NCBI GenBank assembly: GCA_903889245.1
Contig: CAISWQ010000025.1
Coordinates: forward strand, 1 to 47,166
Reading direction: 5' to 3'
Source of the DNA: an uncultured Lentisphaerota bacterium
Lineage (GTDB): Bacteria; Verrucomicrobiota; Kiritimatiellia; CAIQIC01
DNA: 47,166 nt
Part shown: piece by piece, positions 1 through 47,166 of the stretch
How the letters are laid out: each line of letters starts with the position of its first letter
How positions within the stretch are numbered: position 1 is the first letter of the stretch
Program-made: the position numbers and the translations under genes
Notes under the pieces: generated by a model
What the model saw: the letters and a program-made list of their open reading frames with translations, nothing else
Database searches by the model: none
Told to the model about the DNA's origin: nothing

Positions 1-18
1 CGTGTACTCTCGCTTCAT
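1..18 (-). CDS. Start of a gene leaving the left edge (first 6 codons only)
   Basis: On the minus strand an ATG at 18 opens a reading frame M-K-R-E-Y-T that runs off the window. It is preceded by an AAGGAG ribosome binding site about 8 nt upstream, one of the best Shine-Dalgarno sequences in the window. Upstream lie a palindrome at 38-57 and a -10-like box, so this is probably the first codon stretch of a separately transcribed gene and not the last gene of the glycoside hydrolase operon. Nothing can be said about function from six residues. A chance ATG behind a purine-rich stretch remains possible. Confidence 0.5.
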
Positions 19-37
19 GGACGGGTCTCCTTGCGGG

Positions 38-57
38 GGTTGTTAGGTCCAACAACC
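38..57. promoter_or_regulatory. Hairpin/operator-like inverted repeat in the leader of the edge gene
   Basis: GGTTGTT and AACAACC form a perfect 7-bp inverted repeat around a 6-nt centre, placed just upstream of the Shine-Dalgarno sequence of the gene starting at 18 on the minus strand. It could be a repressor site or an RNA hairpin that controls ribosome access. No known operator is recognised. Confidence 0.4.
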
Positions 58-85
58 GTTAGGTGTACCCGTCCGCTTTCGGTGG

Positions 86-102
86 TGCACTTATTATGTG
101 CA
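86..102 (-). promoter_or_regulatory. -10-like box overlapped by a TGCAC-N7-GTGCA palindrome
   Basis: On the minus strand CATAAT (98-93) matches the -10 consensus at 5 of 6 positions. It lies at the centre of a symmetrical TGCAC/GTGCA palindrome, a usual position for a repressor operator. The -35 region at 17 bp is only a run of T, so the promoter is weak or activator-dependent if real. It would serve the gene starting at 18. Confidence 0.35.
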
Positions 103-109
103 TGCGGGG

Positions 110-148
110 CCTTGGAAAAAATCCTCCGGAAATTTCCAAGGCTAGGAA
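110..148. repeat. Palindromic TTCCAAGSCTTGGAA units (degenerate pair)
   Basis: A half unit CCTTGGAAAA (from 110) and a mutated unit TTTCCAAGGCTAGGAA (133-148) follow the stop codon of the GH98-like gene at 155. The outer arms CCTTGGAAA and TTTCCAAGG can pair into a stem, so the pair may also act as the end of the operon transcript. Confidence 0.6.
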
Positions 149-154
149 CTTTGG

Positions 155-3100
155 CTAGCGGAGGGTCATCTCCACCGCGCCGGGCTGGCAGGAGAGGCGC
201 AGCTTCAACGTCTGGGCCGTGGCGTCCCAGTCGGCCTGTTGCTGCGCGGCGGCGGGTTCGACTTTCACCAAGGGTTTGCGTGAGCAGGTTATCGTCAGCT
301 CCACGGCGCGGTCGGGATACTCGGTGTTCGCCTGCAGCCAGAGCTGTCCATCGCGCGCCCCGAGCTTGCCGACGAGATAGGAGTGCGGCGCAATTTTTCC
401 GGCGAGCTTGGTGACCGGCCCGGCGGCGAGCGGCAGGGCAAAACTTTCGGTGATGTCCTCGTTCTCGCGCGAGTTGAGCACGGTCATGGTTTCGCCGACG
501 CGGCAGACAAACGCGTCGCCCTCATAGAACGGCGGATAGGCGGCGTTGAAAATTTCGCGCACCTTTGCCTGGTTCTGCAACTGCGAGAGCGGCAGGTTGC
601 GGATCCCGGCACCGAGCGGAGCGTTGCCCTGCACGAGCGCGGGGATGAAGTAGTAGCGGCCGGTGTTCGGGAAAAACTCCCAGAGTTGCCCAGCGATGTT
701 GCCCAGCTTGCGGAAGCCGTAGGTGGCGGCGAAGAGCGGGCCATATTCGGCGTAGTGCGGCCATGCGCCGGTGTCGCCGCGGCCTTTCATGTCGTTGAAG
801 ACGGCGAGCTTCACGTTGCGCAGCACTTCCTCTTTCGTTGGCACGAGTTGGTGCTGCACGGTGCCGCGGATCAGCGGCGCGACGAAGCGCTTGAACGTCT
901 CGGTGGTCTTGCCGGTCTCGTCCCAGATCGCGCTGGCCCACACGGCCTGCGGGTCGCGCGCGAGCAGCTTCGAACTTTCCATCAGCGTCTGGCCGTCGAG
1001 GCTGTAGAGGCCGCAGCCGCGCCCGATACCCATGACGCAGACGAGGTCCCAGAAAATCCGCGGCATCGTGCGCAGCACGCCGCTGCGTTCGCCGCGGCAG
1101 ACGCCGGGGCCGTCGAAGCCCGCGTTCTGCCAGTAGAAGCCGCCATCCTCCCACGCGCCGTGGCCGTGCGTGAGGCCGCCGAGCCATAGACCGAGCGCCG
1201 CGCTTTGCGAGTAGAACTGGCGGCGGATGATGTTGTTCTTCTGCGAGAGTACGAGCCATGGTCCAAACTCGCGGACGAACGCGCCCTGCTGGTCGAGCAG
1301 CTCCTGCCACTTGTCGTCCTTATAGGTGCCGTCGGCCTCCTGATAGAGCATGCCGTACTTCGCGCAGAGCCGCGTGAGCCGGTGGTGATAGCGCCTGTCG
1401 CCATCCTTGGTGTCGCGGTAGAGCGAGCTCAGGTGCTCGCCACCCTGGATGCCGGCGAAATTCGGGACGTGCTGGAAGAGCCACTCGATGTCGGCGAGCC
1501 CGACCCAGTGACTGCGCAACAGGAACGCATAGGGCAGCTTTTCCATCCCGCGCGCAAAGTCCGTCACCGGCACGCCCTTGCCCTCCATGCCCTCGGCGAT
1601 GATGCCGATGAACGGCGCGAGATCGGCGGGGATGTCGGGCTTGAACGCGGTGTAGTCGAGCACGCGCGTTGCCTCCAGCGTGAAGAGCGGCGCCTGTGGC
1701 GTCAGCCGCCGCTTGAGTGGCTTTTTCGCGTGGTCGTTGTTGACCGTGAAGCGGCGCACCGGCGACCACACGCCGGCGACGCTGCCCTTCAGCCCGCGCA
1801 GCCGCCAATACCACTGGCCCGGCGCGGGCAACTGGTCATCGGGTACGAGGTGCCACGGGTAATCCTGGCTGCTCGTCACGCGCACATCCACCGGCGCGGC
1901 GAAGTCCGGCGTGCGCGCGTACTGGAGTTGATAGTCCACCACCATCGGCAGCGCGCACCAGCGGAACATCGCGGCAAGGTCCGTCATCTCCACGCCATCC
2001 ACCGGCGAGAGCATCTGCGGCGCTTCCGGCAGCGTCTCCGCAATCGTCACGCTCGTGCCCGGCGCGGTTTCCAGTACGAACGCCGCCTCGTCCTTCCAGC
2101 CGAGTTTCTGGTTCAGATCGAGCGTCACGTTCGCCGGCTGGCCCACGTCCAGCAACACGACCGGTTTTTTGTTTGGCGCGAGCGGCCGCGCGACGAGCTT
2201 TGTCGCGTTGGTGGCGCGGCACTCGAAGTGTTTATTGAAGTCCAGCCGCAGCGCGAGCGCGCGGTCGCTGCCCGCGACGCCGCCGACCGTCTGCGCCGCG
2301 ACGGCCTCGCCGCCCACGAACACGGCGCATGGCGGCACGAACGCCGGCAGCTTTTCTTTTTGCAGCGCGCTCCAGAGCGCGACGGTCTCGCGATGGACGC
2401 TGACGCCCGTCTGCTCCGCGAGAAACGCGAAACCGTTATCCAATGCGCTGTGCGGCTTCAAGAGGAACGGCAACTGCCCGACGCCCGGATCGATCAGGTT
2501 GCACTGGAAACCATAGCCGCTGCAGCCCCAGACCATCGAGCCTTGGCCCACCTTGCCCGGCGTCGGCAGCAGCGTGGCGAGGCCGACGCCGCAGCCGGTC
2601 GCCGGCGACTCCATACTGATGCGACACAGCCCTCCGACCCACGCGCAGCGCGTCTCGCTGCCGTTGAGGTCGCCGAGGATCGGCGACTTCTTCCGCTCGA
2701 TCAGCGGCTGCGGCATCAGATCCTTGCTCCATTTACCGTGGATGCCCTCGCCGCTGCCGGTGTAGGCGATCCACAGCGGAGAGTCGCCATCGTTCTGCCA
2801 GCGGATCCGCGCCAGCAGCAGCGGCCGCCCCGGCACCAGCTCGAACGTTTCGATGCACGTCATTTTTTCCGCGAGCCCGCCGAGCTTCCAGCGGCGCGTG
2901 AAGACCGGCCGGCCATCCGCGCCACACGTCGCCGCGCTGCTCTCCAGCTTCGCACCCGAGAACGGCGCGAGCGCAAGGCGCGTGAGATTCTCGCGGCTGC
3001 CATCGCTGATGCGCCCGCGGTTTTGATTGTCCACCCAGAACTCCAATGCGGCGTCCTCGATCAGCCGCGCGCGCCCGGCGGCAAAACCGAATTGCCAGCC

Positions 3101-3475
3101 CTTGGCCGTCGGCACGAAGCGCACGACGCCGTTACCCAGCTCGCCGCTCGCTTGCGCCGTCGCGACCGGCGTCGTGCTCCACTGCGCGGCGCGGCGCGCC
3201 ACCAGTTCCAGCCGCGACTGCGGCGGCAGCGCAGCGCATACGCGCACGACGGCCTTGCCCTCCTCGGTGTCGCGCACGAGCGGCAACGCCGTGCCATCGG
3301 CCTTGCTGATGGCCAGCGGTGAACCCGCGGGCACGCCGAGTTTGGCGCAGAGTCCATCGGCATCGAGCGTCACTGCCGTCGCGTGGACCGGCACCGGCGC
3401 GTAGTTCACCAGCGTGATCGTCTGCTGCGCACCGGCAGCGAGTGTGAGCAGCGACACAGCCGTGATCCATTTCAT
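155..3475 (-). CDS. Secreted GH98-like glycoside hydrolase, last gene of the glycan locus
   Basis: This 1106-aa protein opens with a Sec signal peptide (MKWITAVSLLTLAAGA). The start at 3475 is chosen because AAAGGA lies 6 nt upstream; an ATG 30 nt earlier lacks the signal-peptide start. Residues about 20-480 form a beta-rich N-terminal region. Residues about 486-582 look like a fibronectin-III-type domain with a 'SPVDG' strand and a 'WYWRLRG' strand, as found in front of some lyases. From about 610 the sequence resembles the GH98 catalytic barrel: 'PFIGIIAEG', 'FAGIQGGEHL' with a candidate catalytic Glu, 'SQSAALGLWLGGL', and a C-terminal 'LNSRENEDITESFALPL'. Characterised GH98 enzymes are endo-acting, cleaving blood-group galactosides or xylan. 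Family assignment is by remembered motif pattern and is moderate; the substrate is inferred from neighbours. Confidence 0.65.
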   Translation of the reverse strand: MKWITAVSLLTLAAGAQQTITLVNYAPVPVHATAVTLDADGLCAKLGVPAGSPLAISKADGTALPLVRDTEEGKAVVRVCAALPPQSRLELVARRAAQWSTTPVATAQASGELGNGVVRFVPTAKGWQFGFAAGRARLIEDAALEFWVDNQNRGRISDGSRENLTRLALAPFSGAKLESSAATCGADGRPVFTRRWKLGGLAEKMTCIETFELVPGRPLLLARIRWQNDGDSPLWIAYTGSGEGIHGKWSKDLMPQPLIERKKSPILGDLNGSETRCAWVGGLCRISMESPATGCGVGLATLLPTPGKVGQGSMVWGCSGYGFQCNLIDPGVGQLPFLLKPHSALDNGFAFLAEQTGVSVHRETVALWSALQKEKLPAFVPPCAVFVGGEAVAAQTVGGVAGSDRALALRLDFNKHFECRATNATKLVARPLAPNKKPVVLLDVGQPANVTLDLNQKLGWKDEAAFVLETAPGTSVTIAETLPEAPQMLSPVDGVEMTDLAAMFRWCALPMVVDYQLQYARTPDFAAPVDVRVTSSQDYPWHLVPDDQLPAPGQWYWRLRGLKGSVAGVWSPVRRFTVNNDHAKKPLKRRLTPQAPLFTLEATRVLDYTAFKPDIPADLAPFIGIIAEGMEGKGVPVTDFARGMEKLPYAFLLRSHWVGLADIEWLFQHVPNFAGIQGGEHLSSLYRDTKDGDRRYHHRLTRLCAKYGMLYQEADGTYKDDKWQELLDQQGAFVREFGPWLVLSQKNNIIRRQFYSQSAALGLWLGGLTHGHGAWEDGGFYWQNAGFDGPGVCRGERSGVLRTMPRIFWDLVCVMGIGRGCGLYSLDGQTLMESSKLLARDPQAVWASAIWDETGKTTETFKRFVAPLIRGTVQHQLVPTKEEVLRNVKLAVFNDMKGRGDTGAWPHYAEYGPLFAATYGFRKLGNIAGQLWEFFPNTGRYYFIPALVQGNAPLGAGIRNLPLSQLQNQAKVREIFNAAYPPFYEGDAFVCRVGETMTVLNSRENEDITESFALPLAAGPVTKLAGKIAPHSYLVGKLGARDGQLWLQANTEYPDRAVELTITCSRKPLVKVEPAAAQQQADWDATAQTLKLRLSCQPGAVEMTLR

Positions 3476-3527
3476 GCTGTTTCCTTTGCGCGTGATTCGT
3501 TTCATGAAAAATTATCCGGGGATGTAT

Positions 3528-4565
3528 TCAGCGATTGTGCCGCGCCTCGAGTGTCGGGTTCATCTTTTTCAGCTTTTCGATCATCTCGGGCCACGGCTGT
3601 TCATCGGTCTTCACCAGGCCTTGGTTGTTCCCCGGATGGTCGCGGTAGCGGAACCAGTGATAGCCCACGCAGCCCTCCAAATTCGCCAGCAGGCTGGCGA
3701 AGCGCTCGAGCTGATGCGCCCGCTCCGCCTGGGTCTCGAAGACCGGGCCCGACCCGTGGGCCGTGAGCGGGCCGCTGTCTTTGCCCTTGGCGCTGAACTC
3801 GGTCACCATGAACGGCAGACCGGCCTCCGCCTGCATTTCCCGCAGCAGGGAGATCGGCGGATTCAGGCCGTAGTTGTTGATCGAGATGACATCCGCCCGG
3901 CCTTTCATCTCGCGGACCACGCTCATCGGCGGCTTGCCGGCGAAACGGCAGCCCAGGATCAGGTGGTTGGGATCCGCCGCGCGGATCGCCTCGCACATGA
4001 CCTTGAAGTAGATCGCAGCCTTGGCTTCGTCGCCATCCCAGCGGATTTCGTTGTCGAGGAAATAGCCCAGTACCCACGGATCGTTCTTGTACGGCGCGCA
4101 TTCGTTCACCGCGCGTTCCCGCACCTGCCGGGCCCACGCCGGATCGTTCACGTCCGGCAGTTTGCCGCCGTGCGTTCCCGAAAGATGCGGGCGCGGCGTC
4201 CAGGCGATGCCGGCCGCGCCCACCTCGCGCATCGTCCAGCAGCCGGCCGTGTTCAGGCCCCAGTCGCGGAGCTGCCGGACCGTGCGCGTGGCCCAGTTCT
4301 GATCGCCGTCGGCTTTTTTCACGCCGTCGGTGTTCACGCTGTTGACGCCCTTGGAGAAGAACGCGTTCCCCTCCGGGGTGATGAACCAGTGTTTCTCGTT
4401 GAGCTTCTCGATGTGGAAGAAACCGGTTTTCTTTCCCGGCAGTTTTTTCCAGCCGCCATACTGGTCGTAATCGGCCGCCGCCGTGGCGGGAAAGGAAACC
4501 GCCTGGCCGACCTGCGCCCCATGCACGGCGAGCAAGAGTCCACACAACGCTGCGTTCCATTTCAT
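3528..4565 (-). CDS. Secreted clan-A glycoside hydrolase, GH50 beta-agarase-like
   Basis: The 345-aa product has a signal peptide (MKWNAALCGLLLAVHG) and a single TIM-barrel catalytic domain. 'KHWFITPEGNAFFSKGVNSVN' near residue 45-65, 'VLGYFLDNEIRWDGD' with the putative acid/base Glu, and 'FMVTEFSAKGKDSG' with the putative nucleophile Glu follow the GH50 agarase layout. GH50 enzymes cleave beta-1,4-galactosidic bonds of agar, but family boundaries here are loose and it may be an uncharacterised clan GH-A branch. The ATG at 4565 overlaps the TGA of the upstream gene (ATGA), so translation is coupled; AAAGG lies 7-8 nt upstream. A 52-nt gap separates it from the GH98-like gene. It is shorter than typical agarases because it lacks the N-terminal beta-sandwich. 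Confidence 0.7.
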   Translation of the reverse strand: MKWNAALCGLLLAVHGAQVGQAVSFPATAAADYDQYGGWKKLPGKKTGFFHIEKLNEKHWFITPEGNAFFSKGVNSVNTDGVKKADGDQNWATRTVRQLRDWGLNTAGCWTMREVGAAGIAWTPRPHLSGTHGGKLPDVNDPAWARQVRERAVNECAPYKNDPWVLGYFLDNEIRWDGDEAKAAIYFKVMCEAIRAADPNHLILGCRFAGKPPMSVVREMKGRADVISINNYGLNPPISLLREMQAEAGLPFMVTEFSAKGKDSGPLTAHGSGPVFETQAERAHQLERFASLLANLEGCVGYHWFRYRDHPGNNQGLVKTDEQPWPEMIEKLKKMNPTLEARHNR

Positions 4566-6445
4566 GGTGGTGCCTTTCGTGTTACCGGCGTCATGGTTAC
4601 CTCGGGTTCGGGCGCGGTCCGGACGGCGCCCCATTTGGGATTGTTCGCCATCTCCGGCGTCACCATGCCGTAGAAAACCCCTTTGGAGAGCGAGGTCCAC
4701 AGTTCGATATCGCCCAGCAACTGCACCGTCCCGCCCAGGTCGTGGCCATCGATGGTGTTCATCACAGCGCGCACAACGGCGTGGCCGTGGATGTGCGTCT
4801 TGCGGCCCGTGATGGTGGTGAGCGCGCCCACGGCCGCGTCCTCGTCGATGGTGCCGTCGTAGATCGCCGCCTCGTCGCCGACGCGCGCCTGGCCGCCGAT
4901 GACGCTGCCGCCGGTGACCAGGGCTTGCTGGCTGATCTTCGCCTTGTCCTTCACGACGGCCTTGCCCGAGACAACGGCCTGATCTTCGATGCGCGCGTTG
5001 TTCAACACCTGCGCGTGCTCCAACACCTGCGCGTTGGGACCCACATAGGCGCTCGTGTCAACGTGCGCGGTTTTCTCCACCCAGCCGCCGCCGTTGCGAT
5101 GCGGCGCGCCGTCGCGGCGGCCCTTCGCGGGAGACGGGACCGCGCCTTCCGGCCAGCCGCCCTGGATTTCCACCGTCCACGGATAGCGGTAGATGGTGTA
5201 ATACATCTGGTCCCAGAAAATCCGATGATGTTTCGTGGGTGTGGCCACCACGACCAGCCACAACTCGCGGTCGGTCGCGTCCGCGGTCCAGACGAGCTGG
5301 CTCGCGCGGCCGCGCTGCAAGGGGCTGTAGCGCGGCGTCCCATTGGCGCCGACGGCGACGAGGCCCCAACGCCAGCCCGCATCGGGCGTTGGAATTTCCG
5401 CCGGCTCGTTTTCAAACTTGTGGCTGAAGCGCTCCACGCCTGCGGTCTTCTGCTCGATGCCCTGAAAACGGATCGCCAGCCGGCGCGTCGCGTTTTGCGG
5501 ATCGAGCTTGAGCCGCACGAGGTTATACCCGAAGCGTTGCGGGGCGTGATAATCGGGAATGGCGTAAAGATTTTTTTGCGGCGTGCGGTTCAAAAGCGAG
5601 ACGCGATGCCGGGCCGGCGGCCGGGTGTTGTCATAGCCGCCATACTGTTTGCGGTAGACCTCGCCGTTTTTATAGTCCCACGTCACGTTGTGCATGGCCC
5701 ACAAGCCAAACTGGTCATTCAGCTGTTCCACCGACCAGTGCATGTTCCGGCTCAACACGCCGAGCGGACTCTCCTCACTGCGCTGGGGGTCCTTGGATTT
5801 CCGGGAGTCCGTCCAGATCTTGTTGATGGCGGAATAACCAAACGTGTCCTTGATGTATTCCCAAAACTGCCAGTTCCCATAGCGGTCGCGCGTCGAGCCA
5901 TAGTAGAGATGCGGCGCGTTGACCAGCTGATCGGAGCAGCCCACCTGCTGCGGGTACATCTGGTGCGTCATCCATTCGGCGTGCGATTCCCAGAACCAGC
6001 CCACGAACTTGGAATCGCGCATGCCCTCGCTCGTGAATTGCATGCAGTGGGCGAACTCGTGGGCCAGCGCATGGGTGTCCTTGAACGCTTTATAGTTGAG
6101 CCACATCGCCGGATGCCGGACGCCCGTCCCGGAACCGGTCGCCCAGCCCTTGTCGCTCAAGCAGGCATCCACCTTGTAACGGGTCGACCCCTTCTCCGGC
6201 GGCGGCACGGGAAAGCCGACCTTGCCCGTGTAGAAGTCCCAGATCGTTTCCAGATTCTTCAGTCCCTGCTGCAGCTCGGCTTCCGTCAGCTTGACGCCAT
6301 CCTTCTCGGTCCAGCGCGCGACGAAATGTTTCGACTCCTTGAGGTGGTCCGATTTCTGGGGATCCAGCACCTGATAGTCCTCGGTGCCAACGCTGGCGCG
6401 CAACGCCAGCAAACAGCCCAGCACAAGTGGCCTGCTCGTCATCAT
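4562..6445 (-). CDS. Secreted DUF6055-type zinc metallopeptidase with C-terminal beta-helix
   Basis: This 627-aa protein has a short hydrophobic export signal. Its N-terminal half carries HEFAH (residues 129-133), the HExxH zinc motif, followed by 'FWESHAEWM' (about 151-159), where a downstream Glu can be the third ligand. This is the pattern of DUF6055 (Svx/AvrXca-like) proteins. The middle is beta-rich. From about 465 to 575 it has hexapeptide-like repeats ('AHVDTSAYVGPNAQVLEHAQV', 'AVVSGKAVVKDKAKI') typical of a left-handed parallel beta-helix. Members of the family are secreted; the substrate here is unknown, but a peptidase or glycoprotein-processing role fits a locus attacking a glycoprotein-type glycan. 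The start ATG (6445; a second ATG follows at 6442) overlaps the stop of the upstream metallophosphoesterase, and its own stop overlaps the next start. Confidence 0.75.
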   Translation of the reverse strand: MMTSRPLVLGCLLALRASVGTEDYQVLDPQKSDHLKESKHFVARWTEKDGVKLTEAELQQGLKNLETIWDFYTGKVGFPVPPPEKGSTRYKVDACLSDKGWATGSGTGVRHPAMWLNYKAFKDTHALAHEFAHCMQFTSEGMRDSKFVGWFWESHAEWMTHQMYPQQVGCSDQLVNAPHLYYGSTRDRYGNWQFWEYIKDTFGYSAINKIWTDSRKSKDPQRSEESPLGVLSRNMHWSVEQLNDQFGLWAMHNVTWDYKNGEVYRKQYGGYDNTRPPARHRVSLLNRTPQKNLYAIPDYHAPQRFGYNLVRLKLDPQNATRRLAIRFQGIEQKTAGVERFSHKFENEPAEIPTPDAGWRWGLVAVGANGTPRYSPLQRGRASQLVWTADATDRELWLVVVATPTKHHRIFWDQMYYTIYRYPWTVEIQGGWPEGAVPSPAKGRRDGAPHRNGGGWVEKTAHVDTSAYVGPNAQVLEHAQVLNNARIEDQAVVSGKAVVKDKAKISQQALVTGGSVIGGQARVGDEAAIYDGTIDEDAAVGALTTITGRKTHIHGHAVVRAVMNTIDGHDLGGTVQLLGDIELWTSLSKGVFYGMVTPEMANNPKWGAVRTAPEPEVTMTPVTRKAPP

Positions 6446-7491
6446 TTCGCTCCGTCGGGTGTCAGCGTTTTGACAAAGGTATTCTGGTCCCAGCCGCGTT
6501 CGCTGCGGTGGGCGGCATTGAGCTGGTTGTCGCGCACGCGCACCACCCAGCAGACGACGCCGCAGGAAAACACGTCGTACTGGCGCGGCTGCGCCGGCGG
6601 TTTGCCATCAAAGAAATAATTCAGATCGGCGGCGTGCTGCTTCGGGTCCGGCCAGCGATAGTGCGCTGCGTGGTGATCGTGCCCGTGCATGAAGGCCACC
6701 ACGTTATAGTCCTTGATCAGCTCATAGAGAGAGCGCCGCTGCTTCGGCGTCCACCAGTTCCAGTCGTTCAGCGAGAAGTTGTCGAAGCCATAGTGCTGCA
6801 GGATCACCACCGGCGCGCCCGAGCGGCCGACCTGCCGCGCGAGGTAATCCTTGAGGAAGGCGAACGCGTTTTGCGGATCGTTCCAGCCGCCGACGCCAGG
6901 CTTGCCAAATTTGAAGGGCGTCTCGGCGTCGGGCGCGTCGGCCGCACAAAGATTCAGGAAAAGAAAATGCACGCCGTCCCAGTTGAGCGCGTAGTGGACG
7001 CCGTTCGACGACACCACGGACACCCGTCCCGCCTGCGCCAACGCGCGATGACGCGCGAGCAAACCCTGCCGCTGCGGACTGGCCGGCGCGCCATCGTGAT
7101 TACCGGCGAGGGCGAAGACCGGCACCTTGCGCCCGCCGAACGCCAGGCCGGTCACGGGGAACAGCGACTCGAAAGTCTGCCACTGCTCCTGATTCCGCGC
7201 CGCCTCCTTGTGGCCATCGGTCAGATCGCCCAGGATAAAAAGCCCGCGCGGCACCGCCACGGTGCCGATGCCCGGCTGCGGACAAGGCTGGCCCGCCAGC
7301 CCGCGCATGGTTGCGAGATTCGTCTTCAGCCGCGCGAGCGTCTGCTCGCGCGTGACGGGCGGCTTGGCCGTCGGATTTTCCGCGCCGACGTGAACATCGG
7401 AGCACAGGAAGAAGGTGAAGTCGCGGGCCGGCGCCGCCACCGCCCAAACCAGCGCCAGCAGGATCGAAAACAGTCCGGTGTTCAGGCCCAT
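6442..7491 (-). CDS. Secreted calcineurin-like metallophosphoesterase
   Basis: The 349-aa product starts with a signal peptide (MGLNTGLFSILLALVWAVAAPA) and carries the full dinuclear-metal signature: SDVH (about residues 31-34), GDLTDGH (about 88), GNHD (about 130), 'LQHYG' and 'HGHDHH' near the C terminus. It should hydrolyse a phosphomono- or diester in the periplasm or outside the cell. The frame stays open upstream to an ATG at 7566, but that extension is encoded by two palindromic repeat units and precedes the signal peptide, so the start at 7491 is preferred. Its stop codon overlaps the start of the DUF6055 gene. In the locus it may remove phosphate substituents from the glycan, or it may recycle phosphate. 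The specific substrate cannot be read from sequence. Confidence 0.85.
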   Translation of the reverse strand: MGLNTGLFSILLALVWAVAAPARDFTFFLCSDVHVGAENPTAKPPVTREQTLARLKTNLATMRGLAGQPCPQPGIGTVAVPRGLFILGDLTDGHKEAARNQEQWQTFESLFPVTGLAFGGRKVPVFALAGNHDGAPASPQRQGLLARHRALAQAGRVSVVSSNGVHYALNWDGVHFLFLNLCAADAPDAETPFKFGKPGVGGWNDPQNAFAFLKDYLARQVGRSGAPVVILQHYGFDNFSLNDWNWWTPKQRRSLYELIKDYNVVAFMHGHDHHAAHYRWPDPKQHAADLNYFFDGKPPAQPRQYDVFSCGVVCWVVRVRDNQLNAAHRSERGWDQNTFVKTLTPDGAK

Positions 7492-7512
7492 ATCCCGTTT
7501 TCCGTTTCGTTG

Positions 7513-7561
7513 TTTCCAAGGCTTGGAAAATTCCCACGCGATTTTTCCAAGCCTTGGAAAA
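7513..7561. repeat. Array of two TTCCAAGSCTTGGAA palindromes inside the operon
   Basis: Two near-perfect units (7513-7530 and 7542-7561) have centres about 30.5 bp apart. They fill most of the 94-bp gap between the GH97-SGNH gene and the metallophosphoesterase gene, the only sizeable gap in this part of the operon. They can fold as hairpins in mRNA and so could also act as a processing or stability element. Confidence 0.85.
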
Positions 7562-7585
7562 GGCAACGCGAGTGGCGGTGCGGGT

Positions 7586-10249
7586 TCACTTGTTCTCCAG
7601 CGCCGCGGTGATATGGCGCGCCACCTCGCGGGCGAGCGCCTCCGACCCTTTCGCGGTGAAGTGCGGGTTGCCGTGCTCCTGTATCTTGTCGAGTTGCGGT
7701 GTCGCGAACGCCCAGAGGTCGGCGACGGGCACGCCTTCCGCGCTCATCACTTTTTTCGCCGCCACGTTGTAGGGCAGCTCGGCGGCCTTCACGTAGGAAT
7801 GCAGGTCGGCCGGCACGGGTGTGGTTGTGGCGCAGATCAGCTTGGCGCCGGTCCGCTTCAGGCGCGCGATCAGCTCGCGCAGGTTTTGCTCGTACTGCGC
7901 CGGCGTCACGTTCTGGTGACCGCCGTTGTCGGGCCGTGCGTAGTTACCCTGCGCGTCGCGATTGTCGTTTTCGGTGAAGCGGTAACCCAGGTCGTGCAGG
8001 CCCCAGTTGAAATGAATCACGTCCCACTTGTTCGAGCCGAGCCATTTTTCGAGGTCGCGCAGGCCGGTCTTCGTCGAGCCGCAGTTCGCCGGCGGGCGGT
8101 GGAGGTTGGCCTGGCCGGCGAGCTCCTTGCGGACCGCGAGCGTGTAGCCGCACGAAACGGAGTCGCCGATCAGCAGCACGCGCGGCAGCTTCGGGTCGTC
8201 GGCGATCTGCGCAAAGCAGGGATCGATTTTCCGGGCCGGCGCGGGTGCCTGCTGGCTGGCGCCCGCGGCCGCCTCCACGATCAGCAGGTGCCCGCCGTTG
8301 GGTTCCAGCGCCAGCGGCAGCACGGTGGCGGCGTTGACCTGCTGCGTGGTGTGCCGGGCCGCGCGCTGGCCAGGGATGTCGCTATAGATGCTGGCGGTGT
8401 ACGTCACGCCGGGCTTGAGGAACGAAAGCGGCAGCGCGGTCTGCACCGCCGCCGGTCCGCTCATGCCCGCCACATACCAGCTCGTCCCCTTGCGCCGCGC
8501 GAACGTCACCCACTTGCCGGGTTCGCCAAAGACCTTGAGCTCGTCGGTCAGCCCCGGCAGCTTCTCGGCGAACTCGATCTCCGCGCCGCCTTCGCCGCCG
8601 GGCGACCACTGCTTCATGCCTGCGCGCACCGAGGCGCGGCCGGGGTAGATGCCGAGCATCGCCACCTGGTGGCAGTGCGTTTTCGACGCCTTGAAAATCT
8701 GCGGCGTGTAATCGAACGAGCCCATGATGCCGCGCGTGAACGGCAGCATGATGTCGTGCAGCGCCTTGATCGGCGGCGCGATGGAAGGTTCCGCCTCCTC
8801 GCCCGCGACGCCCTCGATGTTCACCAGGTTGGGATAGGTCCGGCAGAGGCCATGGGGCAGCACGGCATCGTGAATCACCGCGATCAGCTTGTGCTCCGCG
8901 GCCTTCTTCACCATGTAGGCAATGGCCCGCTCGTTCTGCTGCGATGCGGGGGGCACGAAGCCCGGCTTCACTCCGGCCACACCCCATTTTTCATAGCACG
9001 CGAAGACGTCCTCGATCGCGTGCTCGCCGCCGAACTCCTTCAACAGCGCGCCGCGCACATAGAGGCACAGGCCGATCGGATGCTTGAGGCTTTTGCCGTA
9101 GGCGGTGAGCGCCGGGATATCCAGGTCCACATAGTTCCCGCCGGTGAACGAATTTGGCCGGAATGGCACATAGCCCTTGGCGGCTTTCAGCAGGCCGCCC
9201 TTCACGTTCTCGCGCCACTCGGGATGCTCCTTCCAGAACGAACCCATGTGCTGTTCGAAGTTGGCGATCTCCGCCGGCGTCCACTTCGTCTCCGCGCCCG
9301 ACCACGAGTGGTCGATCTCCAGGTAGTCGAAGCCGTGCGCCGAGCCAAAATCCATCAGCTTCTTGATTTCGTCGGTCACCATCCGGCAGTTATAGACCTG
9401 GCAAATCGCCTTGCCCGGCTTGATCCACGACGTGTCCGCAATCGCGCAAGGCGGGTTCAGGTTCTCAATCAGGAACCGGTTCTCCACCAGCTTGCCCGCC
9501 GTTTCGCCGATGACCATCGCCTGCCACGACGTCTTGAACGGCAGCGCGCCCGAGGCCGGCGAATGCAGTACGCCGATGAGCGTGTTCGGCAGGTCCTTCC
9601 GGTTGCACCACGACACCACGGAAAAGTCCGCGCAGTCCGCATCGGTCAGCGACACGAACGGCCCGCCACCCAGCGCCACGGTCACGGAGCCCTCGCTCTT
9701 CTTCAGGCTGGCGATCGTCGCGTTGCCATATTGATAGTCGCGCGCGGAATAGATCGTCTTATCGCCATCGAACGTGAACTCCGTCAGCAGTTTCTTGACC
9801 GTCACCTCCTTGAGGCCCGGCTGCGGCGGGAACACATAGCGCACCGCGACGCCCTCGTCGTAGGCGCGCACTACGATGTGCAACTGCCTGCGTGCGGTGA
9901 CGGTCTCCTCCAGCTTCAGCGTCAGCTCGTTGAAGTGATCGCGCACCGTGCTCACGAATCCCCATACCGGCTTCCACGTCACGTCACCCGCCGCCGTCTC
10001 CTTGCCGAGCAGTTTGTATGTGCCGCAGAATGAATCAACGCCCAGCAACCCATCGCGGATGATCTTGTTGTCGCCGCAAGCCACGCTCCACAACGGCCGG
10101 CCCGCCTGCAGCTCGACCGCGACCACGATCTTGCCATCCGGCGAGGTCACCGACTCCGCGCCGCCCGCCACGGCGGCCAGCAACAACAAGCCGGCGCAGG
10201 CGATTTTCCAAGCCTCGGAAAACACGCTGGAACGGTTGCTTGTCTTCAT
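7586..10249 (-). CDS. Secreted GH97 glycosidase fused to an SGNH esterase domain
   Basis: This 887-aa protein is a two-enzyme fusion. After a signal peptide, residues about 33-270 match the GH97 N-terminal beta-sandwich, about 275-560 the catalytic barrel ('YLEIDHSW', 'GVAGVKPGFV', 'HDAVLPHGLCRTYPN', 'GVAGEE') and about 570-670 the C-terminal beta domain. GH97 covers alpha-glucosidases and alpha-galactosidases. The 'VKPGFV' stretch (427-432) has Gly where retaining members carry the nucleophile Asp, which resembles the inverting SusB branch. From residue 687 an SGNH hydrolase follows: 'LLIGDSVSCGY' with catalytic Ser697, 'FNWGLHDLG', and 'GNPHFTAKG' with the catalytic His. That domain probably removes acyl groups, so one polypeptide may deacylate and cleave the same glycan. 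The ATG overlaps the upstream stop. One palindrome unit is embedded in the signal-peptide codons. Confidence 0.88.
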   Translation of the reverse strand: MKTSNRSSVFSEAWKIACAGLLLLAAVAGGAESVTSPDGKIVVAVELQAGRPLWSVACGDNKIIRDGLLGVDSFCGTYKLLGKETAAGDVTWKPVWGFVSTVRDHFNELTLKLEETVTARRQLHIVVRAYDEGVAVRYVFPPQPGLKEVTVKKLLTEFTFDGDKTIYSARDYQYGNATIASLKKSEGSVTVALGGGPFVSLTDADCADFSVVSWCNRKDLPNTLIGVLHSPASGALPFKTSWQAMVIGETAGKLVENRFLIENLNPPCAIADTSWIKPGKAICQVYNCRMVTDEIKKLMDFGSAHGFDYLEIDHSWSGAETKWTPAEIANFEQHMGSFWKEHPEWRENVKGGLLKAAKGYVPFRPNSFTGGNYVDLDIPALTAYGKSLKHPIGLCLYVRGALLKEFGGEHAIEDVFACYEKWGVAGVKPGFVPPASQQNERAIAYMVKKAAEHKLIAVIHDAVLPHGLCRTYPNLVNIEGVAGEEAEPSIAPPIKALHDIMLPFTRGIMGSFDYTPQIFKASKTHCHQVAMLGIYPGRASVRAGMKQWSPGGEGGAEIEFAEKLPGLTDELKVFGEPGKWVTFARRKGTSWYVAGMSGPAAVQTALPLSFLKPGVTYTASIYSDIPGQRAARHTTQQVNAATVLPLALEPNGGHLLIVEAAAGASQQAPAPARKIDPCFAQIADDPKLPRVLLIGDSVSCGYTLAVRKELAGQANLHRPPANCGSTKTGLRDLEKWLGSNKWDVIHFNWGLHDLGYRFTENDNRDAQGNYARPDNGGHQNVTPAQYEQNLRELIARLKRTGAKLICATTTPVPADLHSYVKAAELPYNVAAKKVMSAEGVPVADLWAFATPQLDKIQEHGNPHFTAKGSEALAREVARHITAALENK
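10204..10222. repeat. Single palindrome unit within the GH97-SGNH signal-peptide codons
   Basis: TTCCAAGCCTCGGAA (10206-10220), flanked by T and A runs, encodes part of the 'VFSEAWKI' stretch just before the hydrophobic core of the signal peptide. It differs from the consensus core by one base on one arm. Confidence 0.65.
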
Positions 10250-12471
10250 GGTTTCACTTGATAGGTTTCCCCGGCTTGGGTTGGGAGGGAGACGATGCCG
10301 TTCGTCTCGCGGTAACGAATCTCCTTTTTAGCCGTGACGCGCACCGTGCTGCCCGGCCACGGATTGACGAAGCGGACTTCGCCACCGGCGGTGGATGCGA
10401 TGGTCACGTCGCTGATTTGTCCGCCGGTCTGGCGGGCGGAGACAAGGAAGCCGCCTTGGGCGCGGAGGCCGGCGAACTCGGCGTCCTTGTTCTTCGGCCA
10501 CGCGGGGAAGATGCGGATGACGCCATTCACGCTTTGCAGGAGCAGTTCGGTGATCATGCGAGCGATGCCGACCTGCTCGCTCATATAGCTACCGTGGGCT
10601 TTCCAGGCGAACAGGCCGTTGGGTTTCTCTTTGTGGTGTTCGGTAAAGTCTATCGCGATGTTGCTCAACGCTTCGTCGGTCAGGCCGAGCCGGGCGCGGG
10701 CGATGTTCAGCGTCACCGGCGAGTTGGCGTGCGTGGTGATCTTGCCGACGAGGTTGATCGTCCGTTTGAAAAGCTCCTGCTCCTCCTTGGGCGAGAACCA
10801 AGTCACCTGGCCCGCCGGGAAGACGGCCTGGATCATCGAGCCGTGCCGGTCGTCCTTCGGAAATTCTTTCACGCCGCGATAGTAAGTCACGACCGGCCGG
10901 TTTTCCTGGCTCGGATCGGGGACGGTTTCGTAATACGGCATCGCGGCCAGCACGGCCTCGATGCGCTTCACCAGCGCCTCATCGGTCTTGAGCAGCCCCG
11001 CCGCATCGCGCGCGGCCTTGAGCGCGTAGCTGATGTACGGCAGATCGTAGGCGACGTTGTCCTGCCCGAAGTAGAAGTTCTCCGGGAAGTAGCTCGGCCC
11101 GATGAGATACTTGCCTTTGTCATCCTTCTGGCACTTTTCTATAAACGAGCAATAGAAGAGCGCGATGTCCTTGATCATCGGGTAAGTCTTCTCCTTCAGG
11201 TAAGCCACATCCGGCTTGTACTGGTGATACTCCCAAAGCAGGAATGCGATGTGGCCTTGCATCCCGAGCGTGTAGCCCCACGGGATGTACGCGAGCTGAT
11301 GCCGGTTCTTCGTCTTGCACTGCGCGGGGTCCGGCTCGTGCGGGTGGAACACATCGCTGTGGACGAACCCGCCTTCGCAGCCGATGAAACAGTTCGTCGC
11401 GAACCAGCGCGCCCGCGGCCAGTAGTTGGCCAACACGTCAATGATCGGCTCGACCAGCTCCGGATGGTTGATCGGCCCCGCCGAGAGATAGGTCTGCTGG
11501 ATGTTGTAGTTGAACTTGTACGAATTGTGCCAGCCCGCCAGTCCGTCGAAGCTGGTCTTCAGTCCGACGCCGGTCGCCCCCTTCTTCGCAAAGCAGCGGA
11601 AGTAATAAACCATCCGGTACCACCACTTCTGCAACTGCGCCTCGCCCAACCGCACGCCGCTCTGCGCCCAAAACTCTGTCCAAATCGCCTCGTGCGCCTT
11701 CACCGCGTCAGCGTCCGCCTGCGCCAGCGTCTCCTTCACCAGTTGCACCGCGCGCTTCTTCGGTTCCGGCGTATCCGACGAAGTCACCACCGCCACGACC
11801 TGACGTTCACCATTCGTTCCCGCCGCTAGATAGATCTCCATCCCCTTGACGTCATCGTCACCGGGAATGTTCTGGCACAACCACACAATCCCGTCATCCT
11901 CACCGTTCGTCGTCGCCGGCAGGAACTTCTGCGGCGCGCCGACCAACTCCGGCTTGCGCCGGCTCGTGATGCTGAACACGTTGGCCTGCGCCAGCGCGCG
12001 CACCGACGTCGTCTCCGCCGAGGTCGTCACCGTCGCCAACGCCCTCGCCAGATTCAAATTCATGCCCCAGCCCGACTCGCCGACGAGCGCGCCGAGCTTG
12101 ATATCGGCGCAAGGCACGCCCGTGGGGTACGGCTTCTTCCAACTGGGCGTGTCGCCGGTTTTCTCGCAGAACAACTTGTGCGTCGCCGGGTCCACTTTCG
12201 GCAGCGCGGGATCTTCCGAGGTGTCAATCCGCCCATCCCACACGTCGTTCTTCGAGACGCGCAGCATCAAATCCTTGCCCGACACATAAACGATGGCGTT
12301 CATCTCCCCGTTGCCGACCACCAGCCCGTCGCTGATCTTCACCGCGTTGGTGATCGTCACCTCCGCCACCGCCAGCTCGCCAAGGAATGGAATCGCGCCC
12401 GCCGTCCTGACTGTCAATGAGAAGACCGGCGCGTGCAGCAAGGCTGTTGCGAGTACGAGAGAGCGTTTCAT
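10246..12471 (-). CDS. Secreted GH95-like (alpha-L-fucosidase/galactosidase family) protein
   Basis: The 741-aa product has a signal peptide and the GH95 order: an N-terminal beta-domain ('GLVVGNGEMNAIVYVSG', 'LMLRVSKNDVWDGR'), an (alpha/alpha)6 barrel ('KFNYNIQQTYLSAGPINHPELVEPI', 'LGMQGHIAFLLWEYHQY'), and the terminal 'IRIFPAWPKNKDAEFAGLRAQGGF' strand set. GH95 enzymes remove alpha-1,2-linked L-fucose or L-galactose by inversion. One deviation is visible: where known members have the catalytic Asp in a 'DGNF'-type motif before 'LLQS', this protein reads 'KAHGSYMSEQ' (about 624-633). Either the base is supplied by another residue or the activity differs. It starts and ends in ATGA overlaps, so it is translated together with the beta-helix gene and the GH97-SGNH gene. 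Confidence 0.8.
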   Translation of the reverse strand: MKRSLVLATALLHAPVFSLTVRTAGAIPFLGELAVAEVTITNAVKISDGLVVGNGEMNAIVYVSGKDLMLRVSKNDVWDGRIDTSEDPALPKVDPATHKLFCEKTGDTPSWKKPYPTGVPCADIKLGALVGESGWGMNLNLARALATVTTSAETTSVRALAQANVFSITSRRKPELVGAPQKFLPATTNGEDDGIVWLCQNIPGDDDVKGMEIYLAAGTNGERQVVAVVTSSDTPEPKKRAVQLVKETLAQADADAVKAHEAIWTEFWAQSGVRLGEAQLQKWWYRMVYYFRCFAKKGATGVGLKTSFDGLAGWHNSYKFNYNIQQTYLSAGPINHPELVEPIIDVLANYWPRARWFATNCFIGCEGGFVHSDVFHPHEPDPAQCKTKNRHQLAYIPWGYTLGMQGHIAFLLWEYHQYKPDVAYLKEKTYPMIKDIALFYCSFIEKCQKDDKGKYLIGPSYFPENFYFGQDNVAYDLPYISYALKAARDAAGLLKTDEALVKRIEAVLAAMPYYETVPDPSQENRPVVTYYRGVKEFPKDDRHGSMIQAVFPAGQVTWFSPKEEQELFKRTINLVGKITTHANSPVTLNIARARLGLTDEALSNIAIDFTEHHKEKPNGLFAWKAHGSYMSEQVGIARMITELLLQSVNGVIRIFPAWPKNKDAEFAGLRAQGGFLVSARQTGGQISDVTIASTAGGEVRFVNPWPGSTVRVTAKKEIRYRETNGIVSLPTQAGETYQVKP

Positions 12472-14414
12472 GGTTTATCTTTCGGGGATTGTTGTCCGTC
12501 GAGCGTGATGTCTTGGCAATCATCGAGGCCGAGAAGCGCGCTGCCGGTCGTCGGACTGGGGAGTGCGTGGCTGCCGGGATCAACGAGCGCGTTCGCCGCG
12601 ACCTCGACTGACACGCAGCGGTGCAGCACGATGGGTTGGCGCTCGACGAGTTCGTTCGGACGCGCGAGGACGGTGGCGCGGAGCGGCGATTCGAAACGGT
12701 TGCCGGCGATGCGAGAGGCTTGGGCACCGGTGAGGTTGATTGCCGGGCCGCCGGCGCGGATGAAGATATTGCTGATGATCTGGAGGCGTTCGACGGGCGG
12801 GACGCCGTCGTGGCCGAGCGCGTTGTGGGCGCGCGCTCCGATCGGCGAGTTGTGAGGCCGCGGATTGACGTCAATGAAGGTGTTGCCGGCGATGGTGATG
12901 TCGCTGGGGATGCCGCCGACGAGGCCCATGCCGGTGTTCAGTTCGATGCCGCCGCCCCAGCGTGTGACCGTGCAGCCGCGCACGGTGCCGGGGCCGGACA
13001 TGATGAGGAGGCGCTGGAAGCTGTCCTCCCACCGGCAATTCTGCACGGTCCAGCCGGCGCACTCGTGTTCGGGCCACGCGGCCTGGCCTTCGGCAAAGGG
13101 CGCGGCGTCCCGGTCGAGCGTGAGGACGAAATCTTTCGCGGTCACGAAGCGGGCCTCGCCGAGCGCCGCGCCAGTCTTACGGTGGATGAAGCGCAGGCGG
13201 TCGCCGGGGCGGGCGTTGTGGAGCGTAGGGCGCAGCGCGGCATTGGTCTCGAACGTGACCGTCTTGCCGGAGACGGATTTCACCTTGCCCCAGATGCCGT
13301 GGAAGTTGGCGAGGTCGTCCGCCGTGTGGCGGATGGTGACGTTGTCGAACGTACTGCCGTGGCGCAGCGAGCGGGACAGAAAGCCGTCGGCACCCTTCCA
13401 CTGGCTGGTTCCTGGGCGCGGGCCGAAGTAGCAGTCCTTCCACAGATGCGCGCCGTCGCCGCCGTTCTCGACCGGTCCGCCCTTCGCGACATAAACGCTG
13501 ACGCCGTGTAGCGTCAGGTTCGCCGAGTCTTCGAGCGCGATGGCGCTGGCGGTCGTGTAGAGGCACGAAAGTCCGTCGCCGACGCGCAGCACGCCGAGGT
13601 CGCCATACGCGCGCTCCCACTCCGCGTTGTGGATGCGCGCCATCAGATCGGGATCGCGCATCGTGACCCAGTGGCGGCCGTCGGCGGAGGACGTGATGTC
13701 CTTGTAGCGCAGTTTGCGGATGCCGGGTTGCAGGTCGTAAAGCGGGGCGCAGAAGCGACCATCGCTCTTGAAAGGCAGTAGGCGCTGCTCCTCGTGGCCC
13801 TTGTAGCCCGCCGGAGCAACGACGCCCGGCGACGGCTGGATTTCAAAGCGATTGCCCGCGCGGTCAATCCGCGTGATGCGGCCCTCGATGCAGCCGCGCG
13901 TGCCCCGGTCCAGGATCGCGCCGCGCAAGACAATGTTCCGGCAATTCCGAAACCCCACGCACCGATGTCCCGGTGGCATCTGTGCATCGTCGAGATCAAA
14001 CCAGAACGTGGCCCCGGTCGCGTCAATCACGAAGGGGTGCGCCGCGTCGCGCTGCATGTCTTCGAAGGCGAGCGGATAGATGACTTTGGCGCCTTCGTAG
14101 CGTTCCTGACCAAACCGGTAATCGCCCGGCGGAATCCGCACTGCGTCCGCGCCGCCCGCGAACGCCTTCGTCACCAGCGGCACGACTTCCTTGCCGCGCT
14201 CACGCTGCGCCTCCTTCTCCGCGTCGCTGAACTGCGGCCCCTCCGGCAGATCGAAACCGAACCGCGTCTCGACCGGCGGCGGCGATTTCGTCCCCAGAAT
14301 CTCCCGTTGGCGCGGCGCGAGATGATCCTCCGCACAAACTGCCCCCATCGGCGCGAGCAGCAGGGCGGTGAGGAGGGTGAGGGTCGGTTTCATGATTGTT
14401 ACGTTTGCTTTCAT
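12468..14414 (-). CDS. Secreted right-handed beta-helix protein, GH110-like
   Basis: The 648-aa protein has a signal peptide and is built from parallel beta-helix coils ('NIVLRGAILDRGT', 'DNVTIRHTADDLANFHGIWGKV', 'WTVQNCRWEDSFQRLLIMSG', 'DITIAGNTFIDVN', 'LQIISNIFIRAGG'). The 'ADDLANFHG' coil resembles the Asp pair and 'HG' of GH110 alpha-1,3-galactosidases, including those that act on blood-group B antigen. I therefore favour a GH110-like exo-alpha-galactosidase, but a lyase or epimerase-type beta-helix enzyme cannot be excluded. Two starts are possible: ATG 14414 or ATG 14393 (641 aa); neither has a strong Shine-Dalgarno sequence and both precede the hydrophobic core. A promoter at 14586-14614 would make this gene the head of a sub-operon running to 155. 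The stop overlaps the GH95-like start. Confidence 0.7.
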   Translation of the reverse strand: MKANVTIMKPTLTLLTALLLAPMGAVCAEDHLAPRQREILGTKSPPPVETRFGFDLPEGPQFSDAEKEAQRERGKEVVPLVTKAFAGGADAVRIPPGDYRFGQERYEGAKVIYPLAFEDMQRDAAHPFVIDATGATFWFDLDDAQMPPGHRCVGFRNCRNIVLRGAILDRGTRGCIEGRITRIDRAGNRFEIQPSPGVVAPAGYKGHEEQRLLPFKSDGRFCAPLYDLQPGIRKLRYKDITSSADGRHWVTMRDPDLMARIHNAEWERAYGDLGVLRVGDGLSCLYTTASAIALEDSANLTLHGVSVYVAKGGPVENGGDGAHLWKDCYFGPRPGTSQWKGADGFLSRSLRHGSTFDNVTIRHTADDLANFHGIWGKVKSVSGKTVTFETNAALRPTLHNARPGDRLRFIHRKTGAALGEARFVTAKDFVLTLDRDAAPFAEGQAAWPEHECAGWTVQNCRWEDSFQRLLIMSGPGTVRGCTVTRWGGGIELNTGMGLVGGIPSDITIAGNTFIDVNPRPHNSPIGARAHNALGHDGVPPVERLQIISNIFIRAGGPAINLTGAQASRIAGNRFESPLRATVLARPNELVERQPIVLHRCVSVEVAANALVDPGSHALPSPTTGSALLGLDDCQDITLDGQQSPKDKP

Positions 14415-14426
14415 TTGATTCGTCAG

Positions 14427-14473
14427 TGCCAGTCATTGGAAGTCAACGCGTCGCGGTTTGCCAAGCCTTGGGA
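14427..14473. repeat. Two degenerate palindrome units upstream of the beta-helix gene
   Basis: TGCCAGTCATTGGAA (14427-14441) and a unit around 14459-14473 with core CCAAGCCTTGG have centres about 32 bp apart, the same spacing as the better arrays. Both are decayed on one arm. They lie between the putative promoter and the start codon. Confidence 0.5.
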
Positions 14474-14585
14474 CTGCCGGCAAGCCGCGTCCCGCGTGCA
14501 GCGCGACCGGTGGCGCGGGCAACAGAGCGGCGCTGGCACATGGACTGATGACTTGCATACCCGGCTCGAACGCGAAACCGACGCC

Positions 14586-14614
14586 ACCCTAGCAACTGGC
14601 CACCGCCGTGCGAA
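14586..14614 (-). promoter_or_regulatory. Putative promoter TTCGCA-N17-TAGGGT with extended TGC
   Basis: On the minus strand TTCGCA (14614-14609) and TAGGGT (14591-14586) are 17 bp apart, and the -10 box is preceded by TGC, giving TGCTAGGGT. It lies in the 277-bp gap between the MFS transporter and the beta-helix gene and would produce a leader of about 165 nt. Two other putative promoters in the window share the TGCTAGSGT box. Confidence 0.5.
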
Positions 14615-14619
14615 TGTCA

Positions 14620-14664
14620 AAAATTGACCAGTACATGCCCATTCTTGACCAACGCTCGTCGCCG
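14620..14664. other. TTGACC direct repeats in the MFS to beta-helix gap
   Basis: TTGACC occurs twice on the plus strand (14624-14629 and 14644-14649) within AT-richer sequence, spaced by about two helical turns. Repeats of this type can be binding sites for a regulator or the remnant of an insertion-sequence end. No open reading frame of a transposase accompanies them. Confidence 0.3.
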
Positions 14665-14665
14665 G

Positions 14666-14683
14666 TTTCCAAGCTTGGGAAAA
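14666..14683. repeat. Single palindrome unit downstream of the MFS gene
   Basis: TTTCCAAGCTTGGGAAAA lies directly after the MFS stop codon (14692). As an RNA hairpin it could be a weak terminator or a 3'-end stabiliser between the two halves of the locus. Confidence 0.7.
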
Positions 14684-14691
14684 CTTCCGGG

Positions 14692-16020
14692 TCAGGCCGC
14701 CGCGGGTTTGCGGCGCAGCACACCCCAGAGCAGCAGCGGAAGCACCGCGAGGTGGAGGAAGGCGGCGAGGGTGTACCAGGGGCCGTAGGAATAATGCTTC
14801 ACCAGCTTGGCGACGGCGTCGTTCATCAGGATCGCGCCGAGCGAGCTGCCGGCGGCGACGATGCCGAAGACTTTGCCGAGCGAGACCTGCGGCACCACGT
14901 CCACGACGAGCGCGCTGATGTTCGTCAGCCACGCGAGGTGCGCGCAGACGATGACCGAGGCGAGCAGCAGCGACCACGCGGCGGCGGGATGCTGCACGAG
15001 CCACGCGCAGGCCGGGCTGCCGGCGAGCTGGGCGCACAGTTTTTCCCACGCCGCCGGCGGGGCCTGCGCCACGAACAGCGAGAGCGGCATGAAGACCGCG
15101 CAACCGAGCAGGACGAAGACGCGGACGCGCTCCGGCGGTCCGCCGCGCCGGATGAAGCGGCCAGCCAGCCAGCCGCCAAGCAGGCTGCCGAGGCCGGCGG
15201 CGAGGAACATCACCCACGTCACTTTCACGTCGCTTTGCGTCAGGCCGTGCGCGCTGACGAGATATTTGGGGAACCAGTTCTGGTAGAAGAACCAGATCGG
15301 GTCGGAGAACATGCGGCCGAGCAGCAGGCACCAGACGATCGGCTGGGCGAAGGCGCCGAGCCAGGTCCAGCCGCGCGTGTCGGGCGCGGCGCGCTCCGCG
15401 GTCGCGGCGGCGTCGGCGATCCAGTCGCGTTCGCGGTCGGTGAGCAGGGCGTGAGTCTTGAGTGGGCGGTAGAGCAGCAGCCACGGCACGAGCCAGACGA
15501 GGCCGAGCAGGCCGGTGGCGACGAACGCGGCTTGCCAGCCGAGCGCGCCGGCGAGCCAGATGATGAACAATGGCGCAAGCGTCATGCCGATGGGTGTGCC
15601 GGCGGTGTAGATGCCGATGGCCAGCCCGCGCTCCTTTGCGGGGAACCACTCGGAGACCGTCTTCGGCGAGGCCGTCCAGTTGCCCGCCTCGCCGAGGCCG
15701 AGCAGGAAGCGGAAGACGCCGAGCGAGAAGACCGAGCGCGCCAGCGCCGTGAAGATGTTGGCCACCGACCACCAGCCGAGGAACAGCGCGAGGCTGATGC
15801 GTGGCCCGAGCTTGTCCACGATCCAGCCGGAGGCGAGCAGCGCGATGGTGTAGGCGACCTGGAAGGCGTTCTGGATGTTCGCGTAGTGCTGATCGGTCAG
15901 GCCGAGGTCTTGCTGGATCGTGGGCGCAAGCAGGGCGAGCGTGTTCTTGTCCACGTAGTTCAGCACCGCCGCGAGGAACAGCAGCCCGGCGATCCACCAG
16001 CGCAGTCCCGGAATTTTCAT
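14692..16020 (-). CDS. MFS transporter, anion:cation symporter (hexuronate/sugar-acid) type
   Basis: The 442-aa protein has about twelve hydrophobic segments. 'VLNYVDKNTLALLAPTIQQDLGLT' in helix 1 and 'GLGEAGNWTASPKTVSEWFPAKERGLAIGIYTAGTPIG' in helices 4-5 are close to ExuT-like members of the ACS family, which take up hexuronates, aldonates and similar anions. The start at 16020 (MKIPGLRWW) is preferred to earlier in-frame starts because it opens the first membrane helix and overlaps the TGA of the upstream glycosidase gene (ATGA). It is the only transporter in the locus and probably imports the terminal product, which suggests that a uronic or other sugar acid may occur in the polymer. No SusC/SusD pair or ABC importer is visible. 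Confidence 0.85.
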   Translation of the reverse strand: MKIPGLRWWIAGLLFLAAVLNYVDKNTLALLAPTIQQDLGLTDQHYANIQNAFQVAYTIALLASGWIVDKLGPRISLALFLGWWSVANIFTALARSVFSLGVFRFLLGLGEAGNWTASPKTVSEWFPAKERGLAIGIYTAGTPIGMTLAPLFIIWLAGALGWQAAFVATGLLGLVWLVPWLLLYRPLKTHALLTDRERDWIADAAATAERAAPDTRGWTWLGAFAQPIVWCLLLGRMFSDPIWFFYQNWFPKYLVSAHGLTQSDVKVTWVMFLAAGLGSLLGGWLAGRFIRRGGPPERVRVFVLLGCAVFMPLSLFVAQAPPAAWEKLCAQLAGSPACAWLVQHPAAAWSLLLASVIVCAHLAWLTNISALVVDVVPQVSLGKVFGIVAAGSSLGAILMNDAVAKLVKHYSYGPWYTLAAFLHLAVLPLLLWGVLRRKPAAA

Positions 16021-17732
16021 GGTGCCGACTCTCTGTTGGCGAGCTTGGTCACGGTCACGCTCTGGAGAAAATATTTGTTGAACACGTGGCCGTCGGAGAC
16101 GAGGGAAAAGTTGTAGCCCCAGTAGTTGACGAACTGCGCGTCGGTGAGCTTCCACTTCACGGTGTGCCACTGCTTGTTGTCGGGCACCGTGTACCAGCCG
16201 GTGCTGCGGAAGCCGTTGGTGGCTTCATAGACGAGCTTGAAGCCCGCGTTGTCGTTGGCGCTGTTGCGGCGGACGGTGACGGCGATCTCGATCGGCTCCG
16301 TGGTATAGGAGAGGAAGCCGGGATCCACGATGAACAGGTTGCCGCCCGGCACGTTGCCCGCGCGCGCCGAACCGCCGTAGGCGACGACCGCCTTGGCGAC
16401 GGCATCGCCCGCCAGCGTGTGCAGGCCCTGCTCCACCGTCTGTTCGCCCATCGTGATGGAAACCGATTTCGCGCGGCTAAAATCGCCGCCCCACGGCAGC
16501 GGTTTGGCTTGGTTGGCCTGCGCCTGTGCCACGATTTTTTCCGGCACGCCCAGCACCAGCAGCGGGGCGGCGGTCAGGTTTAGCGCATGGGCCGCGGAGG
16601 TTTTTCCGGTCAGCGGGTCCACGCTCTGCACCTCTTGGCCCATTGTCACGGCATCCGGCACGCCTTGCGGCGACCACGCGGCCAGCACCGTACCCTGCGC
16701 GCCTTGAAAAACGAAACCGTAATTTTTTTCGTTGAGCAGCACCCAACCGAGATAGACGGGATGCTGGCCGAGGTGCTGAAGCAACTGGGCCAGCGCGGTG
16801 TAGGCGGGGCGCGGCTGGCCGGCGCGGTCAAGCAGGCCCAGCGGCCCGCTATCGCCATCGCGGCCCTCGAACCACTGGAGGCAGGTGACGCCCTGCGCGA
16901 TGCCCAGGACGTAGGCTTTGACGAGCGCGTGGGCCTGGACCTCCGCGCCTTTCCTGGAGTCGCAGCCGAGTTCCGTGAAAATGATCGGCACGTTCGCGCG
17001 CGCCGGGTCTTGCGCCGCCAGCATCTTGCGCACGACGGGAACGATGTTCAGGAAGACCGCCTCGGTCCCGGCCTTGTTCGCGATACCGTCGAGCACCTCG
17101 TAGGGATGCAGCGTGATGAAATCAAAATGGCTTTTCGCGCCCGCCTTGATGACCTGCTCCAGATAATTCACATGGACGGATTTTGCGGCCAGCCCGATCT
17201 GGCAGGTCGGGTCGGCGGCCTTGGCGGCGTTGTAGGAGCTGACGACGAGCCGGGCGTAATCGGCCGGCGTCTGGTCGCGTCCGGTGAAGTTCGGCGGCTC
17301 GTTCCAGACCTCCCAAAATTTCACCCGGCCGCGGCAGTGCGCCACCACTTGCGCGACGTAGTTGGACCACGCCGGCAGGTTGTTGACCGGCAGCGTGCCC
17401 GGCCGGTCCAGCTTGTTCCAGCGGGCGTTGCCGTGGAGGATGCCGCCGCAGGTCATGCCCTGTGCCGCCAGATAATCCAACTGCTTGTCCAGCGTGGCCC
17501 AGATCCACTCTCCCGCCGCGGGTTCGAGCGCGCCCCAGTCGGTGTGGGCGCTGCGGTAGAACTTGAGGCCGATGGCCGCCATTTGCGGCACCCAGCGCGC
17601 GTTGTCCTGCTCCGAGCGGTTGTTGATGTAGCAACTGCCGATGCCGAACGGACTCCACGCCGGCGGTGTATCCGCCGCCAGCAGCGATCCGCAACCGGTG
17701 AGGACACACATTCCGAAGAGAAATTTCTTCAT
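16017..17732 (-). CDS. Clan-A glycoside hydrolase lipoprotein, GH39-like
   Basis: The 571-aa product begins MKKFLFGMCVLTGCGS, which fits a lipobox (LTGC), so it is probably a lipoprotein at a membrane. The TIM barrel spans about 30-370. 'KFWEVWNEPPNF' holds the putative acid/base Glu in the NEP motif, and 'IIFTELGCDS' the putative nucleophile Glu, as in GH39/GH5-type retaining enzymes. A C-terminal beta-sandwich of about 150 residues may bind carbohydrate. The start at 17732 is set by the signal peptide; the frame is open upstream but inside the ArnD gene. It begins 8 nt after the arnD stop and its own stop overlaps the transporter start, so the three genes are one transcription unit. Substrate class is not certain. 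Confidence 0.75.
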   Translation of the reverse strand: MKKFLFGMCVLTGCGSLLAADTPPAWSPFGIGSCYINNRSEQDNARWVPQMAAIGLKFYRSAHTDWGALEPAAGEWIWATLDKQLDYLAAQGMTCGGILHGNARWNKLDRPGTLPVNNLPAWSNYVAQVVAHCRGRVKFWEVWNEPPNFTGRDQTPADYARLVVSSYNAAKAADPTCQIGLAAKSVHVNYLEQVIKAGAKSHFDFITLHPYEVLDGIANKAGTEAVFLNIVPVVRKMLAAQDPARANVPIIFTELGCDSRKGAEVQAHALVKAYVLGIAQGVTCLQWFEGRDGDSGPLGLLDRAGQPRPAYTALAQLLQHLGQHPVYLGWVLLNEKNYGFVFQGAQGTVLAAWSPQGVPDAVTMGQEVQSVDPLTGKTSAAHALNLTAAPLLVLGVPEKIVAQAQANQAKPLPWGGDFSRAKSVSITMGEQTVEQGLHTLAGDAVAKAVVAYGGSARAGNVPGGNLFIVDPGFLSYTTEPIEIAVTVRRNSANDNAGFKLVYEATNGFRSTGWYTVPDNKQWHTVKWKLTDAQFVNYWGYNFSLVSDGHVFNKYFLQSVTVTKLANRESAP

Positions 17733-17740
17733 GGCGGTTT

Positions 17741-18625
17741 TCACTGTTGCGCCGCGATCCAGCCCTCGCGGCCGGGCTGGGTGAACGGCACGACGCGGGC
17801 CAGCGGCAGCAACTCCGGCTGGACCGGGAGCAGTTCGCCCAGCGGCACCACCTGCCAGCCACGCTGCCAGACCAGGCGCAGAAAATCGCGGAACATTTCG
17901 TGGCAGGCGATACCCTCGACCTCGGCATGGATGGTCAGCACGTGCAGCGCGTCCGGCTTGAGTTGATCGAGCAGCCACGCGTTATAGCCGGCGTTGGTCA
18001 GCCCATGACGCCCGATGACCTCGTCGTAGGTCGGCAGCGTGGTGGGGATCTGCGGCTGTGCCAGGGGCAGCTCGCCAACAAAGGGGCGGAACAGGCTCGT
18101 GCCGCGCACGTCGCTGTTGTAGCGGAAAGGCAGCTTCGCCTTGGCCAGCAGCGTCACGTCGTTGCACTTCCAGCCCGGCGCTGCGGAGCAGTCGGGCCAG
18201 CGGCCGAGCATCTGCGCGAGCGCCTCGCCGCCCAGCTTGAGTTGCGCCGTTTGAAAGTCCGCGCCGCCGCGTTCCATCCGCATCTGCCACGCGTGATGAT
18301 CCCACGCATGCAGGCCCACCTCGTGGCGCGCGGCAGCGACCTGCTTGATGATGCCGGCGAACGCCTTGCCGATCTGCGGGCCGGGCCAGAGCGTGCCGCG
18401 CAGCAGGATGTCCCAGCCGTAGAGCGAGGCGCCGCCGGAGCGCAGTACCTTCACGAAAAACTGCGGCTTGATCAGCCGCCACAGGTGCCGGCCCATGTTG
18501 TCGGGTCCGACCGAGAAAAAAAACGAGCCGCGCACGCCGGCCTCGTCGAGCGCGCGCATCAGCGGCAGCACGCCCTCGCGTGTGCCGCGGTACGTATCCA
18601 CATCAATTTTCAGCCCCAGCATCAT
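17741..18625 (-). CDS. arnD: ArnD-like deformylase of the NodB/polysaccharide deacetylase family
   Basis: The 294-aa protein is strikingly similar along its whole length to enterobacterial ArnD: 'LKIDVDTYRGTREGV', 'SFFFSVGPDNMGRHLWRLIKPQF', 'ASLYGWDILLRGT', 'HEVGLHAWDHHAWQ', 'YNSDVRG', 'TLPTYDEVIGR', 'TIHAEVEG' and 'GREGW'. ArnD removes the formyl group from undecaprenyl-phosphate-4-formamido-L-arabinose, a step of lipid A modification with L-Ara4N. The Asp of the first motif and the His pair in 'HAWDHH' are conserved, so it should be active. No arnA, arnB, arnC or arnT is present in the window, and here it heads a glycan-degradation operon. It may act in lipid A decoration encoded elsewhere or on another formamido sugar. 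A second ATG follows at 18622. Confidence 0.9.
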   Translation of the reverse strand: MMLGLKIDVDTYRGTREGVLPLMRALDEAGVRGSFFFSVGPDNMGRHLWRLIKPQFFVKVLRSGGASLYGWDILLRGTLWPGPQIGKAFAGIIKQVAAARHEVGLHAWDHHAWQMRMERGGADFQTAQLKLGGEALAQMLGRWPDCSAAPGWKCNDVTLLAKAKLPFRYNSDVRGTSLFRPFVGELPLAQPQIPTTLPTYDEVIGRHGLTNAGYNAWLLDQLKPDALHVLTIHAEVEGIACHEMFRDFLRLVWQRGWQVVPLGELLPVQPELLPLARVVPFTQPGREGWIAAQQ

Positions 18626-18630
18626 CTGCT

Positions 18631-18659
18631 CTTATCCTAATCGTAACTCCTGCTCGTAA
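18631..18659 (-). promoter_or_regulatory. Putative promoter of arnD, TTACGA-N17-GATAAG
   Basis: On the minus strand TTACGA (18659-18654) and GATAAG (18636-18631) are 17 bp apart in the short HAD to arnD gap. Only 5 nt separate the -10 box from the first ATG (18625), so a transcript starting at the usual distance would have almost no leader. Confidence 0.45.
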
Positions 18660-18661
18660 TC

Positions 18662-19324
18662 TCACCCGATCAACGGTGGCAAATCCGCCAGCGTGCTGAT
18701 GACCTCGCTGGCGCCCGCCGCGAGCAGCGCCGCGCGGTCATAGGCGCCGGTGGTGACGCCGACCGCAGCCGCGCCAGCGGCGCGCCCGGCGCGCATGTCG
18801 TCGGGCGTGTCGCCGACCATCAGCGCCTGCGCCGGCGTCACGCCGAGTTGCGCGCACGCGGAGAGCACCGCTTCCGGGTGCGGCTTGACCTGCTGCACGT
18901 GCTCCAGCGCGACGATCACCGCGAAGTCGGCGCTGAAGCCGAAGCCCTCAAGGATGTAGCGCGCTCCGCGCTCGGAACGGTTGGTGGCGATGCCCAAGCC
19001 GACCTTCCCGCGCAAGCCCTCGAGGCCGGCGCGCAGGCCCGGCAACTCGCGCGTATGCGTCAGGCAGACCGGCCAAAACGCCGAGCGGTAGGCGTCCACG
19101 TGCGACTGCACGCGTTCCGGCGGCGCGCCGGGTTCCAAGGCCTGGAAAATCTCATAGAGCGGTCTTCCAATCCTTGGAAGAATCTCCGCGCGCGGCAGCG
19201 GCGCGCGGCCGTGCGCCGCGAGCGCGGCGTTGAGCGCGTGGCAGATCGCCTCGGTCGCGTCGAAGAGCGTACCGTCGAAATCAAAGATCACGGCGCGGAT
19301 GTTGGTGAAGCGCGGCGCTTGCAT
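18662..19324 (-). CDS. HAD-superfamily phosphatase, phosphoglycolate-phosphatase-like
   Basis: The 220-aa protein has all four HAD motifs: 'VIFDFDGTLFD' (nucleophile Asp), 'LGIATNRS', 'KPHPEAV' (Lys) and 'MVGDTPDDMRAG' (metal-binding Asp). The helical cap between motifs I and II places it with Gph/PGMB-like enzymes that hydrolyse small phosphates such as phosphoglycolate or sugar phosphates. It has no signal peptide and is cytoplasmic. Its cap codons contain two palindrome units (19133-19179), yet the protein stays collinear with the family ('IGRPLYEIF'). The ATG lies in one arm of an 11-bp inverted repeat (19316-19365). It sits 36 nt upstream of arnD and could supply read-through. Confidence 0.88.
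   Translation of the reverse strand: MQAPRFTNIRAVIFDFDGTLFDATEAICHALNAALAAHGRAPLPRAEILPRIGRPLYEIFQALEPGAPPERVQSHVDAYRSAFWPVCLTHTRELPGLRAGLEGLRGKVGLGIATNRSERGARYILEGFGFSADFAVIVALEHVQQVKPHPEAVLSACAQLGVTPAQALMVGDTPDDMRAGRAAGAAAVGVTTGAYDRAALLAAGASEVISTLADLPPLIG
19133..19179. repeat. Two palindrome units inside the HAD phosphatase coding sequence
   Basis: TTCCAAGGCCTGGAA (19133-19147) and TTCCAATCCTTGGAA (19165-19179) have centres 32 bp apart, the array period seen between genes. They encode the 'PRIGRPLYEIFQALEPG' stretch of the cap domain without an obvious insertion relative to the family. Confidence 0.75.
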
Positions 19325-19365
19325 CGCGCGGCATCAAACCACGAAGCCACCGCACGATGCAAGCG
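19316..19365. promoter_or_regulatory. 11-bp perfect inverted repeat over the HAD start codon
   Basis: CGCTTGCATCG (19316-19326) and CGATGCAAGCG (19355-19365) pair perfectly around a 28-nt centre in the divergent region between the HAD and DUF6268 genes. The left arm includes the HAD start codon. It may be an operator with two half sites or a hairpin in the leader mRNA. Confidence 0.45.
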
Positions 19366-19394
19366 GAGAGAGGGGCGTGGGGCGGTAGTGTTCT

Positions 19395-19423
19395 TTTACA
19401 AATGCGGTGGGACACGGTATGGT
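19395..19423 (+). promoter_or_regulatory. Putative promoter TTTACA-N17-TATGGT, leaderless geometry
   Basis: TTTACA (19395-19400) and TATGGT (19418-19423) are exactly 17 bp apart. Six nucleotides separate the -10 box from the ATG at 19430, so the usual start point would be at or next to the A of the start codon. No Shine-Dalgarno sequence precedes the gene. Confidence 0.6.
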
Positions 19424-19429
19424 GCGCGC

Positions 19430-20377
19430 ATGTTATTTCGCTCGCTCCAGATTGTGCTGGCGCTGCTGGCGGTGGCCGGCGCGACGCAGGCCCAGACGCC
19501 GGCGGCCGGTGCCAACACCGGCCAGTCGCGCGAGGTGACGCAGTCCGCCACGCTCGGCCCGCCGCTGACGCCGGGGCCGCATCCGATGCTCTCGCTCGGT
19601 GTGCGCTGGCAGCCGGATACGGAATGGGACACCGGCGGCCGCGCACGGGTGATCCGCGGCAACCTCTCCGGCGGCGTGAGTTTTTTCCATTCCCCGACGT
19701 TCCAGACCGGCCTGATGGGCGATCACGAAGTCAGCCGCTATGAGTTCGCCGGCCCGGCGGTGGACCCGACCTGGCTCGCGCTGCCCGGCGAGATGCGCAC
19801 CGAGCGCCTCACCGCCACCCTGCGTCGGCCGCTGGGCCGCGACTGGTCGCTCTTCCTAGCCGCCGACACGACGTGGGCGCTGGGCCGCGGCGCGAGCCCG
19901 GCCGACGCCTTCACGTGGGGTGGCCTCGGCAGCGCGCGCTGGCAGGCCGCGACCAATTTCGCGTTCACCTTCGGCGTCTATGCGCACACGCGGCTGGAGG
20001 CGCGAGTCCGCGTACTGCCGATCCCCGGCCTTGAATGGCAGATTAACGAGGACTGGAAACTGGCGACCGCGCAAGGCGTGACGCTGACGCACAAGTTCAA
20101 CCGGCGCTGGCAGGCCGACCTCTCTGTACTGGTGGAGAACCGTGAGTACCGGCTGGCTGACGAGGAACCGTTTGATGGTGGCATCTTCCGTGATCGCAGC
20201 GTGCCGGTGATGGTCAGCCTCCGCTGGGCGCCGAACCCCGGCCTGTTCGTGCAGCTTGCCGCCGGTGTGAACCCGTGGCAGCAGCAGCGCCTGACCGACC
20301 GTCCCAACGAACCTGACCTGACCGAGCAAAGCCACGGCGCGCCGAGCCTCGCCGCCACCGCCGGCCTGCGCTTCTGA
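19430..20377 (+). CDS. DUF6268-type outer-membrane beta-barrel protein
   Basis: The 315-aa product has a signal peptide (MLFRSLQIVLALLAVAGATQAQ) and alternating amphipathic beta strands across its length. It ends in Phe ('TAGLRF'), the usual outer-membrane barrel insertion signal. The overall pattern matches the DUF6268 family of putative outer-membrane proteins; no function is known. The start at 19430 is set by the signal peptide; the frame is open for almost 600 nt upstream but only antisense to the HAD gene. It is a single-gene unit, divergent from the HAD gene and convergent with the Cys-rich protein gene (24-nt gap). No Shine-Dalgarno sequence is visible, consistent with the leaderless promoter layout. 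Confidence 0.7.
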   Translation: MLFRSLQIVLALLAVAGATQAQTPAAGANTGQSREVTQSATLGPPLTPGPHPMLSLGVRWQPDTEWDTGGRARVIRGNLSGGVSFFHSPTFQTGLMGDHEVSRYEFAGPAVDPTWLALPGEMRTERLTATLRRPLGRDWSLFLAADTTWALGRGASPADAFTWGGLGSARWQAATNFAFTFGVYAHTRLEARVRVLPIPGLEWQINEDWKLATAQGVTLTHKFNRRWQADLSVLVENREYRLADEEPFDGGIFRDRSVPVMVSLRWAPNPGLFVQLAAGVNPWQQQRLTDRPNEPDLTEQSHGAPSLAATAGLRF

Positions 20378-20401
20378 ACGGTCGCGGCCCTTCCGCTGGC
20401 A

Positions 20402-21391
20402 TCAATGATTCAGCGGTTTGTCGAGGCCGGGGCGGACGAAGGCACGGGCCTTGGGAAAAGTTTTTTCCACGTCACGCCGCAGCTTCTCCAGGTGGATCAG
20501 CAGTGGCAGCGTCGCCGCCTCGCGCTCCGGGAACTGCGCGAGCATGCGGCCCCACGCGCCAAGCGAACGGTCCATCGCGATCAGCGCGATCTTGGCGGAG
20601 CCGGCGGCGTCGCCGCAGGGATCGCCTTCCAACCGCCCACGCAGGGCGCGGCCGAGCTTGGGGTAGAGGAAGCGCTGGTAGAAACGGATGACTTCAACCG
20701 CCTCTTGCAGCCTTGCCCACTCGCGGCGCGGCGCGCGGCCGGGCAGGCGCAACTCGAACGCCTGCTGCAACTCTTTGCCCTTGGCGCGCCACGCCCGGCG
20801 GCTGGTCTTGAACCATTGCTCCACAAGATCTCCATAAGCCTGAGCGGCGCGGGCCAGCGGATGCCGGCTCGCGCGTTCGTGATCGCGGTCTTCGGAAAAT
20901 GCGGCGGCGGCGAGTTCTGCATCGGTGATGACGATACCCTTGCGTTCCAAATCCTCCCGCAACATCTCGATGACTTGGAGGAAGCTTTCGATCATGCCTT
21001 TCCAAAACGCCTCGTTGTGGATGTCGTGTGCTTCCGGCGACCGAGTGCGATTTTCCTCCTGCTCCATCTGGAAGTTGAGGCAACGCGTGGTGTGGGTGCA
21101 GCGCTCGCACCAGCGGTCGCAATAGTTGTAGATGCCCGGCACGAGCTGCGGGTTACGGGCCAGTTCCTCCAGCCGTTGGCCTTTCCTGTTCGTGATCGCA
21201 CCGCTTTCCAGACCTTGGAAAAATTTCCGGTGTTTTTTCCAGGTCTTGGAAAATCCCACGGAATTTTTTCCAAGGCTTGGAAACGGCCGCGCCGGCTTCA
21301 GCCGCGCGCTTTCCAGGCGGCGCAGGCGCGCTCGAAGATCACATCCGTTTCGGCGTCGCGTACCTGCCGCTTGGGATCGGCGCGCAGCCAC
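20402..21391 (-). CDS. Uncharacterised protein with a CxxxCxxC...C cluster; start uncertain
   Basis: Function is not recognised. The certain part (about 265 aa, from near 21190) begins 'LEELARNPQLVPGIYNYCDRWCERC' and includes four Cys in 'YCDRWCERCTHTTRCLNF', likely a zinc or Fe-S site. It continues as a long, mostly helical, Glu/Arg-rich domain with no signal peptide or membrane helix, suggesting a cytosolic protein. The frame runs open upstream through three palindrome units to an ATG at 21391, inside the epimerase gene, giving a 94-bp overlap. A GTG at 21259 between the units is a possible start (285 aa). Either way the N terminus would be repeat-encoded, and no normal ribosome binding site lies closer. 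I recall similar Cys-cluster proteins of unknown function in other phyla. It is probably the last gene of the ompA operon. Confidence 0.65.
   Translation of the reverse strand: MAARRSQAAGTRRRNGCDLRARLRRLESARLKPARPFPSLGKNSVGFSKTWKKHRKFFQGLESGAITNRKGQRLEELARNPQLVPGIYNYCDRWCERCTHTTRCLNFQMEQEENRTRSPEAHDIHNEAFWKGMIESFLQVIEMLREDLERKGIVITDAELAAAAFSEDRDHERASRHPLARAAQAYGDLVEQWFKTSRRAWRAKGKELQQAFELRLPGRAPRREWARLQEAVEVIRFYQRFLYPKLGRALRGRLEGDPCGDAAGSAKIALIAMDRSLGAWGRMLAQFPEREAATLPLLIHLEKLRRDVEKTFPKARAFVRPGLDKPLNH
21205..21283. repeat. Array of three palindromes with exact 31-bp spacing
   Basis: Units TTCCAGACCTTGGAA (centre 21213), TTCCAGGTCTTGGAA (21244) and TTCCAAGGCTTGGAA (21275) are spaced 31 and 31 bp. 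They lie just after the epimerase stop codon (21298) and before the conserved part of the Cys-rich protein, in its open frame. Confidence 0.9.
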
Positions 21392-22299
21392 GCGATAGAC
21401 TCGGCGATACCGGCGCGGAAATTTTTCCGGCAGTCGAAATCGGGAACCAAGCGCTTGATCTTCGCGTTATCGAAGACGCCGGGCTCGGCTTTGTCGGCGG
21501 GCAGTTTCTCGCGCAGCGCGGGCAGCAGTTCACAAAGAAACGCCGTTGGAATTTTCAGAATCTCCGGCGCGCGGATGCCGGCAGCGCGGCAGATTTCGGC
21601 GTAGATCTGGTTCCACGTCAGGACCTCGTCGCTGGTGATGTGGAACGCCTCGCCGAGTGTCCCGGCATGGCCGAGCAGGCCGGCGAGGCCGATGGCGAAG
21701 TCGCTCGCGGCGGTCAGCGTCCAGAGGCCCTGGCCGTCGTCGTGCATGAACACCGGCTGGCCGGCCTCCAGGCGCAGCAGCGGCACGAAGCTGCTGCTCT
21801 TAATGGGATTCGGCAGCCACGTGGGGCCATAGGTGTGCGACGGGCGGACGAGGGTCACCGGGAATTTTTCCGCGCGCCATTTTTCCAGCAGCCAGTCTTC
21901 GCAGGCGATCTTCTGCTGCGCGTAGGGCGAGAGCGGGTTGCCGCGCGGCCCGTCCTCGGTCAGCGGCAGATGGCGGCGCGGGACGGCATAGACCATCGTG
22001 GTGCTGATGAAAACATACTGGCGGATGCGGCCGGCGAAGAGCGCGTGATCGAGTGCGACCTCGGCGGGCGTGTAGCCGATGAAGTTGATGACCACGTCGG
22101 GCCAGTCGCCGCCGAGGGCGCGGCGCACGGCGGCCTCGTCGTGGCGGTCGGCGAGGAGGGCGCGCGCGCCGGCGGGCACCGGCAGCCGGCCGCGGGTGAG
22201 CACGCTGACGCGCTGGCCGCGCGCGAGCAGCAACTCGACGGCGGCGGTGGAGATGTTGCCGGTGCCGCCGAGGAAAAGGACATGAAGGGGAGGATTCAT
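21298..22299 (-). CDS. NAD-dependent epimerase/dehydratase (extended SDR)
   Basis: The 333-aa protein has a Rossmann fold start 'VLFLGGTGNISTAAVELL' (GxxGxxS variant of the dinucleotide loop), 'VINFIGYTP', and a 'YAQQK' active-site Tyr/Lys pair around residues 147-151, preceded by 'ISTTMVY'. 'TLVRPSHTYGP' is the family's substrate-side strand. It most resembles SDR members that act on nucleotide sugars or related metabolites; the substrate cannot be named. It starts 12 nt after the FmdB-like gene, so it belongs to the ompA - zinc ribbon - epimerase unit. Confidence 0.88.
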   Translation of the reverse strand: MNPPLHVLFLGGTGNISTAAVELLLARGQRVSVLTRGRLPVPAGARALLADRHDEAAVRRALGGDWPDVVINFIGYTPAEVALDHALFAGRIRQYVFISTTMVYAVPRRHLPLTEDGPRGNPLSPYAQQKIACEDWLLEKWRAEKFPVTLVRPSHTYGPTWLPNPIKSSSFVPLLRLEAGQPVFMHDDGQGLWTLTAASDFAIGLAGLLGHAGTLGEAFHITSDEVLTWNQIYAEICRAAGIRAPEILKIPTAFLCELLPALREKLPADKAEPGVFDNAKIKRLVPDFDCRKNFRAGIAESIAWLRADPKRQVRDAETDVIFERACAAWKARG

Positions 22300-22311
22300 T
22301 CCGGTGCCGCG

Positions 22312-22563
22312 CTAAAACTGCTTCTCGTAGGTGCCCTTGTCCACGCGCTTGAGCTGGTGGAAGCCGGCGCGCTTGGCGCGGTCGGTGAAGGAACCTTTCG
22401 TCGGCGGCACGCGCGGCGCGGAAATTTTCCGCATGAGCGGCGCGCCGCAGCGCGAGCAGGTGAGCAGCGGCGTGGCGCCGGCGTGTTCGAGCCACTCGAA
22501 CCCGTTCCGGCAGTGCGGACAACTGCGCGCGGGATCGGCGCAGATGTAATCGCGCAGCGGCAT
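22312..22563 (-). CDS. Small zinc-ribbon protein, FmdB-like
   Basis: The 83-aa protein has CPHC (residues 15-18) and CSRC (residues 36-39), two Cys pairs that form a treble-clef/ribbon zinc site, followed by a basic tail with Lys/Arg. It begins MPLRDYICAD, like FmdB-family small regulatory proteins, although spacing differs slightly. The function is unknown; a nucleic-acid or metal-dependent regulatory role is only a guess. Ten nt separate it from the OmpA stop, with AAGG upstream of its ATG, so it is part of that operon. Confidence 0.7.
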   Translation of the reverse strand: MPLRDYICADPARSCPHCRNGFEWLEHAGATPLLTCSRCGAPLMRKISAPRVPPTKGSFTDRAKRAGFHQLKRVDKGTYEKQF

Positions 22564-22573
22564 GGGGCGGCCC

Positions 22574-24001
22574 TTACTTGATGCCGGGTTCGGGCTTCGG
22601 CGTCGCGGGTTTTTCCGGCGCGGCAGGCGCGGCCGGTTCCGGCGTGGCGGCGGACGTCACCGCCGGCGCAGCGGGCGCGCCGGGATTATCGGTGCCGGTG
22701 CGGTCGTGCTGCACGGTGCCGGTCGGCTTGATATAGACCTCGACGCGCCGGTTCTTCTGCATGTTTTCCTCGGTCGTGTTTTCCACGACCGGCTTGTCGA
22801 AGCTCCAACCCTTCTGCGTCAGGCGGTCGGCCTTGACGCCGCCGACGTTGATGAGGTAGTCCACCACGGCCTTGGCGCGGCGCTCGGAGAGCGCCTGGTT
22901 ATATTCGTGCGTCGAGCGCGGACGCTTGTCGGCGTGGCCCTCGACCTTGGCGGTCGCGCCCGGATCGCGCTTGAGCACCTTGGTGATGATGTCCAGTTTG
23001 CCGAGATCGCCGGAGCGGATGATCGCCTTGTCATAGTCGAACTCCAGCAGCAGCGTGTACTTCATCAGGTCGTCCTTCGGGTCCAGCGGGTTCGTGCTGT
23101 CCTCGAGGACCTCGTGGCCGTCGGAGACGCCGCCGGCGTCGGTGTCGGGATTGGTCGGGTCGGTGTGATAGACCTTGATCTCGGCGCCATCGGTCAGGCC
23201 ATCGCCATCGGTGTCGGGATTGAGCGGATTGGTCTTGATGAGTTTGCCGTTTTGCAGCACGCCGTGGACTTCCTCGCCATCGGTCAGGCCGTCGCCATCG
23301 GAGTCGGGGTTGAACGGGTCGGTGCCGATTTCGCGCTCTTCCTTGTCGGTCAGGCCGTCGCGGTCGCTATCGAGGTCGCCGGCCTGCGTCAGCACGACGC
23401 GCGCGGGCGGCGTGGCGCCAAAGCGATAGTTCACGCCCACGGTGAGGTAGTGGTTGAGCTCGGTGTCCTCGTCGTCGGCGACGATCGCGGCGCGGTAATC
23501 ACCGCGCAGCGCCCATTCGTCGTTGAAGTGGTAGAACAGACCGCCGCCGAGCTGGCCGAAGGGCGTGACGGTGCCGTAGCCGAGGTACTTATCGCTCAAC
23601 ACGAGGCCGGCACCGGCCGCGAGGAACGGATCGAAGCGCGGATTCTGGGTGTTGCGCAGGTGCATGAGCACATCGAGCGAGGGGCGCACCGCCCACGCGC
23701 TGCCGAACTCATTTTGCTTCTGCGGCGAGCCATCGGTGAAGCTGCGGCCCGGCAGATAGGGCAGGAGGTCCAGCCCGCCTTCCAGCGTCCAGCGCGGCGA
23801 GAGATCGTAGCCCAGCTTGAGCGAAAGCACCGGGCCGTTTTTCATCAACTGGTCGCCCTCGAACAGGGCTGCGCCCACACCCGCGCTTATGGACCACGGC
23901 GCTTCCTTGAACAGGTCGCGTGCCGGGGCGGCGCCCTCCGCGCGGGCCGCGCCCGCGAGCACCACCAACGCCGCCAAACCACCGCAAATATGCTTCGTCA
24001 T
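22574..24001 (-). CDS. OmpA-family outer-membrane protein with TSP3 calcium repeats
   Basis: The 475-aa product has a signal peptide, an N-terminal eight-stranded-type barrel (about 30-205), then thrombospondin-3-like calcium repeats ('LDSDRDGLTDKEE', 'PDSDGDGLTDGEE', 'PDTDGDGLTDGAE') from about 212 to 300. An OmpA/MotB-type peptidoglycan-binding domain follows (about 320-430; 'VEGHADKRPRSTHEYNQALSERRA', 'NRRVEVYIKP'). A Pro/Ala/Glu-rich tail of about 40 residues ends the protein. It should tether the outer membrane to peptidoglycan. A promoter at 24034-24062 and a short hairpin at 24012-24028 precede the start, and an array of three palindromes lies further upstream. Confidence 0.92.
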   Translation of the reverse strand: MTKHICGGLAALVVLAGAARAEGAAPARDLFKEAPWSISAGVGAALFEGDQLMKNGPVLSLKLGYDLSPRWTLEGGLDLLPYLPGRSFTDGSPQKQNEFGSAWAVRPSLDVLMHLRNTQNPRFDPFLAAGAGLVLSDKYLGYGTVTPFGQLGGGLFYHFNDEWALRGDYRAAIVADDEDTELNHYLTVGVNYRFGATPPARVVLTQAGDLDSDRDGLTDKEEREIGTDPFNPDSDGDGLTDGEEVHGVLQNGKLIKTNPLNPDTDGDGLTDGAEIKVYHTDPTNPDTDAGGVSDGHEVLEDSTNPLDPKDDLMKYTLLLEFDYDKAIIRSGDLGKLDIITKVLKRDPGATAKVEGHADKRPRSTHEYNQALSERRAKAVVDYLINVGGVKADRLTQKGWSFDKPVVENTTEENMQKNRRVEVYIKPTGTVQHDRTGTDNPGAPAAPAVTSAATPEPAAPAAPEKPATPKPEPGIK

Positions 24002-24033
24002 GATCTGCCTCCGCGTTCAAAAAACGCGCGGCA

Positions 24034-24062
24034 ACGCTAGCAGGATTTCCAGTGAACGCAAA
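24034..24062 (-). promoter_or_regulatory. Putative ompA-gene promoter TTTGCG-N17-TAGCGT with extended TGC
   Basis: On the minus strand TTTGCG (24062-24057) and TAGCGT (24039-24034) are 17 bp apart, with TGC in front of the -10 box (TGCTAGCGT). Transcription would start about 26 nt upstream of the ATG at 24001. Confidence 0.5.
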
Positions 24063-24103
24063 CCAAAAGCTGGCCGTTTCTGGGCCGTTTTGTGCGCCGG
24101 TTG

Positions 24104-24183
24104 TTCCCAGGTTTGGAAAGCCAGAGCGGTGGTTTTCCAAGCCTTGGAAAATTTCGGGCGGTTTTTCCCGGGGCTTGGAAAAC
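24104..24183. repeat. Array of three palindromes, about 31-bp spacing
   Basis: Units centred at 24111 (TTCCCAGGTTTGGAA), 24142 (TTCCAAGCCTTGGAA) and 24172.5 (TTCCCGGGGCTTGGAA) are spaced 31 and 30.5 bp. They lie between the DUF3795 stop codon and the ompA-type promoter. Confidence 0.9.
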
Positions 24184-24193
24184 GCGGTACGGG

Positions 24194-24757
24194 TCAGGTC
24201 TTCTTCTGCTTGAAGGCGGCGAACTCCTCGGCGTCGGTGAGGATTTTTCCGCTACAGGACGGGCACTGCTTGTCGCCATAGCCAAAGCCCTTGCCGCATG
24301 TCCCGCAGGTCCAGCGTTTCTTTTGGTCGGCGAGCCACACCTCGAGGCCTTGGTCGCGGACGGCGTTGAGGTTTTTCTCCCGCAGCCCGTACTTGGGTTT
24401 GTCGTTGAACAGCGGCGGGATCAGCTTGCACGGGTAGTCCTTGCACTGGCCGCACGACTGGACCTTCTTGAGCTTGGCGCATTTGCGGACGGCGCACTTG
24501 GGCGCGTAGCTGGGCGCGTGTTTCGGGTTCCAGCAGCCGAGGCACTTGATGTCGCTGCGCTTGGCGCCGGCCTTGAGGCTGGCGCCAAGCGCGGGGCAGG
24601 CGCCACAGTAGATGCCGCACGCCGCGACCAGCGCGGGCTGCGCGTCGGCGGCCGGCGCCACCGCGCCACGCGCGACCCGGCAGGTACAGCAGGCACACAC
24701 GACAGCCGCACTGCCCGTGACGAAAAATTGACGCCGCGACCAACCGGCTTTGTTCAT
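24194..24757 (-). CDS. Tat-exported DUF3795-type Cys-rich protein
   Basis: The 187-aa product starts with a twin-arginine signal ('SRRQFFVTGSAAVV') and contains many Cys residues: 'ACGIYCGACPAL', 'KCLGCWNP', 'KCAVRKCAK', 'SCGQCKDYPC', then a C-terminal rubredoxin/zinc-ribbon pair 'WTCGTCGKGFGYGDKQCPSC'. The middle part fits DUF3795, a family of unknown function with a likely metal or Fe-S site. Tat export implies that the cofactor is inserted before transport. The start at 24757 is preferred because GGAAGG lies 8 nt upstream; the ATG two codons earlier overlaps that site. It appears to be a single gene. Confidence 0.75.
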   Translation of the reverse strand: MNKAGWSRRQFFVTGSAAVVCACCTCRVARGAVAPAADAQPALVAACGIYCGACPALGASLKAGAKRSDIKCLGCWNPKHAPSYAPKCAVRKCAKLKKVQSCGQCKDYPCKLIPPLFNDKPKYGLREKNLNAVRDQGLEVWLADQKKRWTCGTCGKGFGYGDKQCPSCSGKILTDAEEFAAFKQKKT

Positions 24758-24811
24758 TTTCATTTCCTTCCGGCAAGGCTCTTTTCCGTCCACTTCAACT
24801 GGAGTCACGCC

Positions 24812-25255
24812 CTACCATGTTAATTCAACTTCCTGTATGCCGTAGTGTATGGCGCAGACGGTAAAGTGCCGGAGAAACTCACGATAGCCCAGCAGGATGG
24901 GTAGGTTGTGCTCAACGCAATTGATGAGCACGTCCCCAGACCGCCACACGACCCGGTCACCCTCTGGTGAGAGTAGTTCCATGCGAAAGGTGTGCAGAAA
25001 GGTCGGCAACTTTTTCTGCTCGATGCCACTGGTCACGCTGGATCGCACACCATCGCCCTTGAGGTTGTGACCAAGGTAGGTCGCCAGCGCCCCGGGGAAC
25101 AGACAGGTCGTGGCGCCGGTGTCCAGCAGGCCGTAAGATGGCCATGTTCTGCCGGTGTGCGGGTTGACGATGCGCAGGGGGAGCATGATGCGCCCGGATG
25201 GTTCGCGGATTTTGCCGGGCAGGAAGTCAACAAAGGCGTACCGGTGACGCGGCAT
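24812..25255 (-). CDS. Retropepsin-like aspartyl protease domain protein
   Basis: The 147-aa protein is a single retropepsin-like domain: 'SYGLLDTGATTCLFPGALATYLG' holds the DTG catalytic triad (Asp45), 'INCVEHNLPILLGYREFL' the hydrophobic-hydrophobic-Gly strand near the C terminus. Such domains act as dimers with one Asp from each chain. There is no signal peptide. The ATG at 25255 is preferred; a TTG two codons earlier would be the alternative. It begins 2 nt after the stop of the 59-aa gene, so the two are co-translated. Known bacterial neighbours of this kind are poorly characterised; protease activity is inferred from the motif. Confidence 0.75.
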   Translation of the reverse strand: MPRHRYAFVDFLPGKIREPSGRIMLPLRIVNPHTGRTWPSYGLLDTGATTCLFPGALATYLGHNLKGDGVRSSVTSGIEQKKLPTFLHTFRMELLSPEGDRVVWRSGDVLINCVEHNLPILLGYREFLRHFTVCAIHYGIQEVELTW

Positions 25256-25257
25256 GG

Positions 25258-25437
25258 TCAATAAATCGTGTTCTGGTCAGACTTGGGCACAAACACAACG
25301 ATCGGAGCGGCCACGCCAGCTTTCCGGGCCTTGGCCAGAACCGTTTCGATCTTGCGCCCATGTGCCACAACGCGACGATCCGCAAAGGAACGCAGGGCAA
25401 CAATCGGCGAGTGTTTTGTGGGCAAACGAATAGTCAC
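25258..25437 (-). CDS. 59-aa DUF5678-like small protein paired with the protease gene
   Basis: A GTG-started frame encodes 59 residues with 'DRRVVAHGRKIETVLAKARKAGV' followed by 'APIVVFVPKSDQNTIY'. This is the pattern of DUF5678-like small proteins ('vvahG..y..vl..ar..G...p.v.fvP'). A TAG lies in frame 12 codons upstream of the GTG and no other start codon is available. A promoter TTGACA-N17-CATAGT ends 6 nt before the GTG. Two nt separate its stop from the protease ATG. The function is unknown; the pairing suggests a partner, inhibitor or substrate-recognition subunit of the protease. Confidence 0.7.
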   Translation of the reverse strand: MTIRLPTKHSPIVALRSFADRRVVAHGRKIETVLAKARKAGVAAPIVVFVPKSDQNTIY

Positions 25438-25443
25438 GGCGGA

Positions 25444-25472
25444 ACTATGTTCCTGGCCTGCCTAGGTGTCAA
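25444..25472 (-). promoter_or_regulatory. Promoter TTGACA-N17-CATAGT of the DUF5678-protease pair
   Basis: A perfect -35 TTGACA (25472-25467) and a 4-of-6 -10 CATAGT (25449-25444) are 17 bp apart. The -10 box ends 6 nt before the GTG at 25437, so the transcript would begin at the start codon. Confidence 0.65.
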
Positions 25473-25552
25473 GCCGCCGCCTGCCGCGGGAAACGCCGGC
25501 CAACGCGCCGCTTGCGCCCGGCGGTCAAATCTGGAACCATAGCGCCGCGCTC

Positions 25553-26647
25553 ATGCTCAACGGAAAATCCATCGCGGTCATCGTGCCCTGTTTCAACGAG
25601 GAGCAGCAGATCACCCGCGTGCTGGAAACCATGCCGGCGTTCGTGGATCTGGTCGTCGTCGTCAACGACGCCTCGACCGATGCGACAGCGGCGGTGGTGC
25701 GCCAGTTCATGGAGGCCGACCGCGCGCCGTTCACGCCGCTCGCGCGACTCGTGCGGCAGCCGGGCTCCGGCGTCTATGCGCGCGCGGAAAATCTCGCGCT
25801 GGAGATGGAGCGCCAGGCGGAGCAGAGCCTCGTGCCGACCGAGGAAGTCCGTCTGCCCACAAGCCGCGTCGTGTTGCTGAATCACAAGCGCAACGGCGGG
25901 CGCGGCGCGGCGCTGGCCAACGGCTACTGCTATGCACGCGCCCACCGCGCCGCCTGCACTGCGACAATGGATGGCGACGGCCAGATGGATCCCGGCGAGT
26001 TGGAGAGCCTCTGCCGGCCGGTCATCGAGGCGCGCGCGGACTATTGCAAGGGTAACCGCTTCAAGCACCGCTCGGCGCGGCGCGCGATTCCGCGCGTGCG
26101 CTACCTGGGCAATACCGGGCTCTCGCTGCTGACGAAGATCGCCACCGGTTACTGGCGCATCTCCGACACGCAGACCGGGTTCACCGCGCTCAGCCTGGAG
26201 GCGCTGGAAAACCTCGACGTGCACCTGATGTATCCGCGCTACGGCTCCGGCAACGACCTCCTGCAGAAGCTGAACATCGCCAACTTCACGATCACCGAGG
26301 TGCCGATCACGCCGCATTACGCGGTCGGCGAACAGTCGAAACTGAAGGTGAGCCACGTTGCGCCGCGCCTCGCCGGCCTGCTGCTGCGGTTGTTCCTCCA
26401 GCGGTTGGTGAAGAAGTATCTCGTCCAGACCTTCCACCCGCTGTTTCTGCTCTATCTGTTCTCGCTGCTCGCGTTTCTCGCGGATATTCCGCTGATCATT
26501 CGTTTCTTCTACGGTTATTTTGTGATCGGCGGTCCGATCTGGATTGCCCATTTAACCCTCGCCTCGATTCTTGGCATTTTCTCGTTCCAGTCGCTAGTCT
26601 TCGCCATGTGGTTCGACATCAATGACAACGACCGGCTCTATGTCTAG
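25553..26647 (+). CDS. GT2 family glycosyltransferase with C-terminal membrane helices
   Basis: The 364-aa protein has a GT-A fold: 'IAVIVPCFNEEQQITRVLETMP', 'VVVVNDASTDAT', a Gly-rich 'HKRNGGRGAALANGYCYA', and the metal-binding 'ATMDGDGQMDP' with the DxD-type motif. The arrangement resembles polyprenyl-phosphate mannosyl/glucosyl transferases. The last 70 residues contain two or three membrane helices ('LFLLYLFSLLAFLADIPLII', 'IWIAHLTLASILGIFSF'). It probably transfers a sugar to a lipid carrier for surface polysaccharide. The start at 25553 opens the conserved fold; upstream frame residues look non-native. It is the first of four plus-strand genes likely devoted to polysaccharide synthesis. 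Confidence 0.88.
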   Translation: MLNGKSIAVIVPCFNEEQQITRVLETMPAFVDLVVVVNDASTDATAAVVRQFMEADRAPFTPLARLVRQPGSGVYARAENLALEMERQAEQSLVPTEEVRLPTSRVVLLNHKRNGGRGAALANGYCYARAHRAACTATMDGDGQMDPGELESLCRPVIEARADYCKGNRFKHRSARRAIPRVRYLGNTGLSLLTKIATGYWRISDTQTGFTALSLEALENLDVHLMYPRYGSGNDLLQKLNIANFTITEVPITPHYAVGEQSKLKVSHVAPRLAGLLLRLFLQRLVKKYLVQTFHPLFLLYLFSLLAFLADIPLIIRFFYGYFVIGGPIWIAHLTLASILGIFSFQSLVFAMWFDINDNDRLYV

Positions 26648-26653
26648 CCTTGG

Positions 26654-26727
26654 CCGATGGGTGATGGCCGATGGCCGATTTGTTTTCACCTTTGCCACAC
26701 TACCGCTAATCGGCCATTCATCATCGG
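26654..26727. repeat. Heptad repeats in inverted orientation between GT2 and deacetylase genes
   Basis: CCGATGG-like 7-mers in tandem (26654-26681) face AATCGGC/CATTCAT-like 7-mers on the opposite strand (from 26708). The arms 26654-26672 and 26709-26727 pair at 15 of 19 positions around a loop of 36 nt. A hairpin between two genes of one operon could attenuate or stabilise the downstream part. Confidence 0.55.
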
Positions 26728-26734
26728 TTCATCC

Positions 26735-27661
26735 ATGACCCTGTCGCCGCCAGAAAATCCTGTTGTTGTGAGTGTGGATGTCGAGGACTGGTATCACGGC
26801 CCGACCGCCGCCGCGTGCTTTGGCACGCGTCACGATGTCGCGCCGGCGCTCGCCTCCGTGCCGCAGCCGGAACGTGGCCTGCCATATCTCGAGGCGGTGC
26901 TGGGACTGCTGGCCGAGCGGCAGATGCGCGCGACGTTCTTCTGGGTGGCCGAGTACGCGCGCCGCTTTCCCGACGCACTCCGCCGCTGCGTCGCCGCCGG
27001 CCACGAAATCGCCTGCCACGGCCTGACGCACTTTCCAAAATTCAATCCCGCGACCAAGCAACCGAATTTCACGCCTGCCGAATTCAAGGCGCGCAGCGGC
27101 GACGCGCGGAAAATTCTGGAAGACCTTGCCGGCCGGCGCGTCATCGGCTACCGCGCGCCGAACGCCTACATCGCCGGCTGGATGCTCGACGCGCTCGAGG
27201 AGCTTGGCTTCGCCTACGACTCCTCGGTCTCGGTGAACTCGCTCTACAACAAGACCGATGAGCCACAGCTCACCGGCGTGGACACGCGGCCCTATTTTCC
27301 GGCGCGCGGCACGTTGCGGCGCGGCGCAGAGCGGCGCGGGCTGATTGAATTTCCCTGGCCCTATTTCCAACTCGGCGGGCTGAAGATCCAGAGCGCGGGC
27401 GGGCCCTATCTACGGTTCTTCGGCAGCAGCCTCGTGCTCGCGGGCCTCCGCCAGTCGCTGCGGCGCGGGCCGACGATTTTCTATTTCCATCCGGTGGATA
27501 TATGCCGCGAGCCGATCCCGCTGCCGTTCTCGTGGAAGCGGCCGATGATGTGGTGGTTCAAGGGTGACCTCGTCCGCCACCGCATCGCGCGCGTCCTCGA
27601 CGGCATCCGCAGGCAGACCGTCGCGTTCGATGACATCGTGGGGAGTGTAAAAATTTTGTGA
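26735..27661 (+). CDS. Polysaccharide deacetylase (NodB fold, exopolysaccharide-locus type)
   Basis: The 308-aa protein carries NodB motifs: 'VSVDVEDWYHG' (catalytic and metal Asp), 'HEIACHGLTH' (the HxxxH pair), and 'GYRAPNAYI'. The 'VDVEDWYH' and 'FYFHPVDI' forms are typical of deacetylases in exopolysaccharide/XrtA-type loci. It lacks a signal peptide, so it may act on a lipid-linked sugar at the cytoplasmic face. It follows the GT2 gene by 87 nt with a heptad hairpin between, and its TGA overlaps the GTG of the FrhB-like gene (GTGA). Confidence 0.88.
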   Translation: MTLSPPENPVVVSVDVEDWYHGPTAAACFGTRHDVAPALASVPQPERGLPYLEAVLGLLAERQMRATFFWVAEYARRFPDALRRCVAAGHEIACHGLTHFPKFNPATKQPNFTPAEFKARSGDARKILEDLAGRRVIGYRAPNAYIAGWMLDALEELGFAYDSSVSVNSLYNKTDEPQLTGVDTRPYFPARGTLRRGAERRGLIEFPWPYFQLGGLKIQSAGGPYLRFFGSSLVLAGLRQSLRRGPTIFYFHPVDICREPIPLPFSWKRPMMWWFKGDLVRHRIARVLDGIRRQTVAFDDIVGSVKIL

Positions 27662-29007
27662 GCATCGTCGAAAAACTTTTGCGGGAAGTGGTGGGCGGCG
27701 GCATCTGCACCGGCTGCGGCGCGTGCGTCGCGCTGGCGCCGGTGGGGCACGCGCGGATGACGGACTCGCCGCTCGGCCCGCGCCCGGAGTTCGCGGCCGG
27801 CGTTGTGCTGCCCGACCTCGCGTGGCAGGTCTGCCCCGGCAAGGGCGTGGACTATGCCGCGCTCTACCGCGCGCACTTTGGCCAACTGCCGGAGAACTGG
27901 CTGCTCGGCTGCCACCGCCGCGTCCGCACCGGCCACTCCGGCTTCGAGGAAATCCGCCAAGCCGGCGCCTCCGGCGGCGTCATCAGCCACACGCTGATCT
28001 ACCTGCTCGAAAGCGGCCTCGTCGATGCCGCCATCGTCGTGCGCCAGGGCGTACCCACGCCGCTGCAGGCCCGCGTCGTCATCGCCAGAACGCGCGACGA
28101 AATCCTCGCGGCGGCGCAGTCGGTCTATATCCCCGTCTCGACGCTCGACATCCTGCCGCGCTTGGAGCCGCATCAGCGCTACGCGATGGTGTGCCTGCCC
28201 GACCAGGCCGCCGCGCTGCGCCAGCTCCAGCTCGCCGGCCACGCCGTCGCGCAACAGATCAAGTTCGTACTCGGCCCTTACACGGGCACCGCGCTCTATC
28301 CCGCGGCGATTACCTGCTTCCTGCGCTCGCGCCGCGTGCCCAAGGATGACGCCGTCACCTCGCTCAAGTGGCGCGCCGGCGAATGGCCCGGCTACCTCGA
28401 GATTCGCACCGCCGCCGGCCGCGTGCTGACCTCGAAAAAAATCTATTACAACTTCCTCATCCCGTTCTTCGTCACGCAAAACAGCCTCCAGAGCATGGAT
28501 TTCACCAACGAGTTTTGCGACCTCTCGGTGGGCGACGCCTGGTCGCCGCGCTTCGAGGCGCTCGGCGGCGGCCACTCGGTGATCACCACGCGCACGCAGG
28601 TGATGGAGGCGGTGATCAACGAAATGTGCCACGACAAGCTGCTGCTCGCCGAGCCGGTGGACGCCGCGGAATCGCTGGCGATGCACGGCCACATGCTCGA
28701 CTTCAAGAAGCGTGGCAGCTACATCCGCAACCGCCTGCGCCGCGCCTTGGGCCGCGCCGCGCCCGACTACGGCCTGCGCCCCGACCCGCTGCCCAAGGCC
28801 CGCTGGGCGGTGGAATTTGTCGTCAGCTTCCTGTTCCTCGTCGGCGGCACGCGCGTCGCGCGGAAAATTCTCGAGTGGCTTCCCGAGTCCATCATCGGCC
28901 CGCTCTTCAACCGCCTGCGCCTGCTGTGGAAAGGCTGGAGCAAGCCGGTCAAACGCAAGGGCCTCGGCACGCTGACGATGGTTCCCGTAGCCCGCCCGGC
29001 GAAATAA
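27658..29007 (+). CDS. FrhB/FdhB-family iron-sulfur flavoprotein (F420 hydrogenase beta-subunit like)
   Basis: The 449-aa protein has 'GGGICTGCGACVALAPVG' (three Cys of a 4Fe-4S site, the fourth probably in 'VCPGKG' at about 59), 'QAGASGGVISHTLIYLLESGLVD', 'CLPDQAAALRQ', and 'FCDLSVGDAW' of the C-terminal FrhB/FdhB domain. Proteins of this family occur in exopolysaccharide clusters as reductases of undefined substrate, and the neighbouring GT2 and deacetylase genes fit that. A C-terminal hydrophobic stretch ('WAVEFVVSFLFLVGG') may anchor it to the membrane. GTG is used as the start and overlaps the upstream TGA; TAATG joins it to the next gene. Confidence 0.85.
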   Translation: MSIVEKLLREVVGGGICTGCGACVALAPVGHARMTDSPLGPRPEFAAGVVLPDLAWQVCPGKGVDYAALYRAHFGQLPENWLLGCHRRVRTGHSGFEEIRQAGASGGVISHTLIYLLESGLVDAAIVVRQGVPTPLQARVVIARTRDEILAAAQSVYIPVSTLDILPRLEPHQRYAMVCLPDQAAALRQLQLAGHAVAQQIKFVLGPYTGTALYPAAITCFLRSRRVPKDDAVTSLKWRAGEWPGYLEIRTAAGRVLTSKKIYYNFLIPFFVTQNSLQSMDFTNEFCDLSVGDAWSPRFEALGGGHSVITTRTQVMEAVINEMCHDKLLLAEPVDAAESLAMHGHMLDFKKRGSYIRNRLRRALGRAAPDYGLRPDPLPKARWAVEFVVSFLFLVGGTRVARKILEWLPESIIGPLFNRLRLLWKGWSKPVKRKGLGTLTMVPVARPAK

Positions 29008-29336
29008 TGTTTCTTGAAATGAAGAAAAGAATTAGAGCCACCTTTCTCTTGCGCTGCGTTGTGTTGGCGGCGTCGCTAGCCATCTTTATGTTGTCGTTCT
29101 GGCTGTTGCAATCCATGGGACTGCGCATCGGTACGGTGATCTTTCTAATTTTGTTCTGGCTCATCGGCATCGAGGAGGGATTGCTTCCCGCATTTCTGGA
29201 GTGGCTGCTGTGTCGGCGCGTGGCGCGGCACAAAGGCGGAGCGGACCGCCTCTGGTTTGTCGACCTTGACGTTGAGAAACAGGAAGAACTGGACGCGCAT
29301 AACCGCGGCAGTTCCGACAATCCCACCATCCGCTAG
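29007..29336 (+). CDS. Small membrane protein of unknown function
   Basis: The 109-aa product has two membrane helices ('FLLRCVVLAASLAIFMLSFWLLQ' and 'GTVIFLILFWLIGIEEG') followed by a soluble, charged C terminus. It shares TAATG with the FrhB-like gene, so it is translationally coupled. A second ATG at 29019 would give 105 aa. No known family is recognised. It is the last gene of the polysaccharide-type operon. Confidence 0.65.
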   Translation: MFLEMKKRIRATFLLRCVVLAASLAIFMLSFWLLQSMGLRIGTVIFLILFWLIGIEEGLLPAFLEWLLCRRVARHKGGADRLWFVDLDVEKQEELDAHNRGSSDNPTIR

Positions 29337-29376
29337 ACCTCAACAAGTTCCATAGGGTGAAAATGGGAACCGGTGG

Positions 29377-29518
29377 TTTTCCCGGGCATGGGAAAAGCGC
29401 GCGAAAAATTTCCCGAACCCTGGAGAAATTCCAGCCCAAACTTCCAAGACTTGAAATTTTTTGACGGATTATTTCCAAGGCTGGGGAACGCGGCGCGGGG
29501 TTTTCCAAGCCTTGGAAA
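29377..29518. repeat. Five-unit palindrome array in front of purSL
   Basis: Unit centres are at about 29386.5, 29417.5, 29448.5, 29480.5 and 29510, spacing 31, 31, 32 and 29.5 bp. Units 1-4 are degenerate (for example TTCCAAGACTTGAA), unit 5 is near perfect. They fill most of the 246-bp gap between the small membrane protein and purSL, and the last unit lies next to the putative purSL promoter. Confidence 0.88.
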
Positions 29519-29525
29519 CCACGGC

Positions 29526-29553
29526 TTGCCAGCCGGGTTTTTTCCGGCATGAT
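29526..29553 (+). promoter_or_regulatory. Putative purSL promoter TTGCCA-N16-CATGAT
   Basis: TTGCCA (29526-29531, 5 of 6) and CATGAT (29548-29553, 4 of 6) are 16 bp apart. The start of transcription would be near 29560, giving a 23-nt leader with an AGGTGA ribosome binding site 6 nt before the ATG at 29583. Confidence 0.5.
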
Positions 29554-29582
29554 ACGCCGCGTTTTTCAACAGGTGACTCATC

Positions 29583-32567
29583 ATGGCTCATCGCATCGAA
29601 ATCGCCCTGAAGCGCGGCGTCCACGACGGCCGCGGCGCGGGCGTCGCCCATCGGGCGCGTAACTTTTTTCATCTACCGGTGACGGGCTGCGCCTCGCGCG
29701 ACGTCTTCAAGGTGGAGGTGGACCTCAAGCCCAGGCAGGTGCGCGAGGTCCAGAAGATTTTCACCGACCCGGTCATCGCGCGCTCGGCCGTCGGCCGGCT
29801 CGCGGCGCCGGCGTTCGACTGGCTGGTCGAGGTGGGCTTCAAGCCGGGCGTCACCGATAACCTCGGCCGCACGGCGCAGGAGGTCGTCACCGATACCATC
29901 GGCCGCGCGCTGACGGCGCAGGAAGGTGTCTACACGGGTGCGCAGTATTTCCTCAAGGGCGCGCTGACGCGCGAGCAGGCGCAGAAGCTCGGCCGCGATT
30001 TGCTGGCGAACGAGCTGATCCAGTCCATCCGCGTCTTCTCGCCGGAGGAATGGGCCGTCGCGCCGGTGGATGCGGAGCCGCCGGTGATCCGTGACCCGGC
30101 GAGCGTCAACGTCCACACCTATGACCTGGGTGGCTCCGACGCCGACCTGATGAAGATCAGCCGCGACGGCATCCTTTCCTTGAGCCTCGCGGAGATGCAC
30201 GCGATCCGCGATTACTTCAACCGTCCCGACGTACTCGCCGCGCGCACGAAGCTGGGCCTGCCGGCGCAGCCGACCGATGTCGAGCTCGAGTGCCTCGCGC
30301 AGACGTGGAGCGAGCACTGCAAGCACAAGATTTTCGCGGCGCGCGTCCGCTACGTGGATGAGCAGGGCCGCGAGCAGGTGATCGAGTCGCTGTTCAAGAC
30401 GTTCATCCGCGCCGCGACCGAGAAGATCCGCCAGGACGTGGACTGGCTCGTCAGCGTCTTCACCGACAACGCGGGCATCATCCGCTTCAACGACACCTAC
30501 AACGTGTCGTTCAAGTGCGAGACGCACAACAGCCCGTCGGCGCTCGATCCCTACGGCGGCGCGATCACCGGCATCGTCGGCGTCAATCGCGACCCGATGG
30601 GCACGGGCATGGGCTGCGAGATGGTCTGCAATACGTGGGGCTACTGCTTCGGCTCGCCGTTCTTCGCCGGCGATCTGCCTGCGGGCCTGATGCATCCGCG
30701 GCGTATCCGCGACGGCGTCCACCAGGGCGTGATTGATGGCGGCAACCAGAGCGGCATCCCGTGGACGCGCGGGTTCGAGCGGTTCGACGAGCGTTACCTC
30801 GGCAAGCCGCTGGTCTATTGCGGCACCATCGGCAAGCTTCCGCGCGCGCTGCAAGGACGGCCGTCGGAGCGCAAGGAAATTTTCCCCGGCGACGCGATCG
30901 TCATGTGTGGCGGGCGCATCGGCAAGGACGGCATCCACGGCGCGACGTTCTCCTCCGAGGAGCTGCGTCACGAGTCGCCCGCGCAGGCGGTGCAGATCGG
31001 CGACCCGATCACGCAGCGCAAGATGTACGAATTTTTGATGGAGGCGCGCGACCTCGGCCTCTACCGCGCGCTGACCGACAACGGCGCGGGCGGCTTAAGC
31101 TCGTCGCTCGGCGAGATGAGCAGCCTGTGTGGCGGCGCGGAGATTGACCTGGCGAAGGCGCCGCTGAAATACGAGGGCCTGCAGCCGTGGGAGGTCCTGC
31201 TCTCCGAGGCGCAGGAACGCATGAGCCTCGCGGTGCAGCCGGAAAACGTGGACGCGTTCCTCGCGCTTGCCAAGCGGCGCGACGTCGAGGCAAATGTGAT
31301 CGGCCAGTTTACCAATAGCGGCGCGTTCATGACGAAGCACGGCGACCGCATCGTCGGCCGCATCGAGCTGGAATTTCTGCACGAGGGTTGCCCGCGGATG
31401 GAGATCGAGGCGCGCTGGCAGCCGCCGCAGCTCGCCGCGCCCGCGCCGCTGCGCGCCGGCAACCGCAACCGCGCGCTACTCGGCCTGTTCGGCGCCCTCA
31501 ACGTCTGCTCGAAGGAATTCAAGTCGCGCCAGTACGATGGTGAGGTCAAGGGCTTGAGCGTCGTGAAGCCGTTCGTCGGCGTACACAGCGACATGCCGAG
31601 CGATGCGACCGTGATGAAGGTCGAGTATGCCTCGCACGCCGGCATCATCCTCGCCGAGGGCATCAACCCGTTCTTTTCCGACCTCGATACCTACGCGATG
31701 ATGGCGAGCGTGATTGACGAGGCCGTCCGCCGCGTCGTCAGCGTCGGCGGCAAGCTCGGCCAGATCGCGGGTCTCGACAACTTCTGCTGGCCCGATCCCG
31801 TCCTTTCCGAGAAGACGCCCGACGGCCCCTACAAGATGGCGCAGCTCGTCCGCGCCAATCAGGCGCTCTTCGACGTCTGTACCGCCTACCTCGTCCCGCC
31901 GATCTCCGGCAAGGACAGCATGAAGAACGACTCCGTCCGCGGTGGTCGGAAGATTTCCATCCCGCCCACGGTGCTGTTCTCGACCATCGCGAAGATGGAC
32001 GACGTGCGCCAGGCCGTGACGATGCACTTCAAGCAGGCCGGCGACTTGATCTATGTGATCGGCCTGACGCAGGACGAACTCGGCGCCTCGGAATTCCACC
32101 GCTGGCTCGCCGCGGAGCAGGGCACGCCCGCCCACTACGGCGGCACGGTGCCGGGCCTCGATGTCCCGCGTGCGCTCGCCACCTACCGCGCGATGAACGC
32201 GGCGATCGAGGCGGGCCTGCTGCACAGCTCGCATACGCCCACGCTCGGCGGCCTCGCGGTCGCCTGCGCGCTCGCCGCGCTCGGCGGCGACCTCGGCGCG
32301 GAGCTCAACCTCGACGCCGCGCCGCAGAGCGGCAAGCTCTCCGACGACGCGCTGCTCTTCGCCGAATCGAACAGCCGCTTCGTCGTCACCTGCGCCCCCG
32401 CGCAGGCGACCGCGCTCGAAGCCGTCTTCGCGGGCGTGCCCTGCGCGCGTGTCGGTATCGTGACGGGCGGCCGCGCGCTCAAGCTCGCCACCGCCAAGCG
32501 CACGCTGATCGAGGCCGACCTCGACGCGCTTCGCAAAACCTTCAAGAAAACGTTGAACGGAATTTGA
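29583..32567 (+). CDS. purL: Phosphoribosylformylglycinamidine synthase, PurS-PurL fusion
   Basis: The 994-aa protein performs the ATP-dependent conversion of FGAR to FGAM, step 4 of purine synthesis, using ammonia from PurQ. The first ~160 residues are a PurS-like part with two related halves. The PurL part is marked by 'QTWSEHCKHKIF' (around residue 240), 'CETHNSPSALDPYGGAITGIVGVNRD', 'DNGAGGLSSSLGEMS', 'LSEAQERMSLAV' and 'SGKDSMKND'. The sequence is complete and lacks the C-terminal glutaminase of the large enzyme type, which is instead the next gene. A single base separates its TGA from the purQ ATG. Confidence 0.95.
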   Translation: MAHRIEIALKRGVHDGRGAGVAHRARNFFHLPVTGCASRDVFKVEVDLKPRQVREVQKIFTDPVIARSAVGRLAAPAFDWLVEVGFKPGVTDNLGRTAQEVVTDTIGRALTAQEGVYTGAQYFLKGALTREQAQKLGRDLLANELIQSIRVFSPEEWAVAPVDAEPPVIRDPASVNVHTYDLGGSDADLMKISRDGILSLSLAEMHAIRDYFNRPDVLAARTKLGLPAQPTDVELECLAQTWSEHCKHKIFAARVRYVDEQGREQVIESLFKTFIRAATEKIRQDVDWLVSVFTDNAGIIRFNDTYNVSFKCETHNSPSALDPYGGAITGIVGVNRDPMGTGMGCEMVCNTWGYCFGSPFFAGDLPAGLMHPRRIRDGVHQGVIDGGNQSGIPWTRGFERFDERYLGKPLVYCGTIGKLPRALQGRPSERKEIFPGDAIVMCGGRIGKDGIHGATFSSEELRHESPAQAVQIGDPITQRKMYEFLMEARDLGLYRALTDNGAGGLSSSLGEMSSLCGGAEIDLAKAPLKYEGLQPWEVLLSEAQERMSLAVQPENVDAFLALAKRRDVEANVIGQFTNSGAFMTKHGDRIVGRIELEFLHEGCPRMEIEARWQPPQLAAPAPLRAGNRNRALLGLFGALNVCSKEFKSRQYDGEVKGLSVVKPFVGVHSDMPSDATVMKVEYASHAGIILAEGINPFFSDLDTYAMMASVIDEAVRRVVSVGGKLGQIAGLDNFCWPDPVLSEKTPDGPYKMAQLVRANQALFDVCTAYLVPPISGKDSMKNDSVRGGRKISIPPTVLFSTIAKMDDVRQAVTMHFKQAGDLIYVIGLTQDELGASEFHRWLAAEQGTPAHYGGTVPGLDVPRALATYRAMNAAIEAGLLHSSHTPTLGGLAVACALAALGGDLGAELNLDAAPQSGKLSDDALLFAESNSRFVVTCAPAQATALEAVFAGVPCARVGIVTGGRALKLATAKRTLIEADLDALRKTFKKTLNGI

Positions 32568-32568
32568 A

Positions 32569-33369
32569 ATGAACCCGAAGATTTTGATCATCACCGGCTA
32601 CGGACTCAACTGCGAGGCGGAGTCGAAGCACGCCTGGACGCTCGCCGGCGCCGCGCCGGAACTGCTCCACCTCAACGATCTGCTCGCGCAGCCCGCACGC
32701 CTGCACGACTACGCGGGGCTGATGTTCATTGGCGGCTTCTCCTACGGCGACCACATGGGCTCCGGCCTTGCATTCGGCGCGCGCGTCCGCCACCACCTGC
32801 GCGACGACCTCGCCAAGTTCATCGGCGAGGGCAAGCTGATCCTCGGCGTCTGCAACGGCTTCCAGATCATGACCAAGCTCGGCCTGCTGCCGGGGCTCGA
32901 TAACGACTACTTCACGCAGCAGGTCGCGCTGATGCACAACGACTGCGGCGCGTTCCAGAATTTCTGGGTGACGCTGCGCTTCGAGGACAAGTCGCCGTGC
33001 GTTTTCACGCGCGGCCTTGGCCTGATGCCGCTGCCAATCCGCCACGGCGAGGGCAAGGTCTTCACGCTCGACCGCGAGTTGCTCGCGCGCCTGGAGCAGC
33101 TTGGCTGCGCCGCGTGCCGTTACGCCGATCCCGCGACCGGCGCGGCCACCGACCAGTTCCCGCTCAACCCGAACGGCTCGCTCAACGCGATCGCCGGACT
33201 ATGCGATCCCACCGGCCGCGTGTTCGGGCTGATGCCGCATCCCGAGGCCTATCTCTTCCCGGAAAATCATCCGCAGTGGGACTTGCAGAAACTGCGCGGC
33301 GAGCTGCCCGCGCAGGGCGCGGGCCTGAAAATTTTCCAGAACGCCGTCGCCTTCCTCAAATCCGCCTGA
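32569..33369 (+). CDS. purQ: PurQ glutaminase subunit of FGAM synthase
   Basis: The 266-aa class-I glutamine amidotransferase supplies ammonia to PurL. 'LILGVCNGFQIMTKLGLLPG' contains the nucleophile Cys in the elbow, and 'GLMPHPEAY' the His-x-Glu of the catalytic triad. 'MFIGGFSYGDHMGSGLAFG' is the oxyanion side. It is co-transcribed and probably translationally coupled with purSL. Its end is followed by an array of three palindromes, the last of which can form a strong terminator hairpin. Confidence 0.95.
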   Translation: MNPKILIITGYGLNCEAESKHAWTLAGAAPELLHLNDLLAQPARLHDYAGLMFIGGFSYGDHMGSGLAFGARVRHHLRDDLAKFIGEGKLILGVCNGFQIMTKLGLLPGLDNDYFTQQVALMHNDCGAFQNFWVTLRFEDKSPCVFTRGLGLMPLPIRHGEGKVFTLDRELLARLEQLGCAACRYADPATGAATDQFPLNPNGSLNAIAGLCDPTGRVFGLMPHPEAYLFPENHPQWDLQKLRGELPAQGAGLKIFQNAVAFLKSA

Positions 33370-33372
33370 CGT

Positions 33373-33452
33373 TTTCCAAGGATTGGACACGGAACCTGGC
33401 GTTTTTCCGGGCCTTGGAAAAAAACAACGGCCCGTTTCCAGGGTTTGGAAAA
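33373..33452. repeat. Array of three palindromes with exact 31-bp spacing between convergent genes
   Basis: Units centred at 33381, 33412 and 33443 are spaced 31 and 31 bp. They lie between purQ (plus) and the isomerase gene (minus), where no promoter is expected, so the array is not tied to upstream regions only. Confidence 0.9.
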
Positions 33453-33458
33453 CGGGCC
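33429..33458. terminator. Bidirectional hairpin formed by an extended palindrome unit
   Basis: The third unit of the array is extended by GGCCCG on one side and CGGGCC on the other, giving a stem of about 12 bp with one bulged base and a loop of 5 nt. It is placed between the convergent purQ and isomerase genes. There is no long U tract, so termination may rely on Rho or on the stem alone. Confidence 0.5.
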
Positions 33459-33476
33459 GCCAGGCGCCGCGCGGGG

Positions 33477-34346
33477 TCAGACGTCGCAGAGCTTCACGGC
33501 CTGTTCGAGCGAGGTGACGGCGTCGCGCGTGGGCGTGTACTCATGCGAGACGTAGCCGGTGTAGCCGGTCTCGACGACGGCGCGCATGATCGCGGGATAA
33601 AAGAGCTCCTGCGTGCCATCAATCTCGTGGCGGCCGGGGACGCCGGCGGTGTGGATGTGGGCGATGTACTGGATGCTCTCCTTGATGGTGGCGATGACGT
33701 CGCCCTCCATGATCTGCATGTGGTAGATGTCGTAGAGCAGCTTGATGCGCTCGGAGCCGACGCGCTTGCACATCTCGACGCCCCACGCGGTGTGGTCGCA
33801 CTGGTAATCCTTGTGGTTGCGCTTGCTGTTGAGCAGTTCCATGCAGACGTTGACCTTCTTGGTCTCGGCGAGCGCGGCAACCTGCTTGAGGCCCGCGACG
33901 CAGTTGACCAGACCCTCCTCATCGCTCAAGCCGGCGCGGTTGCCGGAGAAGCAGATGACGTTGGGAAAGCCGGCGGCCGCGGCGGCCTCGATGGCCTGCC
34001 GCAGGCTGGTAAGCGACTCGGCGTGATTCTCCTTGTGGTTGAAACCACGCGGCAGGGTGCCGCTGCGGGCCAGCGTGCAGATGAGGCCGTGCTTCTTCAG
34101 CGTCTCCCACTGTTTCGGGTCCACGAAGTCAATGCCCTTGAGGCCGAGCCGGACGCAGATTTTGCAAATCGCCTCGAAGTCCTTGAGACCCTTGAGCGCG
34201 CCCAGGCAGAGGCCCTGCTTGATGCGGCCCTTGAGCTGGAGCGGCGCGGCTTCGGCGGCGCGCAGGGTGACGGCGGGGGCGGTGGCGAGCGCGGCGGTGG
34301 TCGCGCCCATGAGCTTGAGGACGTGGCGGCGGCTGAGTGACGTCAT
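33477..34346 (-). CDS. Tat-exported hydroxypyruvate-isomerase/AP-endonuclease-2-like protein
   Basis: The 289-aa product has a Tat signal ('SRRHVLKLMGATTAALATAPA') and then a sugar-isomerase TIM barrel. The metal-binding pattern is visible: Glu in 'VCMELLNSK', Asp and His in 'LLYDIYHMQIMEGD', His in 'IAHIHTAGVPGRHE', and Glu in 'SHEYTPTRD'. This is the layout of hydroxypyruvate isomerase (Hyi) and tagatose/psicose epimerases; export makes a periplasmic sugar substrate likely. It is divergent from the Gfo/Idh/MocA gene. GGAGAAAG precedes the ATG, and a promoter with a perfect -35 box is at 34389-34417. Confidence 0.82.
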   Translation of the reverse strand: MTSLSRRHVLKLMGATTAALATAPAVTLRAAEAAPLQLKGRIKQGLCLGALKGLKDFEAICKICVRLGLKGIDFVDPKQWETLKKHGLICTLARSGTLPRGFNHKENHAESLTSLRQAIEAAAAAGFPNVICFSGNRAGLSDEEGLVNCVAGLKQVAALAETKKVNVCMELLNSKRNHKDYQCDHTAWGVEMCKRVGSERIKLLYDIYHMQIMEGDVIATIKESIQYIAHIHTAGVPGRHEIDGTQELFYPAIMRAVVETGYTGYVSHEYTPTRDAVTSLEQAVKLCDV

Positions 34347-34388
34347 GATGTCTTTCTCCGTGGCCGGCTGGTTCCTCCGGCCGCGCGG

Positions 34389-34417
34389 AAGCTAATCAAG
34401 CACGCGCGGGTTGTCAA
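34389..34417 (-). promoter_or_regulatory. Putative promoter TTGACA-N17-TAGCTT of the isomerase gene
   Basis: On the minus strand TTGACA (34417-34412) and TAGCTT (34394-34389) are 17 bp apart. The start would be near 34382, about 36 nt before the ATG at 34346. Confidence 0.55.
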
Positions 34418-34447
34418 CCCGCCGGCCTTTTTTCCGCAAGAAAAAGG

Positions 34448-34477
34448 TTGCGTTGGGCGGCACTAAAAAAATACTGT
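34448..34477 (+). promoter_or_regulatory. Weak promoter candidate TTGCGT-N18-TACTGT of the oxidoreductase gene
   Basis: TTGCGT (34448-34453) and TACTGT (34472-34477) are 18 bp apart, with an A tract in the spacer. Each box matches consensus at 3 positions. It would give a leader of about 26 nt that contains the AAAGGG ribosome binding site of the gene at 34510. Confidence 0.35.
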
Positions 34478-34509
34478 CCGCGTTATCGTTTCAACGAAAG
34501 GGAACCAAC

Positions 34510-35826
34510 ATGGAATCGCAGAACGTTTCGCGGCGGAGTTTCATCAAGAGCGCGGCGGTGCTGGGCGTGGCCGCCCAGACCATCCCGCTCGTCAACGTAC
34601 GGGCGCAAGGCGCGGGCCGTAAATTCAAGGTGGCGCTGGTCGGCTGCGGCGGACGCGGCAACGGCGCGATCGGCAACTTCCTCGAAGCCTGCAAGCTCGT
34701 CGGCGTCGAAGCGGAAGTCGTGGCCATGGCCGATGTGTTCAAGGACAAGGCGGTCGCCACGGGCAAGAAATATGGCCTGCCCGCCGACCGGTGCTTCGAT
34801 GGTTTCGATGGGTACCGCAAGGCGCTCGCGCTGCCGCTGGACATCATCCTGCTGGCGACGGCGCCGGCGTTCCGGCCGGTGCATATGGAAGCCGCGATCG
34901 CGGCCGGCAAACACGTGTTCATGGAGAAGCCCGTCGCAGTGGATCCGCCGGGCGTGCGGCGCGTGCTGGCCGCGGGCGCGGTCGCGAAGCAGAAGGGCCT
35001 GACCGTGGTCGCCGGCACGCAGCGGCGGCACCAGGCGGGTTACCAGCAGATCGCCCGCGCGATCCAGGATGGCGTCATCGGCACGATCCTCGGCGGCCGC
35101 GTCTCGTGGTGCGGCAATGTCCCGTGGATCAAGCGGCGCGAGACCGGCGAGGATGATGCGCATTACCTCGCCCGCAACTGGCTCAACTTCACCAGCATGT
35201 CCGGTGATCACATCTGCGAGCAGCACGTCCACAACCTCGACGTGGCCAACTGGATGCTCGGCCGGCCCCCGAAGACCGCGGTCGGCTTCGGCGGCCGCGC
35301 GCGCCGCGAGACGGGCGACATGTTCGACTTCTTCAGCATTGATTTCGATTACGGCAACGACGTGCATATCCACAGCATGTGCCGCCAGATTCCCGGCTGC
35401 TATGACGGCGTCTGGGAAAACTTCGTCGGCACCAAGGGCACGACGATGGGCGGCAGCGCGATGAAGCTGTTCGATGGCAAGAAGGTGACGCTGCCGGAGA
35501 TCAAGCTGGCCACCGACCACGGTCAGGTGCAGGAACACGTGGACCTGCTCAAGAGCATCCTGAAGAACGAGGCGCTTAACGAGGCGCAGAACGTCGCCTA
35601 TGCCACGCTGACCGCGATCATGGGCCGCATCACCTCCTACACCGGCCAGCTTGTCCGCTGGACCGACCTGCTCGAGCAGAAGGACTCGCCGTTCTTCAAC
35701 ATGGCCTGCACGCCGGCCGCGGACGACTTCGAGAAGGGTCCCGTGGTCGCGCCGGAGGACGATGTCGTCACCGTGCCCGGCAGCGGCGAGGCCAAGAAGA
35801 AGGCTGGCAAGAAGGGCAAGAAGTAA
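34510..35826 (+). CDS. Tat-exported Gfo/Idh/MocA family oxidoreductase
   Basis: The 438-aa protein has a Tat signal ('VSRRSFIKSAAVLGVAAQ') followed by the NAD(P)-binding Rossmann domain ('KVALVGCGGRGNGAIGNFLEA', 'AAIAAGKHVFMEKPVAVDPPG' with the conserved EKP). The C-terminal alpha/beta domain includes 'HICEQHVHNLDVANWMLG'. Such exported enzymes carry a tightly bound cofactor and oxidise or reduce a sugar ring hydroxyl outside the cytoplasm. It ends in a Lys-rich tail (residues 425-438). AAAGGGAAC precedes the ATG. TAATG couples it to the next gene. With the sugar isomerase it may form a 3-keto-sugar pathway. Confidence 0.9.
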   Translation: MESQNVSRRSFIKSAAVLGVAAQTIPLVNVRAQGAGRKFKVALVGCGGRGNGAIGNFLEACKLVGVEAEVVAMADVFKDKAVATGKKYGLPADRCFDGFDGYRKALALPLDIILLATAPAFRPVHMEAAIAAGKHVFMEKPVAVDPPGVRRVLAAGAVAKQKGLTVVAGTQRRHQAGYQQIARAIQDGVIGTILGGRVSWCGNVPWIKRRETGEDDAHYLARNWLNFTSMSGDHICEQHVHNLDVANWMLGRPPKTAVGFGGRARRETGDMFDFFSIDFDYGNDVHIHSMCRQIPGCYDGVWENFVGTKGTTMGGSAMKLFDGKKVTLPEIKLATDHGQVQEHVDLLKSILKNEALNEAQNVAYATLTAIMGRITSYTGQLVRWTDLLEQKDSPFFNMACTPAADDFEKGPVVAPEDDVVTVPGSGEAKKKAGKKGKK

Positions 35827-36668
35827 TGAGGAAACTGCTTCTGATCTGCGCGGCCGCCGCGTGCCTCGGCCTCACGGCCGGGGCGCGTGATGACGCCGCC
35901 GCCGAGCAGCTCGGCTGGAAACTCGGCGCGCAGGCCTACACCTTCCGCGCGCTCTCGTTCTTCGAGACGCTCGAGAAGTTGCAGACGCTCGGCATCAAGT
36001 ATGTCGAGGCCTATCCCGGCCAGAAACTCAAACCCGGTTCCGAGAGCAAGGTCGGCACCGGCATGAGCGTGGCCGAGACCGTCGAGATGCAGGCCAAGCT
36101 GAAGGCGACCGGCGTCAAGCTCGTCGCCTTCGGCGTCGCCGGCATCCCCGGCAAGACCGAGGCCGAACTCCGCCAACACTTCGAGTGGGCCAAAAAGCTC
36201 GGGCTCGAAGTACTCGTCACCGAGACCGTGCCGACACCGGCGCTGGACAAGGTGAGCAAGGAGTTCGGCATCAAGGTTGCGCTGCACAACCATCCCAAGT
36301 CGTGGCCGGTCGAGCAGGTACTTGCCGCGACGAAGGACTTGAGCGCGAACATGGGCGCCTGCGCCGATACCGGCCACTGGAAGCGCGCCGGCCGCGTCCC
36401 GCTCGAGGAATTGAAGAAGCTCGAGGGGCGCGTGGTCGAGCTGCACTTCAAGGACGTCGTCCCGACCGCGAACAAGAACGGCTGGGAGGATGCGCCGTGG
36501 GGGGCTGGCGAGGGCGACGCCAAGGCGTTGCTCGTCGAGCTCAAGCGCCAGGGCTTCAAGGGCTACTTCCAGATTGAGTACGAGCGCGGCACGGTGGATG
36601 AACTCATGCAGAATCTGCCGAAGTGCGCCGCGTTCTTCGACAAGACCGCCGCCGAACTCGCGAAATAA
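35826..36668 (+). CDS. Secreted sugar phosphate isomerase/epimerase-like TIM-barrel protein
   Basis: The 280-aa product has a Sec signal peptide (MRKLLLICAAAACLGLTAGA) and the xylose-isomerase-like barrel: 'KYVEAYPGQKL', 'KVALHNHPKSW', 'GACADTGHWKRAG', 'VVELHFKDVVP' and 'YFQIEYERG' give the Glu/His/Asp/His/Glu metal site. Proteins of this type near Gfo/Idh/MocA genes have been shown in Bacteroides to cleave or hydrate 3-keto-glycosides, so a lyase role is possible as well as isomerisation. It overlaps the upstream stop codon by one base (TAATG). It is unrelated by close sequence to the isomerase at 33477 but shares the fold. Confidence 0.85.
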   Translation: MRKLLLICAAAACLGLTAGARDDAAAEQLGWKLGAQAYTFRALSFFETLEKLQTLGIKYVEAYPGQKLKPGSESKVGTGMSVAETVEMQAKLKATGVKLVAFGVAGIPGKTEAELRQHFEWAKKLGLEVLVTETVPTPALDKVSKEFGIKVALHNHPKSWPVEQVLAATKDLSANMGACADTGHWKRAGRVPLEELKKLEGRVVELHFKDVVPTANKNGWEDAPWGAGEGDAKALLVELKRQGFKGYFQIEYERGTVDELMQNLPKCAAFFDKTAAELAK

Positions 36669-36671
36669 TTC

Positions 36672-36722
36672 CTGTAGCGGCGGCCACTGGCCGCCGACGG
36701 CGACCGCAGGTCGCCGCTACAG
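36672..36722. repeat. REP-like compound palindrome CTGTAGCGGCG...CGCCGCTACAG
   Basis: The outer arms CTGTAGCGGCG and CGCCGCTACAG are perfectly complementary and enclose two smaller palindromes (GCGGCCACTGGCCGC and GGCGACCGCAGGTCGCC), a cloverleaf-like layout. It starts 3 nt after the sugar isomerase stop codon, the usual place of a REP/BIME-type element. Confidence 0.75.
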
Positions 36723-36744
36723 ATGAACAGAGAAAGTGGTGGCT

Positions 36745-36783
36745 GCGCGTGCGGCCGGTTTTCCTGACAGGGAAGCCGGCCGC
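36745..36783. terminator. GC-rich hairpin upstream of the ROK kinase gene
   Basis: GCGGCCGGTTTTCC (36751-36764) pairs with GGGAAGCCGGCCGC (36770-36783) through mostly GC and two G-T pairs, with a 5-nt loop. It could terminate transcripts of the isomerase operon or read-through from the REP-like element. Confidence 0.45.
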
Positions 36784-36801
36784 GCTGTTATGGCGGCGCG
36801 C

Positions 36802-36830
36802 TTTTCTCCATCGCCGGATTGTGCTAGCGT
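36802..36830 (+). promoter_or_regulatory. Putative ROK kinase promoter TTTTCT-N17-TAGCGT with extended TGC
   Basis: TTTTCT (36802-36807) and TAGCGT (36825-36830) are 17 bp apart and the -10 box is preceded by TGC (TGCTAGCGT). The leader would be about 27 nt and contains GGGAGCGGAGC before the ATG at 36864. Confidence 0.5.
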
Positions 36831-36863
36831 GGCCGCGGTTTTGGGAACAACCGGGAGCGGAGC

Positions 36864-37841
36864 ATGAGCAAAGCAATCTATTGGCTGGGCGTGGATCTCG
36901 GCGGCACCAAGATGCTCGCCGCGCTGTTCACCGATAAATTCAAGCTCGTCGCCGAGCGCAAGGAAAAGACCGGCGGGCAGGACGGCGCCAAGGCCGTTGT
37001 CGGCCGCCTCAAGGAACTGATCGGCGACACGCTTGCCGACGCCGGCGTGCCCGTGAAAAAACTCGGCGGCCTCGGCCTCGGCGTCCCTGGCCCCGTCAAC
37101 GTGCAGACGGGCACGGTTATCTCCGCGCCGAACCTGGGTTGGCGCCAGTTGCCGCTGCAAAAAATCCTCGAGCGCTTCTGCCATCGCCCGACGCGCGTCT
37201 TCAACGACGTGGACGCCGGCACCTACGGCGAGTACCGCTTCGGCGCGGGCGAGCAGGCACGCTGCGTCGTCGGCCTTTTTCCCGGCACCGGCATTGGCGG
37301 CGGCTGTGTCTATGAGGGGGAAATTTTCTCCGGCAGCGAGCATTCCTGTTTTGAGGTCGGCCACATGCAGGCCGTGCCGGAGGGCCGGCTCTGCGGCTGC
37401 GGCCGCCACGGCTGCCTCGAAGCCCACGCCAGCCGCCTTGCGATTTCCGCCGATGTTGCCGCCGCCGCCTACCGCGGCCAGGCCCCTGCGCTGCTCGAAC
37501 TCGCCGGCACCGACCTGCGCGACGTCAAGAGCCGCACGCTCGCCAAGTCCATCGCCGCCGGCGATAGCGCCGTCGAGGATATCGTCCGCCGCGCCGCGCG
37601 GCAGCTCGGCGTCGCCGCCGCCGGCGTCGTCAACCTGATCGCGCCCGACATCATCATCCTCGGCGGCGGCTTGGTCGAGGCGCTGGAAAAACTGTACCTC
37701 GCCGAGGTCCGCGAGGCCGTCGCGAACCACGCCATGCCGTTGCTGGCCGACCGCGTCAAGGTGCGCGCCGCGCAGCTCGGCGACCGCGCCACGGTGCTCG
37801 GCGCCGCCGCGCTGGTCGCCGCCGAGCGCGGCAGGAAATAG
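36864..37841 (+). CDS. ROK-family sugar kinase, probable glucokinase
   Basis: The 325-aa protein has the ATP-binding 'GVDLGGTKMLAALF', the sugar-binding 'GVPGPVN' and 'FNDVDAGTYGE', 'GLFPGTGIGGG', the 'CFEVGHM' Glu-x-Gly-His motif, and the zinc site 'CGCGRHGCLEAHAS'. These make it a ROK kinase; glucose is the likeliest substrate because DUF4912 and GH57 genes for alpha-glucan metabolism follow. A transcriptional repressor is excluded by the absence of an N-terminal helix-turn-helix domain. It is complete and has a GGAG ribosome binding site. Confidence 0.9.
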   Translation: MSKAIYWLGVDLGGTKMLAALFTDKFKLVAERKEKTGGQDGAKAVVGRLKELIGDTLADAGVPVKKLGGLGLGVPGPVNVQTGTVISAPNLGWRQLPLQKILERFCHRPTRVFNDVDAGTYGEYRFGAGEQARCVVGLFPGTGIGGGCVYEGEIFSGSEHSCFEVGHMQAVPEGRLCGCGRHGCLEAHASRLAISADVAAAAYRGQAPALLELAGTDLRDVKSRTLAKSIAAGDSAVEDIVRRAARQLGVAAAGVVNLIAPDIIILGGGLVEALEKLYLAEVREAVANHAMPLLADRVKVRAAQLGDRATVLGAAALVAAERGRK

Positions 37842-37850
37842 CCGCGCCGG

Positions 37851-37931
37851 TTTCCAAGGCTTGGAAAAAGCGGACGACTTTTTTCCAAGCTTTGGGCAAT
37901 TTTGCCACGCGACGTTCCACGCTTTGGAAAA
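37851..37931. repeat. Array of three palindromes with about 31.5-bp spacing
   Basis: Units centred at 37859 (TTCCAAGGCTTGGAA), about 37890.5 (degenerate) and 37922 (TTCCACGCTTTGGAA) fill the gap between the ROK kinase gene and the promoter region of the DUF4912 gene. Confidence 0.88.
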
Positions 37932-37944
37932 GTGCGCGAAAAAA

Positions 37945-37974
37945 CTGTCAATCGGGGGTGGTTCTTGCTACATG
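37945..37974 (+). promoter_or_regulatory. Candidate promoter CTGTCA-N18-TACATG of the DUF4912-GH57 operon
   Basis: CTGTCA (37945-37950) and TACATG (37969-37974, preceded by TGC) are 18 bp apart. The ATG at 37985 follows only 10 nt later and no Shine-Dalgarno sequence is present, so the leader would be a few bases at most. Confidence 0.4.
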
Positions 37975-37984
37975 GATTTTCACG

Positions 37985-38890
37985 ATGAAGCGACGCCGCG
38001 TTCAGACCACCCTCGCGCCGGAAACCGGGCTGCCCGTGGCCTATGGGCAAACGCGCCTGATACTGCTCGACGTGGATCCGTTTCACGTCCACGCGGCGTG
38101 GGAGCTTACGCCGCAGGACCGCGCCGCGGCCGAGCAGAAATATACCGACACACCGACGGCGTTCGTCTGGATCCTGCGGTTCCACGACGAGGGCGATGGC
38201 AGCAGCTTCGATATCCCGATTGATCCGGCCGCGCGCAGTTGGTACGTGGAGCTGTGGGCGGCCGACAAGACCTATCACGCCGAGCTGGGCCTGCGTCCGG
38301 CGCATGGCGCGTTCGTGCCGGTCTGCTGCTCGAACACGATCACCACGCCGCCCGCCGCGCCCGCGCCGGAGCAGGAGCCGCAGTGGCTCGCGGTCGCCGG
38401 CGCACTGGAACAGGCGCAGGTCGTCGGCGCGCCGGCGATGGAGGAAGAGGCCGGGGGGCAGCAGTCAGCAGTCAGCGGTCAGCGGTCAGCGGTTAGCGAT
38501 CAGCAGTCAGAAACCGGCGAGCCGGCGGCGGGTGTGGAGCCAACGCCGGGGGATCAACCGCAAGTTTTCCCGCTGGCCGAGCCGCCGCACGCGGAGCTGG
38601 TCACACCGGTGGAGACCTTGGCGGACGTCGCGCCGCCGGCGGCGGTCGCCGCCGTGCTGGAGGAAAAAGCCGCCACGCCGGCCGCGGCGGGCTCCTCGGA
38701 AAACGTGAGCAGCTTCAGCCTGGGCGGCGGCGCCGGGCCGGCCGCGCTCGAACTGGAGTTGAACGCCGATGTGATTGTGTATGGCCGCGCGCCGCCGGGC
38801 CAGACCCTGCGCGTCAACAGCCGCGATGTGCCGGTCAATGCCGACGGCACCTTCCAGGTCCGCTGGACCCTGCCGGTCGCCAAACCGTGA
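37985..38890 (+). CDS. DUF4912 domain protein in the GH57 operon
   Basis: The 301-aa protein has a DUF4912 domain in its first ~120 residues ('ETGLPVAYGQTRLILLDVDPFHVHAAWEL'). A low-complexity Pro/Ala/Glu/Gln-rich linker follows (about 120-245), and the end is the family's short conserved module ('ALELELNADVIVYGRAPPGQTLRVNSRDVPVNADGTFQVRWTLP'). DUF4912 genes are commonly next to GH57 branching enzymes, so an accessory role in alpha-glucan metabolism is likely but undefined. The linker contains a 7-bp tandem repeat (38459-38510) read as 'QSAVSGQRSAVSDQQS'. The ATG at 37985 is preferred because the conserved domain starts directly after it. Its TGA overlaps the GTG of the next gene. Confidence 0.85.
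   Translation: MKRRRVQTTLAPETGLPVAYGQTRLILLDVDPFHVHAAWELTPQDRAAAEQKYTDTPTAFVWILRFHDEGDGSSFDIPIDPAARSWYVELWAADKTYHAELGLRPAHGAFVPVCCSNTITTPPAAPAPEQEPQWLAVAGALEQAQVVGAPAMEEEAGGQQSAVSGQRSAVSDQQSETGEPAAGVEPTPGDQPQVFPLAEPPHAELVTPVETLADVAPPAAVAAVLEEKAATPAAAGSSENVSSFSLGGGAGPAALELELNADVIVYGRAPPGQTLRVNSRDVPVNADGTFQVRWTLPVAKP
38459..38510. repeat. 7-bp tandem repeat CAGCRGT, about 7.4 copies, inside the DUF4912 gene
   Basis: Seven tandem heptads (CAGCAGT twice, CAGCGGT three times, then TAGCGAT and CAGCAGT) plus a partial copy lie in frame in the linker-coding region. Because 7 is not a multiple of 3, the peptide repeats every 7 residues. It resembles the degenerate heptad STRR sequences described in cyanobacteria. 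Confidence 0.85.
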
Positions 38891-40524
38891 CGAGCCCAAC
38901 CTCCAGCGCGCCCGCCGGTCATCTGTGCCTCGTCCTGCATGCGCACCTGCCGTTCGTCCGCCACCCGGAGCACGAGGAATTCCTGGAGGAGGACTGGCTC
39001 TTCGAGGCGATCACGGAAACCTATATCCCGCTGCTCCAGCTATTCGAGAGGCTGGACCGCGAAGGCGTGGACTTCCGACTGACGATGTCGCTGACGCCGT
39101 CGCTGATCGAGATGCTGGGCGACCCGCTGCTGCGCCGCCGCTACACGCGCCATCTCGGCAAGCTGTGCGAGCTGGCGGAGAAGGAGGTCGGGCGCACGCG
39201 CCACCTGCCGGAATTCAGCGACACTGCGCAGATGTACCTGGAGCGGTTCACCAAGGCGCGCTACGACTATAGCAAGCGCTGGCACGGTGATCTCGTCGGC
39301 GCGTTCGCGCGCCTGCAAAAAGCCGGGCGGCTGGAAATCATCACGTGCGCCGCGACGCACGGCTACCTGCCGCTGCTGCGCCTGAACCCGACGGCGGTGC
39401 GCGCCCAGCTCGCCGTCGCGGTGGAGCACTACGCGCAGACCTTCGGCCGCGCGCCGCGCGGTATCTGGCTGCCGGAGTGCGGCTTCTATCCCGGCCTCGA
39501 CGAGGTGCTGAAGGACTTCGGCCTGCGCTTTTTCTTCCTCGACAGCCACGGCCTCGAGCGCGCCGCCAGCCGGCCGCAATTCGGCGTCCACGCGCCGGTG
39601 TTTTGTCCGGGCGGCGTCGCCGCCTTTGGGCGCGACCCGGCTTCGTCGCAGCAGGTGTGGAGCGCCGAGCAGGGCTATCCCGGCGACGCCGACTACCGCG
39701 AGTTCTACCGCGACATCGGCTTCGACCTCGAACTGGATTATCTGCGGCCCTACATCCACCGCGACGGCCTGCGCATCAACACCGGCATCAAGTATCACCG
39801 CATCACCGGCCGTACCGAGGCGAAGGCGCCCTATGTGCGCGCGGCGGCGCTGGCGAAGGCGGCGGAGCACGCGGCGCACTTCGTCGCCTCGCGGCAGCGG
39901 CAGGCGGCGGAGCTGCGGCAGCGGCTTGGCCGCGCGCCGGTGATCGTCGCGCCCTACGATGCCGAGCTGTTCGGGCACTGGTGGTTCGAGGGGCCGGAGT
40001 GGCTCGAGGCCGTGCTGCGCGCGCTCGCGGCGCAGCCGCAGGTGTGGCTCGCGACGCCGGCGGATTATCTCGCCGCGCAGCCGGTGCACCAGCTCGCGAT
40101 GCCCGCCGCGTCGAGCTGGGGCTGGAAGGGCCACAGCGAAATCTGGCTGAACCGGCAGACCGACTGGATTTATCCGCACCTGCACCACAACGCCGGGCGG
40201 ATGTGCGCGCTGGCACGGCAGTTCCCGGCGGCGCGCGGCCTCAAGCGCCGCGCGCTCAACCAGGCCGCGCGCGAGCTGCTGCTCGCGCAGGCGAGCGACT
40301 GGGCGTTCATCATCAGCCGCGGCACCTTCACCCACTACGCGGCGCAACGCACGCGCGGCCACCTGCTCGCCTTCAACGAGCTGCACGACGCGCTGCTGCT
40401 CGGCCGGCTCGATGCCGCGCGCCTCGCCGCGCTGGAGCAGCAGGACAACATCTTCCCGCAACTCGACTATCGCGTCTATGCGCCGCACAAAAAGAGGAAA
40501 CACCATGAGCGCCAACCTTCCTGA
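38887..40524 (+). CDS. GH57 1,4-alpha-glucan branching enzyme (DUF1957 type)
   Basis: The 545-aa protein begins 'LCLVLHAHLPFVRHPEHEEFLEEDWLFEAI', the hallmark of GH57 branching enzymes. 'RGIWLPECGFYPG' contains the nucleophile Glu and 'VIVAPYDAELFGHWWFEGP' the acid/base Asp. The C-terminal helical domain contains 'SSWGWKGHSEIWLN' and 'SDWAFIISRGT', as in the DUF1957 family. It introduces alpha-1,6 branches into glycogen-like glucan. The start is a GTG overlapping the DUF4912 stop (GTGA). Its last 20 nt overlap the second GH57 gene. It is complete and of normal length. Confidence 0.93.
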   Translation: MTSPTSSAPAGHLCLVLHAHLPFVRHPEHEEFLEEDWLFEAITETYIPLLQLFERLDREGVDFRLTMSLTPSLIEMLGDPLLRRRYTRHLGKLCELAEKEVGRTRHLPEFSDTAQMYLERFTKARYDYSKRWHGDLVGAFARLQKAGRLEIITCAATHGYLPLLRLNPTAVRAQLAVAVEHYAQTFGRAPRGIWLPECGFYPGLDEVLKDFGLRFFFLDSHGLERAASRPQFGVHAPVFCPGGVAAFGRDPASSQQVWSAEQGYPGDADYREFYRDIGFDLELDYLRPYIHRDGLRINTGIKYHRITGRTEAKAPYVRAAALAKAAEHAAHFVASRQRQAAELRQRLGRAPVIVAPYDAELFGHWWFEGPEWLEAVLRALAAQPQVWLATPADYLAAQPVHQLAMPAASSWGWKGHSEIWLNRQTDWIYPHLHHNAGRMCALARQFPAARGLKRRALNQAARELLLAQASDWAFIISRGTFTHYAAQRTRGHLLAFNELHDALLLGRLDAARLAALEQQDNIFPQLDYRVYAPHKKRKHHERQPS

Positions 40525-41959
40525 AGTGCTCGAGGGCCTGCCGAATATCAGCGGCTGGGAGGACGAGGTCCAGCGCGTCACCCGCCAACAGCAACCCATC
40601 TATCCCGGCCGCACGCCGCTGCGGCTGGAGCAGATGCAGTCGGGCTTCGCGCTCGCGCTGCACATGCACCAGCCGCTGATGATCCAGGATGGCGACCTCG
40701 GCGCCGCGCCGGTCATCGGCAACCTGCAATACATGATGGAGCGCCAGCACGTCCACGATATGCACGACGCGCCGGTCTTTGCGCAGTGTTATAGCCGCAT
40801 CGCCGACTTCATCCGCGAGCACGCGGACGCCGGCCGCCACCCGCGCATCATGCTCGACTATTCCGGCGAGCTGCTCTTCGGCCTGCGGCAGATGGGCCGC
40901 GGCGACATCCTGGAAAATCTGCGCACGCTCGTCACCGGCGACCGTTACTGGCCGTGCGCCGAGTGGCTCGGCACAATGTGGGCGCACGCGGTCGTGCCCT
41001 CGACTCCGGTGCCGGACCTCAAGCTGCACATCCTCGCGTGGCAGCACCACTTCGCGGCGCTCTTCGGCTGGGAGGCGCTCGCGCGCGTCCGCGGCTTCTC
41101 GCCGCCGGAGATGCACCTGCCCAATCATCCCGACGTCGCGTTCGAGTACGTCAAGGCGCTCAAGGACTGCGGTTACCAGTGGCTGCTCGTGCAGGAGCAC
41201 ACCGTTTCCGAGGTGGATGGCGGCGGCCTGCGCGAGCGCTATCTCCCGCGCCGGCTCCTCGCGCGCAACTCGCGCGGCGAGGAACTTTCCATCATCGCGC
41301 TTATCAAGACGCAGGGGTCGGACACCAAGCTCGTCGCGCAGATGCAACCGCTCGCCGAGGCACGCGGCCTGCACCCGCGCGAGCTGAAGGGCCAAACCGT
41401 GCCGCCGGTCGTCGCGCAGATCGCCGACGGCGAGAACGGTGGCGTGATGATGAACGAGTTCCCGCAGAACTATAACCAGGCGTGGCCCGGCCTCGGCACG
41501 GCGGGCGTCGTCGGCATCGGCGGCACGGAATGGCTCGAGCTGCTCGCGCAGCGCGGGCTGACCGAAAAAGATTTCGAGCCGATTGTCCCACTGCACCAGG
41601 CCGCGCTCTGGCAGCGCGTCGAGGGCGCGCCCACGCCGGAGAAAATCGCCAAGGCGATCGAGGAAGCGAAGAAGGCCGACCACCGCTTCAACATGGAGGG
41701 CGGCTCGTGGACCAACAACTTGAGCTGGGTGCGCGGCTACGACAACGTCCTCGACCCGATGAACAAGCTCTCCGCGCTCTTCCACGAGAAACTCGACGGC
41801 CGGAAAATTGACAGGCGCAGCCACGCCTACCGCAACGCGCTCTTCTATAACCTCACGGCGCAGACCAGTTGCTACCGCTACTGGGGCCAGGGCCGCTGGA
41901 CCGACTACGCGCGCGAAATCTGCCGCCGTGGCGCCGCGATCCTCCAACACGATTTTTAA
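40505..41959 (+). CDS. Second GH57 glycoside hydrolase (alpha-amylase/glucanotransferase type)
   Basis: The 484-aa protein is a GH57 family member of a different subfamily. 'GFALALHMHQPLM' is motif 1, 'PRIMLDYSGELLFGL' and 'SPPEMHLPNHPD' follow. 'WLLVQEHTVSEVDG' and 'IADGENGGVMMNEFP' lie where the catalytic region is expected. No branching-enzyme 'WLPECGF' motif is present, so hydrolysis or transglycosylation of alpha-glucan is more likely. An AGAGG ribosome binding site lies inside the end of the branching-enzyme gene, 7 nt from the ATG. It is the last gene of the DUF4912 operon and is followed by four palindromes. Confidence 0.85.
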   Translation: MSANLPEVLEGLPNISGWEDEVQRVTRQQQPIYPGRTPLRLEQMQSGFALALHMHQPLMIQDGDLGAAPVIGNLQYMMERQHVHDMHDAPVFAQCYSRIADFIREHADAGRHPRIMLDYSGELLFGLRQMGRGDILENLRTLVTGDRYWPCAEWLGTMWAHAVVPSTPVPDLKLHILAWQHHFAALFGWEALARVRGFSPPEMHLPNHPDVAFEYVKALKDCGYQWLLVQEHTVSEVDGGGLRERYLPRRLLARNSRGEELSIIALIKTQGSDTKLVAQMQPLAEARGLHPRELKGQTVPPVVAQIADGENGGVMMNEFPQNYNQAWPGLGTAGVVGIGGTEWLELLAQRGLTEKDFEPIVPLHQAALWQRVEGAPTPEKIAKAIEEAKKADHRFNMEGGSWTNNLSWVRGYDNVLDPMNKLSALFHEKLDGRKIDRRSHAYRNALFYNLTAQTSCYRYWGQGRWTDYAREICRRGAAILQHDF

Positions 41960-41981
41960 AGCGCCGCGGCCGATGGCGCCT

Positions 41982-42091
41982 GTCCACACCTTGGAAATGG
42001 GCTGGCGGTTTTTTCCAAGGTTTGGAAAACTCCGGCCCGAACTTTTCCAAGGCTTGGAAAAAGTGACGGAAAATTTTCCAAGCCTTGGAAA
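41982..42091. repeat. Array of four palindromes with 31-32-bp spacing
   Basis: Units centred at 41989 (degenerate), 42020, 42052 and 42083 are spaced 31, 32 and 31 bp. The last three are near perfect. They occupy the gap between the second GH57 gene and the start of the discoidin/GH9-like gene. Confidence 0.92.
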
Positions 42092-42108
42092 GCGGGCGGA
42101 GACAAGCC

Positions 42109-44748
42109 ATGCCAAAACGACAACAAGAACAGCGACTCTGCCAGCCGCCAGCCACCATTCACCATTGCCCCATCCCGCATCGCATCTCTTTTTGCCGCCC
42201 CTCCTCCCTCGACACCCGTCCCTCGCCACTCGTCCCCCGCCCCTTGTCCCTTCTCCTCGCCGCGCTGCTGCCGCTGTGCGTTCTCGCGGAGCAGGCGCCG
42301 GTGAATCTCGCGCTGCGGCGGCCGGCGACGACGGACTCGGCCAAGGGCAAGGGCCATTACTACAGCCCGGCGCTGGCGGTAGATGGCCTCGTCTCCGACA
42401 AGTCGCGCTGCATGAGCGCAACCCGGACGGACCCGCACTGGCTGGCGGTCGAACTGGCGGCGGAGACGTGGCTCGGCAGCGCGCACCTCTATTCCGGTTA
42501 CGGCGGCGAGCCGACGCTGTTCGACTTCGAGCTGCAGTCGTGGGATGGCGCCGCGTGGCAGACGATCCCCGGTACGCGGACGAAGGGCAACACGAAGACC
42601 GCGCAGGCGGTCATCTTCGAAAAGCCGGTGAAGACCGCGAAGCTCCGGCTGCTGGCGACGCAGTGCCACCAGCACATCCTGCGGATCAAGGAGTTCACGC
42701 TCTGGGCGCCGCAGATGGATGGCGGCACGCCACCGCTCGGCGCCGGCGTGCAAATCCTCGACGAGGCCGCGCCGGAAGCCGGGCTGAACATCAAGACGGA
42801 GTTCGAGGAGCACCCCGTGATGGTCAACCAGAGCGGCTACAACCTCGACTGGCCGAAGCGCTTCACCGCGCCGCTCGCGAAGGGCGAGGCGGAGTTCACC
42901 ATCACGCCCGCCGATGGCAGCAACGTGCTCTACAGCGGCAAGGTGCTCGGCGGCGTCGGCGACTTCACGGATTTCCGGCCGGCGGCGACGGGGCAGGAAT
43001 ATGTGATCACCGTGACCGGCGGCGAGCTGAAGCCCGGCCGGTCCGATCCGTTCGCCATCGCACCGCTGTGGCTGGAGCGCGTCTGCCTCGACCCGACGCT
43101 GCGTTTCATGAGCGACTGCCGCAGCGTGGTCGGCACGCATCCCTCGGCTTACGGCGCATGTCCGTGGCGCGATGGCACCGACTACGACTTCGCGATCCCC
43201 TCGCTCGTGCTGCTCTACCTCGCCAACCCCGCCTACTACGAGCAGGCGCCGGTCGAGATCAACTGGCAGCAGGACCGGGCGAAGTTGCTTGCGCCGGGCT
43301 TCAAGTTCTTCGGCGATGGCGGCGGCCAGCCGGCATTCGCGGCGGCGAGAATCTATTACACGAAACTCGAGGCGCCCGTGGGCGCGCACGTGCCGGACCT
43401 CGTGCAACTGCTGCACTGGGGTGTGGGTTTCTATCTGGCGAAGGCGGGTGCAGCAGAGGGCGAGCCCACCACCGCGAAGCTGCCGCCGCCGCAGACGCTC
43501 GAGCAGCTCGCGTTCTTCCTCTACGTCTATCCGCACATCAAGCCGTACATCAGCGACAGGTTCTACGCGACGGCGCGCGATTACGTCTTCGCGCACTGGG
43601 ACAAGGCCGGGCTGTTCGGCGTGCAGACGAAGGTCGGCTCGTTCAAGGGCTACGACTGCCCCGGCCACTCGATCATGCCGAACCTGCTGCTCTACGAGGT
43701 GGCGCGCCGCGAGGGCCGCGCCGAGGCCGAGCGTTACTTCAACGCCGCCTATGACCAGACGCAGTGGATCATCGAGAAGCTCGACCTGCACGATCCGCAC
43801 ACGACCAAGGGGCAGCGCATGGCCGAGATCAAGCTGCCGACCGGGCTCGTGCTGATGCAGCGCGACTACGGCGACCGCGCGCCCGCCGGGCTCGCTGCGA
43901 AGCTGGAGCAGTGGGCGCAGAGCGCCAGCGCGCGCTCCGCGAACCTGTGGGACTTCCGCAAATATGACGACGCCAACTGGACGCTGCCGCGCTTCGAGGG
44001 CTCCAAGGAACACGGCGGCGCGGGCTGGAACGAGCCGGGCAACATTGCCGGCTTCCCGGGCCTCTGCTTCGCGGTGGCCTCGGTGCTGCCGGAGGCCGCG
44101 CAGCACGCGCGGCTGGAGCAGCTCGCGGCGGCGCACTTCGACGACCTCTTCGGGCGCAACCCGCTCGCGGCGCACTCCTCGGAGCGCGGGCCGCAGGACT
44201 ACCGCGGCGTCGAGCGCGGCTGGCCGAAGAAGTTCAGCCGCAACACCTGCGCCCGGATCGAGCTGTGCCGCGGCGGCCTCAACTCCTCCTGCGCCTCGGA
44301 GCATTATCCCTTCAACCCCGGCGGCGCGTTCCGCCACTGCGAGGGCTGGGTCAACTTCAACACCGCCTTCAACGTCGGCCTCGCCTACGCGATGTGGCAC
44401 GACACGCGCCTCGCATTGCGCGATGACGCCGGCCAGCCGGTGACGCAGCTCAAAACCGGCCAGGCGGTTCAGGTTCACCTGCGCGCGCCGACCGACCACG
44501 CGACGCAGTTCAGCGTCACCATCACCAACGGAAAAACGGAGCAGAAGCTCCCGCTCCAGGCCGCTGCCGCCGCGCCGTGGGAACATGCCGCGACCGTGAA
44601 GTTGAGCGAACAGCCCGACGGCCAGCCCGGCACGCTCGTGGTGAAAAAAGGCGATGCGCTGAAGTTCTCCTATGGCCACGGCTTCCTGCGGCGCGAACTG
44701 GCGCTGGCCTACGATACCGCCGCCGACGCCTGGCGGATGAAGCCCTGA
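42109..44748 (+). CDS. Secreted discoidin-domain protein with GH9-like catalytic module
   Basis: The product is 879 aa if started at the ATG at 42109, which has GGCGGAGA about 6 nt upstream. Its hydrophobic signal ('SLLLAALLPLCVLA') only begins near residue 46, after an odd Pro/Arg/His-rich stretch encoded by 7-bp repeats. Mature domains are an F5/8C (discoidin, CBM32-like) domain (about 65-205: 'NLALRRPATTDSAKGKG', 'ALAVDG', 'LAVELAAETWLGSAHLYSGYG'), an Ig-like CelD_N-type domain ('VMVNQSGYNLDWPKRFT', about 245-335), and a six-helix-hairpin domain of about 450 residues ending in a beta module. The order resembles GH9 enzymes, but a GH9 catalytic Asp pair is not obvious. It is likely a polysaccharide hydrolase or lyase-like protein of unknown substrate. 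Confidence 0.65.
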   Translation: MPKRQQEQRLCQPPATIHHCPIPHRISFCRPSSLDTRPSPLVPRPLSLLLAALLPLCVLAEQAPVNLALRRPATTDSAKGKGHYYSPALAVDGLVSDKSRCMSATRTDPHWLAVELAAETWLGSAHLYSGYGGEPTLFDFELQSWDGAAWQTIPGTRTKGNTKTAQAVIFEKPVKTAKLRLLATQCHQHILRIKEFTLWAPQMDGGTPPLGAGVQILDEAAPEAGLNIKTEFEEHPVMVNQSGYNLDWPKRFTAPLAKGEAEFTITPADGSNVLYSGKVLGGVGDFTDFRPAATGQEYVITVTGGELKPGRSDPFAIAPLWLERVCLDPTLRFMSDCRSVVGTHPSAYGACPWRDGTDYDFAIPSLVLLYLANPAYYEQAPVEINWQQDRAKLLAPGFKFFGDGGGQPAFAAARIYYTKLEAPVGAHVPDLVQLLHWGVGFYLAKAGAAEGEPTTAKLPPPQTLEQLAFFLYVYPHIKPYISDRFYATARDYVFAHWDKAGLFGVQTKVGSFKGYDCPGHSIMPNLLLYEVARREGRAEAERYFNAAYDQTQWIIEKLDLHDPHTTKGQRMAEIKLPTGLVLMQRDYGDRAPAGLAAKLEQWAQSASARSANLWDFRKYDDANWTLPRFEGSKEHGGAGWNEPGNIAGFPGLCFAVASVLPEAAQHARLEQLAAAHFDDLFGRNPLAAHSSERGPQDYRGVERGWPKKFSRNTCARIELCRGGLNSSCASEHYPFNPGGAFRHCEGWVNFNTAFNVGLAYAMWHDTRLALRDDAGQPVTQLKTGQAVQVHLRAPTDHATQFSVTITNGKTEQKLPLQAAAAAPWEHAATVKLSEQPDGQPGTLVVKKGDALKFSYGHGFLRRELALAYDTAADAWRMKP
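42208..42256. repeat. Degenerate 7-bp tandem repeat (YYCGYCC) in the 5' coding region
   Basis: Seven consecutive heptads (CTCGACA, CCCGTCC, CTCGCCA, CTCGTCC, CCCGCCC, CTTGTCC, CTTCTCC) follow one another without gaps. A second heptad-like run with CCACCAT/TCACCAT units lies at about 42150-42180. Both lie between the putative start codon and the signal peptide core of the discoidin protein. Confidence 0.7.
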
Positions 44749-44752
44749 ACGC

Positions 44753-44770
44753 GTCCAAGGCTTGGAAAAA
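44753..44770. repeat. Single palindrome unit after the discoidin/GH9-like gene
   Basis: A unit with core CCAAGGCTTGG follows 4 nt after the stop codon, centred at 44760. Only one unit is present here. It could be a 3'-end hairpin. Confidence 0.75.
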
Positions 44771-44850
44771 TCAAGGCCCACGTTCAGGGCCAGCCGCGGG
44801 CTCTGTTTTTCCTTCCCTTTGGCACAGGTTCCGTGTCTTATCCGGCCGCC

Positions 44851-45741
44851 ATGCTAGGGTTGCTCGCCAAAATAGTGTCCCGCCATCTCGCGCGGCTCCC
44901 CCGCCCGACCCTGCTCAAGCGCGGGGCGCGGCTGGGCTGGGTGTTGGCGCATGTGGTCCGCCACCGGCGGGCCGAGGCGCGCGCCGCGCTCAAACGCAGT
45001 CTGCCGGAACTCTCCCCGACCGCCACCACCGCCGCGCTGGATGGCATGTACCGCAACCTCTCGCTCAACCTGGTCGAGATCCTGCGGATGTATGGCGGGG
45101 CCACCGACGAACTGGCCGCGCTCATGACCATCGAGGGCGAGGAACATGTGCAGGCGGCGCTCGCGCGCGGGCGCGGCGCGCTGATCCTCACGGCGCACCT
45201 GGGCAACTTCGACATGCTCGGCATGTTTGCCGCCTACCGCCATTACCCGCTGACCATCATCTCCAAGCGGATCAAGAACGCGGCCATCAACCAGATCTGG
45301 AGCGCGCTGCGCGAGCGCTTCGGCATCCACATCCTCTTTGCGCCCAATACCGCGCGCGGCTGCCTGAAGGCGCTACGCGCGAACGGGCTCGTCGGCTTCA
45401 TGATTGATCAGAACCGGCCGCGCGAGCAGGGGGTGTTCGTCCAGTTCTTCGGCCGGCCCGCCTGCACGACGCCGGGGCTGGCGATCCTGTCCTCGCAGGC
45501 GCAGGCGCCGGTGATCCCGATTTTCATTTCGCGGTGCGCTGACGGCACCCACCTCCTGCAAGTCCAGCCGCTGCTCGAACCGCCGCCCGACCGCGAGGCC
45601 GCGACCATCCTGCGCTACACACAGCTCTACACCACGATCACCGAGCAGGCGATCCGCCGCCACCCCGAACAGTGGACGTGGATCCACCGCCGCTGGAAAA
45701 CCCAGCCCGCACCCGGCGACGCCGTTGCCGTGACGGCATAA
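44851..45741 (+). CDS. Lipid A late acyltransferase, LpxL/HtrB family, first copy
   Basis: The 296-aa protein transfers a secondary acyl chain to lipid A (or a related lysolipid) at the inner membrane. 'RGRGALILTAHLGNFDMLG' contains the HX4D catalytic motif, 'GLVGFMIDQNRPREQGVFVQFFGRPACTTPGLA' the DQ and G-P blocks. The start at 44851 is chosen because it aligns with the start of the second copy; an in-frame GTG at 44833 would add six residues. No Shine-Dalgarno sequence is seen. It is about half identical to the next gene over the whole length, indicating tandem duplication. Confidence 0.92.
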   Translation: MLGLLAKIVSRHLARLPRPTLLKRGARLGWVLAHVVRHRRAEARAALKRSLPELSPTATTAALDGMYRNLSLNLVEILRMYGGATDELAALMTIEGEEHVQAALARGRGALILTAHLGNFDMLGMFAAYRHYPLTIISKRIKNAAINQIWSALRERFGIHILFAPNTARGCLKALRANGLVGFMIDQNRPREQGVFVQFFGRPACTTPGLAILSSQAQAPVIPIFISRCADGTHLLQVQPLLEPPPDREAATILRYTQLYTTITEQAIRRHPEQWTWIHRRWKTQPAPGDAVAVTA

Positions 45742-45786
45742 ATATTTTCTTCCGTTCGCGGCGGTTTCCATGCTTATTTTTCCGCG

Positions 45787-46677
45787 ATGCTTGATGTGTT
45801 CACCACGGCGGTTTCCCGCGGACTGGCGCGGCTTTCGCGCCCGGCGTTGCTGCGCTGGGGCGCGCGGGTCGGCTGGTTCTACGGCCATATCGTCCGCCAC
45901 CGCCGCACCGGGGCGCTGGCCGCGCTGCGCAGCAGCCTGCCGGAGCTGTCCGGGGCCGAGGCTGTCGCCGCGCTCGACGGCATGTATCGCAACCTCGCCA
46001 CCAACATCCTTGAAGTGCTGCGCGCCGATGGCGGCGCGGCGGAGCACGAGGAGTCTCTGTTCAGTGTCGAGGGCGAGGAGCACGTGCGGGCCGCGCTCGC
46101 GCGGGGACGCGGCGCGCTGATCCTGATGGCGCATTTTGGCAGTTGGGAACTGCTCGCCGCCCACGCCGCCCACCGCGGCTACCACCTCCACATCGTCGCC
46201 AAGCAATTCAAGAACCGCGCCGTGGACAGCCTCTGGAACCGGCTGCGCCAACGCTATGGCGTCAGCGTCATTCAGGCGCACGAGGCCGCGCGACCGGTGC
46301 TGCGGGCGCTGCGCGCCAACGCGCTCGTCGGCTTCATGCTCGACCAGCAGAGGCCCTACGGGCAGGGCGTTTTCGTGCAGTTCTTCGGCCGGCCGGCGTG
46401 CACCTCGCCGGGGCTGGCGATCCTGTCCTCGCAGGCGCAGGCGCCGGTGATTCCGGTTTTCATGCACCGCCGCGCCGATGGTGGCCACCACATTCGCGTC
46501 CTGCCGCTGCTCGCGCCGCCGCCCGACCGTACCCCGGCCACGGTGCTGCGCTGCACGCAGCGCTACACGACCATCCTCGAGCGGGAAATCCGCGCGCATC
46601 CTTCGCAATGGATCTGGCTGCACCGCCGCTGGAAGACCCAGCCGCAGCCGGGCGATCCTGTCGCCCTGCCGGAATAA
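45787..46677 (+). CDS. Lipid A late acyltransferase, LpxL/HtrB family, second copy
   Basis: This 296-aa paralogue has 'RGRGALILMAHFGSWELLA' with HX4E in place of HX4D; both forms occur in active LpxL/LpxM enzymes. 'ALVGFMLDQQRPYGQGVFVQFFGRPACTSPGLAILSSQAQAPVIPVF' is almost the same as in the first copy. It starts 45 nt after that gene. A TATTTT box lies 6 nt before its ATG, but the -35 side is poor and no ribosome binding site is visible. Two copies suggest the two secondary acylations of one lipid A or different acyl donors. Confidence 0.92.
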   Translation: MLDVFTTAVSRGLARLSRPALLRWGARVGWFYGHIVRHRRTGALAALRSSLPELSGAEAVAALDGMYRNLATNILEVLRADGGAAEHEESLFSVEGEEHVRAALARGRGALILMAHFGSWELLAAHAAHRGYHLHIVAKQFKNRAVDSLWNRLRQRYGVSVIQAHEAARPVLRALRANALVGFMLDQQRPYGQGVFVQFFGRPACTSPGLAILSSQAQAPVIPVFMHRRADGGHHIRVLPLLAPPPDRTPATVLRCTQRYTTILEREIRAHPSQWIWLHRRWKTQPQPGDPVALPE

Positions 46678-46924
46678 TTTCCCGGGAATTGGCGGCCGGC
46701 GGAAAACCACAGGGCGCAGAGGGTCTCGTTTTGAGCGCGCCCGGAGGTCACACTCCACCCGGCAAAAACCAAGCCGTGTGTTTTCCAAGTCCCCTGAAAC
46801 AGGAGCCCTGGGAACGACGCGGCTGGGGCCGCATCCGCCAAATACTTAGCGGGGATGAAGAGTGGCGCGTTGCGCCGCCGCGAGCTTCCCACGGCCCACT
46901 TTGCCGCGGGGGAAACCGGCCGGG
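46678..46924. other. Intergenic region without a recognisable gene
   Basis: The stretch contains a decayed palindrome half (near 46781-46800) and a run resembling 'CCACAGGGCGCAGAGGG' purine-rich repeats at about 46707-46723. No convincing open frame, promoter or RNA gene is seen. It separates the acyltransferase genes from a convergent gene. Confidence 0.5.
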
Positions 46925-47166
46925 CTAGAGCCACTTGAAGAACTGCACGAACATCTTGTGGCGGCGCTGGCCCGCGGGATGGGTGGTGTCGGCCGGATCC
47001 TCGTAGGGATCGCGCCAGATGAAGGCCATCGCCTGTGTTTCGGCGGTCACAAAATCCGTACCCGGTTCATAGGTGCCGTTGTTGTTGACGTCCTTGGTCG
47101 CCTGCGCGCAGACCAGCACGAGCCAGTAGTTCTGCCGTGGATACAGCAGGCCGAGGCTGTTGCGCA
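46925..47166 (-). CDS. C-terminal part of a gene entering from the right edge
   Basis: A frame without stop codons covers the last 242 nt on the minus strand and ends at TAG 46925-46927. The visible 79 residues include 'NYWLVLVCAQATKDVNNNGTYEPGTDF', 'MAFIWRDPYEDPADTTHP' and 'HKMFVQFFKWL'. The sequence looks like a globular C-terminal domain with an Asn/Gly-rich turn. No family is recognised. An internal GTG at 47119 is probably not the start because the frame continues to the window edge. Confidence 0.6.
   Translation of the reverse strand, partial: RNSLGLLYPRQNYWLVLVCAQATKDVNNNGTYEPGTDFVTAETQAMAFIWRDPYEDPADTTHPAGQRRHKMFVQFFKWL

Follow-up and report, generated by a model that had tools for sequence, protein, structure and literature searches.

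Phased palindrome arrays, some of them written into existing codons, as putative protein-binding sites of a bacterial chromosome

DNA uptake sequences (DUS/USS) of Neisseria and Pasteurellaceae number hundreds to thousands of copies per genome and are present in reading frames (PMC2346458). The repeat described here is also found in thousands, coding frames included (2466 sites in one genome; in the surveyed portions of two genomes, 74 and 105 units are coding), but it differs from DUS/USS in being palindromic, in standing in rows at 31–32 bp and in lying mainly between genes. To our knowledge, uptake sequences do not occur in helically phased rows of 2–6. The highly iterated palindrome HIP1 is 8 nt long and linked with methyltransferases, and we know of no phased arrays of 15–19 bp units among its features. 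HIP1 is frequent in cyanobacterial genomes, patchy within a class and of unsettled function (PMC4390886). High genome frequency and patchiness within a class are shared by the palindrome studied here; its consensus, TTCCAAGSCTTGGAA, however, contains neither GCGATCGC nor a GATC/CGATCG methyltransferase motif.

REP/BIME elements are likewise numerous intergenic palindromes, often near the 3' ends of genes. The present repeat differs from them by a fixed helical step, by the lack of RAYT association and stem covariation, and by being common at divergent junctions and present in genes. It resembles the Rickettsia palindromic element in lying within protein genes with the frame kept; that element adds residues to its host protein, whereas here residues are kept or replaced and none added (HAD, PNP, LigA and amidohydrolase, with ThiD across the genus). 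Intrinsic terminators, a hairpin followed by a U tract, stand at transcript ends only, in contrast to the present units, which are preceded by T and followed by A and are found at every kind of junction as well as within genes. The sites of parS, Noc, SlmA and MatP are palindromic, spread over the chromosome and also found inside genes; they number in the tens and are mostly single. The repeat shares with these sites palindromy, protein-like recognition (independent positions) and a chromosome-wide distribution, under-dispersed in the genome of origin, and departs from them in reaching about 2,500 copies in rows of 2–6. By its palindromy, protein-like recognition and chromosome-wide spread, it would be a counterpart of such dispersed nucleoid or chromosome protein sites, with a putative binder. 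A search of the literature did not find the repeat described.

The DNA analyzed is a stretch of 47,166 nt (the window). Its genome (G000) was compared with three congeners (G001, G002 and G003) and with G005, of another genus in the same family. Units were scored by mismatch count to the consensus. Across the whole of G000 (5.26 Mb, 125 contigs), the 2466 sites at ≤2 mismatches compare with 15 for the reversed pattern, and at ≤3 mismatches 29 sites were counted in the window where 0.54 would be expected (Table 1). The unit profile, TTTTCCAAGSCTTGGAAAA, is a palindrome of 15–19 bp; spacers are GC-rich and unconserved. Arrays were surveyed in 1.49 Mb of G000 (28%) and 0.95 Mb of G001 (~38%), where genes of these metagenome bins were called with a simple program based on codon usage. 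The G000 portion held 709 units in 310 arrays, where 371 of 399 within-array steps were 31 or 32 bp and hardly any other step occurred. The first-pass annotation had equated the 32-bp step of the pair at 19133–19179 with that of intergenic arrays; the strict 31/32-bp step agrees with this, although in G000 31 bp is the commonest step (234) and 32 bp the second (137). The 339 arrays in the G001 portion are nearly all single units or pairs at 32 bp, almost the exclusive step there (161/185), whereas rows in G000 reach 6 units at 31/32 bp.

Table 1. Array features of the window and array-bearing genes with signal-peptide-like N-termini elsewhere in G000
Feature	Position	Strand	Evidence
2 perfect units, 31 bp apart, intergenic	7514..7559		site scan
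Single intragenic unit near 5' end of gene 7586-10249(-)	10206..10220		site scan
HAD_2 family hydrolase gene, 220 aa, contains array	18662..19324	-	open frame; Pfam HAD_2 2.3e-35; genus orthologues 75-84% identical
Unit 2 in gene reading order; forward strand TTCCAAGGCCTGGAA, coding strand TTCCAGGCCTTGGAA, codons of FQALE	19133..19147	-	1 mismatch to consensus; kept in G001 and G003, weaker in G002
17-bp spacer, native family codons (RPLYEI)	19148..19164	-	10/17 bases identical to array-less G005 gene
Unit 1 in gene reading order; forward strand TTCCAATCCTTGGAA, coding strand TTCCAAGGATTGGAA, within LPRIGR	19165..19179	-	1 mismatch to TTCCAAGSCTTGGAA; rare codons CTT CCA AGG ATT GGA AGA; 15/15 identical in G001
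3 units, 31 bp step, largely intergenic; left part overlaps called end of 20402-21259	21206..21282		site scan
3 units, 31 bp step, intergenic	24104..24180		site scan
3 units, 31/30 bp step, intergenic	29442..29517		site scan
3 units between convergent genes	33374..33450		site scan
3 units, 31/32 bp step, intergenic	37852..37929		site scan
4 units, 31/32/31 bp step, intergenic	41982..42090		site scan
Single unit, 5 bp past stop of 42244-44748	44753..44767		site scan
Signal-peptide-like array gene	G000:C44:137476-139446		
Signal-peptide-like array gene	G000:C54:96725-97963		
Signal-peptide-like array gene	G000:C33:6424-8400		

The window also contains repeats of other kinds. A 300-bp direct repeat, 78% identical, lies at 45364–45663 and 46300–46599 in the neighboring called genes 44851–45741 and 45847–46677, which look like tandem paralogues. 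Repeats of ~60–90 bp at 23104–23376, within the minus-strand gene 22574–24001, resemble calcium-binding Asp-rich repeats.

Two phased units inside the HAD gene had been noticed from the sequence alone, with the remark that they leave the protein undisrupted and collinear with its family. Both observations hold. The units are 32 bp apart, start to start, with one mismatch each; the segment encodes PRIGRPLYEIFQALEPG, and HAD orthologues form a codon alignment without any insertion or deletion. No residues have been added, and those present were already there in array-less, nearly unit-free G005. At the place of unit 1, G005 has LPRIGRPLVEIFQALN / LPRIGRPLVEIFQALNPG in the ordinary codons CTG CCC CGG ATC GGC CGC, from which G000 differs by synonymous changes only. 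The unit 1 codons of G000 are common to G001 and slightly different in G003, and in G002 the unit has decayed. Three of them make up small shares of their synonymous sets in G000 (AGA 0.6%, AGG 1.7%, GGA 3.9%). The suspected bias of synonymous sites to the palindrome proved strong: given protein and codon usage, the probability of so few mismatches is 4.1e-9 in G000, 8e-10 in G001, the most distant congener, and 3e-7 in G003, compared with 0.019 in G002 and 0.17 in G005 (G000 codon usage being applied to G002, G003 and G005). Third positions were retained at 9/10 inside the HAD units versus 120/203 (p 0.09, suggestive); pooled over genes, which include genes picked for an array in both species, retention gave p 9e-4. 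Because G005 has the same residues in ordinary codons, and the probabilities are low in G000, G001 and G003, the HAD residues are older than the units, the palindrome having been written into existing codons. Neither simple explanation raised at the outset accounts for the pair: a plain insertion implies that orthologues without the repeat lack these residues, which G005 has, and a chance match implies the same codons in distant orthologues, whereas the palindrome codons of HAD are confined to the genus.

Similar sites exist in other genes. In the sampled parts, multi-unit arrays within called genes number about 18 in G000 and 22 in G001, and phased coding pairs number 25 and 19, respectively, versus 0–1 when the coding sequence of these parts is resampled synonymously. 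Purine nucleoside phosphorylase (PNP) has an array in each of G000, G001, G002 and G003, the last of these weaker, that is absent from G005 at equal length. The array of a ThiD-like kinase is present in G000 and G001, left as partial remains in G002 and gone in G003; that of LigA is found in G001 only. Through the array segment, solved relatives of these enzymes align gap-free. Some intragenic arrays have been lost or weakened in G002 and G003. In an amidohydrolase with an array in G000 alone, 11/29 unit bases changed on the G000 lineage, 10 toward the consensus and 0 away, and 7/12 array codons changed in amino acid versus 29/242 elsewhere in the gene. As the gene was picked for having an array, these figures show in-place origin by substitution, not selection per se. 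For three genes with array-less relatives, 32/50 spacer bases are identical (p 7e-7 versus 0.30); in the array-less relative one unit is already near the consensus (3–5 mismatches), and the other was remodeled from 7–9 mismatches. Collectively, these alignments indicate that the sites in the three genes arose by in-place substitution with native spacers and sometimes altered amino acids. Insertion is thereby excluded, and block overwriting is disfavored.

The first-pass annotation had offered two origins for the HAD pair, overwriting of existing sequence and DNA-level selection on codons. The data agree with selection or a comparable bias at the level of the site, and disagree with gene conversion in blocks. 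Overwriting from other arrays would likewise preserve gene length, yet it is very unlikely in view of the native spacers in three genes, the purely synonymous changes at HAD unit 1 and the finding that adjacent spacers are no likelier to match than random ones. En-bloc overwriting was rejected on the native spacers; conversion limited to single units of ~15 bp may occur. Insertion of a mobile palindrome of the REP/BIME or Rickettsia type would suit the high copy number, palindromy and intergenic preference, as well as the few intragenic arrays in extensions or poorly aligned ends. We nonetheless regard it as extremely improbable, given that no added residues were found at arrays in HAD, PNP, LigA and amidohydrolase orthologues, nor in ThiD compared across the genus and with solved relatives. 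Moreover, the number of RAYT (Y1_Tnp) genes does not follow that of the repeat, with 2 weak candidates in G000, none in G070, which has 60 exact phased pairs, and 21 in G044, which has no phased pairs. Insertion was rejected on the absence of an indel in HAD and of a correlation between RAYT count and arrays. A few further intragenic arrays, in extensions or in poorly aligned or unaligned ends, may be insertions.

Some arrays also fall on the signal-peptide-like N-terminal ends of proteins that are apparently exported (MKNNAIPILGTFALLLFQSLE..., MKKLFPILGTLAVLFFQYFE..., ...FPIIGTLAVLFFQGLE...), where the units consequently encode the borders of the hydrophobic core.

In the sampled parts, arrays are mostly intergenic, occur at every junction type and lie at a median of 14–28 bp past stop codons. 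Relative to junctions of at least 60 bp, array numbers in G000 amount to ~58% at convergent, 35–40% at tandem and 36% at divergent junctions; in G001, convergent junctions of at least 60 bp number 51, and arrays at convergent junctions 47. Position relative to gene starts is loose. Intergenic arrays of G000, about 5–6 kb apart, are under-dispersed (CV 0.67 versus 0.86±0.06 for random choice among the same gaps; 0/2000 permutations as low), and 6% of inter-array distances are <2 kb versus 19% in permutations. G001 shows the same trend, not significant (p 0.15 and 0.13). In addition, intragenic arrays lie <1.5 kb from another array less often than expected in the two genomes (2/16 versus 43%, p 0.010; 6/21 versus 54%, p 0.016). 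We infer from the even spacing and mutual avoidance that one site per few kilobases is required and is placed inside a gene where necessary. Only 71 shared gene junctions were informative on the conservation of intergenic arrays, and one of them had arrays in both genomes. The same protein-binding arrays might instead act locally, as operators or insulators at transcription-unit boundaries, with intragenic arrays regulating or blocking the host gene. The proximity to stop codons and the junction preferences in G000 favor such local action; the presence of arrays at all junction types and their loose placement relative to starts do not, and regular spacing with inter-array avoidance is not expected of local operators. 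We consider this reading rather unlikely.

The units behave as expected of sites read by a protein. Symmetry within units is what independent columns would give, base changes are independent of the mirror position, and neighboring spacers resemble each other no more than random pairs do, so that no signature of tandem duplication was found. Protein recognition predicts these features, whereas RNA stems and tandem duplication do not, and recent tandem duplication of units was rejected because the spacers are dissimilar. Paired units of both genomes tend to have G at the center of the left unit and C at that of the right, giving the pair itself a dyad; the HAD pair conforms. A spacing of three helical turns suggests that dimers sit next to each other on the same helix face. 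RNA hairpins, with units serving as bidirectional terminators or mRNA stabilizers, might be suspected from palindromic units often past stop codons whose neighbors can pair. Complementary pairing of neighbor units, however, equals that of shuffled pairs in G000 and is in slight excess in G001 through the central G/C preference. Helical phasing is needless for RNA, arrays also lie at divergent junctions and inside genes, and Rfam gave no match to the repeat. Hairpins are thus highly improbable, and we rejected them on the missing covariation and Rfam match.

Genomes of the genus carry 375–1777 units at ≤1 mismatch; two genomes of the sister genus have 8 and 14. Copy number in the rest of the class is patchy, from 0 to 493. 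Exact phased pairs were present in 10/388 genomes sampled from the phylum, all within this class and including G070 and G097 of other families, and were absent from the about 255 sampled phylum genomes outside the class. Viral contigs had no exact phased pair, on which ground phage-borne arrays were rejected. G100, of another family, has a 32-bp step in 17/18 close neighbors among those listed, and G054 and G064, likewise of other families, have rows at a 31-bp step. In G131, from another family of the class, two units (G131:C11:4932 and 4954) are 22 bp apart, or two helical turns; many of its units appear to stand alone and to have different center bases, so that array geometry may vary with lineage.

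A palindrome preferred in DNA uptake or recombination could accumulate, also within genes, by biased transfer and mutation with no benefit per site. The wide differences in copy number between related genomes would suit such a drive, as would the origin of sites from near-matches by substitution; uptake sequences, too, reach hundreds to thousands of copies and are found in reading frames (PMC2346458). Such a drive is nevertheless distinctly unlikely here, considering the helically phased rows of 2–6 with their narrow range of steps in G000, the strong intergenic preference of arrays and the native spacers, which transfer from a donor would have replaced with donor sequence.

We therefore lean, on balance, toward regarding the arrays as cooperative binding sites for a putative dimeric protein that probably organizes the chromosome. 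The HAD units would be one of about a thousand arrays of sites for this putative sequence-specific DNA-binding protein. Each palindrome of 15–19 bp would hold one dimer, and the 31–32 bp step would place neighboring dimers on one face of the helix and so allow cooperative binding. The arrays stand mainly between transcription units and are also built inside genes, by point substitutions in half-matching sequence that add no residue. A fixed protein such as HAD accommodates them with synonymous rare codons, and variable proteins such as the amidohydrolase and PNP with amino-acid changes. Given the even spacing in G000 and the avoidance shown by intragenic arrays, the likeliest purpose is chromosome-wide (nucleoid architecture or transcription-unit insulation) and not control of HAD. 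Against a chromosome role stands a copy number that ranges from 0 to thousands within the class, with 8–14 in the sister genus, which is odd for an essential function. Also weighing against this reading are the intragenic arrays that G002 and G003 have lost or weakened, the non-significant under-dispersion of G001 and a third-position retention in the HAD units that is no more than suggestive.

More tentatively, and with appreciable doubt, the repeat may represent a class-restricted chromosome-organizing system in which a protein assembles on three-turn phased palindrome arrays every 3–6 kb, and selection for array density is strong enough to create them even in conserved enzymes, which pay with rare codons and changed residues. 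What a DNA signal demands of a protein gene can be read off directly here, from identical residues that occur both with the signal and in its absence, as can its synonymous and amino-acid costs and its repeated gains and losses among close species. Should the binder be found, it would bring to light a system of nucleoid organization or insulation in a class that has received little study and provide a natural experiment on the evolution of sites inside genes.
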